DNA of 64,000 nucleotides, taken from assembly GCA_946699065.1 (NCBI GenBank), contig CAMPDV010001791.1, positions 1-64,000 on the forward strand, given 5' to 3'. The notes beneath the pieces are model-generated. The model was not told the DNA's origin. It saw nothing but the letters and a program-made list of their open reading frames with translations, and did no database searches. The translations under genes were made by a program, and so were the position numbers. This stretch comes from Loxodes magnus. Lineage: Eukaryota > Ciliophora > Karyorelictea > Loxodida > Loxodidae. Shown piece by piece: positions 1 to 64,000 of this stretch (its first letter is position 1; every line of letters starts with the position of its first letter).

Positions 1-1195
1 AAAAATAATAAATCAAGGCAAGATATTCTATAATAATTAGCTAACAAATAAATAAATGTTTATAAATAAGATATTTTTTAGATAAAAATAATCAGAAATA
101 TATTAAAATTTTTTTTTCGTTTATTTAAACGGATAAATAGATAAAAGATTTATAAAAAACTTTTGAAATTTAATTTAAATATTTTTATATAGAAAGTTCG
201 TAAAATTTAATATTAAATAGGAAATAAGAAATATTCTTTAATTTTTTTTCTTTAATTAAAAAATTTATTTAGCTGAATTAAAGTTAAATTAATAAACTAT
301 TGCTTTAAAATCTTTAAAATAATTATTTTTATGAAATTTACTTGTAATTTTTTTAGTGTGATTGAGGGAAATTTTTCATAAATGATTTTTATTTAATTTC
401 TTTTGAATTTATTTTAAATTATATATTATAATTAAAAAAATATATTATACTTATTTCAACTTATAAAAGCATTTTAATTATCTTTAAATCAAATATTTAT
501 CTATTTTAAGAGAACTTCTTTTTATTTTAAAGTTATAAAATATATATAAATTAATAATATTTAAAATTAAAAATTAAACAATTCGAATATTTGTAGTAAA
601 TAAAAAAGTTATAAATTTTAATTAAATTTTTAATATCTTAATTTAAAATAAAAAATAGAAGTATACTATTATTTAAATTAATATTATATTTTTTATTTTA
701 AGAAATTTAGAATTTTATTTTAATTTTTCTTTGATAATTTAATTAGATTTAATTTTATAAAATAATTTTAAATCTTAAATTTTACTAAAAATTTTACATA
801 TTTTAGATTAAAAATCTGAAAATATTTTAAATATTATGAATAAATATATATAAAATTAATTGCCTAAACTTATCTTAAGAAAAATAACAAAACTATTTGA
901 AAATCAAAAAAATTTAAATATAGTTTATTTTAATAGTTAATTTAAAAAAATTTAAAATATTATGCAAAAAAATATGTTCAAATGTTTTTCAAAGAAATAA
1001 AAAGAAGCTATAAACATAGTCTTAAAAGCATATCTAAAAATAAATTTATGAAGTTTGAAATATATAAACTCTCAAACTTAATAAACAGAATTAAAAAATA
1101 AATTATTTGATTAAATTGATTGAGATAATTTTTGAAAGACTATTTAAAAAATACAAAAAATTCTGTTGTTTAAAGTATAAAATTTACAGAATGTA
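1..1195 (-). repeat. Block C, inverted copy 1 (partly off the window edge)
   Basis: This very AT-rich stretch matches the reverse complement of 40650-42840 over its whole length, with scattered substitutions and indels. It begins before the window. It lacks the 848-bp insertion that splits the other copy and so preserves an empty target site at 382-395. Around 1015-1090 the plus strand encodes a Lys-rich peptide (KHSLKSISKNKF...) that is conserved in the second copy, so part of the block may once have been coding. The right edge lies about 50 bp upstream of a tRNA-Met gene. No other gene was recognised. Confidence 0.7.
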
Positions 1196-1246
1196 AATAG
1201 CAATATAATAGAGTTATTAATATAAATTTTATATGTTAATAATAAG

Positions 1247-1319
1247 GCGGTTTTAGCGCAGTCGGTAGCGCGTCAGTCTCATAATCTGAAGGTCGTGAGT
1301 TCGATCCTCACAAACCGCA
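1247..1319 (+). tRNA. tRNA-Met (CAT anticodon), elongator type
   Basis: A complete 73-nt cloverleaf. The 7-bp acceptor stem GCGGTTT/AAACCGC is perfectly paired and followed by discriminator A. The anticodon loop CTCATAA places CAT at positions 34-36, and the T arm is GTGAG-TTCGATC-CTCAC. The last anticodon-stem pair is a T-T mismatch. There is no intron and no encoded CCA. The acceptor stem does not resemble eukaryotic initiator tRNA, so an elongator is more likely. Confidence 0.95.
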
Positions 1320-2646
1320 TTATAATATTTTTTAATTTTAGAAATAATAAGATAAACTTTTTTAATTGAAAGATGAGAATATAAAATAATTTTTTTATAA
1401 TATATTTTAAAAATTATTAATATAAAATCTAAATTTTGTTTAAATCTAAAAAGATTTTGTGAATTGCATTTCTAAGTTTCACCATCATAATTTGTCGGCT
1501 TTTTTTATATTTTTTATATTAATAATTTCATAAAATTGCTGTAAGATTTATAATTTTTTCTGTTTTTTCAATTTTCTTCAATTCATCTTTTTTTATAAAT
1601 TTGCATGAAAAAAATTTTGTTTTCTTTTTAATAGAAATTTTATATTAATTTAAATTATTTTTAAAGTTTATAAAACTTTAACATATTTTTTTTAAAGAAT
1701 TTTTCCATTTATTTTTTATTTATTTTCTTGATAATATTTTATTTTTAATTTTATGCTATTTTAATGAAAAATTTAATTAATTTATTTCTTTATTATTTTT
1801 AAAAATTTTTAATTAATTTATCTTTAATAATAATATATTGCTTCTGATTTTAATTTTTTTATAATTAATATTTTTATTTATTAATATCAATCTTTAATGC
1901 TATTTAAGATTAAAAACTTTTTATTATTTTGTTAGATTTCATAATATTACTAATATAAGCTTAAATTTATATCATATTATTTAAAAATGTTTATCTTTTA
2001 TTTTATGATGATTTGTCTTTTAAGATGTATAAAATTAGAAACTTTAATTTTAAACATATTTAATTTTTTAAAAGCAAATCTTCATTGCCTGACAGAATTT
2101 TAGGCTATATAAATCAATAAACTAAGTTTACGCTAACAAGCCTCATCTAATTACAATATTATTTTTAATTTTAATTTAATAAGCCAAATTTAATAATTTT
2201 TAGCTTGAGATAATAAGTAAAGTAGTCAAGCATGCAACATATCTAAAGACTTAAGTTTATCCACTATAGTAATTCAAACAAACTGCTATGTAGATAATTT
2301 TATTTTTGGTTATAAATTTCTATAAAATTACTTTCTTCATTAATAATATTTTTATAAACAATTATTTATTTATTTTAGCCCTTTTGATTAATTATCTCAT
2401 AGGAATTTGATGAACATAAACATGAAATTTTAAATTTAAAGAATAGAGATTAAATAAATACTTAGATATTTAAAATATTTAAAATAATCTATAATAACTT
2501 AACTATCTTAATTATTAAATTTAAGTAGTTATTTTTAAGAATTTTATTAAAAAATTAAAATTTAATTATAATCCTATTTAATAATAAAATACCTATATTT
2601 AAATAAATCTATTTTTATTTTTAATTGTTATAAATCTTTTTATTTA
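1320..2646. other. AT-rich intergenic region, nothing recognised
   Basis: About 1.3 kb of T- and A-run-rich sequence between tRNA-Met and the 3' end of the first kinase. No motif-bearing frame, RNA gene or tandem repeat was found by eye on either strand. Confidence 0.5.
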
Positions 2647-3915
2647 TCAATTCAAAAAAGCTGGAGTACTTGATAATAAGCTTTAGCCTCCAGAATTTTA
2701 CTCTCCAGGCATCTAAATATTCGAGGATTGATTATTTGATAATTAAAGTTAACTGCAATTATAATTAAATTATAACTCTTCCTAACCTTTAATTTCAATT
2801 TATTATTAGATTCCCTCTTATAACTTATCAATAATTTCCTCAATACTTATTCTCCAATTTGGCTATTATAACCAACATCTAGAAATAATATCAGAAAATT
2901 ATTATGGACAATCCTAAGGAATTTATTCTCTTTCTCCTTATAAAATTTATTTTATTATTTAATTATCTGATTTTTAATCCCAAGGAACTTTTCTAGAAGC
3001 TATCTCTCAGAATATCGTTCCTAGTGAGAATATATCTGACTATTTGCTATATCTTGGCTTTTTCTCAAATATCTCAGGAGCCATTCAATTTAATGTTCCT
3101 ACTTATCTTTTATCACTTAAAGATTTAGATTCTCTCTTAACACGTGATAGACCAAAGTCGCAAATCATAGCTCTGTTTCATTTGTTCATAATAATATTTT
3201 AGCTCTTTAGATCTCTATGCAGGATATTTTTACTATGAATATATTAAATACCTAAAGCAATATCATAAGAAATTTAATATCTTGCTTCTCAAGTAATCTA
3301 TTCGTTACTTTGTAAAAAGTCATATAGAGAACATTATCCCAGCTTAATTATCAATGAGAAAGGAGTAAGGCAAATTCCATAAAGCTTTACTACATTTTTA
3401 TGATTTAATTCATACATTATTTGCATTTCTTATAGAAATTCTTCTTTTGCTTCTAAACTTAAATTTTATCCTGTTAATTATTTTATTGCTACCTCTTTTT
3501 GATTCCATTCTCCTTTGAATACAGTTCCAAATGCTCCAGATCCTAATTTCTCTTTTTAAGTAAAACTTTGACAATCTAATATTTTAACGTTTTTAGAATT
3601 ATATTTTATTTGATATGAGCTGCTTTATTAATTTTAAGCAATTGGTTAAGGGAAAGACATGAACTATTAATGGCTTATTTAATTTTATCTCTACTCATAA
3701 TTTTATTTACAATTTGCACAGCAATAAAAACGTCATTTGTCTTTATTTTTTCCACAGTTTCCTTCCTAATTTTGTGGCTAAGATTCGTAATATTCTCTAT
3801 ATTTATAAAACCCTTTTGTGGGCATACCACAAAATATTCCTATATTTGATTTGAATTACTGTACTTCTTTTTCTAAAGGAGCTAAGGACTTAAAGTACTT
3901 TATTAGTTGACTCAT
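2647..3915 (-). CDS. TKL-family protein kinase with Cys-rich N-terminus (kinase 1)
   Basis: Predicted Ser/Thr or dual-specificity kinase of the tyrosine-kinase-like group, 422 aa, uninterrupted from ATG to TGA with TAA/TAG=Gln and TGA=Trp. The kinase domain spans about residues 118-385: Gly loop LGSGAFGTV (124-132), VAIK lysine near 145, HRDLKSQN catalytic loop (233-240), DFG at 253-255 and GTLNWMAPE in the activation segment, whose Trp is a TGA. TGA also encodes Trp in FWEIAS. The 115-residue N-terminus contains FCG, NCG and RFYCCANC, shared with the second kinase at 44.4 kb and not assigned to a known domain. The C-terminus is Gln/Asn/Ser-rich. No introns are needed. Neighbours are unrelated, and no regulatory element was recognised. 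Kinase assignment is very sure; substrate is unknown. Confidence 0.96.
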
Positions 3916-5784
3916 TATAAATATTTGATTATTAACTAAATATAAATGATTTTATTTTATAATTTTAGGGTTTTCATTATAAATGATTATAGTTAGTATA
4001 TTTTATATTGTAATATAAGTAACTTTCACTTATATAATAAAAGTTTTCTCATAGCTTTTGATTTAATTAATGATTTTATAATTTTAATTGCCTCTTGTGT
4101 ATTATTAAGGTTTAATTATTGTACATTATAATAGATAAAATAGTAATTATTAAGTAAATTTTATCTTTATTTATTTAAATATTAGTCAAATATATTAGTA
4201 ATGCTGATACCTAGTTTAAATTTTTCTCATTTTAAGAAACATTTAATGGCCATGAGCTATTCTAAAATTAATTTTCGTATTTGCTAGATAAGAATTTGCT
4301 TTTAAAGCACTCTTTAGAAATAAAAAGAATTAGATTTAATTTTATAATATATTAATTTCTATATAATAATTATATGAGTAATTTAAACTTAATATTTTAT
4401 AATTTATATTATAATTCAGTGTATTTAATAATTAAAACTATATTTATCAATTAATTATTCTAATAATTCTAAAATAATTCTATATTTGTATTAAGCTAGT
4501 ATAGATCATCTATATTCTTATTTAATTATAATTAATCAAAATTAAGTTAAAATTAACTTCTTTAGAACTTTATATTTATATTCTAAATTATTTTAGGAAA
4601 GTTATATTTAAAAATAATCCAAAAATTAATTAATATCTTTCTTATTGAAAAGCTTAAATTATTTAATTTGGAAGTTGTTACTATTTAACAATTTTTAAAC
4701 TAAATTATCTGTAGTTTAGTATATAAAATATGAGTGTTATCACTTTTATTTGGATATCTTTTAGTAACTATTTTTATATTTTAAACTTTATATTATGTAA
4801 TAAACTCTTTTCACAAGAAAAATAATACTCATAAGATATGTATAACTTTTATTTTGCCTTTTTTAAGATTTAGAATAAAAAATGTGTTCATAAAGCTCTA
4901 TTTGATTAAGCATACATTATAGATAAATTATAAAGAACATTGAGTAAAATTAGAAAATAAAAAATAAACTTAGAAATAAAATAAATCTAGCTAAATATAA
5001 AATAATCTATATAAATAAAATAAGTTATACTAATTATAATTAACAACCATTTTACTCCAATTAATTTGTAGGAAATAGATAAATAAATTCTATAAATTAA
5101 CACTTTTAATTAATAAAATTAACTTAATATAACACTAAATAAATGAATATTATACTTCAGCTAAGCTTCTTATTAATTTTAATAAAATATAAATAATTAG
5201 TAAATAATAATATATTGCTAAAATAATTAGTTACATTTAATATTTATTCTCATTATTTAAATGTTTATACTTACAACAAGTATATACTCTTTATAATTAA
5301 TTATACTTAATTATTATTAATTAAAAAATACATTTTTATTTTAAAGCATTTACTATAAATAAATTATTAGATATTTTTCTATCTTTATAAATATTCATAA
5401 ATTATGATATTAATTATTTGTAAGATAAATAATAAAGTAGATCACTATTATTTTAATTTATTAAATAAAATTCATTCATTATATGTAAAAATACTAACTT
5501 TTCTATCAACCTTGAAAACTTATTCAAATTATAACTTTTAAATAAAAACTATATTTAAGATAGAAATTTATAAATATCTAAGTTACTTTTTATTTAAAAT
5601 AGCTTTAATTCAAATTCTTAAATATCTTACATTTTTAATTGTTAGTTTAGTATTTATTTTAATGATAAGATTTAGTTAATTATCATTATAGATAGAAACT
5701 ATTTCACACAGTATTATCATTTTATTTATTTTATATTCAAATATTATTTAAAAGTTTATAAGCACTCAATAATAGTAATTTTAA
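3916..5784. other. AT-rich intergenic region, nothing recognised
   Basis: About 1.9 kb upstream of kinase 1 with very low GC. Presumably it includes that gene's promoter, but no element can be pointed to. No conserved frame was seen. Confidence 0.5.
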
Positions 5785-5868
5785 GGCTGTTTGTCCGAGT
5801 CGGTTAAGGAGACAGATTTAAGATCTGTTGCACACTAGTGCGCGTGGGTTTGAATCCCACAGCTGCCA
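5785..5868 (+). tRNA. tRNA-Leu (TAA anticodon)
   Basis: An 84-nt class II tRNA with a long variable arm. Anticodon stem ACAGA/TCTGT closes loop TTTAAGA, giving anticodon TAA, which reads the UUA Leu codon. The T arm is GTGGG-TTTGAAT-CCCAC. The acceptor GGCTGTT against AGCTGCC has a T-T mismatch at the fourth pair and a T-G pair at the sixth, so the gene may be slightly degenerate. There is no intron. Confidence 0.9.
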
Positions 5869-6595
5869 TTTTATATAATTAATATTTTTTTAATAAAAAT
5901 TAGATAAAAATACAAATAATTAAGGTTCAACATATAGAGATAGTATTTGAGTTTACAATAGCTTTAAAATTAAATATAACTTGCTATTTTCATTTTGAAA
6001 TAAAAAAATTGATACTTAAGGATTTAAATATCTTTAATAGAAAATACCATATATTAGTTTTTATTATATATCTATTTTAAAGGTTTATCATAAAGCTAAA
6101 GTACATTTTTTTCATAACAAAATCAATATTTAGCCTACCTCATGCAAAATTAATGTACTTAAATTAAATTACTAACGATATTAATGATTTTCAGTATAAA
6201 ATTCTTATAAAATTTAATTTAAAAAGGGAAATGATTCAAAAATAATTCCTTTTACACTTTTAACAATAAAAATAGATTTAAAGATATGATTTTTGAATTT
6301 GTTAGAAATGAATTTATTATAATAATTTAACTATCTAATAATTAAATTAATTTGGATTTATAAAAATGTAACAATTAGATTGAAGGTAAAGATATTTTAA
6401 TTAATATAAACAAATTAAAATTTAGATAAGGAAATTAATATTTTATCATTCTTTAAATACTAAAATAAAGAATGATAGCATTTATCTAAGAGATTAATAG
6501 AAAACTAAATTCATTATTTATTTTATTAAAGTATAATGGAAATCATTTACAACATTATATAATCATAAATCTTACAAATTTTATAAATCAATAAA
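5869..6595. other. AT-rich intergenic region, nothing recognised
   Basis: About 0.7 kb between tRNA-Leu and the small gene at 6596. No motif, repeat or RNA gene was seen. Confidence 0.5.
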
Positions 6596-6979
6596 ATGAA
6601 GGAAACTCAAAGTTTAGCTCTTACTTAGTATAGGAAGTCGTAATCGAAATGTAGTTAAGTTACTTATGGAACAAGTAATGACAATTTGTCAAGTTAGGAA
6701 GATTAAGAAGCACCTGAATTTTACTTTACCTTATTAGAGGTAATAAAAAACTTAAGTCTAGATGAGAGAAAATAAATAATTAATATAAATTTACTAGACA
6801 GTTTAGATAAAATAAGTCAAATTTAGTAAATACTTCCTGATAAATAAGATTTAATAAAAATCTATCAAGACAAAATGTTAAAATAAATAAAAAAAATAGT
6901 AAATAATAAAAATAGTAAATAATAAAAAAGAGTAGACTCTAAAATACTTGAAATGAAGAAGGAAAATGAAGAGAACTGA
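6596..6979 (+). CDS. Small hypothetical protein with helical Lys/Glu-rich C-terminus
   Basis: A 127-aa frame from ATG to TGA, read with TAA/TAG=Gln. I do not recognise a family. The N-terminus is Ser/Thr/Gln-rich (YGTSND, SSQEDQEAP). Residues from about 45 on are predicted helical and charged (LSLDERKQI, LPDKQDLIKIYQDKML), and the protein ends KKENEEN. The main support for coding is a diverged inverted paralog at 7391-7760, which shares both halves of the protein with many substitutions that keep amino-acid similarity. The two are convergent, tail to tail. Composition is rich in E, D, S and P, unlike translated intergenic sequence here. Confidence 0.65.
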
Positions 6980-7390
6980 TAATCGATAAATTATGTTAAA
7001 TAATAAAACTTTAAAATATAAAAGAGATAAGTATTTTAATATTTCTAAAAACTCTTATCATTTTTTAACTAATAATTTATATATTAATAGATATACATTT
7101 TTTCCTTTTATATCTTCATATCATAATCTACTTACCCAACTTTATGCTTAATTAACTGAATATTAATTGAAAAATATCTAATATAATTTTTAAGAAAATT
7201 ATTAAAACTTAAAAATAAAAAATAAATTTTAAAAGTTATTGATCTGTAAGATGAGTATATAATATAAGTGCTATTGCTTATTTAATATATTAAGCATTTA
7301 GTTTAAAATGATATAGTTGATGAGGAATATTCAAATGGTATCTATTTTATATTTTAAAATTTATTTATATTTAAATATAAATGTCAATAA

Positions 7391-7760
7391 TCAACTCTCT
7401 TCATTTTCCTTTCTAACTTAAAATATTTTAGAGTTTTATCTTCTTGACAATTTTTTTAGTTATTTAAGCATTCTGTCTTGATAGACTTTTAATAAGTTTT
7501 ATTTATCAGGAAACATTTACTAAATTTGACTAATCTCCTCTTTACTGTCTAGATAATTGTTCCTAATTATTTATTTTCTCATTTTTACTCAAGTTTTTTA
7601 TTATCTCTAATTAGGTAAAATAAAATAAAGATTCTTCTTAATCTTTCTAACTTTCTTCCTAACTTAGCAAACTATCATTACTTGTTCCATATATAGCATA
7701 ACAACATTTCGAATTTGAATCTTTAATTTAACTAAGTGCTTAGATTTTATTCCCAGTCAT
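7391..7760 (-). pseudogene. Inverted, frameshifted paralog of the small gene at 6596
   Basis: The minus strand encodes a relative of the 6596-6979 protein. Shared blocks are YGTSND, SLLSQEES, FYFTQLEIIKNLS, then, after a net 2-nt loss near the middle, ISQIQQMFPDKQNLLKVYQDRMLK and a matching RKENEES end followed by TGA. The 370-nt length is not a multiple of three, consistent with the frameshift. It is probably a decayed duplicate. Two adjacent frames could also be joined by an undetected mini-intron, but none with GT-AG ends was obvious. Confidence 0.6.
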
Positions 7761-8519
7761 TTATTTAATTTATAATATCCTTTATATTTATAATTAAATT
7801 ATGCTATAAGTAAATTCTATTATATTTTGTAAAAATAAATAATTAAACTTATGCAACTACTAAATTTATAGTAACAATATCACTTTTTTATTTCTAATAT
7901 TTTAGGAATGATAAAAATGAATTTCCTTGTCTAAGTTGTGCAAATTAGTTATATTCATTTATTTATCTTTAATTTTAATATAGAAATATTTATTTATAGA
8001 CGAATCTGAATAAGCTTAATTATGTGATGATAAAATAATTATTTAAATATATTTCTGACTAATTAAATAATCATAACTTTAAATTTTTATTTATTTTTAT
8101 ATAGTTTTTAATGTTTTATTTTAAAAGAATTTGACATTCGAAGTCTAAAAATTAAAGATTATAAAAAATTAATAATGGAAGTTATGATTAACGTTAATAA
8201 GCTTTTAGTAAATAGAAAAATAAATCTAGGTAAAGATAAAAATATTTGTTGAGATAAAAAGTCTATTTTAGCATTTTTTTAACTTAAAACTAAGATATAA
8301 CTAAATTAAAGGAAAATATCCTGGTCTGATTTTTCATTAAAATTAAAATTTTACAATTAGCTGTATAAAAGTCTTTAAAAATTAATTTCATAAGATTTTT
8401 TATAAATTTTTTATCTATTTATTAGTTTAAATAAGTGAAAAAAGCAATAAAGTTTAATATATTTTTATTTAGTTTTTATCTCAAAAATTTCTTTTATTAA
8501 AGCCATAAATTAATAAAAA
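7761..8519. repeat. AT-rich flank of tRNA-Ala, partly similar to block C
   Basis: The stretch from about 8330 to the tRNA resembles 42640-42870, the region next to a truncated tRNA-Ala. Examples are the shared runs around 'tttataaattttttatctatttattagtttaaat'-like sequence and the sequence just before the tRNA 3' end. The similarity is imperfect. The rest of the interval shows nothing recognisable. Confidence 0.4.
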
Positions 8520-8592
8520 TGGAGAACTTGGGTATCGATCCCAATGCCTCTCGCATGCTAAGCGAGCGCTCTACCATTTGAGCTAGATCCCC
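8520..8592 (-). tRNA. tRNA-Ala (AGC anticodon)
   Basis: A 73-nt cloverleaf on the minus strand. Anticodon stem CTCGC/GCGAG closes loop TTAGCAT, giving AGC. The D arm is GCTC...GAGC and the T arm is TTGGG-ATCGATA-CCCAA. The acceptor GGGGATC against GTTCTCC is imperfect, with a G-T and a T-T. There is no intron. A truncated copy lies at 42868-42918. Confidence 0.92.
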
Positions 8593-11500
8593 TTTAATAA
8601 TACCTAAATCGCTTCAATTTGAATAGCAAATGTATAAAAATAAGATAAAGTTGATTATCTAACTTATCTTTAATTAATGTAAAGCAAATATTTATTTTTA
8701 AGTCATTTATTCAAAGTTTAAGATATACATCATTCTTAAAAATATAAAATAAAAATAAATAAAAATTTTACAGTTTTATTTAATTATATTCTTAGAAATA
8801 TCCTTCTTTTATTAAAAAAAAAAATTAACTTTTATTGAGTAAACAACAAATCTAAATTATTTTTGTAGTTTCTAATTATGAGACAACATGAAAAATTATT
8901 TATCATAAATAAAGAGATGTAATTATTTCCCAGCTTATTAAAATATTTAATATAAATTAGCTTTAGAGATATATAGAAATATCTTAAAAGTGTTTAGTAA
9001 AAAAAGGTAATTTTTAATTGAAAACATAGATTAATTTCCCTGTAATTAATATTATTTATTTTCTTTATTCAAGAAATTCTATTTTTCCCTTTCAATTTAG
9101 ATTATGATTATTATAGCTTTACTTAGATTTTATTTATATATTATTTAATCTACAATTGATTTAAAGATATTATTAAATCTAAAATTTTGTTTCTTTAAAT
9201 AGTTTTACATTAAGCGAAATTAGCTATTATACTTTAATAAATAGGGATATAATTGGCAAAATTTTTAAAGTCCTACTTTAATAAGAAATTTAGAAGTTTT
9301 TCAATTTAATTTTGCTTTTATAGAAGAGTAAAATTATCTAAATTATGTATGCTATACTTTATTTAGGAGTGTAATTAGAATAAAATATTTAGAAATTGTT
9401 ACCGTTTTATGCATCTTTTGCTTAGTTTGCTTAAGAATTTTTTTAATTTTTAAAGTATATGAAAAAAATCAATTTTGGTTATGTACTTTTGACATTTTTC
9501 CTAATTAATTTCCATCATTCTACTTAAAGACTAGTAGTATGAATTAAAAGCTAGAAAATAGGAGAAAAAAATGTACAGAAATGATATACATCAAATATTT
9601 ATTAAATGGGAAGAATAAAAATAACAATTTAATAAATTTATAGCTTTTTATATAATAAAATATAAAGAAATATTTATAAATATAATAAGAAAATAATAAA
9701 CTTTAAATTTATTGAAATGCAGGACCTATTTAAATTTTCAAAGATTTTGTATGGGTAATACTTTATACTGGGTAGCAAAATTACAACTTGCATAAATCAG
9801 AAAGAAAATTTTACTACGTAAAGCATGAAATCAGTACTTAGCGTAAATTTTTAATTTGTATCTGGCTTGTGCTTTTTTTTGTGTAATTAGGTATAATATA
9901 AGATAAATTTAAAAAATTAAGAAATTAATTTATTCTTGCGTCTTTTATCATTTTTATGCTATTATCAGGAAAGGAAAAAAAATTGTAATCATTATTTTAA
10001 AAATTCTTTTTAAGAGCTGTAATATACTTTTGACGGAATCATAAAGTTTAGATTATTAAATTTTATTAAATTGAGAAAGTTTTAAAGTTTTTCTATTTCT
10101 ATGAATTTGGAGTGTATATAGAGTATCTTATATTTATTTAAGAAAAAAAGATAATAAATGCTTGTAAACAGATATATATGCGTTTTCCTAAATAATGACT
10201 TTGTTCATCAACTATAAAATAAGAAAAAAATTCCAAGATAAATACTCTTTTGTAAGGATTCTATTAACTAATATTTCTAGCCTTTTTGTATTTAAAAATA
10301 TTTAGAAGAAGAAAAATAATTAATGAAAAAAGTAATTTAAATTGAGAAAATAAATATAGTACGAAGCTTATTTAGTTTCTAATTTTCTTATGATATTAGG
10401 AGTAATAAACTTCATAATGCGATATTTTAGGTATAAATTATAAATAGAATATTAAATTATCTCTATATTATTTTAGTAATATAATTTAATTTTGTTTATC
10501 AAGTTTTATCTAAAATTAAATAATTATCTTTTAATAGACCTTCATTACATCTAAATCACTCTAAAATTAGTTAAAAAAGCAAGAACTTAAAAAATGTTTA
10601 TTTAAGCTTTTTAATACTCATTATATAAATGAGCAACAAAAATAGTTAAATAAATGATAAATAAATAATTTTATGATAGACTAGAGTAGCTGAAATTGTT
10701 TTACTTGCAATCAAATCGAAATTATCTAAAAACTACAAATAAAAATAATTATCCCTTATATTTAGATATAAAATAATCATTATACTCTTAGAATAAAAAA
10801 TATCAAGAATTACTAAAATTATTATTTTTCATGCTTTTTCAATTATTTTCTTTTTTGAATAAACTTAATATCTTAGAATAAACTAAAAGGATAGAAGAAA
10901 ATGAGCATAAAACATATAAAAAGTGAAATAAAAATTATTATATGAGATTTATGAAGATAAAATTAATTCTTTTATCCTAATATTTGCGCTGGTCTAAGTG
11001 ATTATTATACTGGCTTTTTGTTTAATATTTTATTCAAATTATTGTTACCTTCTCTTTATTCTAAAATAATTCTCTATGATTTCAAATAAATTGATAAAGT
11101 ATTTAGTTATTATGTTTACAACTGTTGCTAGATTTAAATCTTTTGCTCTAAGTAATAAATTAAAGGTTTCTATTATAAAATTTATTTATACTAAGAAACT
11201 ACTCTAACTTAATGCTTTAAGTAATTTATTTAATTTTTTTGCTAAGATTAATAGAAAAAGCTTCTATAGATATTTATTAAAGTCTAGTTAAACATTTTTT
11301 TTCTAGTAAGGACCAATTTAAGTTTCAGCTAGTTAAATTTTAATTTAATTCTCTATAATATTTATTAAAAATAAAGACCTCTAATTAATTTTTATTAAGG
11401 AGTTAATTAAGAAAATAATAATTTACCAATAAAAATATTTGATTCAATTTATTAAATCTAGAAATAAGAGCTTTATTATAAATATTTTCTAGCAACTTAA

Positions 11501-11686
11501 GATTCTAGAAGACATTAATTAAAAGCTTCAATCTTTTAAAAATATAATTTTAAGGTAAAATTTATTTATGCTATTATTTTGGAATTAATTTAGATTTATT
11601 TTTAAAGTATTACATTATACCTTTATGAATCATTTACTGTAAGTAAATCTGCAATACATCATTTATTATTTAATATCTATAAAAGA
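8593..11686. other. 3.1 kb AT-rich region, no supported gene
   Basis: One plus-strand frame (9571-11628) is continuously open with TGA=Trp. However, it has a near-random AT-driven composition: almost no Gly or Pro, and Lys, Asn, Ile, Leu, Phe, Tyr and Gln dominate. Its number of TGA codons is roughly what chance gives. I therefore do not call a gene, though a membrane protein cannot be excluded. Confidence 0.4.
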
Positions 11687-11759
11687 TACAGACAGCGGGG
11701 ATCGAACCCACGACCTACTGCGTGTAAAGCAGTCGTCATAGCCACTAGACCATGTCTGC
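11687..11759 (-). tRNA. tRNA-Val (TAC anticodon)
   Basis: A 73-nt cloverleaf on the minus strand. Acceptor GCAGACA pairs with TGTCTGT (one G-T), followed by discriminator A. Anticodon stem ACTGC/GCAGT closes loop TTTACAC, giving TAC. The T arm is GTGGG-TTCGATC-CCCGC. There is no intron. It sits about 100 bp from the left edge of block A, where base composition changes. Confidence 0.93.
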
Positions 11760-11858
11760 GTATACTTTTAAGTGTTAAACCTTCTTAAGTTCTTAAAAAC
11801 TTAAATTAATTTCTTAATTTTCTTAATTAGCTAGCTAACATTTTACCAAGTCATCAAC

Positions 11859-13992
11859 GTGTTAAATAAGCCTTGGATATTAATTTTCATCGTACAAGGT
11901 TTTTCACTGATTGAAGCTTATAACTCATCTTTTTCAAAACTTCATCTTAACTATTTTTTTCTTCGATGAATTGCAATTAATTCTAGTCTTGAGCTTAAAT
12001 ACTTACATTATTTTCATTTATTCAGATTTTTCCCTACCTGCATTTTTTCAATTACTTCAGTTATTTGCTTACCTTAGATATTTTCAGTATTTAAGTATCT
12101 TCAGTTTATTTCTACTTTCATTAATTTCAATAATTTCGGTTTTTTCCTACGATATTTTCAAAATCTTCGGATTTCTCTCTTTCCTTATTTTTTTCAGAAG
12201 TTTCTTTGCTTTTATCATATTCTGGATTTTTTTCTCTTCTTCAGCTTGCTTTAAGTATTATAACCCTTCTGCTAGCGTTAATTTGCTCTCTTTTAAGTTT
12301 CTATTTTCCTAATTGATATTCTAAAGTACATTTTTTTCCTTATATGCTAGCTACAACCTTTCTAAGACTGAACTGCTTAAAATTAATTTTATATTACACC
12401 ACTCTCAGAATACTAACTTTGTAACTTTTAAATTATATACTCACCACTTTTTATCTCCTCAAATACATATGGAGATAGAAAGTTTTCATATTGAATGCAT
12501 TTATCTTCTCTTATCATGCTAATGAACTAGAAAGTTTTCTTTTAATCTTAGCATTCCCAAATTTAAATTTCTAGCTTTTAATTAAGTTTTCTTCTACTTA
12601 ATTATTTGCTCTAACCTTCCTAGCACTGTAAAATACTACCGTATCCTCTGCCTTAAAATGATTGGTAAATGATTTTAATTAGTCAAGCTTCAGATCTATG
12701 AAACGTTACTTTGTTTTGAAAAGTTTTTACTTTTAATTGGCTTGGCTATTGTTGATTTGCCTTGTTGGAAATTTGTGTTGGTGCTTTTGACCATAAAGTA
12801 GTTTTGGTTTGAACTAGAGTGGTTTAAGGTGTTTATTGTTGTTTAAATATATTATCCTTTATAAAGCAATTTAGTTAGTTAGATAAGGATTTAACTTCTT
12901 TTTAAGACTATTGTGTTCTTATTTATCTACAATTCTTTAAGATTGAAATTAATCCTGGTCGTTTAAGAACTGATTAGATAGTAGCTTCTTTGAGTTATTT
13001 GTTATTATTGAGGAAGAGACTTTAGAGTTTAGTTGCTAAATCTTTTGTATAGTAATTTACTCTATCACAGCTATTCTCCTCGCTTAGAATGATCTGACTT
13101 GCAGTTATAAAGAGGATCTGAGTAGGTTTGATTTAGTATCTAGCGTTTGTTAGTGGAAGTTAAAGGAAATGTTTGAAAAGTATGGTTGAAATAGTGTTGA
13201 TTCTAGGAGTTTATAAAGGTATTATACTTGTTACATTTAAAAGCTAGATGCCTTTGCTGAATAATTTGTATCTGAATTAATTGTTTACACTAGTTAATTT
13301 GATACTCCTAATTACCTATAAATTTAGCAGTTGTTGATTAAATTAGTAAAATAAAAGGAAAGTATCTAGAGTTAATGATTGATATTAAACTATTAAATTA
13401 AATAAAAAATATTATATCCTAAAAGCATAATAACCATATAGTCTATAAGCATTAAATCAAACTTAAATTATTTCAATTATATTAGGTAAATCTCTACCTT
13501 TATAAGTATAAGACTTAATAAAGGCTCATTATACCAAACTTTCTTTTTAACCTCAAGAAACTATCACTACTATCATTGATAGTTATATATAACAGATAAG
13601 GCTTTTCTTATGAAAGATAACTTTTCCAAAATAAATCACTTATTTATAAAAGTTTAACCAAAAATATAGATATAAAAGCTATAGATAGCTTATCTAAGCA
13701 GATCATTTGGAACCTATATATGCTTAGGATATTATCAAACAAAATAACCATTCTACAACTTTCTTAATTTGCCCTTTTTCAGGCCATTTTTCTCAAGAGT
13801 ACAAGTAAAGAAGCATATTCTTATTTTAAGTTCCTAGAGTCTCCTCTCTTAAATTTAAAAGAAACTTCCTTCTGAAAGAAAGATATGGGTGTTCAGTCCT
13901 TCATTGTTTCTAATAAGCGGAAAAAGCGATAAAGCTGAAATAGCTTAACTATATCACGATCAATTTGACTAGTTAGTAGTTCTTAGAAATTA
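11859..13992. repeat. Block A, copy 1
   Basis: Nearly identical to 27738-30072. From about 12300 to 13992 only a handful of substitutions and one small indel were seen. The copies differ mainly in a tandem repeat near the left end, which is shorter here. Similarity stops abruptly at TTCTTAGAAATTA. Here the sequence continues uniquely, whereas in copy 2 block B starts directly at that point. The left 0.5 kb encodes a Glu/Lys-rich helical protein on the minus strand. The middle (12700-13370) is G/T-rich on the plus strand. Confidence 0.9.
11930..12460 (-). CDS. Fragment of Glu/Lys-rich coiled-coil protein (block A copy 1)
   Basis: On the minus strand one frame gives a strongly helical, charged sequence (LERLQLAYKEKNV, LTLAEGLQYLKQ, AEEEKKIQNMIKAKK) that runs into degenerate 12-residue repeats of the REIIEETENN type. 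I do not recognise a family. A good start and end were not found. The upstream portion (FLSPYVFEEIKSGEYI) lies in another frame, so either a mini-intron or a frameshift separates the parts. The same sequence occurs in block A copy 2 at 27.8-28.5 kb with more repeats. The apparent Phe/Leu-rich plus-strand frame here is its antisense shadow. Confidence 0.45.
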
Positions 13993-14236
13993 GAAAATGG
14001 AAATAATAGCAAAATTATGGTAGTTAATGTTTTTATCATTCCTAACGAGACAAACTTAGATCCAAATAGTGTGATTTTCTTGATATGTAACAAAGCTACA
14101 CTACTAAGGCTTACTTAGTGATATTTAAGAAGATAAAAATTAAAATAAGAATAAGACTAAATAAAAGCAATATGATAAGAACTTAATTTTACTTATTAGG
14201 ATATAAAAGGAATGGAATAAACTATATTACTTATTG

Positions 14237-14884
14237 ATGGAACCTATCTTTCAGATTAATCAACAAAACCTTTTTCTAAATAACAAGTAACTCACTTTAA
14301 ACCAGTTTAAGTACAACCACAACTTTAATACAATGCTTTATTATCAATCATTACAATTACAATAGTTCAAAATACAGACCAACATTCATTTTAGACCAAT
14401 TATAAATATTATTTAAGTACTCAGTATTAAACTAGTATCATCATATAGAGACTATGGTTAAATAGAAAGACTAATTAAGGATAAAAAGAAATTACTAATT
14501 TCTTTCTTCCCTACTAAATACAACTCAGCAACATTCAACTCTTTCATACCAGTACAAAGATCAAAAAATGCATAGCAATATTCATTTAAAGACGTGTACG
14601 CTATATTCTATTGCTTAGACAGATATCAATTTTATTTTCAAGATAAAGAACAAACTTTCTACTAATCAAAGGAAATTCTACATTAAAATACTGAGCTCAA
14701 AAATAAAGATTGCAGAACACCGATCTTGAACAAAAATGCAAGAAAAGATTCACGCTTGAAACTCTTGAGATAGCTTAAATAACCTCATTAGATTAAAACT
14801 CACGTTCATTCTACCTAGAACTATCTCTTTAGTTTATTTTCTTTTAGTAATCTCTAATTCGTTTATTCAGCATTATATAGTTGA
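14237..14884 (+). CDS. Hypothetical protein, 215 aa
   Basis: An ATG-to-TGA frame of exactly 216 codons using TAA/TAG=Gln. I do not recognise a family. The N-terminal third is Asn/Gln/Leu-rich. The centre is more protein-like (SSYRDYGQIERLIKDKKK, FKDVYAIFYCLDRYQFYF, KDCRTPILNKNARKDSRLKLL). The coding strand is A/C-rich at the 5' end, a pattern also seen in the linkers of the RING-kelch genes. It lies just right of block A copy 1, in sequence not duplicated elsewhere in the window. Gly content is low, so confidence is moderate. Confidence 0.42.
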
Positions 14885-17800
14885 AGCTATTCATAATTGT
14901 TCAATAACTATTTGCTGCTCTACCTGTTTTTAATTTTCTTATTAAATCTATTATCTTATAGCAAAACTTATTTAAACATTGTTTAATATAGAATCCGTTA
15001 CCTTACTTAAATGAAATTTAATTTGCCTTTATTTATTCGGGTCTTCATTGATATGCCTTTGTTAAGCCTTCAATCTCTGCTAATTTGTTAGAGTTTATTT
15101 TACATCTTTCAATTAGTTGGTTTTTTGTGATTATATCTAATTTTGTACTCAGAAACTACTATTATTTTGTAAGTCTTAAATTTTTGGTAAATTATAGTTG
15201 ATAACTAGGTTTTATTCCTACTTCTTAAAAATGTAAAGTACTTGAATGTTTTCTGTTTCTTATGTTTTGAAAGTTAAGTTTGTTTAATAAAGCTTTATAC
15301 TAGTATTACCTATCTGTTATAGATAAAGACTTATTTCTTTTATTAAGCTTATTGTTTTATTCTCTTTTATATTGCTTTAATTAGAACTTCTTAAAAATAA
15401 AGATTAAAAGCTATTAAATTAATGTTGTAGCTGCTATAAATTTAGCTTCTTTTAAGTGTCTTTAAGCAAACTTATCATTTTTAGCCTAATAAGATAAATA
15501 ATTTATCTATCCTTTTTCTGCTTAAATTTAAATCTGGTTTAACTAACTTTTTTATTACCTTATTATTTCACTAAAGAGGCTTTTTCCTCCTCATCAACTT
15601 CTAACTTTATTTTACAGATTGAATATCATAAGAACAGATTGCAGTACTATTCAAAGTATTAAACTACGATTCTCTTTACTCTACTTATTCAATCTTGTTT
15701 GAAGCATCTATCTGTTATGATTTGCTAAGAGCTTTTCTTTAAGGTCTATTAACATCTAAAGAAGTGTTCTCAGAAAATGTATTAGCATTACTTGATTAAA
15801 TAAAGCTATCTTAACTCTTAATCTCTTAGTTTTATTTCTACTAAGCTACTAAGAGACCTATCAGTAATGAGCTGTAGCCTAATATTAGTTGGCTAATTAA
15901 TTAGTTTCTGTTGTTTAAGAAGAGACTAAGCTTTCTAATGGTTAGTCTTAGTTGTATGCTAGTTCTTAAAAATTAGTTTTGAGTTAGTTGGTGTGTGTAT
16001 GCTATAGATTTGGTTATGATGTAAGATAGTTTTAGAGTAATTAATTGGAGGCAGTTAAACTGTATGGTATGATATTGGTGTAGTGATTTGAATTGATAAT
16101 GAATGGTGTTGTAAAGTGGTTTTATCCTTATAGTGTATTGGTTGAGACTAATTAAGAAGTTTAGATTAATTTTAATTAATCTTAAATACTTAAGAGAGGT
16201 TAATTAAGCAAGATAACTTCTAATTTAATCTTAAGTTCAAAGAATCAACTTATTAATACTATATCAAATCAGTCCACACCTACAATCCTCATCAAAGTTA
16301 TTCCAAAATACAATTCCATATAATACAGAGCTAACCTTATCTATTCCTTTTCATGTAGATAGGGAGCAATAGTATCTAAGCCTAATTTATAAACATGTAA
16401 AACATATCATTCATTAATATGTCTTACTAACCAACTTTCTATTCATATAACAGATTAACATTATCTACCACATTTAACTCCTATTAAACTACAATCTATA
16501 TCACACCATTTATATTTATTCTAGATTATATCTACTATTTATTAGTTTCAGAAAGCACCAGTAAAAGATAATATTTATCCCTTTAGTATCTCTAATACCT
16601 TATCATCCTATTTATTATCTTTATGGCAAAACATCTTTATCTCCTCTTAGCCAAAATAGCTTATTGTCCTTATAAATATGAAAAGCATCGTTTGCATTCG
16701 TTTTAGATAGCTAGTTTCTAAGCTCTTTCTCAAATTTTTATTTAGCGTCTCGTATAAAATTTTGGCTTTATTGACTCTTAGCTGAAACTTAATATCTTTC
16801 AGCAAACAAAATTAGGAAAATTATTTTTGCTTTTTAAATCCATGAGTTTGCTTAAGCTGTTTAAAGGTAACCAAATAATGTAAGTAAACGCTTAAAATTT
16901 AGACTAAGGAATCTTTAAATTTAGATTTATAGTTATGCCTTTCAATATCAATGATAGACTTTTTTTCAATTTAGTGGAGAAAATGCTTTTTCGTAAGATT
17001 CTACTACAGTCAAACAGAAGCAAAGGAGAGTTTAAAAGCATGCCATTAAAATAAGTCAGCAGATTTTTATTTAAAGGTAAAAACTATGCTAGATAAAATT
17101 GCTTTGTAAGTGGAACTTAATACTGAAACAGAAATGAAGTTTAGAAGTTAAATAATACTAAAATAAAAGTTTAAATATTGAAGTGTAATTAGTCTAAGGA
17201 ATAATAGAATAAGCCAGGTAATTATATCAATAAGATTTTAAGATATCTTTAACTTTTATAAGATATAAGCTTAATTTAGAAAGCTTAAGAATTATTACAT
17301 TCAATAAAACTAAACTGATTATTTTCTTTATACGATAATATATAAAAGCTATATATTTAATTAATTATCTATCATTTCAATAATTAATATAAGTTATATC
17401 TATCTAATTTTTGAATCCAAACTTGTTAAAGTTTAATTGTCGCCTAATTTATTTAGATTTTAATAAATTAAATTTTAAAAGCCAATCTTTATTTTTATAC
17501 CCTTAAAAAATAATTTACCTACTTTTAATTAATATATTTAATTCCTAAGTAGTTTATGTTCAAATTAGGAAGCTTATGTTATAAAATTGTTATTAATCTA
17601 TCTTAAATACCAAGTAACCATTCTTATTTCAAATCTAAATACTAAAAATTAACTAAAAACCTTCATTTTGTTCCAAGTAGGATAAATCTATAAACTTTCT
17701 TTTGGATAATCATGATTAATTTCTGCTCCCCTACACGCCTGATGCAGTAATGTTTTTGGAACCGTCTAAATTGTTTCTTTCACTGAACATACAGCTTATT

Positions 17801-18130
17801 ATGAAAACATTTTGTGTTGTCTTAATGAATATTTCAGAAAAACTTTGCAATTTTTAATTTTATTGACTGATAACCAGAATCTAGATAATAAGGTAGCATC
17901 TTCCACATTTAAAGCATTTATCACTGTTAATTATTGGAACTTTAAATTATCCTATATACATTCTATATAGGATAAATATACTTTAATTAAGAACCTGCCA
18001 AATCAATTATCCTGAGAAATTCTTTATTTTCTTCATAAGATTTAAGACTTTTAAATTTTATCCTAATTTGCTGTAGAAACTTACCATATCATCACTTCTC
18101 AACAAGATGTTTTTAATTCAAAAGATAAAT
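14885..18130. other. Unique region between block A and block B copies
   Basis: No complete gene is supported. The minus strand around 16560-16960 has coding-like pieces in two frames (IRDAKQKFEKELRNQL, NDAFHIYKDNKLFWLRGDKDV), possibly exons or a decayed gene. The plus strand shows a switch from G/T-rich (about 15900-16150) to A/C-rich (16200-16650), like those in blocks A and B. 17640-18110 is unique sequence directly abutting the truncated B copy. Confidence 0.35.
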
Positions 18131-19628
18131 ATGAGCTTTCAGACTTATTTTAAGATCATAGAGCACCGTTGAAAAGTCTAATTTTAAACAAAAGGACAAA
18201 TCTATAACGCTTTTACTCCATAATTTATGAATTCAAAAGGATTATCTACGGTGACCACTTCTCTTCTTACAAAATATCAATATCAGGAATACATTTTACT
18301 ACATCAGAGTTTTTTCGTAATGCCAAAGGTCTCAATATTTTTTCTGATACACTGACATTAGGAGATCTTTACTCTTTAGTAGGGCTCTTCAGAACTTTTA
18401 ATTTAATTCAAGGATTATTCATAATATTTAGCTGGTTCAATTAACCTTCATGTGCTACTAAGTAATATATTACACTACTTTTAGATAACTTAAAATTTTA
18501 ATTATGTAAATTCTACTCTCTTGCATCTTTTTCTAAGCTAAAATCAAATATCACAGAAGTAAGTATTAATTTGAATGCTACCTAGAAGACTAAATTTAAA
18601 AGGGAAGATTTATCTGCTAAGTATAAGGAGGCTAGGATTTAATAATCTGATGAGAACGTTTCTAAAGATAAATAAATTAACGTGCTCCCACCTCCATTAG
18701 GTTCACCACGATTAATAAAAAAACCAAATTTTGTTGTTAAAATAGTCTAGAAATATTTCTGGCTTCGTCTGATCTCTTTGATCGCTTTTTCTCAGTTTTT
18801 TAAATAAAAATATATTACCTTTACTCTCAAAATTATTGTATTTCTTTCCGAAGGCTAAAGTTAAAAGGGAATAGAATAAAATCCAATTCTTGTGCCAAAT
18901 TTCACAATCGAATTTAATTTTATACTTAAAGATATAATTTGTCTCAGTCATGTCTTCAGGTTTTTCCAATTCCTAACCAGATTAACGACATAGAGGCAGG
19001 ATTATTCTGAGACCTTAACTTCAGCGCCCTAGTTAGATTCTGGTACCGATCGAGAGAATCCTCAAATATAATGGCCTGATTTGATATATGTGTATAGGAA
19101 AGTTTAGTAGTTGGTATTAAAGTATGTATTTTAGAGTGTATGATAGTAATAATGACTTGTATTTAGATATAGGTTAATGATAATTTGATTATAGTTTTGA
19201 TTAGATAAATAGTAATCTGTACTTGTATAATTTAAATATAAGGATATATTAAAGATAGTTTTTTGACATTGTTGAATATGTTTTGGTATGTTATAAGCTG
19301 TATGTTAGTATCTGAATAATGATAATATTTGAATAATAGATTTTTAAAGATGTTTAGATAAAATTTGATTCTTTATTTATTTCAGCTTTAAAAAGAGCTA
19401 GTAAGGAAAATAATCTTTATTGTCAACTATATAGCTATAACTACATTACCATATCAACATCATATATACACTTAAACATACAAAAAAACTTATAAAAATA
19501 CAACATTAATAAGTATAGATTAACCATATTAATAAGTAGTAACATATTTACTATAGATATTTAAACTACTTACATATAAAACTATATTTATTATCAATAA
19601 TATTAATCATATCAATATTATTATTATC

Positions 19629-21074
19629 TCAGTTATCCCCTTTAACACTTCTATAACTCAACTTTTCTAAATCAATCCTCATTATCGAAGCTCTTTCCTA
19701 TTCTATAGCAAAAACATATCCATAGACACCTCTTATTTTCATCTCCGTTAAAGCAAAGACATCTTTAAAAATTTAACTTTATTGCCATTATTATTTGTTT
19801 CTTTTATATATTCTTCTTGAATATTCTTTCTTAGAAAAATCTTTTAAACCTCCAAATATGACAAAAGGTTCTAAAGAAACTATAGGAAAAGCAACAGCTT
19901 CAGGAAGATTCAAATTTTACTTACTCCATCTATCATTCTATATGTTATACTTCCATATATCTTTTAAAGTTTATCCTTTCTAATTTCGTCCTCCAATTGA
20001 ATAAATATTTTATTCATCTTTATCTACTACTAAAGTTTAGCCTGCTATTAAGAATGGAAATTAAGAGCATTTTTATCATTTACTTTAGTTTCCTATCTTT
20101 AACTTTTCTACTGATTTTAAAGGTTGATTTATACTAGTAACTCCTCCAACCACATAAAGATAATTTTAAGCTGCTGCTATTCCAAAATAATATCTTCCCT
20201 CATTTAGATCACTAAGTTTTGTATTATTACCTTCGAAATCGAACTATCAAGTTTCTTTTATTCCTTTCTTTTAATTTTAGTTTTTTCCTCCAATTAAATA
20301 TAACTTATTTTAATATTCTATACTTTAGCTAACTACTGGAATTATAATTTAAACTTAGACTTATCGTAATTACTCAGTTTAAATATTAAATAAACTTAAT
20401 TTTTAAATCTAGCAATTAAAAAAGTGAATATAGTTAGATTGAATAAAATGTTGTTACTAGGTTAGTTTATGTTAATTAGTCTGTTTAGTGTTTAACTGTT
20501 GTTACTTTGTATTGTATTATAGTTAGTTTCTTATTTGTGTGATATAATTTGAAGTTAATTTAGGGTTTAGTACTAAAGGTGGTTATATAGTGGAATATAG
20601 TTAGACTGTTATAGTTTGGATTTGAGTTGGTTTTAGATATTAGTAAATAGGGAATTAGGATGATTGTATAATATTTTAGTGTTATTAGTTGTAGTTAATG
20701 GTAGTGTATTGGATGATATTAGTATATGGTATAATGAGAGTATTAGTAATGTTAGATAATTTGGTTGTAATGGTTTTAGATTTTTGCATAATTTACTTCC
20801 TTATCTCTTTTAATTTCTATCTAGCATCTTAAATCTTTTATATGTATTATTAGTTTTAAAATATCATTCTTATTAAATCACTTTCTTAAGGTAAGTCTTC
20901 AAATCTAAAATGGAATCCTTTTTAACAAATAGGACATTACATTATGCCTTATAATCAGAACTGAGTATTCAAACACAAACCACAGTAAATATGTCCACAA
21001 GGTAAGACAGTTGGAAGAGCATTAGTTAAGTTGTAATCTTCTTAGCAGATTAAGCATTTTGGTAACGCTTACAT
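19629..21074 (-). CDS. RING-linker-kelch protein, copy 1
   Basis: A 481-aa frame from ATG to TGA, read with TAA/TAG=Gln and TGA=Trp. Residues 7-50 form a textbook C3HC4 RING finger (C7-x2-C10, C26-x-H28-x2-C31-x2-C34, C47-x2-C50), so it is a probable E3 ubiquitin ligase. A helical segment follows, then a low-complexity Thr/Asn/Gln/Ile linker (about 100-215; A/C-rich on the coding strand). Kelch repeats follow with YLIGGKN, YVVGGVTS, YSIGGRN and VIFGGLKD blade motifs. Trp residues in ETWQFDF and SKWQKC are TGA. Copy 2 has exactly the same length and differs mostly by silent or conservative changes, which argues for selection. A RING at one end of a kelch propeller would suit substrate-recruiting ubiquitination; the substrate is unknown. 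Confidence 0.88.
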
Positions 21075-21339
21075 TTTTATTATTATTTAGATTAAAAAAG
21101 CTTATAAAGGTAATTTATAACAGTTACCATCAAAAATTATAATTAACCATTATAAATTCAAATATCTATCATTACATACATACTACAATATTAACCTCTT
21201 ATATCAAGTACCTATCTACAATCCGCACCAATACATTTTGCTAAATTTAAAAAACCAACCAGCTTTACAACTTAATCACATTTTTTATTCTATAAATAAC
21301 AAAAACATCTCTATCCTAAAATCTTTAAAAACTACTAGG

Positions 21340-22000
21340 ACAATGCACTAAAAAAGGGACACAATCTTTAACTAATCTTAATATCAAAAAAAGTAGCTAA
21401 GTTAGAACATTTACTAAGACAAAAGCTCTTTGAAAATCTTTAGAATGTAGGAAGAAAAGAATGAGAAAAAATAGACGAGAATACAAAGCTCGGAACTGTT
21501 AAAAGAGAAAAAGTTAACGATTTAAAAAATTTTTAGAAGAAAAGAATTACAAACAAAGACTCATTCTAGCAGAAATGCAAACAAATGAAATTATTTAGCA
21601 TTTCTCAGAAATCTTAAGTAAGAATATGGTAAAAGGAATGAGAGTGAGGAAATCCTTAGAAAGGGCAGAACGAAGTTTTTATTCAAAGTTCTACTCAAAA
21701 TCTTCTAGGAACTTACTCTTATCATAATGAGACTCCCTTTGAGAACTAGATCAAAACTATCAAGCAGAAACTATTTTTGACTCAATGTTCAACCTTAAAA
21801 TATTCCGATTAAAAATTTAACTAATAATTTAAGAAGTGGATATAAATATGAAACAGAATGGAGTTTTTAGTCAAAGTTGTTCTTTCAATTTTTAGTTTCT
21901 CAATTTTATCTCGACATAAATTTTTAGAACTAAACCAATGATCTCAAATGAAACGGTGTCTATAAAATAAGTTGTACTTTCCTATTTTAAGTGCTTACGC
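21340..22000 (+). CDS. Possible basic, coiled-coil (bZIP-like) protein fragment
   Basis: One plus-strand frame gives a very basic stretch (KRMRKNRREYKARNCQKRK) followed by a helical segment (FLEEKNYKQRL, NEIIQHFSEILSKNM) and a charged tail. It recalls a bZIP basic region, but the spacing of the invariant Asn and Arg is wrong by one or two residues. A competing frame upstream (KKVAKLEHLLRQKLFENL) is also coding-like. Copy 2 (37.8-38.3 kb) has a one-base insertion in a T run that breaks the frame. It is divergent from the RING-kelch gene. No start was identified. Confidence 0.28.
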
Positions 22001-22099
22001 TTATTCGTAACTCAGACATATTTTGAGAAAAAGAACAGAGCAATCTAGAAAATGGATTCCAAACTTAAATTCTTTTTAACGTATTGAAGTTCTTAAACT

Positions 22100-25000
22100 T
22101 ATCAACTATCCAAACATTTTTGAAATTTTAATTAGAGCTCTTAAAGATAACGGATTGCCACTTAAAGTTCATCTTATAGTCCTTTTATATTTCCGCACTT
22201 TCGATATTCAGATATAAATATAAAAAGAGATCCGAGCTCGCAAAGATAACGGATTGCCACTTAAAGTGCTCCTTACAGTTTTTTACTTATTGAGCTTTAC
22301 ATCTTCCTGTTTCTTTTTGTAAAACTTGATTTTGCTATATACGTTTAGCGGATTCCTAACTTAAAATTTTTCTTAAAGTTTTTTATTATTTCAGCACTTT
22401 CGATTCTACATTCAAATTTGAAGAACTTGTTTAGAGCTATCAAGGATTAACGTATCCAAACTTAAAGTTCATCTTACAGTCTTTTTGTATTTCCGCACTT
22501 TCGATATTCAGATATAACTATAAAAAGAGATTCGAGCACGCAAAGATAACGGATTGCCACTTAAAGTTCTATTTACAGTTTTTTACTTATTGAGCTTTAC
22601 ATCTTACCTGTTTCTTTTTTAAAACTTGATTTTGCTATATACGTTTTGCGGATTCCTAACTTAAAATTTTTCTTAAAGTTTTTTATTATTTCCGAACTTT
22701 CGATATTCAGATATAACTATAAAAGAGATTAGAGCTCGCAAAGATATCGGATTGCCACTCAAATTTTCCTTACAGTTTTTTACTTATTGAGCTTTACATC
22801 TTACCTGTTTCTTTTGTAAAACTTGATTTTTCTATATATTTTAGCGGATTCCAAACTTAAAATTTTTCTTAAAGTTTTTTATTGTTTCAGCACTTTCGAT
22901 TCTACATTCAAATTTGAAGAACTTGTTTAGAGCTATCAAGGATTAACGTTTCTGAACTTGAAGTTCATCTTACAGTCTTTTTGTATTTCCGCACTTTCGA
23001 TATTCAGATATAACTATAAAAAGAGATTCGAGCACGCAAAGATAACGGATTGCCACTTAAAGTTCTATTTACAGTTTTTTACTTATTGAGCTTTACATCT
23101 TACCTGTTTCTTTTTTAAAATTTGTTTAGAGCTATCAAGGATTAACGTCTCTAAACTTAAAATTCATCTTACAGTCTCTTTGTATTTCCGCACTTTAGAT
23201 ATCAAGATATAACTATAAAAAGAGATTCGAGCTCGCAAAGATAACGGATTGCCACTTAAAGTTCTCATTACAGTTTTTTACTTATTGAGATTTACATCTT
23301 ACCTGTTTCTTTTTTAAAACTTGTTTAGAGCTATCAAGGATTAACGTATCCAAACTTAAAATTCATCTTACAGTCTCTTTGTATTTCCGCACTTTAGATA
23401 TCAAGATATAACTATAAAAAGAGATACGATCACGTAAAGATAACGGATTGCCACTTAAAGTTTTTCTTACAGTTTTTTACTTATTAAGCTTTACATCTTA
23501 CCTGTTTCTTTTTTAAAACTTGATTTTGCTATATATTTTAGCGGATTCCAAACTTAAAATTTTTCTTAAAGTTTTTTTTTTATTTCAGCACTTTCGATTC
23601 TACATTCAAATTTGAAGAACTTGTTTAGAGCTATCAAGGATTAACGTATCCAAACTTAAAGTTCATCTTACAGTCTTTTTGTATTTCCGCACTTTCGATA
23701 TTCAGATATAACTATAAAAAGAGATTCGAGCACGCAAAGATAACGGATTGCCACTTAAAGTTCTATTTACAGTTTTTTACTTATTGAGCTTTACATCTTA
23801 CCTGTTTCTTTTTTAAAATTTGTTTAGAGCTATCAAGGATTAACGTCTCTAAACTTAAAATTCATCTTACAGTCTCTTTGTATTTCCGCACTTTAGATAT
23901 CAAGATATAACTATAAAAAGAGATTCGAGCTCGCAAAGATAACGGATTGCCACTTAAAGTTCTCATTACAGTTTTTTACTTATTGAGATTTACATCTTAC
24001 CTGTTTCTTTTTTAAAACTTGTTTAGAGCTATCAAGGATTAACGTATCCAAACTTAAAATTCATCTTACAGTCTCTTTGTATTTCCGCACTTTAGATATC
24101 AAGATATAACTATAAAAAGAGATACGATCACGTAAAGATAACGGATTGCCACTTAAAGTTTTTCTTACAGTTTTTTACTTATTAAGCTTTACATCTTACC
24201 TGTTTCTTTTTTAAAACTTGATTTTGCTATATATTTTAGCGGATTCCAAACTTAAAATTTTTCTTAAAGTTTTTTTTTTATTTCAGCACTTTCGATTCTA
24301 CATTCAAATTTGAAGAACTTGTTTAGAGCTATCAAGGATTAACGTATCCAAACTTAAAGTTCATCTTACAGTCTTTTTGTATTTCCGCACTTTCGATATT
24401 CAGATATAAATATAAAAAGAGATCCGAGCTCGCAAAGATAACGGATTTCCACTTAAAGTTCTCCTTACAGTTTTTTACTTATTGAGATTTACATCTTACC
24501 TGTTTCTTTTTTAAAATTTGTTTAGAGCTATCAAGGATTAACGTCTCTAAACTTAAAGTTCATCTTACAGTCTTTTAGTTTTTCAGAACTTTGACTCTCA
24601 TTTCATATTTGGAGAACTTTATTAGAGCTGGATACGGTTAACGGATTCCAAACTTAATTAATTTCTTACAGTCTTACAGTTCTTTAGCTTAATCTCTACC
24701 TAGACATTTTTGAGAGCAGTATCAGAGTTCATAAGGATTAACGGATTCCAAAATTAAAATTCTTCTGTAATCTTTTAGTGTTTTAGAATTTTCGATATTC
24801 AGATTGATTATTATTATTATCACAACTCTCAATGGAATCGGATTCGATTCTTATAGTTTTTCTTACAGTCTTTTAGTTCTTCATCTTTAACTTTGCCCAG
24901 GGTTTTTTGGAGAACTTGATCAGAGTTTTCAAGGGTTAACGGATTCCAAACTTAAAGTTCTTCTTTCAGTCTTTTAGTATTTCACCAATATGTTTGTCAG
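22100..25000. repeat. Tandem satellite array with ~100-bp units and 698-bp higher-order period
   Basis: Diverged units of about 100 bp recur throughout, each with a core like AACGGATTCCAAACTTAAAG, then CTTACAGTCTTTT and TTTCGATTC. A longer module recurs at an exact 698-bp step, marked by TTGTTTAGAGCTATCAAGG followed by AACGTCTCTAAAC at 23122, 23820 and 24518; intervening positions are almost identical. Units decay toward 25-25.9 kb. The right end of block B copy 2 (38.6-39.4 kb) has only about eight such units. Minus-strand translation gives coiled-coil-like peptides, but the frame drifts between units, so the array as it stands is probably not coding. Confidence 0.9.
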
Positions 25001-25900
25001 ATTTTTTAGAACTAGTGCCGAACGCACATTTATCTTAGTCTTAACTCAAAGATTCATTTCATTATTTTAACTAAATTAGCTTTTTCGATATTTTTAATTT
25101 TTAGAACTAGTTTAGATCCCTAAAATATATTCAATTCTTCGCTTAAAGTTCGTTTTTTAGTTTTTAATTTCTTATTTTTTACCTCTATCATACTCTTTTT
25201 ATAATTAGATCGGATCTACTAAGTATTTCTGTTTCTATTCACAAAAATCTTGATTCAGTTTTTTAAGATTTTCAGCTTTAACGTAACTCTGAATTGCTTT
25301 ATAAACTATTTCAGAGCTAAAAAAATATCGGAATCTTCTCTCAGATTTTCTATTTCCGTAGTTTAACTTCATCATCTTTTCGATACTCAGACTAGATTTA
25401 AGAACTAGATAAGAACTCTAATGTATGTCTGAGTCTTAACTTAAAGTCAGCAGTTTTAATAATTGGTCAGCAAAATGTTAATCAGACTTATTTTCATTCT
25501 GTGAAAGGTTCTAAAGAGAATCGGAGTCTTCGCTCAAAGTTGTTATTTCAGTATTTTAACTTCTTCATTTTTTTGATGCTCAGATTTTTTAATTATTTGA
25601 GCATGCTCTTAAGTAGAACGGAATCTTATATCAACTTCTACTTTCAGACTTTTCAGATTTTCAGCTTTATTAATAATTAGACTTATTTTGAGAGATAGTT
25701 CATAGATCTCACACTGAACGGAGTTTTGCTCTAAAGTTCTAGTTTCTACTCTTTTCTAAAGTATTTCTAGAGAGCTTTAACTATCTTTCCTTTTTCTTTT
25801 GATTCATGAATATAGTCTTAGAAGCTAGTTTTGCTGTCTTATTTCTTTTTTAATAGCAATTTTCTTGTTTAGCATCAAGTTAAATACGTTGAGAAATAGC
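25000..25900 (-). pseudogene. Degenerate coiled-coil coding remnant at the end of the satellite array
   Basis: On the minus strand, starting near 25880, one frame reads as a charged helical protein (KSLKVEVDIRFRST, HAQIIKKSEHQKNEEVKIL). It then shifts frame at least once (LSEDSDSLQNLSQNENKSD, RRFRYFFSSE). Elements of the satellite unit are recognisable inside, suggesting the satellite grew out of a repetitive coiled-coil gene. I do not recognise the family. Confidence 0.35.
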
Positions 25901-26326
25901 TCCTTAGATTAAGCTGAAATACTCGTGAAAAATCCACCTAGAAAGCCTGGATGTAGCATTCAAGCCTTTTGGCAAGGAATTCCAACCAGTGCAAGCTAAT
26001 TAACTCACTCTCTTGTCGAACACACTTAGGTTAGAAAAGAGATCTGATAATAGACAACAAGAAATATTGATATAAAAGCTCTACTTGATACATAATAAAA
26101 ATAATAAGTCTTAATCTAGCATCTTAACTCTTTCTTAATTATAACAGTAAATAAATGCTTTATTAGTAAATTTAGATATACAAACTGAAATAAAAAGGCT
26201 AATATATAAGTATAAGGATTTAAAAATATACTTTTGGTTGTTATTAAGAGCACAGAAGATTAACAATTTATTAAGTAAGTTAAAGCCAGTTTTACAACTC
26301 TCTTTTGCTTTCAAATATCCCTTAGA

Positions 26327-26877
26327 TTGAAGAGTTTGGAACTTAGAAAGAAAATTTAGTTTTAAAATACATTAAAGAGTTAGAGACTCAATTTTCGGCT
26401 AAAAAGTTAAAGCATTTCTAGGTAAAGAAAAGAGTATTGGGATTGAAAAGGCAATCTAAATGAAGGCAAGATTTGAGAGATCAGTCAGCTGTTAATTAAA
26501 TTGATGAATGCAATTATAATATAGGGATTGAAGATTGTCAGTTCTAAAATCCAATGTTAGAAGTGATAATTATTATTCAGTCTAGCTCTAAAGAAGACGA
26601 AAAACGAGTTAATTTTCAGTAGCAGCAAAAATATAAAGCTAAGAATAATTGTAATTTTTCTGTGAAGCGTAAGCACGGAAAAACATTTTTGACTGGTCTT
26701 AAATCTTGATAGTACTCCAAGTAGAAAATGAAGACATTCTCTCGTTTATATTAGTGTAGTAGAATCAAAAAAATACAAAGCTATTATGAAAATGTTCTTG
26801 GTAGGAAAAAAATTGAAATCACTAATCAGAAGGGAAAACATCTAAAAGCCGTCCTTTAACCCTACTAAGGCATATGA
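26327..26877 (+). CDS. Hypothetical basic protein, 5' end not found
   Basis: The frame ending at a TGA at 26875-26877 has protein-like composition: IEEFGTQKENLVLKYIKELE, KRQSKWRQDLRDQSAVNQID, CNFSVKRKHGKTFLTGLKSW and SYYENVLGRKKIEITNQKG. Trp in KWRQ is a TGA. I do not recognise a family. The upstream frame changes near 26330, where another frame becomes better (INNLLSKLKPVL), so an intron or frameshift may lie there. A 15-nt GT-AG interval occurs nearby but does not alter the frame. It lies between blocks B copy 1 and A copy 2 and is not duplicated in the window. Confidence 0.45.
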
Positions 26878-27737
26878 GTGAGAAAGCAATTCTTAAAGCT
26901 ACTCTCTTAAGCAGTAAAACTAGAAGAGATTTGGATTATTCAAGCATTTAGATTTATATTAATTTTAATTGATTTTATAGTTAAATGATATGGTCTATTT
27001 AAACCTATCCTTAGCATCTTAATATTAAATATCATAGAGAACTTAAATTAAATATAGATTATCAGAGTAAGTACTTAATTACTTAAACTTTATATCTTAA
27101 TAATTAATTAGTACTACTATCTTTTTATTTAAAATAGACTTGAAACTTCAATTTATTAATTTAAGTTATATTTGACTACTTAATTATACTTAGAATTAAA
27201 GAGACTAATTAGTAGACTTTAATATGCTAGAACCAATTTAAAAAATGCTACATCTTAATTTCATTTAAGATGTGTAAATAATAAATTAATATGACTTGTT
27301 AAAAATATCAGCACACGGATCGTAGTAGAGGCATTCCTTTATATTCGAATAATTTTGTATACTCTAACATTCTTACTGCGTAGCCCTAAATTTTCTTCTA
27401 GCTTTGTCCACTACCCTCGCAAGCTCTTTGTAAATACAGCATAAGATCTTATTTATACAGTGTTACTATCCAAATTTTTGTTGATTGATCTTAAACAAAT
27501 GCTTCTGATAATAGACTAGGAACTTCAGACTTTTGTCGTTTATCTTGTGAGAATTCTTATAAATAATGTGAATGATCTATTTCATAAATCTATCTGTTAA
27601 TCTGAAAATTCTACGTTGCAGAGGAATTTGTTGATTAGCTCACTTCCATCCTTAATGATCTTTTTCTTTTGAGTTCTAAAAGAAGATTGAATATTTTATA
27701 CTGTTTCTTTATCTTCATATAAATTAGAAATCCATTT
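26878..27737. other. Region left of block A copy 2, nothing recognised
   Basis: AT-rich to about 27300, then more balanced sequence. No motif-bearing frame was found, and the flank differs from that of block A copy 1. Confidence 0.4.
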
Positions 27738-30072
27738 GTGTTAAATAAGCCTTGGGTATTAATTTTAATCGTACAAGGTTTTTCACTGATTGAAGCTTAT
27801 AATTCATCTTTTTCAAAACTTTATCTTAACTATTTTTTTTCTTCGATGAATTGCAATGAATTCTATTCTTGAGCTTAAATACTTACATTATTTTCATTTT
27901 CTTCAGATTTTTCCCTATCTTAATTATTTTCAGTTTCTTCAATTATTTCCCTACCTGCACTATTTTCAATTACTTCAGTTATTTGCTTACCTTCGATATT
28001 TTTGGTTTGTTCAACTTCTTCAATTATTTCTCTACCTATATTATTTATATTTACTTCACATTTTTTCTGCCTTCATTATTTTCAATTTCTTCGTTCTTTT
28101 CCCTGCCTGTATTATTTTCCATTTCTTCAGTTCTTTGTTACCTTAGATATTTTCAGTATTTTTAGTATCTTCAGTTTATTTCTACTTTCATTAATTTCAA
28201 TAATTTCTGTTCTTTCCCTTCGATATTTTCAAAATCTTCAGATTTTCTCTTTCCTTATTTTTTTCAGAAGCTTCTTTGCTTTTATCATATTCTGGATTTT
28301 TTTCTCTTCTTCAGCTTGCTCTAAGTATTATAACCCTTCTGCTATCGTTAATTTGCTCTCTTTTAAGTTTCTATTTTCCTAATTGATATTCTAAAGTACA
28401 TTTTTTTCCTTATATGCTAGCTACAACCTTACTAAGACTGAACTACTTAAAATTAATTTTATATTACACCACTCTCAGAATACTAACTTTGTAACTTTTA
28501 AATTATATACTCACCACTTTTTATCTCCTCAAATACATATGGAGATAGAAAGTTTTCATATTGAATGCATTTATCTTCTCTTATCATGCTAATGAACTAG
28601 AAAATTTTCTTTTAATCTTAGCATTCCCAAATTTAAATTTCTAGCTTTTAATTAAGTTTTCTTCTACTTAATTATTTGCTCTATCTTCACCTTCCTAGCA
28701 CTGTAAAATACTACCGTATCCTCTGCCTTAAAATGATTGGTAAATGATTTTAATTAGTCAAGCTTCAGATCTACGAAACGTTACTTTGTTTTGAAAAGTT
28801 TTTACTTTTAATTGGCTTGGCTATTGTTGATTTGCCTTGCTGGAAATTTGTGTTGGTGCTTTTGACCATAAAGTAGTTTTGGTTTGAACTAGAGTGGTTT
28901 AAGGTGTTTATTGTTGTTTAAATATATTATCCTTTATAAAGCAATTTAGTTAGTTAGATAAGGATTTAACTTCTTTTTAAGACTATTGTGTTCTTATTTA
29001 TCTACAATTCTTTAAGATTGAAATTAATCCTGGTCGTTTAAGAACTGATTAGATAGTAGCTTCTTTGAGTTATTTGTTATTATTGAGGAAGAGACTTTAG
29101 AGTTTAGTTGCTAAATCTTTTGTATAGTAATTTACTCTATGACAGCTATTCTCCTCGCTTAGAATGATCTGACTTGCAGTTATAAAGAGGATCTGAGTAG
29201 GTTTGATTTAGTATCTAGCATTAAGTTTGTTAGTGGAAGTTAAAGGAAATGTTTGAAAAGTATGGTTGAAATAGTGTTGATTCTAGGAGTTTATAAAGGT
29301 ATTATACTTGTTACATTTAAAAGCTAGATGCCTTTGCTGAATAATTTGTATCTGAATTAATTGTTTACACTAGTTAATTTGATACTCCTAATTACCTATA
29401 AATTTAGCAGTTGTTGATTAAATTAGTAAAATAAAAGGAAAGTATCTAGAGTTAATGATTGATATTAAACTATTAAATTAAATAAAAAATATTATATCCT
29501 AAAAGCATAATAACCATATAGTCTATAAGCATTAAATCAAACTTAAATTATTTCAATTATATTAGGTAAATCTCTACCTTTATAAGTATAAGACTTAATA
29601 AAGGCTCATTATACCAAACTTTCTTTTTAACCTCAAGAAACTATCACTACTATCATTGATAGTTATATATAACAGATAAGGCTTTTCTTATGAAAGATAA
29701 CTTTTCCAAAATAAATCACTTATTTATAAAAGTTTAACCAAAAATATAGATATAAAAGCTATAGATAGCTTATCTAAGCAGATCATTTGGAACCTATATA
29801 TGCTTAGGATATTATCAAACAAAATAACCATTCTACAACTTTCTTAATTTGCCCTTTTTCAGGCCATTTTTCTCAAGAGTACAAGTAAAGAAGCATATTC
29901 TTATTTTAAGTTCCTAGAGTCTCCTCTCTTAAATTTAAAAGAAACTTCCTTCTGAAAGAAAGATATGGGTGTTCAGTCCTTCATTGTTTCTAATAAGCGG
30001 AAAAAGCGATAAAGCTGGAATAGCTTAACTATATCACGATCAATTTGACTAGTTAGTAGTTCTTAGAAATTA
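27738..30072. repeat. Block A, copy 2
   Basis: Nearly identical to 11859-13992 except for an expansion of about 190 bp in the tandem repeat near 27900-28170. The right end, at the sequence TTCTTAGAAATTA, passes directly into block B. In copy 1 the same point continues into unrelated sequence, which defines a breakpoint shared by both. Confidence 0.9.
27870..28170 (-). repeat. 36-bp tandem repeat encoding 12-residue Glu/Asn-rich repeats
   Basis: Repeats of about 36 bp with TTATTTTCA...CTTCAATTATTTCCCTACC-type units. Read on the minus strand they encode units like GREIIEETENNQ and DREKSEENENNV, in phase with the coiled-coil protein of block A. Copy 1 has fewer units. The Phe/Leu/Tyr-rich plus-strand frames over this region are antisense shadows. 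Confidence 0.6.
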
Positions 30073-32300
30073 TACTTAGAGTAGATACTAAAGCTCTAAG
30101 AATAGGTTAAGAGTTACTGATATTAGAAAAGTATGAGTAACAGAATAAAAAGCAAAAATATAAAGCAGCTAGCTAAAGGAATAAGGAAGAGAGATTATTA
30201 TAAAATAGCATGGAAAAATAGAAACCTTAGATTGTTTTTATGTTGATGAAAAATACCAAAAATTACAGTTAAGCTAGCAGGTTGGATAGATTGCTGGTCT
30301 TCTAGGTGGGGAAAGTGAAATAACAAGTTATTAAGAAAGCTCGTATGAAGAAATTAAAATACCTTTAAAAATGATTATAGGTATTTTAAAAAAATGCTAT
30401 TACCTCTAAAAGTAGAATATCAAGGTAAATTCTGGAGAAGTGCAGAATTCTTCTTAATTTCCTACATATTAGCTAAGATACATTTCATCCATGAAAATCT
30501 GCATCTCACCTTATATCTATAAAGAATAAAAAAAGTATTATAATCTTTATAGCTACATGTATGAAAAAGCTTTATCATTATCATAGCTGAGAAACAGAAA
30601 TAAACAAACTTAAGAATAGCACGAATAACAGCTCTAAAGTAAGAAGAAGAGCTCAATGGAAAAAAGGTAATTAATTCGACATTTCTGAAAATACTTCAAA
30701 GAATTAAAATTATTCAGATTAGTCTAAATCTTAATTTCAGGGAATAATTTAAAGTACTAGTAATCAATAAAGTAGAAGCAGCTTTATTAATCAAGGAATC
30801 TAAACTTAAGAATTTTTTAATGGTTATTTAAGATGAAAAATAGTCATCAAGAAGTAGAATTCTAAACAGATGTTTAACAGAAGATATTTAAAAAAATTAA
30901 AAAAGATCTGCTGCCTTTTTTATCTTCAGGCGGATATTTAAATCAAGGAAAGATATATTTCTGATAAACTTTCGGAGCAGAGAAATTTAAATGTACTCAA
31001 CAGCTTTTTCAATCATGAAAAATAAATTAAGATACAGTAAATGAGTAAAAATAACTGAAAGTTAGTAAGGCAAAACAGCTAAAAATAAGGGAAATAAACG
31101 TTGCTATCCTTGGAGAAATAACTAACTGAAGTCTTTAAAGTTTGTCTGAAATTAACGAGTCATTAAAGGAATTAATTTTATAAAGGTAATATGGAGAGGT
31201 GACCAAAATGCTGTAAGCAAGTAGAAGCATCTTGAGGATAAATTTTTATCTCCCTTCAATTTTCCCTGCTTTCTATCTTCAGATCTGCTCAAAGACACTA
31301 GATAAAGTAAAATGATAAATTTAGTAAAATGCAAGAATGATCAAGATATGAGCGACAGGTGGAACAGTAATCTAAGTAAAAGCGAAAAATAGTAAAATTA
31401 AATTAATCTAAAGGATAAAAAAAGCCAGGCTATTCATAAAATTTCTAATTAAAAAAACTTATAAATCCAATCTAATTTAGAAAGCTATTTAAGCTCTAAT
31501 TTGCAATGATAATAAGTAAGCAGAAAAGCCTCAAGTTTTAAAAAATCTACTATAATACTAGAATAAAAAGGAATCAAGCGACGCCAAATGATTATAAGAA
31601 TTTAGAGAATAAATCCGTTCCTCCTACTAACTTGAGCTAAGCATCTTAGAAATCAGGGTTAGATAGGAAGAAGAAAAGTGTCTTAGATTAAAAAAATGAT
31701 AACAAAAAAGAGGTTAATAGTAGAACTTGGCTCAAGAATATAAAATCAAACAAGAAAAGCCTAAATGCAAAGTTCCTAGTTTACCTATATCAGATAAAAA
31801 TCCAAAAAACTAAAGCTATAAAGGATCAACAAATCACTTTAAAAGAAACTTCAGTATCTAGAAAAATATCTAAAGTATATTGACTAAACGACGAAAGTAA
31901 GTACTTATACAGAAAGTACTAGAAAAGTTTAAATTATTGAAGAAATAATTAAAAAGCAGTTTTTTAAATAAAGGAAATTGAGATAATCTGCCAAGGAAAA
32001 AAGAAATAAAAGGGAAAAGAGTTGTCAAGGTCGAAGAGTAACATGTAAAGGAGTTTATATTAATCTGATTATTAACTCTAAAATTAGTATGTAAAGATAT
32101 TTTAGAACTTTTTAAGATAGAAAGAAAGTGACGATTGCCATAATCATTTTTGAAAGTCCGAAAAAAAGAGATTAAATTAGTTCACTCAACAAAAAAAGAA
32201 CCAAAGAAGATTTTAAACTCAGAGATGCTTTTGAATAAAAGTGTTAACAGTTAGAATGAAAGGTGAAGTGGATTCAATAAGCATGATAATCTAATAGAAC
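30072..32300 (+). pseudogene. Degenerate plus-strand coding sequence in block B
   Basis: Several plus-strand stretches look protein-like (LDCFYVDEKYQKLQLSQQVG, KVEAALLIKESKLKNFL, GDQNAVSKQKHLEDKFLSPF, KCKNDQDMSDRWNSNLSKSE), but they lie in different frames. Comparison with copy 3 shows single-base indels, for instance an extra A near 57965 and length changes in A runs near 58230. This argues that at least one copy is broken. No family is recognised. The segment starts right at the block edge. Confidence 0.4.
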
Positions 32301-34227
32301 TACTCATCAAATTTATAGAATATAATAAAACCTATTTCATGGACCAAAACGTGCTTAGACTATAAAAATAATTTTCTCATTTTTAAAAGCTTAGGAATGA
32401 GTTAACTTAAATCTGAATAGCCATTTTCTTGACATCAATAAATCAGACATATTTCACTTCAATTACTTCTTCAATCGGACTATTAACTCCTGTCGTAAAT
32501 CTCTCACTTTTTTATATGCAAAGCAAAATTATTCCTCTTTTATATTGGGTAAAGAAATAATAAAATCGTTGATCTCTTTGGCAGCAATTCTGTTAGGACC
32601 GAATTTTAAGTAATAGTAAGAAAAAAATTTATTTTTTAGCCTGAGATAACAAAGTTTTGGATGAAACTCTAAATGTTAAGTATTTAACTATGAAATTAAG
32701 CTTAGCAGGATTATAAAAACTTACGCTTATAAACTATATAGACTGATTAATAAAAACGGCAGCTTAATTTGCTTCTGTTTAGTGAAAATCCCTGTACATT
32801 TGAACTAATAATAAACTGCTGATAAAATTAAAAGCTGCTATAAGCCTTTTATTCTATGATAATTATAAGCAAATAATAGAAGCAAGATATAACTTGATTG
32901 CAATAGGCATAGCTAACTCTTCTTAGTGTATCGAATTAGAAAATTCTTCAATTTAAGAGCTTTAACCAAATAATCACACCTAGAAATATGAGAAAATGGC
33001 CCAATATGTTGAGTATTTTGTTAAGGTTTATCATCATTTAATCTTCCATGAGAAGAATTTAACCCCGTACTTCTGAATCTACTTACTTTGATAGTATATA
33101 GAATAAACTCAGTTTTGTTCTTTTATATCTTTAAAGCTTGGCAAACTCTAAATAAAATAGACATTCTTCTTATTTGTAGGTTCAATAGTTCTTTCTAAAA
33201 TCTTTATTATAACTGTAGGTTTTAGGTAACTTACCATCTTCTATTTTTTTAATTTACTTGGCAATTTAGAATCTACCTTTTCTTTAGTTCCTATCTTGAT
33301 ATAGAAGATCTTATTTAAAAAGAAATGCATTTTAATATTTTTGGAGTTAATATGCAAATAAAGCAATGGCTAATAAAGAGCAAAAATCTAAAAGCGAAAA
33401 AACAGTATTTTAAGGGATATTTTTGATGATATGGTTTTACTTTTGGTTAGCAATTTGAGTGACTATATTGGTAGTAATATTGGAAGTAATTTAATTTTGT
33501 TAGAATTCTTCAGTTAATTACTCAGTATTAGTGTAAGTTTGAATCAGTTAAAAGGAGGTATTAGTTTGGTTTAAGTGTAGATAGTTTATTTTAATTTTAG
33601 ATAGTATTGATTATTGGAATAGGAAGTAATGAAAATTGGTTATTATTGGTATTTCACTTATAATAACTATAATAGCTTTATAAGATTAACTAAAATATGC
33701 TTTAGACCTATCATTCTATATGGTATTAAATGTTGTAATTAATATCTATTCAATACCCCATTAGTAACCTTCTACTCTTTATTCTCCTAATACATTTTTC
33801 TACTTTTAATCATTCATTTATTGTAGCCTTTAAAATATCATCCAATCCTTACAGTATTAACAATTAAGAGCTTTTAACTAAAGACATATGTATCTTATCT
33901 CTAACGATATTCCTTATCTATTAGCATTACAGAACTATCCTAAAAGAGTTGCAACATTTCTTATATAATACTAAGTTTCTTCAAGGTATTGAAGTTCTCT
34001 CACTTTGAAATAAAAAGTTAGATTTTAATCCTCAATTGAGCTTGTTTTCAGACTCGTTTATTAAGCTAGATATGAGATAAAATTGCTGATCTCTTTTATA
34101 TAATCTGAGTTGAGATTTTTTTCCAGATTTTCCCATTTCCCGGTGGGAAGAATTCCATCGCTTGCTACTTCAGTTGCTATTAGTTAACATTTTTCCAGAT
34201 ATTCATTCTTATTTCTTTCTATTGAGG

Positions 34228-34269
34228 ACATTTCCGTCATAAATGTCAAGTGCTGTTGCAAATGTAGCA
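34228..34269 (-). other. CCHC zinc-knuckle motif in block B copy 2
   Basis: The minus strand encodes C-x2-C-x4-H-x4-C (CYICNSTWHLWRKC) with both Trp encoded by TGA, preceded by a basic stretch. In copy 3 the same motif reads CYICNRTWHLWRKC. There it is joined in frame to a longer coiled-coil segment (LENNIWIMQEQDKKNW, LDSMLKLIEENLQKP), whereas a 4-nt insertion breaks this in copy 2. It resembles Gag-type nucleocapsid knuckles. Other frames here are also coding-like, so this could be coincidence in copy 2. Confidence 0.5.
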
Positions 34270-34687
34270 TCTTTTTCTTGCTCTAGGAAATGGCCTTCCC
34301 CGTTTCTCTATTTCGATTGGAGTTCCTTCCTTATGAAGGCTTCTACAGGTTTTCTTCTATTAATTTAAGTCTAGAATCTAATTTTACTCAGTTTTTCTGT
34401 CTTACTCTTGCATTATTCAAATATTATTCTCTAAACTTGTCATTTGCTCATAAACTCCGACTTTAGCTCTTCGGTCTACCATATGGACTTCATCATCATC
34501 TTATCAAATCCTGACTTAATACAAGTATCTCTTTCTCCTGGGAGTTTAATTCCTATTCGAGTTTTTTTATGTTTTTAATAAGTTGATAAATCAGCTGTTT
34601 CAGACTTGTTTTAAGATCATAGAGAACTGTTGAAAACTCTAATTTTAAACAAAAGGACAAATCTATAACGCTTTTACTCCATAATTT

Positions 34688-35130
34688 ATGAATTCAAAAG
34701 GATTATCTCCAGTGACCACTCCTCTTCTTACAAAAATATCAATATCAGTAATACATTTTACTACATCAGAGCCTTTTCGTAATACTAAAGGTCTCAATAT
34801 TTTTCCTGATACACTGCCATTAGGAGATCTTTACTCTCTAGTAGGGCTCTTCAGAACTTTTAATTTAATTCAAGGATTATTCATAATATTTAGCTGGTTC
34901 AATTAACCTTCATGTGCTACTAAGTAATATATTACACTACTTTTAGACAACTTAAAATTTTAATTATGTAAATTCTACTCTCTTGCATCTTTTTCTAAGT
35001 TAAAATCGAATATCACAGAAGTAAGTATTAATTTGAATGCTACCTAGAAGACTAAATTTAAAAGGGAAGATTCATCTGCTAAGTATAAGGAAGCTAGTAT
35101 TTAATAATCTGATGAGAAAGTTTCTAAAGA
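34688..35130 (+). CDS. Conserved open frame in block B, strand uncertain
   Basis: A plus-strand frame beginning MNSKGLSPVTTPLL is open here and in copy 3 (62029), but copy 1 has lost one base. It extends past TAA=Gln into a charged segment (KTKFKREDSSAKYKEAS, SDEKVSKDKQINVILP). Against it, the copy 2 versus copy 3 differences in its first 72 codons are almost all amino-acid changing on this strand, while the minus strand has more silent ones. Which strand is coding is therefore unresolved. Confidence 0.3.
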
Positions 35131-36085
35131 TAAATAAATTAACGTGATTCTACCTTTATTAGGTTCACCACGATTAATAAAAAAACCAAATTTTGTTGTT
35201 AAAATAGTCTAGAAATATTTCTTGCTTCGTCTGATCTCTTTGGTCACTTTTTTCTCAGTTTTTTAAATAAAAATTTATTACCTTTACTCTCAAAATTCTT
35301 TTATTTCTTTCCGAAGGCTAAAGTTAAAAGGGATCAGAATAAAATCCAATTCTTGTGCCAGAATTCACAATCGAATTTATCTTTCTACTTAAAGATATAA
35401 TTTGTCTCAGTCATGTCATCAGGTTTTTCCAATTTCTAATCAGATCAACACATAGAGGCAGGATTACTCTGAGACTTGGACTTCAGCACCCTAGTTAGAT
35501 TCTGGTACCGATCGAGAGAACCCTCAAATATAATGGCCTGATTTGATATATGTGTATAGGAAAGTTTAGTAGTTGGTAGTATGTATTTTAGAGTGTATGA
35601 TAGTAATAATGACTTGTATTTAGATATAGGTTAATGATAATTTGATTATAGTTTTGATTAGATAAATAGTAATCTGTACTTGTATAATTTAAATATAAGG
35701 ATATATTAAAGATAGTTTTTTGACATTGTTGAATATGTTTTGGTATGTTATAAGCTGTATGTTAGTATCTGAATAATGATAATATTTGAATAATAGATTT
35801 TTAAAGATGTTTAGATAAAATTTGATTCTTTATTTATTTCAGCTTTAAAAAGAGCTAGTAAGGAAAATAATCTTTATTGTCAACTATATAGCTATAACTA
35901 CATTACCATATCAACATCATATATACACTTAAACATACAAAAAAACTTATAAAAATACAACATTAATAAGTATAGATTAACCATATTAATAAGTAGTAAC
36001 ATATTTACTATAGATATTTAAACTACTTACATATAAAACTATATTTATTATCAATAATATTAATCATATCAATATTATTATTATC

Positions 36086-37531
36086 TCAGTTATCCCCTTT
36101 AACACTTCTATAACTCAACTTTTCTAAATCAATCCTCATTATTGAAACTCTTTTCTATTCTATAGCGAAAACATATCCATAGACACCTCTTATTTTCATC
36201 TCCGTTAAAGCAAAGACATCTTTAAAAATTTAACTTTATTGCCATTATTCTTTGTTTCTTTTTTATATTCTTCTTGAATATTCTTTCGTAGAAAAATTTT
36301 TTATACCTCCGAATACGACAAAAGGCTCTAAAGAAACTATAGGATAAGCAACAGCTTCAGGAAGATTCAAATTTTACTTACTCCATCTATCATTCTATAT
36401 GTTATACTTTCATATATCTTTTAAAGTTTATCCTTTCTAATTTCCACCTCCAATTGAATAAATATTTTATTCATCTTTATCTACTATCAAAGTTTAGTCT
36501 GCTATTAAGAATGGAAATTAAGAGCATTTTTATCATTTATTTTAGTTTCCTATCTTTAACTTTTCTACTGATTTTAAAGCTTGATTTATACTAGTAACTC
36601 CTCCAACCACATAAAGATAATTTTAAGCTGCTGCTATTCCAAAATCACTTCTTCCCTCATTTAGATCACTAAGTTTTGTATTATTACCTTCGAAATCGAA
36701 CTATCAAGTTTCTTTTGTTCCTTTCTTTTAATTTTAGTTATATCCTCCAATTAAATATAACTTATTTTAATATTCTATACTTTTACTAAATACTGGAATT
36801 ATAATTTAAACTTAGACTTATCGTAATTTCTCAGTTTAAATGTTAAATAAACTTAATTTTTAAATCTAGTAATTAAAAAGGTGAATATAGTTAGATTGAA
36901 TAAAATGTATCTACTAGGTTAGTTTATGTTAATTAGCCTGTTTAGTGTTTAACTGTTGTTACTTAGTATTGTATTATAGTTAGTTTCTTATTTGTGTGAT
37001 ATAATTTGAAGTTAATTTAGGGTTTAGTACTAAAGGTGGTTATATAGTGGAATATAGTTAGACTGTTATAGTTTGGATTTGAGTTGGTTTTAGATATTAG
37101 TAAATAGGGAATTAGGATGATTGTATAATATTTTAGTGTTATTAGTTGTAGTTAATGGTAGTGTATTGGATGATATTAGTATATGGTATAATGAGAGTAT
37201 TAGTAATGTTAGATAATTTGGTTGTAATGGTTTTAGATTTTTGCATAATTTACTTCCTTATCTCTTTTAATTTCTATCTAGCATCTTAAATCTTTTATAT
37301 GTATTATTAGTTTTAAAATATCATTCTTATTAAATCACTTTCTTAAGGTAAGTCTTCAAATCTAAAATGGAATCCTTTTTAACAAATAGGACATTACATT
37401 ATGCCTTATAATCAGAACTGAGTATTCAAACACAAACCACAGTAAATATGTCCACAAGGTAAGACAGTTGGAAGAGCATTAGTTAAGTTGTAATCTTCTT
37501 AGCAGATTAAGCATTTTGGTAACGCTTACAT
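36086..37531 (-). CDS. RING-linker-kelch protein, copy 2
   Basis: A 481-aa frame, identical in length to copy 1, with the same ATG, C3HC4 RING, Thr/Asn/Gln linker, kelch blades and terminal TGA. Differences from copy 1 are concentrated at silent sites or are conservative (for example FPIVS versus YPIVS, VIFGG versus VVFGG). No indel breaks the frame across 1446 nt, while surrounding block B sequence has accumulated indels. This contrast is the best evidence that the RING-kelch gene is maintained. It is a likely E3 ligase with a kelch substrate-binding propeller; localisation and target are unknown. Confidence 0.88.
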
Positions 37532-38599
37532 TTTTATTATTATTTAGATTAAAAAAGCTTATAAAGGTAATTTATAACAGTTACCATCAAAAATTATAAT
37601 TAACCATTATAAATTCAAATATCTATCATTACATACATACTACAATATTAACCTCTTATATCAAGTACCTATCTACAATCCGCACCAATACATTTTGCTA
37701 AATTTAAAAAACCAACCAGCTTTACAACTTAATCACATTTTTTATTCTATAAATAACAAAAACATCTCTATCCTAAAATCTTTAAAAACTACTAGGAGCA
37801 ATGCACTAAAAAAGGGACACAATCTTTAACTAATCTTAATATCAAAAAAAGTAGCTAAGTTAGAACATTTACTAAGACTAAAGCTCTTTGAAAATCTTTA
37901 GAATGTAGGAAGAAAAGAATGAGAAAAAATAGACGAGAATACGAAGCTCGGAACTGCTAAAAGAGAAAAAGTTATAAATTTAAATTTTTTTTTAGAAGAA
38001 AAGAACTACAATCAAAGACTATTTCAAGAAGAAATACAAACAAATGAAATTATTTAGCATTTCTAAGAAATCTTAAGTAAGAATATGGTAAAAAGAATGA
38101 GAGTGTGAAAATCCTTAGAAAGAGCAGAAAGGACCTTTTATTCAAAGTCCTACTTAAAATCTTCTAGGCTCTTCAGCTTTATCCCTACTGAGACTCATTT
38201 TGAGAACTAGACCAAAGCTCTCAAGCAGAAACTATTTTTGACTCAATGTTCAACCTTAAAAACTTCAGCTTTTAAAATTTTCACTAATGATTTTTAGAAC
38301 TGGAAAGAAACTCTCAAATAGAATGAAGTTTTAGTCAAAGTTATTCATTCAAAATTTAGGTTTTTCAACTATATCAAGACAAAAATTTTTAGAACTAAAC
38401 CAAAGATCTCAAATGAAACGGAGTCTATAAAATAAGTTGTACTTTCATTCTTTAAGTACTTACGCTTAATCGTAACTCAGACATATTTTGAGAAAAAGAG
38501 CAGAGCAATCTAGAAAATGGATTTCAAACTTAAATTCTTCATAACGTATTGAAGTTCTTAATCTTATCATCTATCCAGAATTTTTTGAAAACTTGATCA

Positions 38600-39375
38600 G
38601 AGCTCGCAAGGATAACGGATTCAAAACTTAAAGTTCATCTTACAGTTTTTTAGATTTCAACACTTTCGATAATAAGATTATGCTTTAGAAAACAATCGAG
38701 CTCTAAAGGATACGAATTCCAAATTTGAAGTTCTTCTTTATGTCTTACAGTTCATAAAAATTAACTCTAAACAGACTTTTTTTGAGATTTTGATTAGAGC
38801 TCTCAATGATAACGGATTCCGAACTTAAAGTTCTTCTTACAGTCTTTTAGTACTTAGCATTTTCGATTCTCAGTTCAAATTTGGAGAATTTGATCAGAGC
38901 TTTCAAGGATTAACGGCCTCCAAACTTAAAGTTTCTCTTACAGTTTTTTAGTTCTTAAGCTTTATATCAGCAAATTTTTTTGGATAAATTGATCAGAGTT
39001 TACAAGGATTAACGGATTCCAAACTTAAAGTTCATCTTATAGATTTTTAGTATTTCAGTACTTTGCATATTGAGGTTAAATTTAAGGAAATAGATCCGAG
39101 CACGCAATGATAACGGATTGCAATCTTAAAGTTCTTCTTAAAGTCTTACAGTTCTATAGCTTAATCTCTACCCAGACTTTTATGAGAGCAGTATCAGAGT
39201 TCATAAGGATTAACGGATTCCAAACTTAAGTTTCTCTAACAGATTTTTAATATTTCAGCACATTCGATTCTAAGTTAAAATTTTGAGAACTTGATTAGAG
39301 CAATATACGATTAGCGGATTCCAAACTTAAAGTTTCTCTTACAGATTTTTAATATTTAAGAACTCTCGATTCTTA
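38600..39375. repeat. Short satellite tract ending block B copy 2
   Basis: About eight units of roughly 98-103 bp, related to the 22.1-25.0 kb array (core AACGGATTCCAAACTTAAAG). Spacing alternates about 103/98 bp, suggesting an original dimeric unit near 201 bp. It ends abruptly in very AT-rich flank at about 39380. Confidence 0.85.
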
Positions 39376-40650
39376 ATGTTTATAGTATATTTAATTAATA
39401 GTATCTCTTAATAATAATAGGACTTTAATTAAATTATAACTACATGATATCATATTTAGCATTAGATCTAAGTCATAATTATTAATTATTAGTTTCAAAT
39501 ACTTTTAATTCCTTAAACTTAAACTATTTATCATAAATATCTTAAATGCATTTTATCTAAAAATAATAATAATTTCTTATTTTTATAAATAAGAATAAAG
39601 CTTCATCAACTTTTATTTTAAAATTAAAGTATTTAGTTTTAATAGCTTCTGTTAAAAATACAAACTGAAGTCTGTTTTTCATAAATAACTTTAAATAATA
39701 GTAAATGAAATAATCTATAATGCCTTAGTAGCTTTAGCATGTGTATATCTATAACTTCAATTTTAATACATATCTATACTAATGCTATTTTAGTTTTATT
39801 ATTTTATTTATAACTTGCTAAATATACCTAAAACCAGAGATTAATTACTTGCATAACCCTCAACTCTGTTAAAATTACTTAGACGCTACTTAAAGCCTAA
39901 GATAAAATATATAACTAAAATGGATTATAAATAAACCTATTAATTAAGATATTAGTTAAAATAAAATTAAAAATAGCTTATAAGATAATTATAAAAATTA
40001 GAGTGAGCAAAGGAATAAAAGGATATGAGACTAACTTATAAAAAGTATTATAAAATATAGCTACAATAAGTATAAATATAGCAAAATATAACAATAAAAT
40101 TACTAAACATTCAATTTATTATTTTCTCTTAAGAAAGCTAAAAAATACTATAATCGTTATTTGAGGATTTTCTTTAATTATTTTTAGATTTCTTTAATTT
40201 TTTTAAATAAAGAGAAATATTAAAATATTAGAAAATTATTGTTATAAGCTTTTTAATTCATACTGTAACACATAAAAATTAAATAATTAATTTTATTTAA
40301 GAAATTATAAATAAATAAAGAATGTAAAAATAAAGGATGCTATATCATTATAACTATTAAGAAAATAATTATTACAATTGAAAGTATATTTCGTTAAATA
40401 AAAAGAGCAAAAATAAAATTTAAATTAATAGTTAAAGTTTATCTTAGAATATTTTATTTATAAGAAAATATTAATTAAAAAAAATTAACTTAAAAAAAAT
40501 TAATCTTTTTAAGGGAGTTCTTTTGATAGTAGTTTAAGTCTGTCCTTTTTTTTAGAAAAATAAGTAGAATCATTTAAATTAGAAATATATAATTTTGTTA
40601 TAAGGAAACAAATGGATTTTATAAAAAAGGAAATATTTCATTCCCAAGTC
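39376..40650. other. AT-rich region, nothing recognised
   Basis: Composition drops sharply after block B. No coding motif or RNA gene was seen. Confidence 0.5.
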
Positions 40651-41548
40651 TAAAGGTAATTGAGGCTAATGTGGAAGCATTCAGTAAGTTTTATACTTTC
40701 AACAAGAATTTTTTATTTTTTATTTTTTTATGGTCTTTCCGAGAATTATCTCAATTAAAATTCAAATATTTCATTTTTTTAATTCTGTTTATTATGCTTG
40801 AGAATTTATATTTTTCAAACTTCAGAAATTTATTTTTAGTTATGCTTTTAAGACGATGCTTACCCTTTTTTATTGCTTTTTTCTTATTGTTTTGAAAAAC
40901 ATTTGTTATGCTTTTTTGCATAATATTTTTAATTTTTTTGAGTAAAATAATAAAATAAAATATATTTGAATGTTTTTTATTTTTCATTGATTTTTGTTAT
41001 TTTCTTAAGATAAATTTTGGCAATTCATTTTTTTATATTTTTATTCATAATCTTTAAAATATTTTTGGATTTTTAATCTAAAATACGTAAAAATTAAAAG
41101 ATTTTAACTTTATCTTTAATAATTTAACTAAAAAGTAAAATTTTTAGATAAATTAAGATTTAAAATTATTTTATAAAATTAAACCCAATTAAATTATCAA
41201 AGAAAACTAAATTAAAATAAAAAATTCGCTCTGAATCTCTTAAAATTAATTTAAATGAAAAATCTAATATTTATTTTTAATAAAGTAGATTTCTATTTTT
41301 TACTTAAAATTAAAATATTAAAATTTTATTAAAACTTTTAACTTTTTTATTTTTCTACAAATCTTCGATTTTTTTAATTTTTAATTTGAAATATTATAAA
41401 ATTTCTATATATTTAATGACTTTAAAATAAAATAATTTCCCTTTAAAATAATTAATTATTTGATTTAAAGATAATGAATATTTTTATAAGTTTAATTTAG
41501 TATATTTCTTTGTTGCTATTAAATTAGAATATAAATTTTAAAATAAAT

Positions 41549-42403
41549 TCAAAAAATTAAATAAAAATCATAATAATAATAATAGTAAACTAAATGTTAA
41601 AAAAATGTTTTGGCATATTCTGGACTTTCAACCAGTTCCTGCCGCCATTTTTTTGACTCGGATGGATACCGCGACCATTTTTTTTATGTGGATGGTTACC
41701 ACTGATTGCTTTCAAAAGAGCGCATAGGCAGTTTTTATTTGTATATTCCTGTTGGAGTTATCCATAGAAAATTCAATGCTCTTCATGTTCTTTATTATAC
41801 CTTTTCATTTAATTTTTTTCATTCTCAGCATCTTCTTAATAAGTGGTAATTGGATTGGCAATATCAACATTATTTTTTAATCTTCTTTTGACTAATATGT
41901 TTTTTAAATAGCTTATTTTCAATATTTTCTAGTCTTTTAATTAAGTTATTATCATATCTAATTTATTTCTGTTCTTAAGCACTTTATAATGGAGTGAAAG
42001 TTTTTTCAATTTCCATCTTTGATGTACGTTAAGATTTTTATTGCGATTACATTCAAAGTTGTTCTTCCGTTATTACCTTGTTTTCTATTAGCTGATTCTT
42101 AAGGATTTCCATTTCATTATTTTGCACGTCAATGTTTGTTGTAAGTTCCCGTATTAATAAGTCTTAATTATATATTGTTTCTCCGTATCGGGATATAATT
42201 TTTTACATTTGTTCGATCTTTTGTCGTAGTTCCTCTGAAATATCTGATTTAAATTCCTCAGCTTGCAAAGTTCCGATCATTATTTTACCTTATGAGTCGG
42301 AACTTGATTCTTCTTATTGTTTTGCTTTTTATCGAAGAACTTAAGCAGCCTTTTTCCGAGCATTTCTTATTTGATTTTTATTTAATCTAATGTTCTGCTC
42401 CAT
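41549..42403 (-). CDS. Gag-like protein with coiled coil and CCHC knuckle (element 1)
   Basis: A 284-aa frame with TAA/TAG=Gln and TGA=Trp. Residues 50-115 and 150-170 are coiled-coil-like (SEELRQKIEQMQKI, NEMEILKNQLIENK, LIKRLENIENKLFKK). A KMEIE motif sits near 130, and a basic segment leads into a zinc knuckle CWYCQSNYHLLRRC (C179, C182, H187, C192) whose first Trp is TGA. The C-terminus is Trp/Ser/Lys-rich. This architecture is that of a retroelement nucleocapsid (RNA-binding) protein. The first in-frame TGA lies just past the target-site duplication, so the stop seems to be supplied by flanking DNA. No protease or reverse transcriptase is present. A related protein lies at 49.3-50.2 kb. 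Confidence 0.82.
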
Positions 42404-42419
42404 CTTTTTTTTTAATATC
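41572..42419 (-). mobile_element. Gag-only retroposon, full-length copy (element 1)
   Basis: An 848-bp insertion flanked by a 14-bp direct repeat TAAATAAAAATCAT (41558-41571 and 42420-42433). The unoccupied site is preserved once at 382-395 in the inverted block C copy, so insertion and target duplication are shown directly. On the coding (minus) strand it starts about 16 nt before an ATG and ends with an ATTATTATT-like tail next to the duplicated target. It encodes one Gag-like protein and nothing else. Variable-length target duplications and a microsatellite tail resemble LINE-type insertion. Confidence 0.8.
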
Positions 42420-42867
42420 TAAATAAAAATCATTTATGAAAATTTTCTCTTAAATATAGTTAAAAAGAATTCTAAGTTGAGTTCATAAAATTAATTATTT
42501 TCAAATTTTAAAGCAATATTTTATTATTTAGCCTGAATTTAGCTAAATGTTTTTAAATAATCAACCAATAAATTTTAATTAAGATCTAAATAAAATAATT
42601 AAAAATATTTCTTATTTTCTATTTATGAATTTTAAATTTTAGAATTTTCTGTATGAAAATATTTAAATTAAATTTCAAAAGTTTTTTATAAATCTTTTAT
42701 ATATTTATCAGTTTAAATAAATGAAATAGCGAAAAGTCTTAATATATTTATATTAAAATTTAGCTAAAAAATATCTTATTTATATATGTTTAATTTAATT
42801 GTTAGCTAATGATTATAGAATATCTTGCGTAATTTATGATTTTTGTAAAATATTGAAGCAATAAAAA

Positions 42868-42918
42868 TGGAGACTTGGGTATCGATCCCAATGCTTCTCG
42901 CATGCTAAGCGAGTGCTC
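42868..42918 (-). pseudogene. Truncated tRNA-Ala (3' half)
   Basis: Matches the 3' half of the tRNA-Ala gene at 8520-8592 (anticodon arm with AGC, variable loop, T arm, acceptor 3' strand), with one base missing near the 3' end. Similarity ends within the anticodon-stem/D-arm junction at about 42918, so the D arm and 5' acceptor strand are absent and it cannot fold. It marks the block C boundary. Confidence 0.85.
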
Positions 42919-42949
42919 TTCAAATATGTGATTTTTTGTTTCTAAATCA

Positions 42950-43692
42950 GTTTTTAAAGCTGTGAAAATTTTATTTTATGACTACTTAAATTTAGATCTG
43001 TCATTAAAGAACTTTTTAATAATTTTAACTCAAATCAAAAATTTAATTCTTTCTAATTAATTTCTTCTAGTTATACTATCAAGCAAACTTGGCAATATGA
43101 AAGAGGTTAAATGTTTAATTTTTTATAATAATTTTACAAAGAGTGATGTTACTAATGCTATTGTTCCTATATCCTTTTTTTCATTATTTGAAAGTATTTG
43201 CTTAAAGATTGTTTTATTAATAATCTAAATTTTTTTCATATAATTCCAATTCTCAAATGAATTTTCTCAATAAACAGGGAAGCAAATTCTAGATTCTTTT
43301 AAAATTTATCAGGAATAAATCCAATTCTAGTATTAATAAATTGTTTTATTTATTATTTGATTGTTTAAGAATTTCTCGTTTATATCATTCTACAAGCAAA
43401 GACTTTTTAATATGACTAAACTGTTTATTATGCTTAGTTTTTATTGATTATTATAACTATCAATTACTCCTCTTAACGTTTAGACTATCTCTTAAACATC
43501 TTGCATGTAATAACTTCCAAATTTTATTCATATTTCTTTAAGATTAATTTGCATAATGAAAATCTAGTAAGTTTTCTAAGTTTTTAGATTTAAATTCTCA
43601 ATTGGTTGTTAAGATTTATTAGATAGCAGAATTAAAACTTGAATGAAATTATAGTGAATAAAGATATCTCTTAAAAAAATTATATTACACAT
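42950..43692 (-). CDS. Hypothetical protein, 3' end truncated at the block C junction
   Basis: A frame from ATG at 43692 gives a helical, protein-like sequence (MQDVQEIVQTLRGVIDSYNN, LVILKSLCLQNDINEKFL, KKDIGTIALVTSLFVKLLQK, FILPSLLDSITRRNQLERI). Several TGA are read as Trp (YSWQILKES). I do not recognise a family; the regular amphipathic helices could suit an alpha-solenoid. No TGA stop occurs before the frame runs into the tRNA-Ala remnant and block C, so the natural 3' end seems to have been removed by that rearrangement. Low Gly content keeps confidence moderate. Confidence 0.42.
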
Positions 43693-44439
43693 CTAATCAA
43701 ATCTAAAGTGCAATACTTAAATAAAAATTCTCGAATTTCAAAATGATTAATTAAAGTATTCAACTAAAAGCTATCACATCTACTTACTGTTTTTACTCTT
43801 AAAAATAGCTCCCTTACTTAAAAATAAATGAATCTACTTTAGATTTGCTATAATTATAATAAAGTTGTTAATATTAAATATTATTAGATATTTTTTAAAA
43901 GTTTCGACTTTATTTAAAAAAGATAAAATTATTTCTCTTAAAATTTATTTAAAAAATAACTTTTTTTTCCAAAAAATGAACTTTTAGAAAAGATTTGCCA
44001 AAAAAGTTATTTTTTAGTCTTATGTAAAATTTTTTTACTTAGAACTATTTTATAATATCTTTTATTAAACTAAAATTTCGTTTTATTATCTAATAATTAT
44101 TTTATATAAATATTTCAAAACTTAAGAGATTTATCATTGATAAATTAAATAATAATAGTCATGCAAATTCAAATATTTAGAAGGAATAAAAAAGATAAAT
44201 GTATTTTTGAAATTAGAGACTGCCATTTAAATTTGAAGGGAGCTTTATTACAGTTAAATAAAAAATTTTTAAATATTAAAACTTTTATTTTTTCTAATCT
44301 TAAATAAAATAGAATTTTCAGATGCTTTTCTTTATAAAAAAAGTTATAAAAAGAATTTAAATTATATATCTTAGTCTTTTATAAAACTTTCAAATATTTA
44401 AGAACAATTTTTTTTTAATTTTAAAGTTGCTTTATTCTA
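43693..44439. other. AT-rich intergenic region, nothing recognised
   Basis: About 0.75 kb between the truncated hypothetical gene and the 3' end of kinase 2. No gene or repeat was recognised. Confidence 0.4.
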
Positions 44440-45639
44440 TCAATCTTATTTATCTTTCGATAAAAAATGAATACTGATTGAATCTTTTTCGGAATTAAAC
44501 TATTCTTAAATAATTTAGTTATTATAAAATTACGCTTAGTTGATAGGCGAGCCAGAATTTTAATAATCATGTTCTTGTTCTTAATTTTTTTAAATATATA
44601 ACATTTGAATAATCTCTCCAATTGTAATTCTATCACTTGGAGTTTAATTCAAACATCCATTAATTATATTTGCGAATAATGGTGGACATATTTCAGGTAT
44701 TATTTCTAACATCTCATTTAACCTTTATTCTCTAGGTTATTATCTTGTAGCTAATTCTCAAAATATTATTCCTAATGCATATATATCTGATTCTTTGCTA
44801 TATTTAGGACTTTTACCTAACAACTCGGGAGCCATATAAGCTACAGTTCCAACTTATCTCTTATCACTTAACGATCTAGATTCACTCGTTATACGAGATA
44901 GTCCGAAATCTCCAATTAAAGCTTTTTTATTCTTATTTAAAATAATGTTGCTAATTTTCAAATCTCTATGTAAAATATTCTAACTATGAGAATACTAAAT
45001 TCCAAATGAAATATCATATGCAATTTGAATACGTTAGTTTCAAATAATTTCCGTATCGCTTCTTAGGTAATTTTATAAAGATTATTCGCCAAGTTCAAGT
45101 ATTAAACTGTAAGGATTAAGGCAATATCCGAAGATTTCTACTATGTTTTCATGCTTTAAAAGATACATACTTTACATCTCATATAAGAAATCTTTCATAT
45201 CTTACTAACTTAAATTTTATTACATCAGTTCTTTTATGGCAACTTCTTTCTTGTTTCATTATCCTCTTCAAACTCTTGCAAATCCTCCTTCGGAAATTAC
45301 TTTTTGTTTAGTAAATTAATTAGAACTTATCAAACCAGTTTAAATTTCTTTTTAAACTTCTTACTTAAGATTTTATTGTAGATTTTACTAAATAAAGAGG
45401 TTTTATTCAGACTAAATATATTTTCTTTGAATATATTTATACTAGCAGTTTTCACAACAATAAAAGCGTCGGTAATCTTTAATAGTTCCACATAAACCTT
45501 TGTGAGTACTATTTTAATTAGGAGTATGATAGGTAAATTTTTTAAAGAATCCTGATGTAATTTATGCGCAAAATGAACTTATCTCCTATTACTTTTAAGA
45601 GTTTTCTTATGCAAGCTATTTGTCTTGAACAAATACATT
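44440..45639 (-). CDS. TKL-family protein kinase with Cys-rich N-terminus (kinase 2)
   Basis: Paralog of kinase 1, about 399 aa, in one frame to a TGA. It shows [29 protein letters not shown] and IIFWELATR (Trp=TGA). The Gly loop is aberrant (SEGGFARV, last Gly replaced by Ala). The N-terminus repeats the kinase 1 pattern ([15 protein letters not shown]). No in-frame ATG is found at the expected place: an ATG at 45638 is out of frame by one base with respect to the kinase frame. So the start is lost, lies in an unseen upstream exon, or the gene is young and damaged. A Gln-rich C-terminal tail follows the domain. It is probably catalytically competent apart from the altered Gly loop. Confidence 0.9.
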
Positions 45640-46344
45640 ATAATAATTGTTTATTTTTTGATTTAAATTAAGTTTATGTTATAAAGTATGTTTTACAACA
45701 TAGATTTGTAAAACATATTATAATTTAAAAAATAAATTATGATTGATTATGTTGCTATTTTTATCAACTTTAGTTTATAAATAAGTTAAAGATATTTAAG
45801 CAAGTCTTTCTTAATTGTTTTTTAATATTCCTAAAGTGTTTAACTATAAATAAAATATCTAATTTATTTTATAAAAGTTAGTTTAAATAGGGAAAATCCT
45901 TTCTCTGAGATTTACTATAATTTTGTATTATGAAGTGATCTGTACGTTAAGAACCATATAAAAATCATAGCAGGATCTTAGAAAAACAGGACTTGAGCTT
46001 CGAGTTACGTTTATTTTAAAAGGGTCAGAATTAAGGTCTCTAGGGGTACAAAATACAAAATTTTCAAAGTTTGTTTGTACTGAGGAAGACTTTGAATGAA
46101 AAACTTATTATTAAAAATAAAATAATGCTCTATCATAACTTTACAAGCATCCAAAATATAGTTACTTTTATCACTCCTAATTATAACTAAAAATTATGTA
46201 TTCTATTATCTTCAGTACTATTTTATCTTCTTTGTACTACAAAGTGTATATAAGTTAGTATATATATTTTAGATTAGTATTTATTCTTAGTAAAATAAGC
46301 AATAAAATCAAAAACTTTATTCTATATCTCGACTAGATAAAACC

Positions 46345-46709
46345 TCATCTTTAGTACCATATATTCTTATAAAGTTACGTAAATTTCAATTAAACTTTAG
46401 GAAATTAAATATATTAATATAATAACATTGAATTAGGTGTCTCTACCATTGTTAGGTTAACTACACTATTTTTTGATTTTATAAATTTTATGTTACCTTC
46501 TTACTTTACCATGTTCATTTCATCTTCTTCCTATTAGTTGAGCTCTTCTTTTATAAGTTTCATTTATCCTTAAAAAGAACATCTAGAATATATTTTTATC
46601 TTAAGTTCTTTATAATAATATTTTTCTTTTTCCTCTCTAATATCTTGGAGAACACTTTGTTATCGTTATCTTTTACAACAAAAAAAGTTCCCAAATAATC
46701 ATAAGTCAT
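46345..46709 (-). pseudogene. Small hypothetical gene with one frameshift
   Basis: From ATG at 46709 one frame reads MTYDYLGTFFVVKDNDNKVFSK, then the protein-like frame shifts in an A-rich run to EKEKYYYKELKIKIYSRC, MKLIKEELNQQEEDEMN and SVVNLTMVETPNS, ending at TGA 46345-46347. Length 365 nt is two more than a multiple of three, consistent with the shift. I do not recognise a family. It lies immediately left of Gag-only element 2. Confidence 0.45.
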
Positions 46710-46820
46710 TTTCAGCACTATATTTGATTTTTGGTGTCTAAATGGAAATTTAAAATTACTGAATATAGACAGTGAATAATCTCCTCACCCTTATAAATTG
46801 TATTTATAAAATATCTAAAA

Positions 46821-47401
46821 TAATAATAATAATAATATACTTAAAGTTAGTAGAGTTTTGCATTCTCTGGAATTGCAACCAGTTCCTGCGGACAGTTTTT
46901 TTAACGTGGGCGTGATCCACGACCTTTTTATTAACTGGAAGGTTACCACTGTAACCGTTCAAGTGGTCTTGCAAAAAGCTTTTATTTGTAGATCCCTGTT
47001 GGAGTTATTCATAGTTTATTGAGTTGTCTCCATGTTCTTTTCTGCTCTTATTCGTTTATTTTCTTTCATTATCAACAGTTTTTTAAATATGTTGATTTGA
47101 TTTGCAACATCAACAAAGTTTGCATTATTGTCTTTATTTAGTTCTTTTTTATGATAATTTATTTTCTATATTTTCTAATCTTTTAATGAAACTTGTAGTA
47201 ATCATTTCTTTTTCTGGATTCAATTCTGTTTTTAATTATATTGGTATTTTTTCTATTTCCATTTTTGTGTCGTATTTAAAATTTTATTATGATTAAGTTA
47301 AGAGTTATTCTTCCGTTATTAATTTGCTACAAATAAGTTATCTTCTAAGTATTAGTAATTCGTTGTTCTAATCTTATATGTTACTCATTAGTTCCCGTAT
47401 T
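46821..47401 (-). mobile_element. Gag-only retroposon, 5'-truncated copy (element 2)
   Basis: A 581-bp insertion flanked by a perfect 14-bp direct repeat TAAAATATCTAAAA (46807-46820 and 47402-47415). On the coding strand it begins inside the Gag frame at ACGGGAACT, equivalent to about codon 85 of element 1, and ends in an (ATT)6-like tail next to the duplicated target. The 5' truncation, target duplication and 3' microsatellite tail are the classic signature of target-primed reverse transcription. The Gag frame is broken by indels. Confidence 0.82.
46860..47401 (-). pseudogene. Decayed Gag-like coding sequence of element 2
   Basis: Homologous to the C-terminal two thirds of the element 1 protein. 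The zinc-knuckle region reads CWCCKSNQH but then shifts frame by one base before the last Cys. The segment RQLNKLWITPTGIYKQKL matches LNFLWITPTGIYKQKL of element 1, and the C-terminal QELV..PE.AK is kept. Short plus-strand frames over it are shadows. Confidence 0.75.
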
Positions 47402-47415
47402 TAAAATATCTAAAA

Positions 47416-49311
47416 TTTGTAATAATGAAAAAAATATTTAAATTTTATAAAATTAAAAATTAAAAAATAAATAATTTAAAATTTTTAGGAAGGAGAATAT
47501 TTTATAAATTTTTAATCTAAGGGTATTTCTTTAAAAATCTCTCTATATCCTTATGAAATTTCTTGGCGTGAATTATTATAAATTAATTTAAAATTAATTT
47601 ATAATATTTTAATATTTTAAATTTATTTATAAAAATTTAAATTTTTATATTGTAGATTTTATTGCTTTATAAATAAAAATTTCAAAATGAACTTATCCTT
47701 TGTCTATTTTTACTAAATTAGTTCCAATTTTAAATTTATTAAAAATCCTTATAATTTAGCAATATTGTGCTAATTTTCCTTATGAAATAAAAAAAATTTA
47801 AAATTCTATTTATTCATCATTTAACTAAAATAGTTGAAAAAATTATGAGCTTAAAATTATTAACTGCTTATGTCGACATTAAAAGTTTTTATATTTTAGC
47901 AAAAGTTTAAATCTAAAATACACAAGTAAAAATAAAATAATTTTATGAATATAAAGAGTTAATTTGTATTTTCCTAAGCAAAACAGAAGTTTCTAAATCT
48001 TATAAATATAGATTTAAATTTTAGTTCTACCTGCTATTTATTTAACTATGACATTAAGAAATTTAAAATAACTTTATATAATATTATTTTTCATCTTTAA
48101 CTAAAAAAATAAAATTTATTCTTTTTTCGATTATTTTAATACCTTTCTTAAGATTTTTATTGGTTTTATGAATTTAGTGTAATTTATTAAACAAAAGTAT
48201 ATTAAACAAACTTAATTAGAAAAAATTAATAAGAAACCTGAATTGATGTATTTTTGTCACTTAATTACTAAATTAGATTAAATCTTTTTAATTAAATAGC
48301 TATTTTAATAGTGAAATATAATTTTTGTATAGATTTAAAATTTAATTTTATGAATAAGATATTTTACTTAAAAAGGATCTTCGGTGTATTTTTAACTAAT
48401 TAAAAGCCTCCTATTAATTTATTTCCAATTGACTAATTTTTTAAGCATCCTTATGAAAAACAGACAACAAGAAAAATTATAAGTAGAAAGTCAAAGTGAT
48501 GAGTCTAATAATTATACTAATGAAAAAATAAGTTTATCTAACTTTATCAAATAATAATAACAAAATATATCGATAAACAATTAAATTTTAATATGATATA
48601 GTAGATAAATAAATAAATTTAATGTTATTTAAAAAATCATAACGAAGTTTGTATTCATTATGCATTTCTAGATTCTAGATGTATTTTCAAAATCTAAAAA
48701 TTATCGAAATTTTCTCTAAATTTTTAGCTATAACTTTAAAAAATTTACTTTAGTGTGAAAAAATTATATTTCTTAGTTGCTCAGCTATGTCTCCTATTTT
48801 TAATGATATCAAATATACAATTTTAATATCTCAAATTTGTTTTTAAAAATTTTGGAAATTAAGAGTAACAGGATTCTTGCTTTAATAATTCAATTTAAGT
48901 ATTTATTTTAATTTTTTTATAAAATATATAATTTTTTATTTTGAATAAGTTTTTTAGCATCTAGTTGTATAAATTTGGAAAAATAAAAATTTTATCTAAA
49001 AAAATTCTAATTTATTTCAAGAAATTTTAATTTTTCTCCTTTCGCTAAATGAAAATATTATACTAAAAAATAATATAAATATTCTCTATTTTAATTAACA
49101 AAAAATTTTAAATATTTTTAAATATTTTTAATAAAATTAGTGATAATTATGTTTTATTTAGTTTTATGTTTTTTTTATTTAATAATTTTAATTTAAGAAT
49201 TTTAAAAGATAATACATAAAAATTTTAATTTTTTAAATAATTTTATATAAAATCTTAAATATTATAATTTATCCATTTCATATAATATTTTTAATTTTAT
49301 TTATTTTCTAT
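47416..49311. other. 1.9 kb AT-rich region, nothing recognised
   Basis: Very low GC, long A and T runs, no motif-bearing frame on either strand. Confidence 0.5.
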
Positions 49312-49323
49312 ATAAAATTAAAA

Positions 49324-50179
49324 GTTAAAAAACTTTGTTAAAGCCTTAGTAGTCAGCCATCTGACCTATTCTATCAGCTTGTCTCCATTAGTTTGTCTTG
49401 AATTCCTACTAGGCTTAGTTAGGCGGTGTAGCACTTCATTAATGCACCATCCTTTAATATTCGGAATAGTTTTGGTCTTCATTTAGTTCCTAATTATTTA
49501 TCTAAGGATTAAGATTTGAATTAAAGAATTTTTTTCTAGAAATTTTTCCGCTTTATGTTGGATATATCCTAAATAGTTTTTTAAAAATATCTTATTTATT
49601 CTTTCTTTAAATTTCGCTTAGTTAGTAGCAGTATTTTCATTGGTGTTATTTATTACACACGTAGCATTTTATTCTTCTTTTAAATTATTATTCCTGTGAC
49701 ACTTGTTTAATTTAAATTTACTACTTATTTTAAATAAACGTTTACTATTTATTTTAATTTGAGGCTTCATTTTCTATTTCCATAGGATCTGGTTAATTCT
49801 GTTAAAACGAAAATGGCGTTACATGAATTTATTATTAAATTTAAAGAATTCATTGTTCCAGTTTGTTTTCTATTTCTTATGATTATTAATATTGTTTCTC
49901 AAGTAAAGACGTTATTAATTTTTCTAGTTTTTCTACTTTATCAGTGAGGTATCTATTTTTGAACATAAACTCTTTTAATTACTTAGATAATATTTCTATT
50001 TGAGTTTGTGTCGGAAGTTTTTTTAATTCTGGATTTCCAAGTGGTTAATTTTCGTCTTATCAATCATAATTCTCACTTTCACTCATTGTAATTATTTTGC
50101 TTTTTTATTTTTTAGAGAATTTTCCTGTTTAAATATTTTGTTAAAAGTTCTGTTATTTCTTAGAAGCCATTTTATATAA
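49324..50179 (-). mobile_element. Gag-only retroposon, diverged full-length copy (element 3)
   Basis: An 856-bp unit bounded by a 12-bp direct repeat ATAAAATTAAAA (49312-49323 and 50180-50191). In such AT-rich DNA that repeat alone is weak evidence. The length is close to the 848 bp of element 1, the ATG again lies about 10 nt from the 5' boundary, and it encodes a single Gag-like protein with the same layout. The 3' end lacks an obvious ATT tail. Confidence 0.6.
49343..50170 (-). CDS. Gag-like protein with coiled coil and zinc knuckle (element 3)
   Basis: About 276 codons from ATG, TAA/TAG=Gln. An acidic N-terminal part is followed by a coiled coil (about 60-110: EILSKQLKEFMFKNRYL, KVEKLEKLITSLLEKQ). 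The motif DPMEIENE near 128 parallels KMEIE in element 1. A basic lead FKRRIK precedes CYVCNKQHQWKYC (C169, C172, H176, C181), a knuckle with three rather than four residues before His. The C-terminal QWRQADRIGQMADY aligns with KWRQELVESPEYAK of element 1. The stop is uncertain: an internal TGA at 49436-49438 may be Trp or stop, and no TGA follows directly after 49343. Intact, unlike element 2. Confidence 0.75.
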
Positions 50180-50191
50180 ATAAAATTAAAA

Positions 50192-51986
50192 TTAAATATA
50201 GTTTATAAATTAAAATTTTAAAAGTTTATATAAATAATTTTAAATATTATTAATTTATAAAATAGACTATAGCAGTTTATATATAATTAATATCTATTTG
50301 TATAACTTTTTAATCTAAATAATATAATAGTAAAGGACTAATAGCTTATTGAAATATCTATAATTTTAAATTTTAGATTTTTTAGGTTACTTTAAATTAT
50401 AATGATTCCTTTTATATTATTTTAATTATAATTTATTTTTATCTAGTTGATACTGTTGAAGCATTTTTAGCTATTAGTTATTTAGTTATCATTATAATCT
50501 ATTAATCTTACTAAAGATTTATTTAATCCTTAATCTTATTTATTTTAGATTATTTTTTATTACTCTTATAATCACTTGAAAGAAAATTTAGTAGAGTAAG
50601 TTTTTAAAGAACTTTAAATTAAACTTATTTTCATTTTCCATTTATCTTAAAAATATATGATATTAAAGGTCATCTTAATAAATAGCCATTATGATTAAAA
50701 GTGACTTAATGTTTGATTTAAATTCTTAGATAGAGATATTACAAATTATCAAATAGTTTAATTTTTTTACCTAAACATAACTTAATTATCCTATAAATTC
50801 TCATAAAAACAAACTGAATAGTATTATTTATCTTTATATTTAACTTAGAAGTTAACTATAACCTAAATAATAATAATAGTATTTTAATTATTTTCCTTTT
50901 TATTTAGTAAATATTAAATATCTTTATTTTATATTATCAATTTTAAAGTCTTTTGATTAAATTAACACTAGATAGATAATTTTTTGTTGTTAATTATTAA
51001 TAGAAATTTTAAAAATATTATATGATTAATAAATAGTTTACTAGAAAATCAATTAGATACTTGTAATTTAAAATAAGTTTAAAGTATTTTAAATAATTCC
51101 TTTATTTAAAAATAATCCTTTTAAAATTAATGATAATGCTTATTTACTCTTAAAGCTTAAAACTAATTAAATTTGTGATATGATATAATTTTTAAGAAAA
51201 AAAGAAATAATAATAAATTTCTTAATTTATATTATTTGTAAATTTAGTTTTAGTTTTACTATAAATTATTTATTTATAATGTATTTATGTTTATCTATTT
51301 AATAAAGATAAAATATTTAACTAGATAAGAGGAATATATTTTTCTTAGAACTCTTTTTTATTTATCTATTCTTTTTTCAGCTTATGCAATTATATTTTTT
51401 TGAAAATATCTATATTTATTATTTAAGCTATAAGTATAGAATTATTATTTTTACTCAAAAAACAAAAGTTAAATAGATGGTTAAAAGGATAACTTAATAA
51501 AATTTATTTTAGGTTAGATTATATTTATTATGAATAGGTATAAATATTAAAATGTATGCTTAATTATTAATAATTATTTGAGTATTATAGATATTTTTAA
51601 GTTCATATATATGAATATTTTGCTTTAATTGACTTATAATTGAATATTAGAGTATTTTAAAATTATTAATAATATAGTATACAATATAATTGTTAGCTTC
51701 TGCATAAGTTTTGATGTATATATCATAATTATATTATTTTAATTATTTAGCTTAGATATTTCATACCTTTGTATTCCTTAATTAAAAAAAAAATTTCTTA
51801 AAAGTATATGAGTGATTTTAGTAAGCAAGACCATACTAAATTGATAGAAAATTGTTTTTTCTGAATAAAGAAAATTTCTAATTTTTTATTTTTTTATTTA
51901 AAGTAAATTATATAAATAATTAATACTTTTAGTCTGGATTTAATAAGACTACGTTTCTTTTTATTTGTTTTAAGATTTTTTCTTAG
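50192..51986. other. 1.8 kb AT-rich region, nothing recognised
   Basis: Extremely low GC and no conserved frame seen. It ends at the 3' end of the hypothetical gene at 51993. Confidence 0.5.
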
Positions 51987-51992
51987 TCAGCA

Positions 51993-53084
51993 TCATTCGG
52001 TTTTTTATATAAATTAAATAAATTTTTATTTATCTTTAAAATCTTTTTAATTAGCCTATGATATTTTAACTATTTTATTGCTTTAAATTTAAAATTATAC
52101 AGGATATTGTTTTTTATTCAAAAGAATCAATAATATCCTTTAATTATTATTTATAATTTTCTAAATCTTTTTAAAATTACTTATGATTTTTTCATCTAAA
52201 TGTGAAAGCTTATTAATTGTTATCCATATTATCAAAGCAATGCTTAAATAATTATAAATATTTTAGTTAAATTAGATAAAGATTCTAAATTAAAGCATAG
52301 CTTCTATTTTTGATAGTCCTTAAAAATAAGCATCTAATTACTCCTGTAATTCATTTTTCGTTTATAAAATCCATTGGCTTATATTATTTTCCTTCGAAGT
52401 TTCCAAATTAGATAGAGAAATTTAATTTTATTCCTAATTTCATTTAGGAGTAAAAAATAATTTATTGCTTTAATTATTTATTTTCTTAGATAATCTAACT
52501 TATATGTGTTATTTATTCTTTTGATAAATTAATTTTCTTTATATTTTGATTTATCTACTAAACTTCAGTTTTAATGAGATATAATGTGAAATTTTTATTT
52601 CTCTTTAGTAGCTAATAAACCAAGATTTATTTTATAAATTTAACTAATTTTTGTATTTTAGTAAATTCTAAAATGAATAACCTTTCACCTATAAAATTAG
52701 CAATTAAAAAAAATTTGTTTAATTGATGCAAAAGCATTTGCTTAAGAAAGTTATAAAGCTTTTATTTAAAGTTTATAATGAAAGATATATCTATTTTAGA
52801 ATATTTTCCTTACAAACCCTCGAAAAATGTTTAGTTATACCTAAAGTTAAAAATTTAGTTTCTTTATAAATTAATTAACACTATGCTTATGATATTTCAG
52901 CAAATCTATTGTTTTTTAAGACTCTGTATCTCTTTATTTATGAAATTAATAATACTTAAAATATAACTTTTCATCAAAATAAGAAAACTCTTATAACTAA
53001 ATTGTAAGAATTGCTACTAAAAACTTAAATTAACAAGTAGAATATCTTATAATTAACTTTATAAATTAAGACTTATGCTTTCAT
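51993..53084 (-). CDS. Hypothetical protein, 363 aa
   Basis: An uninterrupted ATG-to-TGA frame of 364 codons (TAA/TAG=Gln, TGA=Trp). It is highly basic and helical. The most protein-like parts are SRVCKENILKQIYLSLQTLNKSF, SWFISYQREIKIS and a C-terminal half with NLETSKENNISQWILQ, NELQEQLDAYFQGLSKIEAM, and possibly one hydrophobic helix (YLSIALIIWITI). I do not recognise a family. It is divergent from the receptor gene starting at 53188, leaving only 103 bp for both promoters. Composition is AT-biased, so the call is moderate. Confidence 0.5.
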
Positions 53085-53187
53085 TAATATTAAGGAGAAA
53101 GAAGCTTAAAGCTATGTATAAAATAAGAAACTTTATAATTTAATTATTTTATTTAGTTAGTTATCTATCTAAATCTTTTATATTAAA

Positions 53188-55613
53188 ATGGCACATAAAG
53201 TATTTGCTTTATGTGTTATTTGCTTGATTCTCGAAGTTAAGGGATTAAAAATACTTTTTATATACGACTAAGAAACAAACTAAGATTTGGAAAGCTATAA
53301 CAGTTAATTTGCAAACATTTTAGACTTCTATTATAGCCAGAATTTTTAGAATATTAGCTATCAATTCTAAAATAATAATTACCACTTTTAAATCTAGTTT
53401 TTGAAGATAGAAAAAGATATCCTTCTCAAAGATTAGAACTGAAATTTTACCTAAGAATGAACTAAGTAATAGTTCGATGTTATTATTGAAATAACTTAAA
53501 GTTATCAAATCACCTATTTAGTTTCCATCTTTTGCAATCAATAAAAGATTATTCATCTGGTCGCCAAAGAATAGCTCATGAAAATGAAATAAAACTAATT
53601 CACTCATTTTATTTTACCTTCGACTGAATCAATTGCTAAAGTAGTAATACACTTTCTAGATTAATTTAAGTGGAAATCTATAGGACATTTTACTGATTAG
53701 TACTCTAAAAATGAATCTTTTATCATACACTAAAGACTTAACAATATGGAATACTTATGATATATTCCAGATTTCTCCAATTAAAGACTTTAATTCTCAA
53801 TAATCTTCGAAGAAATTTAGTTAAAAGGGATTTCTAAGTTTTATAGTACTATTAACTATAACTTTGAAGCTTTCCTTAATTAACTCTTATAAAAGAAGAT
53901 AACTATCAAAGCATTTATTATGAACTTATAAAACTCATGATTGGCTTGAGATTTAGTAGGCAAATTTAACTTAAACGGATTTATAGGATTAAACTTTGGA
54001 AAAAGATTCAATAAAAATAAGATAGAATATTAGCTTTACTGTGTAGAACTAGTTATTTAATAAATTCTTAGTCTTTTAAAGGAGATTCATTCTATAAATA
54101 ACGCTCAAGTAAATCAACTTATATAAAAGTTATTTTCCAGTCAAAATATCTAGCTTTAAATTTTGAATGTATAAGATAACTAGATTAAAGTAGTAGGAAC
54201 CGCTAGTATGTCTTAGATTGTTTATAGTGAGATGATATTATGACCTGATGGAACTTCAACGGCACCTGATAATAGCCTTATTTAAATTCCAGTTAGCATG
54301 GTTTTGGATGATAAAAATCCTGACGGAGTTGAAGCTTAATGGATTTCTGCTTATTATTAAGGAAGATTATATGGCATTTAGTATTTAAATAGCATTAGTA
54401 ATATCTTACCTTACTATAAGTTCTAGTCAACTAGTATGTATACAGGTGCAGAATGATTTGATTATGATTATGCATATAAAGAAGGAAGTCAAAAAAAGGA
54501 TTAATATGGTCTAATTCATTTTATGCCTGGAACAAGTGCTAATTCTATTGATCTCTACCACTTTTTGAGCAATAAAATCTTACAATAACCTGCATTTCAG
54601 GAGGCGACACTCCCTGATTTATCTGATATGAAAAAATTTCCATTTTTCGTTTGTACAATTTGTTCTGATTCTTACCTAGCAGTTTTGATAACATGAATAT
54701 GTCAAATATAAGGATGGAAAAATATAGGATTTATTTATCAAGACAATGCATGATCTAAGGGTATTTATAACTATTTTTAAAAAGAAGCTGATCATTTTAA
54801 TATAAATATAGTAAACTAACTAAGATAAATTAACTACATCAATTCATAAAGTCAAAACGATACCTGAAAATTAGTGGTATAAGAGATATATAAGAAAACA
54901 AGAGTGGTAATAATAGGTGTTTATGATGATGATGTTAAATACTTACTAAGATATTTATATGGCTTAGGAGCAAGGGAAGGAGACTTTGAAATATTAGCCT
55001 TTGGCTGGTTAAATTAGCATTTTTTAGAAAAAAGAGAAGAATCTATAAAATCTAAACTGTCTTAAAAGGAGCAATTTAATTTGATTTTATTGGGGAAATA
55101 GGTGAGTTTGGATAGTCTATAAAAGATTAAATACAAGAATATTTTAAAACTTCTACAGTATCTAACAACATCTTTAATGAATTCGATAGTGTTTTACTAG
55201 GAGCACATGCTTTAAAAAATTTGATCGAATTAGGGGAAAATTACACTAATCAAGACAATATCATAAAAGAAATAAGAAGAGTTAAATTTATAGGAGCTAC
55301 TGGGAAAGTGAGTATTAAAGATTCCACTAACGATAGAGAATTTTTGCCTTGAGCTATTTTTAATTATAGAAAAGATGAATAAGGAACCTGATCTCTTTAA
55401 TAAATTGGATCTTACTGTATTTTTTGTGATGTGATTTTTGATTATAAAACTCCTTTTATGTGAGGAGATGGAAACATTGGAATTTTCGAAGACAGATGAT
55501 ATTAACCTTGCCCATTTAAAGAAAGAGATAAATAAAAATTTAAGAAAGGATTTATCGTAAAAATTGTAGTGTTACTTGCTTTATTATTTCTGTTTACTAT
55601 TCTTTCCTTATGA
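53188..55613 (+). CDS. Receptor-family ligand-binding (ANF-receptor type) membrane protein
   Basis: Predicted extracellular ligand-binding receptor, about 801 aa with one inferred 20-nt intron. Residues 1-19 form a signal peptide (MAHKVFALCVICLILEVKG). The body resembles the type-I periplasmic-binding/ANF receptor fold: GWKNIGFIYQDNAWSKGIYNYF (split here as GWKNIGFIYQDN and AWSKGIYNYF), RVVIIGVYDDDVKYLLRYLYGLG, VKFIGATGKVSIKDSTNDRE and a typical NYRKDEQGTWSL tail. A single hydrophobic helix (KIVVLLALLFLFTILSL) precedes the terminal TGA, leaving almost no cytoplasmic tail. TGA reads as Trp at GAEWFDYDY, TWICQIQGW, NAWSKG and GTWSL. No kinase or cyclase domain follows, unlike many family members. 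It converges with the TRIM-like gene. Confidence 0.85.
55008..55027 (+). other. Candidate 20-nt intron in the receptor gene
   Basis: GTTAAATTAGCATTTTTTAG. Removing it joins the frame that encodes AFGW upstream to the frame that encodes VLKGAIQFDFIGEIGEFG downstream, restoring one continuous reading frame to the terminal TGA. It has GT and AG ends and an AT-rich, T-run-rich body. A sequencing or real frameshift of two bases nearby would have the same effect. Confidence 0.5.
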
Positions 55614-55662
55614 GAAATTAACACTCTCATAATATTAAGCCTACAACTAACTCTCCTTTCAT
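55611..55662. terminator. Shared convergent 3' region between receptor and TRIM-like genes
   Basis: The plus-strand gene stops at TGA 55611-55613 and the minus-strand gene at TGA 55661-55659, leaving 45 nt between. Both poly(A) sites must lie in this space or inside the opposite gene. Very short 3' UTRs are known in ciliates in which stop recognition depends on closeness to the transcript end. Confidence 0.5.
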
Positions 55663-56546
55663 AAAAGTTATATAGTTCTTTAAAAGGATTATATCTATAC
55701 TCTCTATCTAGCATGCAATTCCTATTCTAAACCAAACTAACTCCCTTTCATCATCTTTTAAAAAACTTAAGCTTCCATATTCTAAGGTATAAGAATAGCT
55801 TAATATTAAGAATATTTTTATTCTTCATTTATTTGATTTTCTTAAAGCTATACTTCCAATCTCTCTAATTAATTCTTCTTTATCTCACATTACTATATAG
55901 TGGTCTATTACATTTATCCGATACTCTCTACTTACTTACTCATCTCAAAAATATTATTTTAACTTATTTCCTACCTACTCTATTCGCCTTTCTCCTATAC
56001 TCTTATCACCAACTCCTCACATGCTTACTCTAAACTTCTCTTGATATTATCATAGATCTATACTATATATTTTATATTTATCATATAATCTTAAGCCAAC
56101 TACATTTATCATTAGCCTAAGACAGAAGAATATTGATTCAACCTCTCTTTCATAGCACTCAAAGTCATTTACATTCGAACTTACATAATAGGAACGATTT
56201 CCTCTTATCTACCACATTGATGATTCTTATGAGAATTCCATTGGCATTTTTCACATATTAATATACTGTCACTCAGACAATAAAAAGCTAGAATCTCATT
56301 ATGCTCTTAACATATATTCAGTAAGTTTTATTTTGACTCCTCTTAAAGATGTGAAACCTCCATTTCTAATTTTTCAATTGGTCTATAAGTGATGATGTTG
56401 TGCTTTTTACAATTAAACATCTATTAGATTTTGTAGAAGCTTTTCAAACATCTCTCACAAAGAATACATCCACAATCCAACTTTCTAGGCTTTCTAAACT
56501 CTTAGTTGAAGTCTTTTTCGCAAGCTTCGCATTTAGATGGTAGCAT
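55659..56546 (-). CDS. TRIM-like RING/B-box/coiled-coil protein
   Basis: A 295-aa uninterrupted frame (ATG to TGA). Residues 6-49 form a RING-like finger with C6-x2-C9, C25-x-C27-x2-C30-x2-C33 and C46-x2-H49, where a Cys replaces the usual His and a His ends the motif. Residues 81-111 form a clear B-box 2 (C81-x2-H84-x7-C92-x7-C100-x2-C103, H108, H111). From about 120 to the end it is a Gln/Glu-rich coiled coil (MQVRMQMTLSAMKERLNQYS, QNNIFEMSKQVESIGQMQQT). This is the RBCC architecture of TRIM proteins, here without a C-terminal recognition domain, so it is a candidate E3 ubiquitin ligase. One internal TGA is read as Trp (GQWQMQ). Its 3' end faces that of the receptor gene. Confidence 0.92.
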
Positions 56547-56579
56547 TTTATTTTTGAATAGACTAAAAAGAAAGTAATT

Positions 56580-57414
56580 TTTGGTTTTAAGAGATTTAGA
56601 TATGAAACTAAATAATAATCCTTTTAATTACTTATAACTTAATAAATAGAAGAATAATTACTATTAAAATTAAAATATAAAATGGAAGAATTTTCCCTCT
56701 AAAATTTTAGATAATTTATAAATAATAAATATTAAGCCACAACTAAATATTTAATATAATCTTACAAACATGTAACATACTAATATATTAGTCAATTTTA
56801 CATCACTACATTACTATATTTTATTTCAATAACTCACTATCATTTATGCTAAATCAACCTAATAACCAAATATATTATCTAAAACATATACAAATATTTC
56901 AGCCAATTACTATTTAAATCCTATTTTTAATACCCTATACATCTCAACCTAATATACAAAATCTACAATATTATATAACCACCAACTCATCAAAAACTAC
57001 TTCCTACATATTTACAGTCATCTCTGAAAACGCAAATTAAACAAATTAATTATGCAAATAAACCTACAACTTTATATCACCAAACTAGTAAACATAAAAA
57101 TAAATTAGAATAGTTGCAAAATACCTAAATTACCTAGTACATAACTAAATTAATACGCTTTACACAATATCAAAGAAAGATATCATCATTACAGAATCTT
57201 AAATTAACCTATAATTACATCCAAGACTTCTCGTTTATCACCTAAAAGTAACTGAGAAACCTGATAGTTAATCATAACTAAGTTTAGCAAGTTTCCTGAA
57301 AAGCTGATCTCTTAAAGTTGCTAGAAATTGATATTTCCTGAAATTAGGATAAACCTTGACTTTCCTTTAAAAAATAGACTTGCAATAGAACCTCTTTAAT
57401 CGTAAATATTACCC
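56580..57414. other. A/C-rich region upstream of the TRIM-like gene
   Basis: The plus strand is markedly A/C-rich and G-poor from about 56720 to 57230, so the TRIM-like gene's coding strand is T/G-rich upstream of its ATG. A similar skew lies upstream of the RING-kelch starts. It may reflect promoter composition or an unrecognised plus-strand low-complexity coding segment. Block B copy 3 begins at its right edge. Confidence 0.4.
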
Positions 57415-60400
57415 ATACTTAGAGTAGATACTAAAGCTCTAAGAATAGGTTAAGAGTTACTGATATTAGAAAAGTATGAGTAACAGAATAAAAAGCAAAA
57501 ATATAAAGCAGCTAGCTAAAGGAATAAGGAAGAGAGATTATTATAAAATAGCATGGAAAAATAGAAACCTTAGATTGTTTTTATGTTGATGAAAAATATC
57601 AAAAATTACAGTTAAGCTACCAGGTTGGATAGACTGCTGGTATTCTAGGTGGGAAAAGTGAAATAACAAGTTATTAAGAAAGCTCGTATGAAGAAATTAA
57701 AATACCTTTAAAAATGATTATAGGTATTTAAAAAAAATGCTATTACCTCTAAAAGTAGAATATCAAGGTAAATTCTGGAGAAGTGCAAAATTCTTCTTAA
57801 TTTCCTACATATTAGCTAAGATACATTTCATCCATGAAAATCTGCATCTCACCTTATATTTATTAAGAATAAAAAAAGTATTATAATCTTTATAGCTACA
57901 TTTATGAAAAAGCTTTATCATTATCATAGCTGAGAAACAGAAATAAACAAACTTAAGAATAGCACGAAATAGCAGCTCTAAAGTAAGAAGAAGAGCTCAA
58001 TGGAAAAAAGGTAAGCCATTCGACATTTCTGAAAATACTTCAAAGAATTAAAGTTATTCAGATTAGTCTAAATCTTAATTTCAGGGAATAATTTAAAGTA
58101 CTAGTAATCAATAAAGTAGAAGCAACTTTATTAATCAAGGAATCTAAACTTAAGGATTTTTTAATGGTTATTTAAGATGAAAAATAGTCATCAAGAAGTA
58201 GAATTCTAAACAGATGTTTAACAGAATATTTTTAAAAAAACTTAAAAAAGATCTGCTGCCTTTTTTATCTTCAGGCGGATATTTAAATCAAGGAAAGATA
58301 TATTTCTGATAAACTTTAGGAGCAGAGAAATTTAAATGTACTCAACAGCTTTTTCAATCATGAAAACTAAATTATGATACAGTAAATGAGTAAAAATAAC
58401 TGAAAATTAGTAAGGCAAAACAGCTAAAAATAAGGGAAATAAACGTTGCTATCCTTGGAGAAATAACTAACTGAAGTCTTTAAAGTTTGTCTGAAATTAA
58501 CGAGTCATTAAAGGAATTAATTTTATAAGGGTAATATGGAGAGGTCACCAAAATGCTGTAAGTAAGTAGAAGCATCTTGAGGATAAATTTTTATCTCCCT
58601 TCAATTTTCCCTGCTTTCTATCTTCAGATCTGCTCAAAGATACTAGATAAAGTAAAATGATAAATTTAGTAAAATGCAAGAATGATCAAGATATGAGCGA
58701 CAGGTGGAACAGTAATCTAAGTAAAAGCGAAAAATAGTAAAATTAAATTAGTCTAAAGGATAAATAAAGCCAGGTTACTCAAAAAATTTCTAATTAAAAA
58801 AACTTAAAAATCCAATCTAATTTAGAAAGCTATTTAAGCTCTAATTTGCAATGATAATAAGTAAGCAGAAAAGCCTCAAGTTTTAAAAAACCTACTATAA
58901 TACTAGAATAAAAAGGAATCAAGCGACGCCAAATGATTATAAGAATTTAGAGAATAAATCCGTTCCTCCTACTAACTTGAGCTAAGCATCTTAAAAATCA
59001 GAGTTAGATAGAAAGAAGAAAAGTGTCTTAGATTAAAAAAATGAAAACAAAAAAGAGGTTAATAGTAGAACTTGACTCAAGAATATAAAATCAAATAAGA
59101 AAACCCCAAATGCAAAGTTCCTAGTTTACCTATATCAGATAAAATCCCAAAAAACTAAAGCTATAAAGGATCAACAAATCACTTTAAAAGAAACTTCAGT
59201 ATCTAGAAAAATATCTAAAGCATATTGACTAAACGACGAAAGTAAGCACTTATACAGAAAGTACTAGAAAAGGTTAAATTATTGAAGAAATAATTAAAAA
59301 GCAGTTTTTTAAATAAAGGAAATTTAGATAATCTGCCAAGGAAAAAGGAAATAAAAGGGAAAAGAGCTGTCAAGGCTGAAGAGTAACATGTAAAAGAGTT
59401 TATATTAATCTGACTATTAACTCTAAAATTAGTATGTAAAGATATTTTAGAACTTTTTAAGATAGAAACAAAGTGACGATTACCATAATCATTTTTGAAA
59501 GTCCGAAAAAAGAGATTAAACTAGTTCACTCAGCAAAAAAAAAACCAAAGAAGATTTTAAACTCAGAGATGTTTTTGAATAAAAGTGTTAACAGTTAGAA
59601 TGAAAGGTGAAGTGGTTTCAATAAGCACGATAATCTAATAGAACTACTCATCAAATTTATAGAATATAATAAAACCTAATCCATGGACCAAAACGTGCTT
59701 AGACTAGAAAGATAATTTTCTCATTCTTAAAAGCTTAGGAATGAGTTAACCTAAATCTGAATAACCATTTTCTTGACATCAATGCATCAGACATATTTCA
59801 CTTCAATTACTTCTTCAATCGGACTATTAACTCCTGTTGTAAATCTCATTTTTTTATATGCAAAGCAAAATTCTTCCCTCTTTTAAATTGGGCAAAGAAA
59901 TAATAAAATCGTTGAATTCTTTAGCAGCAATTCTGTTAGGACCGAATTTTAAGTAATAGTAAGAAAAAACTTTATTTTTTAGCCTGAGATAACAAAGTTT
60001 TGGATGAAACTCTAAATATTAAGTATTTAACTATGAAATTAAGCTTACCAGGATTATAAAAACTTACGCTTATAAACTATATAGACTGATTAATAAAAAC
60101 TCCAGCTTAATTTGCTTCTGTTTAGTGAAAATCCCTGTACATTTGAACAAATAATAAACTCCTGATAAAATTAAAAGCTGCTATAAGCCTTTTATTCTAT
60201 GATAATTATAAGCAAATAATAGAAGCAAGATATAACTTGATTGCAATAGGCATAGCTAGCATTTCTTAGTGTATCAAATTAGAAAATTCTTCAATTTAAG
60301 AGCTTTAACCAAATAATCACACCTAGAAATATGAGAAAATGGCCCAATATGTTGCGTATTTTGTTAAGATTTAGCATTATTTAATCTTCCATGAGAAGAA

Positions 60401-61571
60401 TTTAATCTCGTTCTTCTGAATCTACTTACTTTGATAGTATATAGAATAAACTCAGTTTCGTTCTTTTATATCTTTAAAGCTTGACAAACTCTAAATAAAA
60501 TAGACATTCTTCTTATTTGTAGGTTCAATAGTTCTTTCTAAAGTCTTTATTTTAACTGTAGGTTTTAGGTAACTTACCATCTTCTATTTTTTTAATTTAC
60601 TTGGCAATTTAGAATCTACCTTTTCTTTAGTTCCTATCTTGATATAGAAGATCTTATTTAAAAAGAAAAGCATTTTAATATTTTTGGAGTTAATATGCAA
60701 ATAAAGCAATGGCTAATAAAGAGCAAAAATCTAAAAGCGAAAAAACAGTATTTTAAGGGATATTTTTGATGATATGGTTTTACTTTTGGTTAGAAATTTG
60801 GGTGGCTATATTGGTAGTAATATTGGAAGTAATTTGAATTTTGTTAGAATTCTTCAGTTGATTACTCAGTATTAGTGTAGGTTTGATATAGTTAACGGAG
60901 GTATTAGTTTGGTTTAAGTGTAGATAGTTTAGTTTAATTTTAGATAGTATTGAATTATTGGAATAGGAAGTAATGAAAATTGGTTATTGTTGGCATTTCA
61001 TTTATAATAACTATAATAGCTTTATAAGATTAACTAAAATATGCTTTAGACCTATCATTCTATATGGTATTAAATGTTGTAACTAATATTTATTCAATAC
61101 CCCATTAGTAACCTTCTACTCTTTATTCTCCTAATACATTTTTCTACTTTTAATCATACATTTATTGTGTCTTTAAAATATCATCCAATCCTTACAGTAT
61201 TAACAATTAAGAGCTTTTAACTCAAGACATATTTATCTTATCTCTAACGATATTCCTTATCTATTAGCATTACAAAACTCTCCTAAAAGAGTTGCAATAT
61301 TTCTTATATAATACTAAGTTTCTTCAAGCTATTGAAGTGCTCTCACTTTGAAGCAAAAAGTTAGCTTTTAATCCTCAATTGAGCTTGTTTTAGACTCGTT
61401 TATTAAGCTAGATATGAGATAAAATTGCTGATCTCTTTTATATAATCTGAGTTGAGAATTTTTTTTCCAGATTTTCCAATTTCCTGATGGGAAGGATTCC
61501 TTCGCTTGCTACTTCAGTTGTTATTAGTTAACATTTTTCCAGATATTCATTCTTATTTCTTTCTATTGAGG

Positions 61572-61613
61572 ACATTTCCGTCATAAATGTCAAGTTCTGT
61601 TGCAAATGTAGCA
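61572..61613 (-). other. CCHC zinc-knuckle motif in block B copy 3
   Basis: The minus strand encodes CYICNRTWHLWRKC, C-x2-C-x4-H-x4-C, with TGA=Trp twice. It is preceded in frame by a basic run (KKRRRAFPRARKR) and a coiled-coil stretch (LDSMLKLIEENLQKP, QMTSLENNIWIMQ). This copy keeps about 90 codons in one frame. The following coding-like sequence (NKNEYLEKCQLIATEVASDG) is in another frame, reminiscent of a gag-pol style junction or simple decay. Confidence 0.55.
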
Positions 61614-62871
61614 TCTTTTTCTTGCTCTAGGAAATGCCCTTCTCCGTTTCTTTATTTCGATTGGAGTTCCTTATGAAGGCTTCTACAGGTTTTCTTCTAT
61701 TAATTTAAGCATAGAATCTAATTTTGCTCAGTTTTTCTTGTCTTACTCTTGCATTATTCAAATATTATTCTCTAAACTTGTCATTTGCTCATAAACTCCG
61801 ACTTTAGCTCTTCGGTCTACCATATGGACTTCATCATCATCTTATCAAATCCTGACTTAATACAAGCATCTCTTTCTCCTGGGAGTTTAATTCTTATTCG
61901 AGTTTTTTTATGTTTTTAATAAGTTGATAAATTAGCTGTTTCAGACTTGTTTTAAGATCATAGAGCACTGTTGAAAAGTCTAATTTTAAACAAAAGGACA
62001 AATCTATAACACTTTTACTCCATAATTTATGAATTCAAAAGGATTATCTACAGTGACCACTCCTCTTCTTACAAAAATATCAATATCAGGAATACATTTT
62101 ACTACATTAGAGCCTTTCCGTAATGTCAAAGGTCTCAATATTTTTCCTGATACACTGACATTAGGAGATCTTTACTCTCTAGTAGGGCTCTTAAGAACTT
62201 TTAATTTAATTCAAGGATTATTCATAATATTTAGCTGGTTCAATTAACCTTCATATGCTACTAAGTAATATATTACACTACTTTTAGACAATTTAAAATT
62301 TTAATTATGTAAATTCTACTCTCTTGCATCTTTTTCTAAGTTAAAATCTAATATCATAGAAGTAAGTATTAATTTGAATGCTACCTAGAAAACTAAATTT
62401 AAAAGGGAAGTTTTATCTGCTAAGTATAAGGAGACTAGGACTTAATAATCTGATGAGAACGTTTCTAAAGGTAAATAAATTAACTATATTCTACCTTTAT
62501 TAGGTTCACCACGATTAAAAAAAATACAAAATTTTGTTGTTAAAATAGTCTAGAAATATTTCTTGCTTTGTCTGATCTCTTTGGTCACTTTTTTCTCAGT
62601 TTTTTAAATAAAAATTTATTACCTTTACTCTCAAAATTCTTGTATTTCTTTCCGAAGGCTAAAGTTAAAAGGGAATAGAATAAAATCCAATTATTGTGAC
62701 AAATTTCACAATCGAATTAAATTTTTCTACTTAAAAATATAATTTGTCTCAGTCATGTCTTCAGATTTTTCCAATTTCTAACCAGATTAACAACATAGAG
62801 GCAGGATTACTCTGAGACCTTAACTTCAGCACCCTAGTTATATTCTGGTACCGATTGAGAACCCTCAAATA

Positions 62872-62954
62872 AGTAAGGCTTATCACACAAGTGTACGTTG
62901 TTATTTATTATAATTTATTTATTATGATTGAACTTTTATCAAAAGTATAGGGGT
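62872..62954. mobile_element. 83-bp TA-flanked insertion present only in block B copy 3
   Basis: Copies 1 and 2 read CAAATATAATGG here. Copy 3 reads CAAATA, then 83 bp (AGTAAGGCTT...GTATAGGGGT), then TATAATGG. The insertion is thus bounded by a duplicated TA. No clear terminal inverted repeats. It resembles an internal eliminated sequence or a small TA-targeting element remnant. Confidence 0.6.
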
Positions 62955-63511
62955 TATAATGGCCTGATTTGATATATGTGTATAGGAAAGTTTAGTAGTT
63001 GGTAGTATGTATTTTAGAGTGTATGATAGTAATAATGACTTGTATTTAGATATAGGTTAATGATAATTTGATTATAGTTTTGATTAGATAAATAGTAATC
63101 TGTACTTGTATAATTTAAATATAAGGATATATTAAAGATAGTTTTTTGACATTGTTGAATATGTTTTGGTATGTTATAAGCTGTATGTTAGTATCTGAAT
63201 AATGATAATATTTGAATAATAGATTTTTAAAGATGTTTAGATAAAATTTGATTCTTTATTTATTTCAGCTTTAAAAAGAGCTAGTAAGGAAAATAATCTT
63301 TATTGTCAACTATATAGCTATAACTACATTACCATATCAACATCATATATACACTTAAACATACAAAAAAACTTATAAAAATACAACATTAATAAGTATA
63401 GATTAACCATATTAATAAGTAGTAACATATTTACTATAGATATTTAAACTACTTACATATAAAACTATATTTATTATCAATAATATTAATCATATCAATA
63501 TTATTATTATC

Positions 63512-64000
63512 TCAGTTATCCCCTTTAACACTTCTATAACTCAACTTTTCTAAATCAATCCTCATTATTGAAACTCTTTCCTATTCATAAGCAAAAACAT
63601 ATCCATAGACACCTCTTATTTTCATCTCCGTTTAAGCAAAGACATCTTTAAAAATTTAACTTTATTGCCATTATTCTTTGTTTCTTTTATATATTCTTCT
63701 TGAATATTCTTTCGTAAATGGATTTTTTATACCTCCGATTACGACAAAAGGTTCTAAAGAAACTATAGGAAAAGCAACAGCTTCAGGAAGATTCAAATTT
63801 TACTTACTCCATCTATCATTCTATATGTTATATTTTCATATATCTTTTAAAGTTTATCCTTTCTAATTTACACCTCCAATTGAATAAATGTTTTATTAAT
63901 CTTTATCTATTACTAAAGTTTAGCCTGCTATTAAGAATGGAAATTAAGAGCATTTTTATCATTTACTTTAGTTTCCTATCTTTAACTTTTCTACTGATTA
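63512..64000 (-). CDS. RING-linker-kelch protein, copy 3 (C-terminal part only)
   Basis: The last 163 codons of the kelch gene, in frame with copies 1 and 2 to the same TGA. Differences are mostly silent or conservative (VVIGGIKNPFTKEYSRRI versus VIFGGLKDFSKKEYSRRI). The RING end and linker lie beyond the window. It supports maintenance of the frame in a third copy. Confidence 0.8.

Follow-up and report, generated by a model that had tools for sequence, protein, structure and literature searches.

A candidate family of compact gag-only non-LTR retroposons in the ciliate Loxodes magnus

How might a retroposon that encodes one small protein and no enzyme move and persist? The question is raised by a locus of the karyorelict ciliate Loxodes magnus, in a stretch of 64,000 nucleotides (contig CAMPDV010001791.1, positions 1 to 64,000) that was analyzed as a whole and is called here the window. 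A first-pass annotation, made from the letters of the window, had described an 848-bp unit encoding a coiled-coil plus CCHC protein. It had proposed that the unit is a very compact retroposon, mobilised in trans by a reverse transcriptase encoded elsewhere. We followed up this proposal in the window and in the genome assembly.

The insertion and its empty site

The insertion comprises the following features.

41572..42419, minus strand (RNA sense): candidate gag-only retroposon copy, 848 bp, with genome matches 99-100% identical
41558..41571: target-site duplication on the 3' side of the element, exact TAAATAAAAATCAT
42420..42433: target-site duplication on the 5' side of the element, exact TAAATAAAAATCAT
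41572..41583, minus strand: (ATT)n tail of the unit
382..395: single-copy empty target in an inverted duplicate of the host locus, the duplicate spanning 1-1193

The perfect 14-bp repeats on which the first-pass annotation rested are indeed present, as two exact copies of TAAATAAAAATCAT around the 848 bp. The RNA strand of the unit is the minus strand, with the 5' end near 42419 and the tail at the low-numbered end. The annotation had also claimed that an inverted duplicate of the locus retains the target in single copy, and this holds. Within the window, the reverse complement of TAAATAAAAATCAT is found only at 382-395. When the flanks were joined without the unit and with one copy of the repeat, their alignment with 1193-1 (minus strand) crossed the junction, with 77.9% identity over 1323 columns and 148 gap positions, and TAAATAAAAATCAT was single and ungapped at the junction. 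Hence, the inverted duplicate represents the empty site.

Two further contigs (loci L009 and L010) carry the insertion of the window, with the same target duplication and flanks 97.8-99.8% identical, and are probably haplotypes or recent duplicates of it. Pieces of the flank are also found elsewhere in the window: the right flank at 42860-42919 shares 95% identity with 8512-8572, a match to part of the tRNA-Ala gene region (8520-8592), and a further partial copy of the insertion's flank (77%) lies at 8280-8493.

Young copies and older relatives across the genome

To place the unit in the genome, we searched the assembly (705,730,643 bases in 7843 contigs) and scored the best 40 of 2256 first-look candidates. 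All 40 cover 839-848 of the 848 bases with 99-100% identity. Twenty of these matches were fetched with about 1 kb on each side, giving with the window 21 loci, which correspond to 19 independent insertions since the window, L009, and L010 have common flanks. As the best-scoring matches were chosen, the full length of the young copies that we read reflects a biased sample.

Exact target duplications of 13-18 bp flank 19 out of 19 independent young insertions. In a control of 342 pairs of mispaired flanks the longest repeat was 12 bp, which excludes chance as the source of the family's duplications. Each young insertion ends in (ATT)n, as had been anticipated, with a repeat number that varies between copies, and the heads begin in, or shortly before, a run of A. 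No copy in the 21 loci lacks target duplications or extends past its proposed ends into a larger element bearing pol; the ends are the target duplications. The copies are dispersed single insertions, without telomeric head-to-tail arrays. Near one of them (L017) a piece of a LINE lies about 300 bp upstream, outside the target duplication.

The young copies differ very little. Eight of the 21 loci, at different sites, are identical to the majority sequence over their aligned length, and the remaining 13 have 1-3 differences from it. A 49-bp stretch from the 3' end of the unit has 143 exact matches in the genome, and its reversed control pattern has 0. These near-identical copies at different sites, together with the 143 exact 3'-end pieces, indicate that the family was active recently.

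Older members were also found, one of them in the window.

46821..47401, minus strand: older 5'-truncated relative (old_w), about 70% identical, with an (ATT)n tail and a frameshift inside the knuckle
46807-46820 and 47402-47415: target duplication of this relative, TTTTAGATATTTTA

This copy is truncated within its own target duplication, and thus provides the 5' truncation that the first-pass annotation had proposed to look for. We then sampled 200 kb, taking a single 10-kb stretch per contig from contigs 1-20, and found six further older relatives in four of these 20 stretches (L031a, L031b, L032, L041, L043a, and L043b), i.e., a density of about 30 per Mb. If this small sample, with one place per large contig, were typical, the genome would hold around ten thousand copies, a figure that is uncertain. 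With one mismatch allowed, target duplications were accepted in three of the seven diverged relatives (old_w, L031a, and L043b), and an acceptable one was not found in the other four. The relative L031a is 67% identical to the young majority sequence, and the two represent two subfamilies. In L031:1-1071, the 3' end of a LINE (type E, see below) is closely followed by a 5'-truncated relative of the unit. We judged this to be probably a nested or neighbouring insertion, because the same LINE is found in L041 and L038 without a unit-like end.

The open frame, its protein, and the 3' end

The coding features and the 3' region of the unit are as follows.

41591..42403, minus strand: open frame of 271 codons, ATG at 42403, under NCBI table 27 (TAA/TAG = Gln, TGA = Trp)
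42089..42235, minus strand: heptad (coiled-coil-like) stretch, residues 57-105, from an a/d heptad score compared with shuffles
41828..41869, minus strand: CCHC zinc knuckle CWYCQSNYHLLRRC, residues 179-192, its spacing present in 0 of 20,000 shuffled proteins
41572..41670, minus strand: 3' terminal region conserved as nucleotides, not codons, with a hairpin stem CTGG/CCAG at 41620-41635

The coding frames of the window are sensible only when TAA and TAG are read as Gln and TGA as Trp. This is the karyorelict code, given for L. magnus in the genome paper with UGA as the only stop reported (PMC11441545). With the standard code, no ORF of at least 150 aa is listed anywhere in the window, whereas table 6 gives 223 stop-to-stop frames of at least 150 aa, and under table 27 the minus frame of the unit is open end to end. 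The earlier claim of a coiled-coil plus CCHC protein thus stands under the karyorelict code (around 271 codons, with heptads and knuckle) and fails in the standard one. As nearly any frame is open in such a code, openness alone means little and selection becomes the test.

Of the 34 overlapping 35-residue segments tested in the majority protein, 3 have a heptad score with p ≤ 0.01. The knuckle has the spacing C-x2-C-x4-H-x4-C, which recurs in L031a and L031b. Searches with the protein gave no Pfam domain at E 0.01, no match at E 0.01 among 824 candidates in a protein search, and three matches in the PDB, the best at E 0.72. Neither an endonuclease nor a reverse transcriptase was found in the unit (no Pfam domain at E 0.01; 848 bp between the duplications), and none of the four tRNA genes identified by ARAGORN in the window lies within it.

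To assess selection, we compared the majority sequence with L031a, the one well-aligned pair on which the dN/dS values rest. Their frame is colinear over 267 codons without an indel, with a pN of 0.30, a pS of 0.70, a dN of 0.38, and a dS of 1.98. The pN/pS ratio is 0.43 in this frame, against 0.88 and 1.00 in the other two; its bootstrap range is 0.33-0.51 for codons 1-235, and it is up to 0.64 for codons 236-267. Every TGA codon found in either sequence is Trp in both (6/6, two of them as TGA in one and TGG in the other), and positions with TAR in either are Gln in both at 15 of 38. When the seven relatives were pooled, each of the five parts before nt 750 had most of its substitutions at third positions, with only a slight excess between nt 346 and 546, and substitutions were nearly even past 750. 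The codon bias is clear in old_w, moderate in L043a and L043b, and weak in L031b, L032, and L041, and several older relatives have frameshifts. Since subfamilies that are 67% identical retain a colinear frame of 267 codons at a dS of about 2, the predicted protein is, from these sequence comparisons, kept by purifying selection over long times.

With substitutions spread nearly evenly across codon positions past nt 750, the last 100 bp are thus conserved at the level of the nucleic acid (RNA or DNA) and not of the codons. Of the four pairs in the CTGG/CCAG hairpin of this region, two show double changes (CG to UA in one sequence; UA to CG and UA to AU in one sequence each), with a negligible overall covariation term (0.03), and the folding energy of the 3' end is unremarkable (z of -1.19 and -0.84). 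In the young family, codon 207 is the final in-frame TGA, with none from there to the end of the element. This codon is TGG in L031a, and codon 214 shows the opposite exchange, which means that the two are read as Trp. Past the last unique 3' bases of the 21 loci, an in-frame TGA comes next after 25-529 nt, in the flanking DNA. A frame joined straight to a 3' UTR by the loss of pol would look like this, and so would a frame using the flank or another signal to stop.

Enzyme donors, origin, and rival explanations

The genome is rich in possible donors of the enzyme. An RVT_1 profile gave 3403 candidates genome-wide, with 150 out of 150 scored lying above the cut-off, and the genome authors report around 2,700 RVT_1 copies as well as autonomous LINEs of 5-6 kb with EN and RT, rnd-1_family-27 and -19 (PMC11441545). 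The latter, non-LTR elements of the same genome, are the presumed enzyme donors of the unit, which has neither EN nor RT. Among the loci that we read, LINE A (L056 then L048, contig 20) has a CCHC ORF1, EN (1.4e-10), and RVT_1 (1e-28). LINE E (L038) has EN (7.5e-9) and RVT_1 (8.9e-29), and the CCHC spacing is absent from its locus. We inspected LINE 3' ends in L048-L055, L017, L029, L031, L038, and L041 (L053 is without a recognisable end) and distinguished five types.

Type A: 3' tail (TTTA)n, in L048, L050, L052, and L055
Type B: in L051
Type C: TTAA-like repeats, in L049
Type D: TTAA repeats (L054, L017) or (ATT)n (L029)
Type E: its own TCTATAATTG-type hairpin, in L031, L038, and L041

These types end in different hairpins and short tails (TTTA, TTAA, ATT), as if recognised separately. 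The first-pass annotation had proposed to look for a LINE with the same 3' end as the unit, and none of the five types has it. The last 130 bp of the unit, blasted against L029-L055, gave an E below 1e-6 for relatives of the unit only; in L048-L055 no match was better than E 0.59, and the LINE ends of L029, L031, L038, and L041 were unmatched. The nearest by its tail is LINE D in L029, with its (ATT)n end. Among the matches listed, and judged by eye, no place with the exact 3'-end piece lies within 8 kb of a place with RVT_1. Homology to the unit's protein was undetectable in the two LINE families compared, in the ORF1 of LINE A and in the sequence preceding EN in LINE E.

The unit and its relatives show variable target duplications, a constant 3' end with a simple-repeat tail, 5' truncation, and an empty site, as expected of non-LTR elements (TPRT), and the unit encodes, like HAL1, an ORF1-type protein only (one selected frame in 848 bp between the duplications). 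We consider it likely that they form a compact, LINE-dependent, gag-only family of non-LTR retroposons, a long-lived lineage working like HAL1 or HeT-A. Its movement must be in trans, since no copy that we read carries a reverse transcriptase. An RNA of about 0.85 kb would encode the one small protein, coiled-coil-like and CCHC, followed by the conserved 3' region and (ATT)n. The endonuclease and reverse transcriptase of a LINE elsewhere would nick the target and copy this RNA after priming at its (ATT)n end, and the unit's own protein would bind the same RNA, mainly in cis. That the protein is kept under selection although the element has no enzyme suggests a preferential action of the protein on its own RNA, and such binding would in turn explain why the frame is maintained there. 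Hence, the target duplications, the tails, the old truncation, the absence of pol, and the selected CCHC protein all bear out the compact, trans-mobilised retroposon of the first-pass annotation. Its origin as half of a particular LINE is unproven, because the LINE 3' ends inspected are unmatched and the two LINE ORF1 regions compared have no detectable relation to it.

Known systems resemble the unit in part. HAL1, which encodes ORF1p only and had several origins from L1, is likewise a non-autonomous LINE relative with only an ORF1-type protein (PMC5753468). The unit differs in being far shorter (around 0.85 kb), in having (ATT)n instead of poly(A), in its ciliate code, and in having no parental LINE among the types seen. 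The ORF1p of L1 shares with its protein a coiled coil, and has an RRM/CTD where the unit's protein has a CCHC knuckle. SINEs are also short, tail-dependent, and LINE-mobilised, but in the unit a protein frame is under selection, and ARAGORN reports no tRNA gene there. HeT-A is several kb long and the unit less than 0.9 kb. At Drosophila telomeres, HeT-A is, like the unit, a non-LTR element that lacks pol and has kept Gag, its enzyme being proposed to come from another element (PMC4467039). However, HeT-A serves telomeres (PMC4467039), whereas the unit lies at dispersed sites with target duplications.

One might instead regard the unit as a strict half-LINE of the HAL1 type, in which an internal deletion removed the pol of a living LINE, selection acts in the autonomous LINE, and compact copies are reseeded in each subfamily. 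We hold this to be possible, though doubtful. Near nt 750 the coding signal declines and the nucleotide-conserved 3' end starts, as would be seen at a deletion joint between ORF1 and 3' UTR, from which a missing stop is also expected. Moreover, HAL1s arose several times from L1 (PMC5753468), and LINE A, with one CCHC in its ORF1, shows that CCHC-bearing LINE ORF1s are present in the genome. Yet both subfamilies have the compact layout end to end at a dS of about 2, so the same deletion would be needed twice, which speaks for a compact lineage and makes a hidden master less likely. In addition, in the two LINE types compared for ORF1 (A and E), neither LINE A's ORF1 nor the part of LINE E that precedes EN is detectably homologous to the protein of the unit, and no LINE 3' end seen matches that of the unit.

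The unit might also be a SINE-like passenger whose frame is open by chance, since the code has no dedicated stop codons and leaves almost any frame open (see the 223 frames of table 6). This is improbable given a pN/pS well below 1 in this frame only, Trp codons kept across TGA and TGG in six out of six cases, a CCHC spacing never met in the shuffled proteins and recurring in L031a and L031b, and no tRNA gene reported in the unit by ARAGORN. The terminal direct repeats and the ciliate host could further suggest that the unit is a cut-and-paste transposon or an internally eliminated sequence of the ciliate kind. We give this hardly any credence: the target duplications of the 19 independent insertions have no fixed length (13-18 bp), the (ATT)n tail at one end varies in repeat number, 5' truncation is seen in an older copy, and the genome paper reports that no canonical eliminated sequences were detected in L. 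magnus (PMC11441545).

Within the preferred reading of a LINE-dependent gag-only family, a stronger version is tentative: the family may be an independent class of gag-only retroposons of around 0.85 kb, with perhaps around ten thousand copies, which descended in compact form through several subfamilies while selection kept a predicted RNA-binding protein on its own RNA. If so, ribosomes may, without an in-frame UGA near the end, run to the 3' end of the RNA, and this could hold the protein on it. Selection on the protein of an enzyme-less element is a natural test of the cis-action of LINE ORF1/Gag proteins, for which engineered elements are the usual approach. Very small, abundant, and active in recent times, the family gives a marker of recent insertions, and may explain part of the interspersed repeats of L. 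magnus, mostly left unclassified by the genome authors (PMC11441545). The main text of their paper does not contain the terms SINE, nonautonomous, zinc, or CCHC (PMC11441545), and among the papers listed for Loxodes retrotransposons and ciliate non-LTR elements, none describes a family of this kind in its title or abstract.

Similar frames occur elsewhere. The window has a 4.6-kb repeat (30072-34659 and 57415-62000, copies 96% identical) with a minus-strand CCHC frame (RARKRCYICNSTWHLWRKCP...) that resembles the knuckle-W-P-G-I-(Y/W)-K layout of the unit. It was rejected as a relative bearing a reverse transcriptase, with no Pfam match in 30072-34659 (plus strand) or 57415-62000 (minus strand). 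Another frame, at L034:6900-7500 (plus strand), combines a coiled-coil-like stretch, a CCHC, and FYPSGGQIYKP. A Pfam scan of the 2.5 kb downstream of it found no RT, and this frame suggests that there are further gag-only families in the genome.
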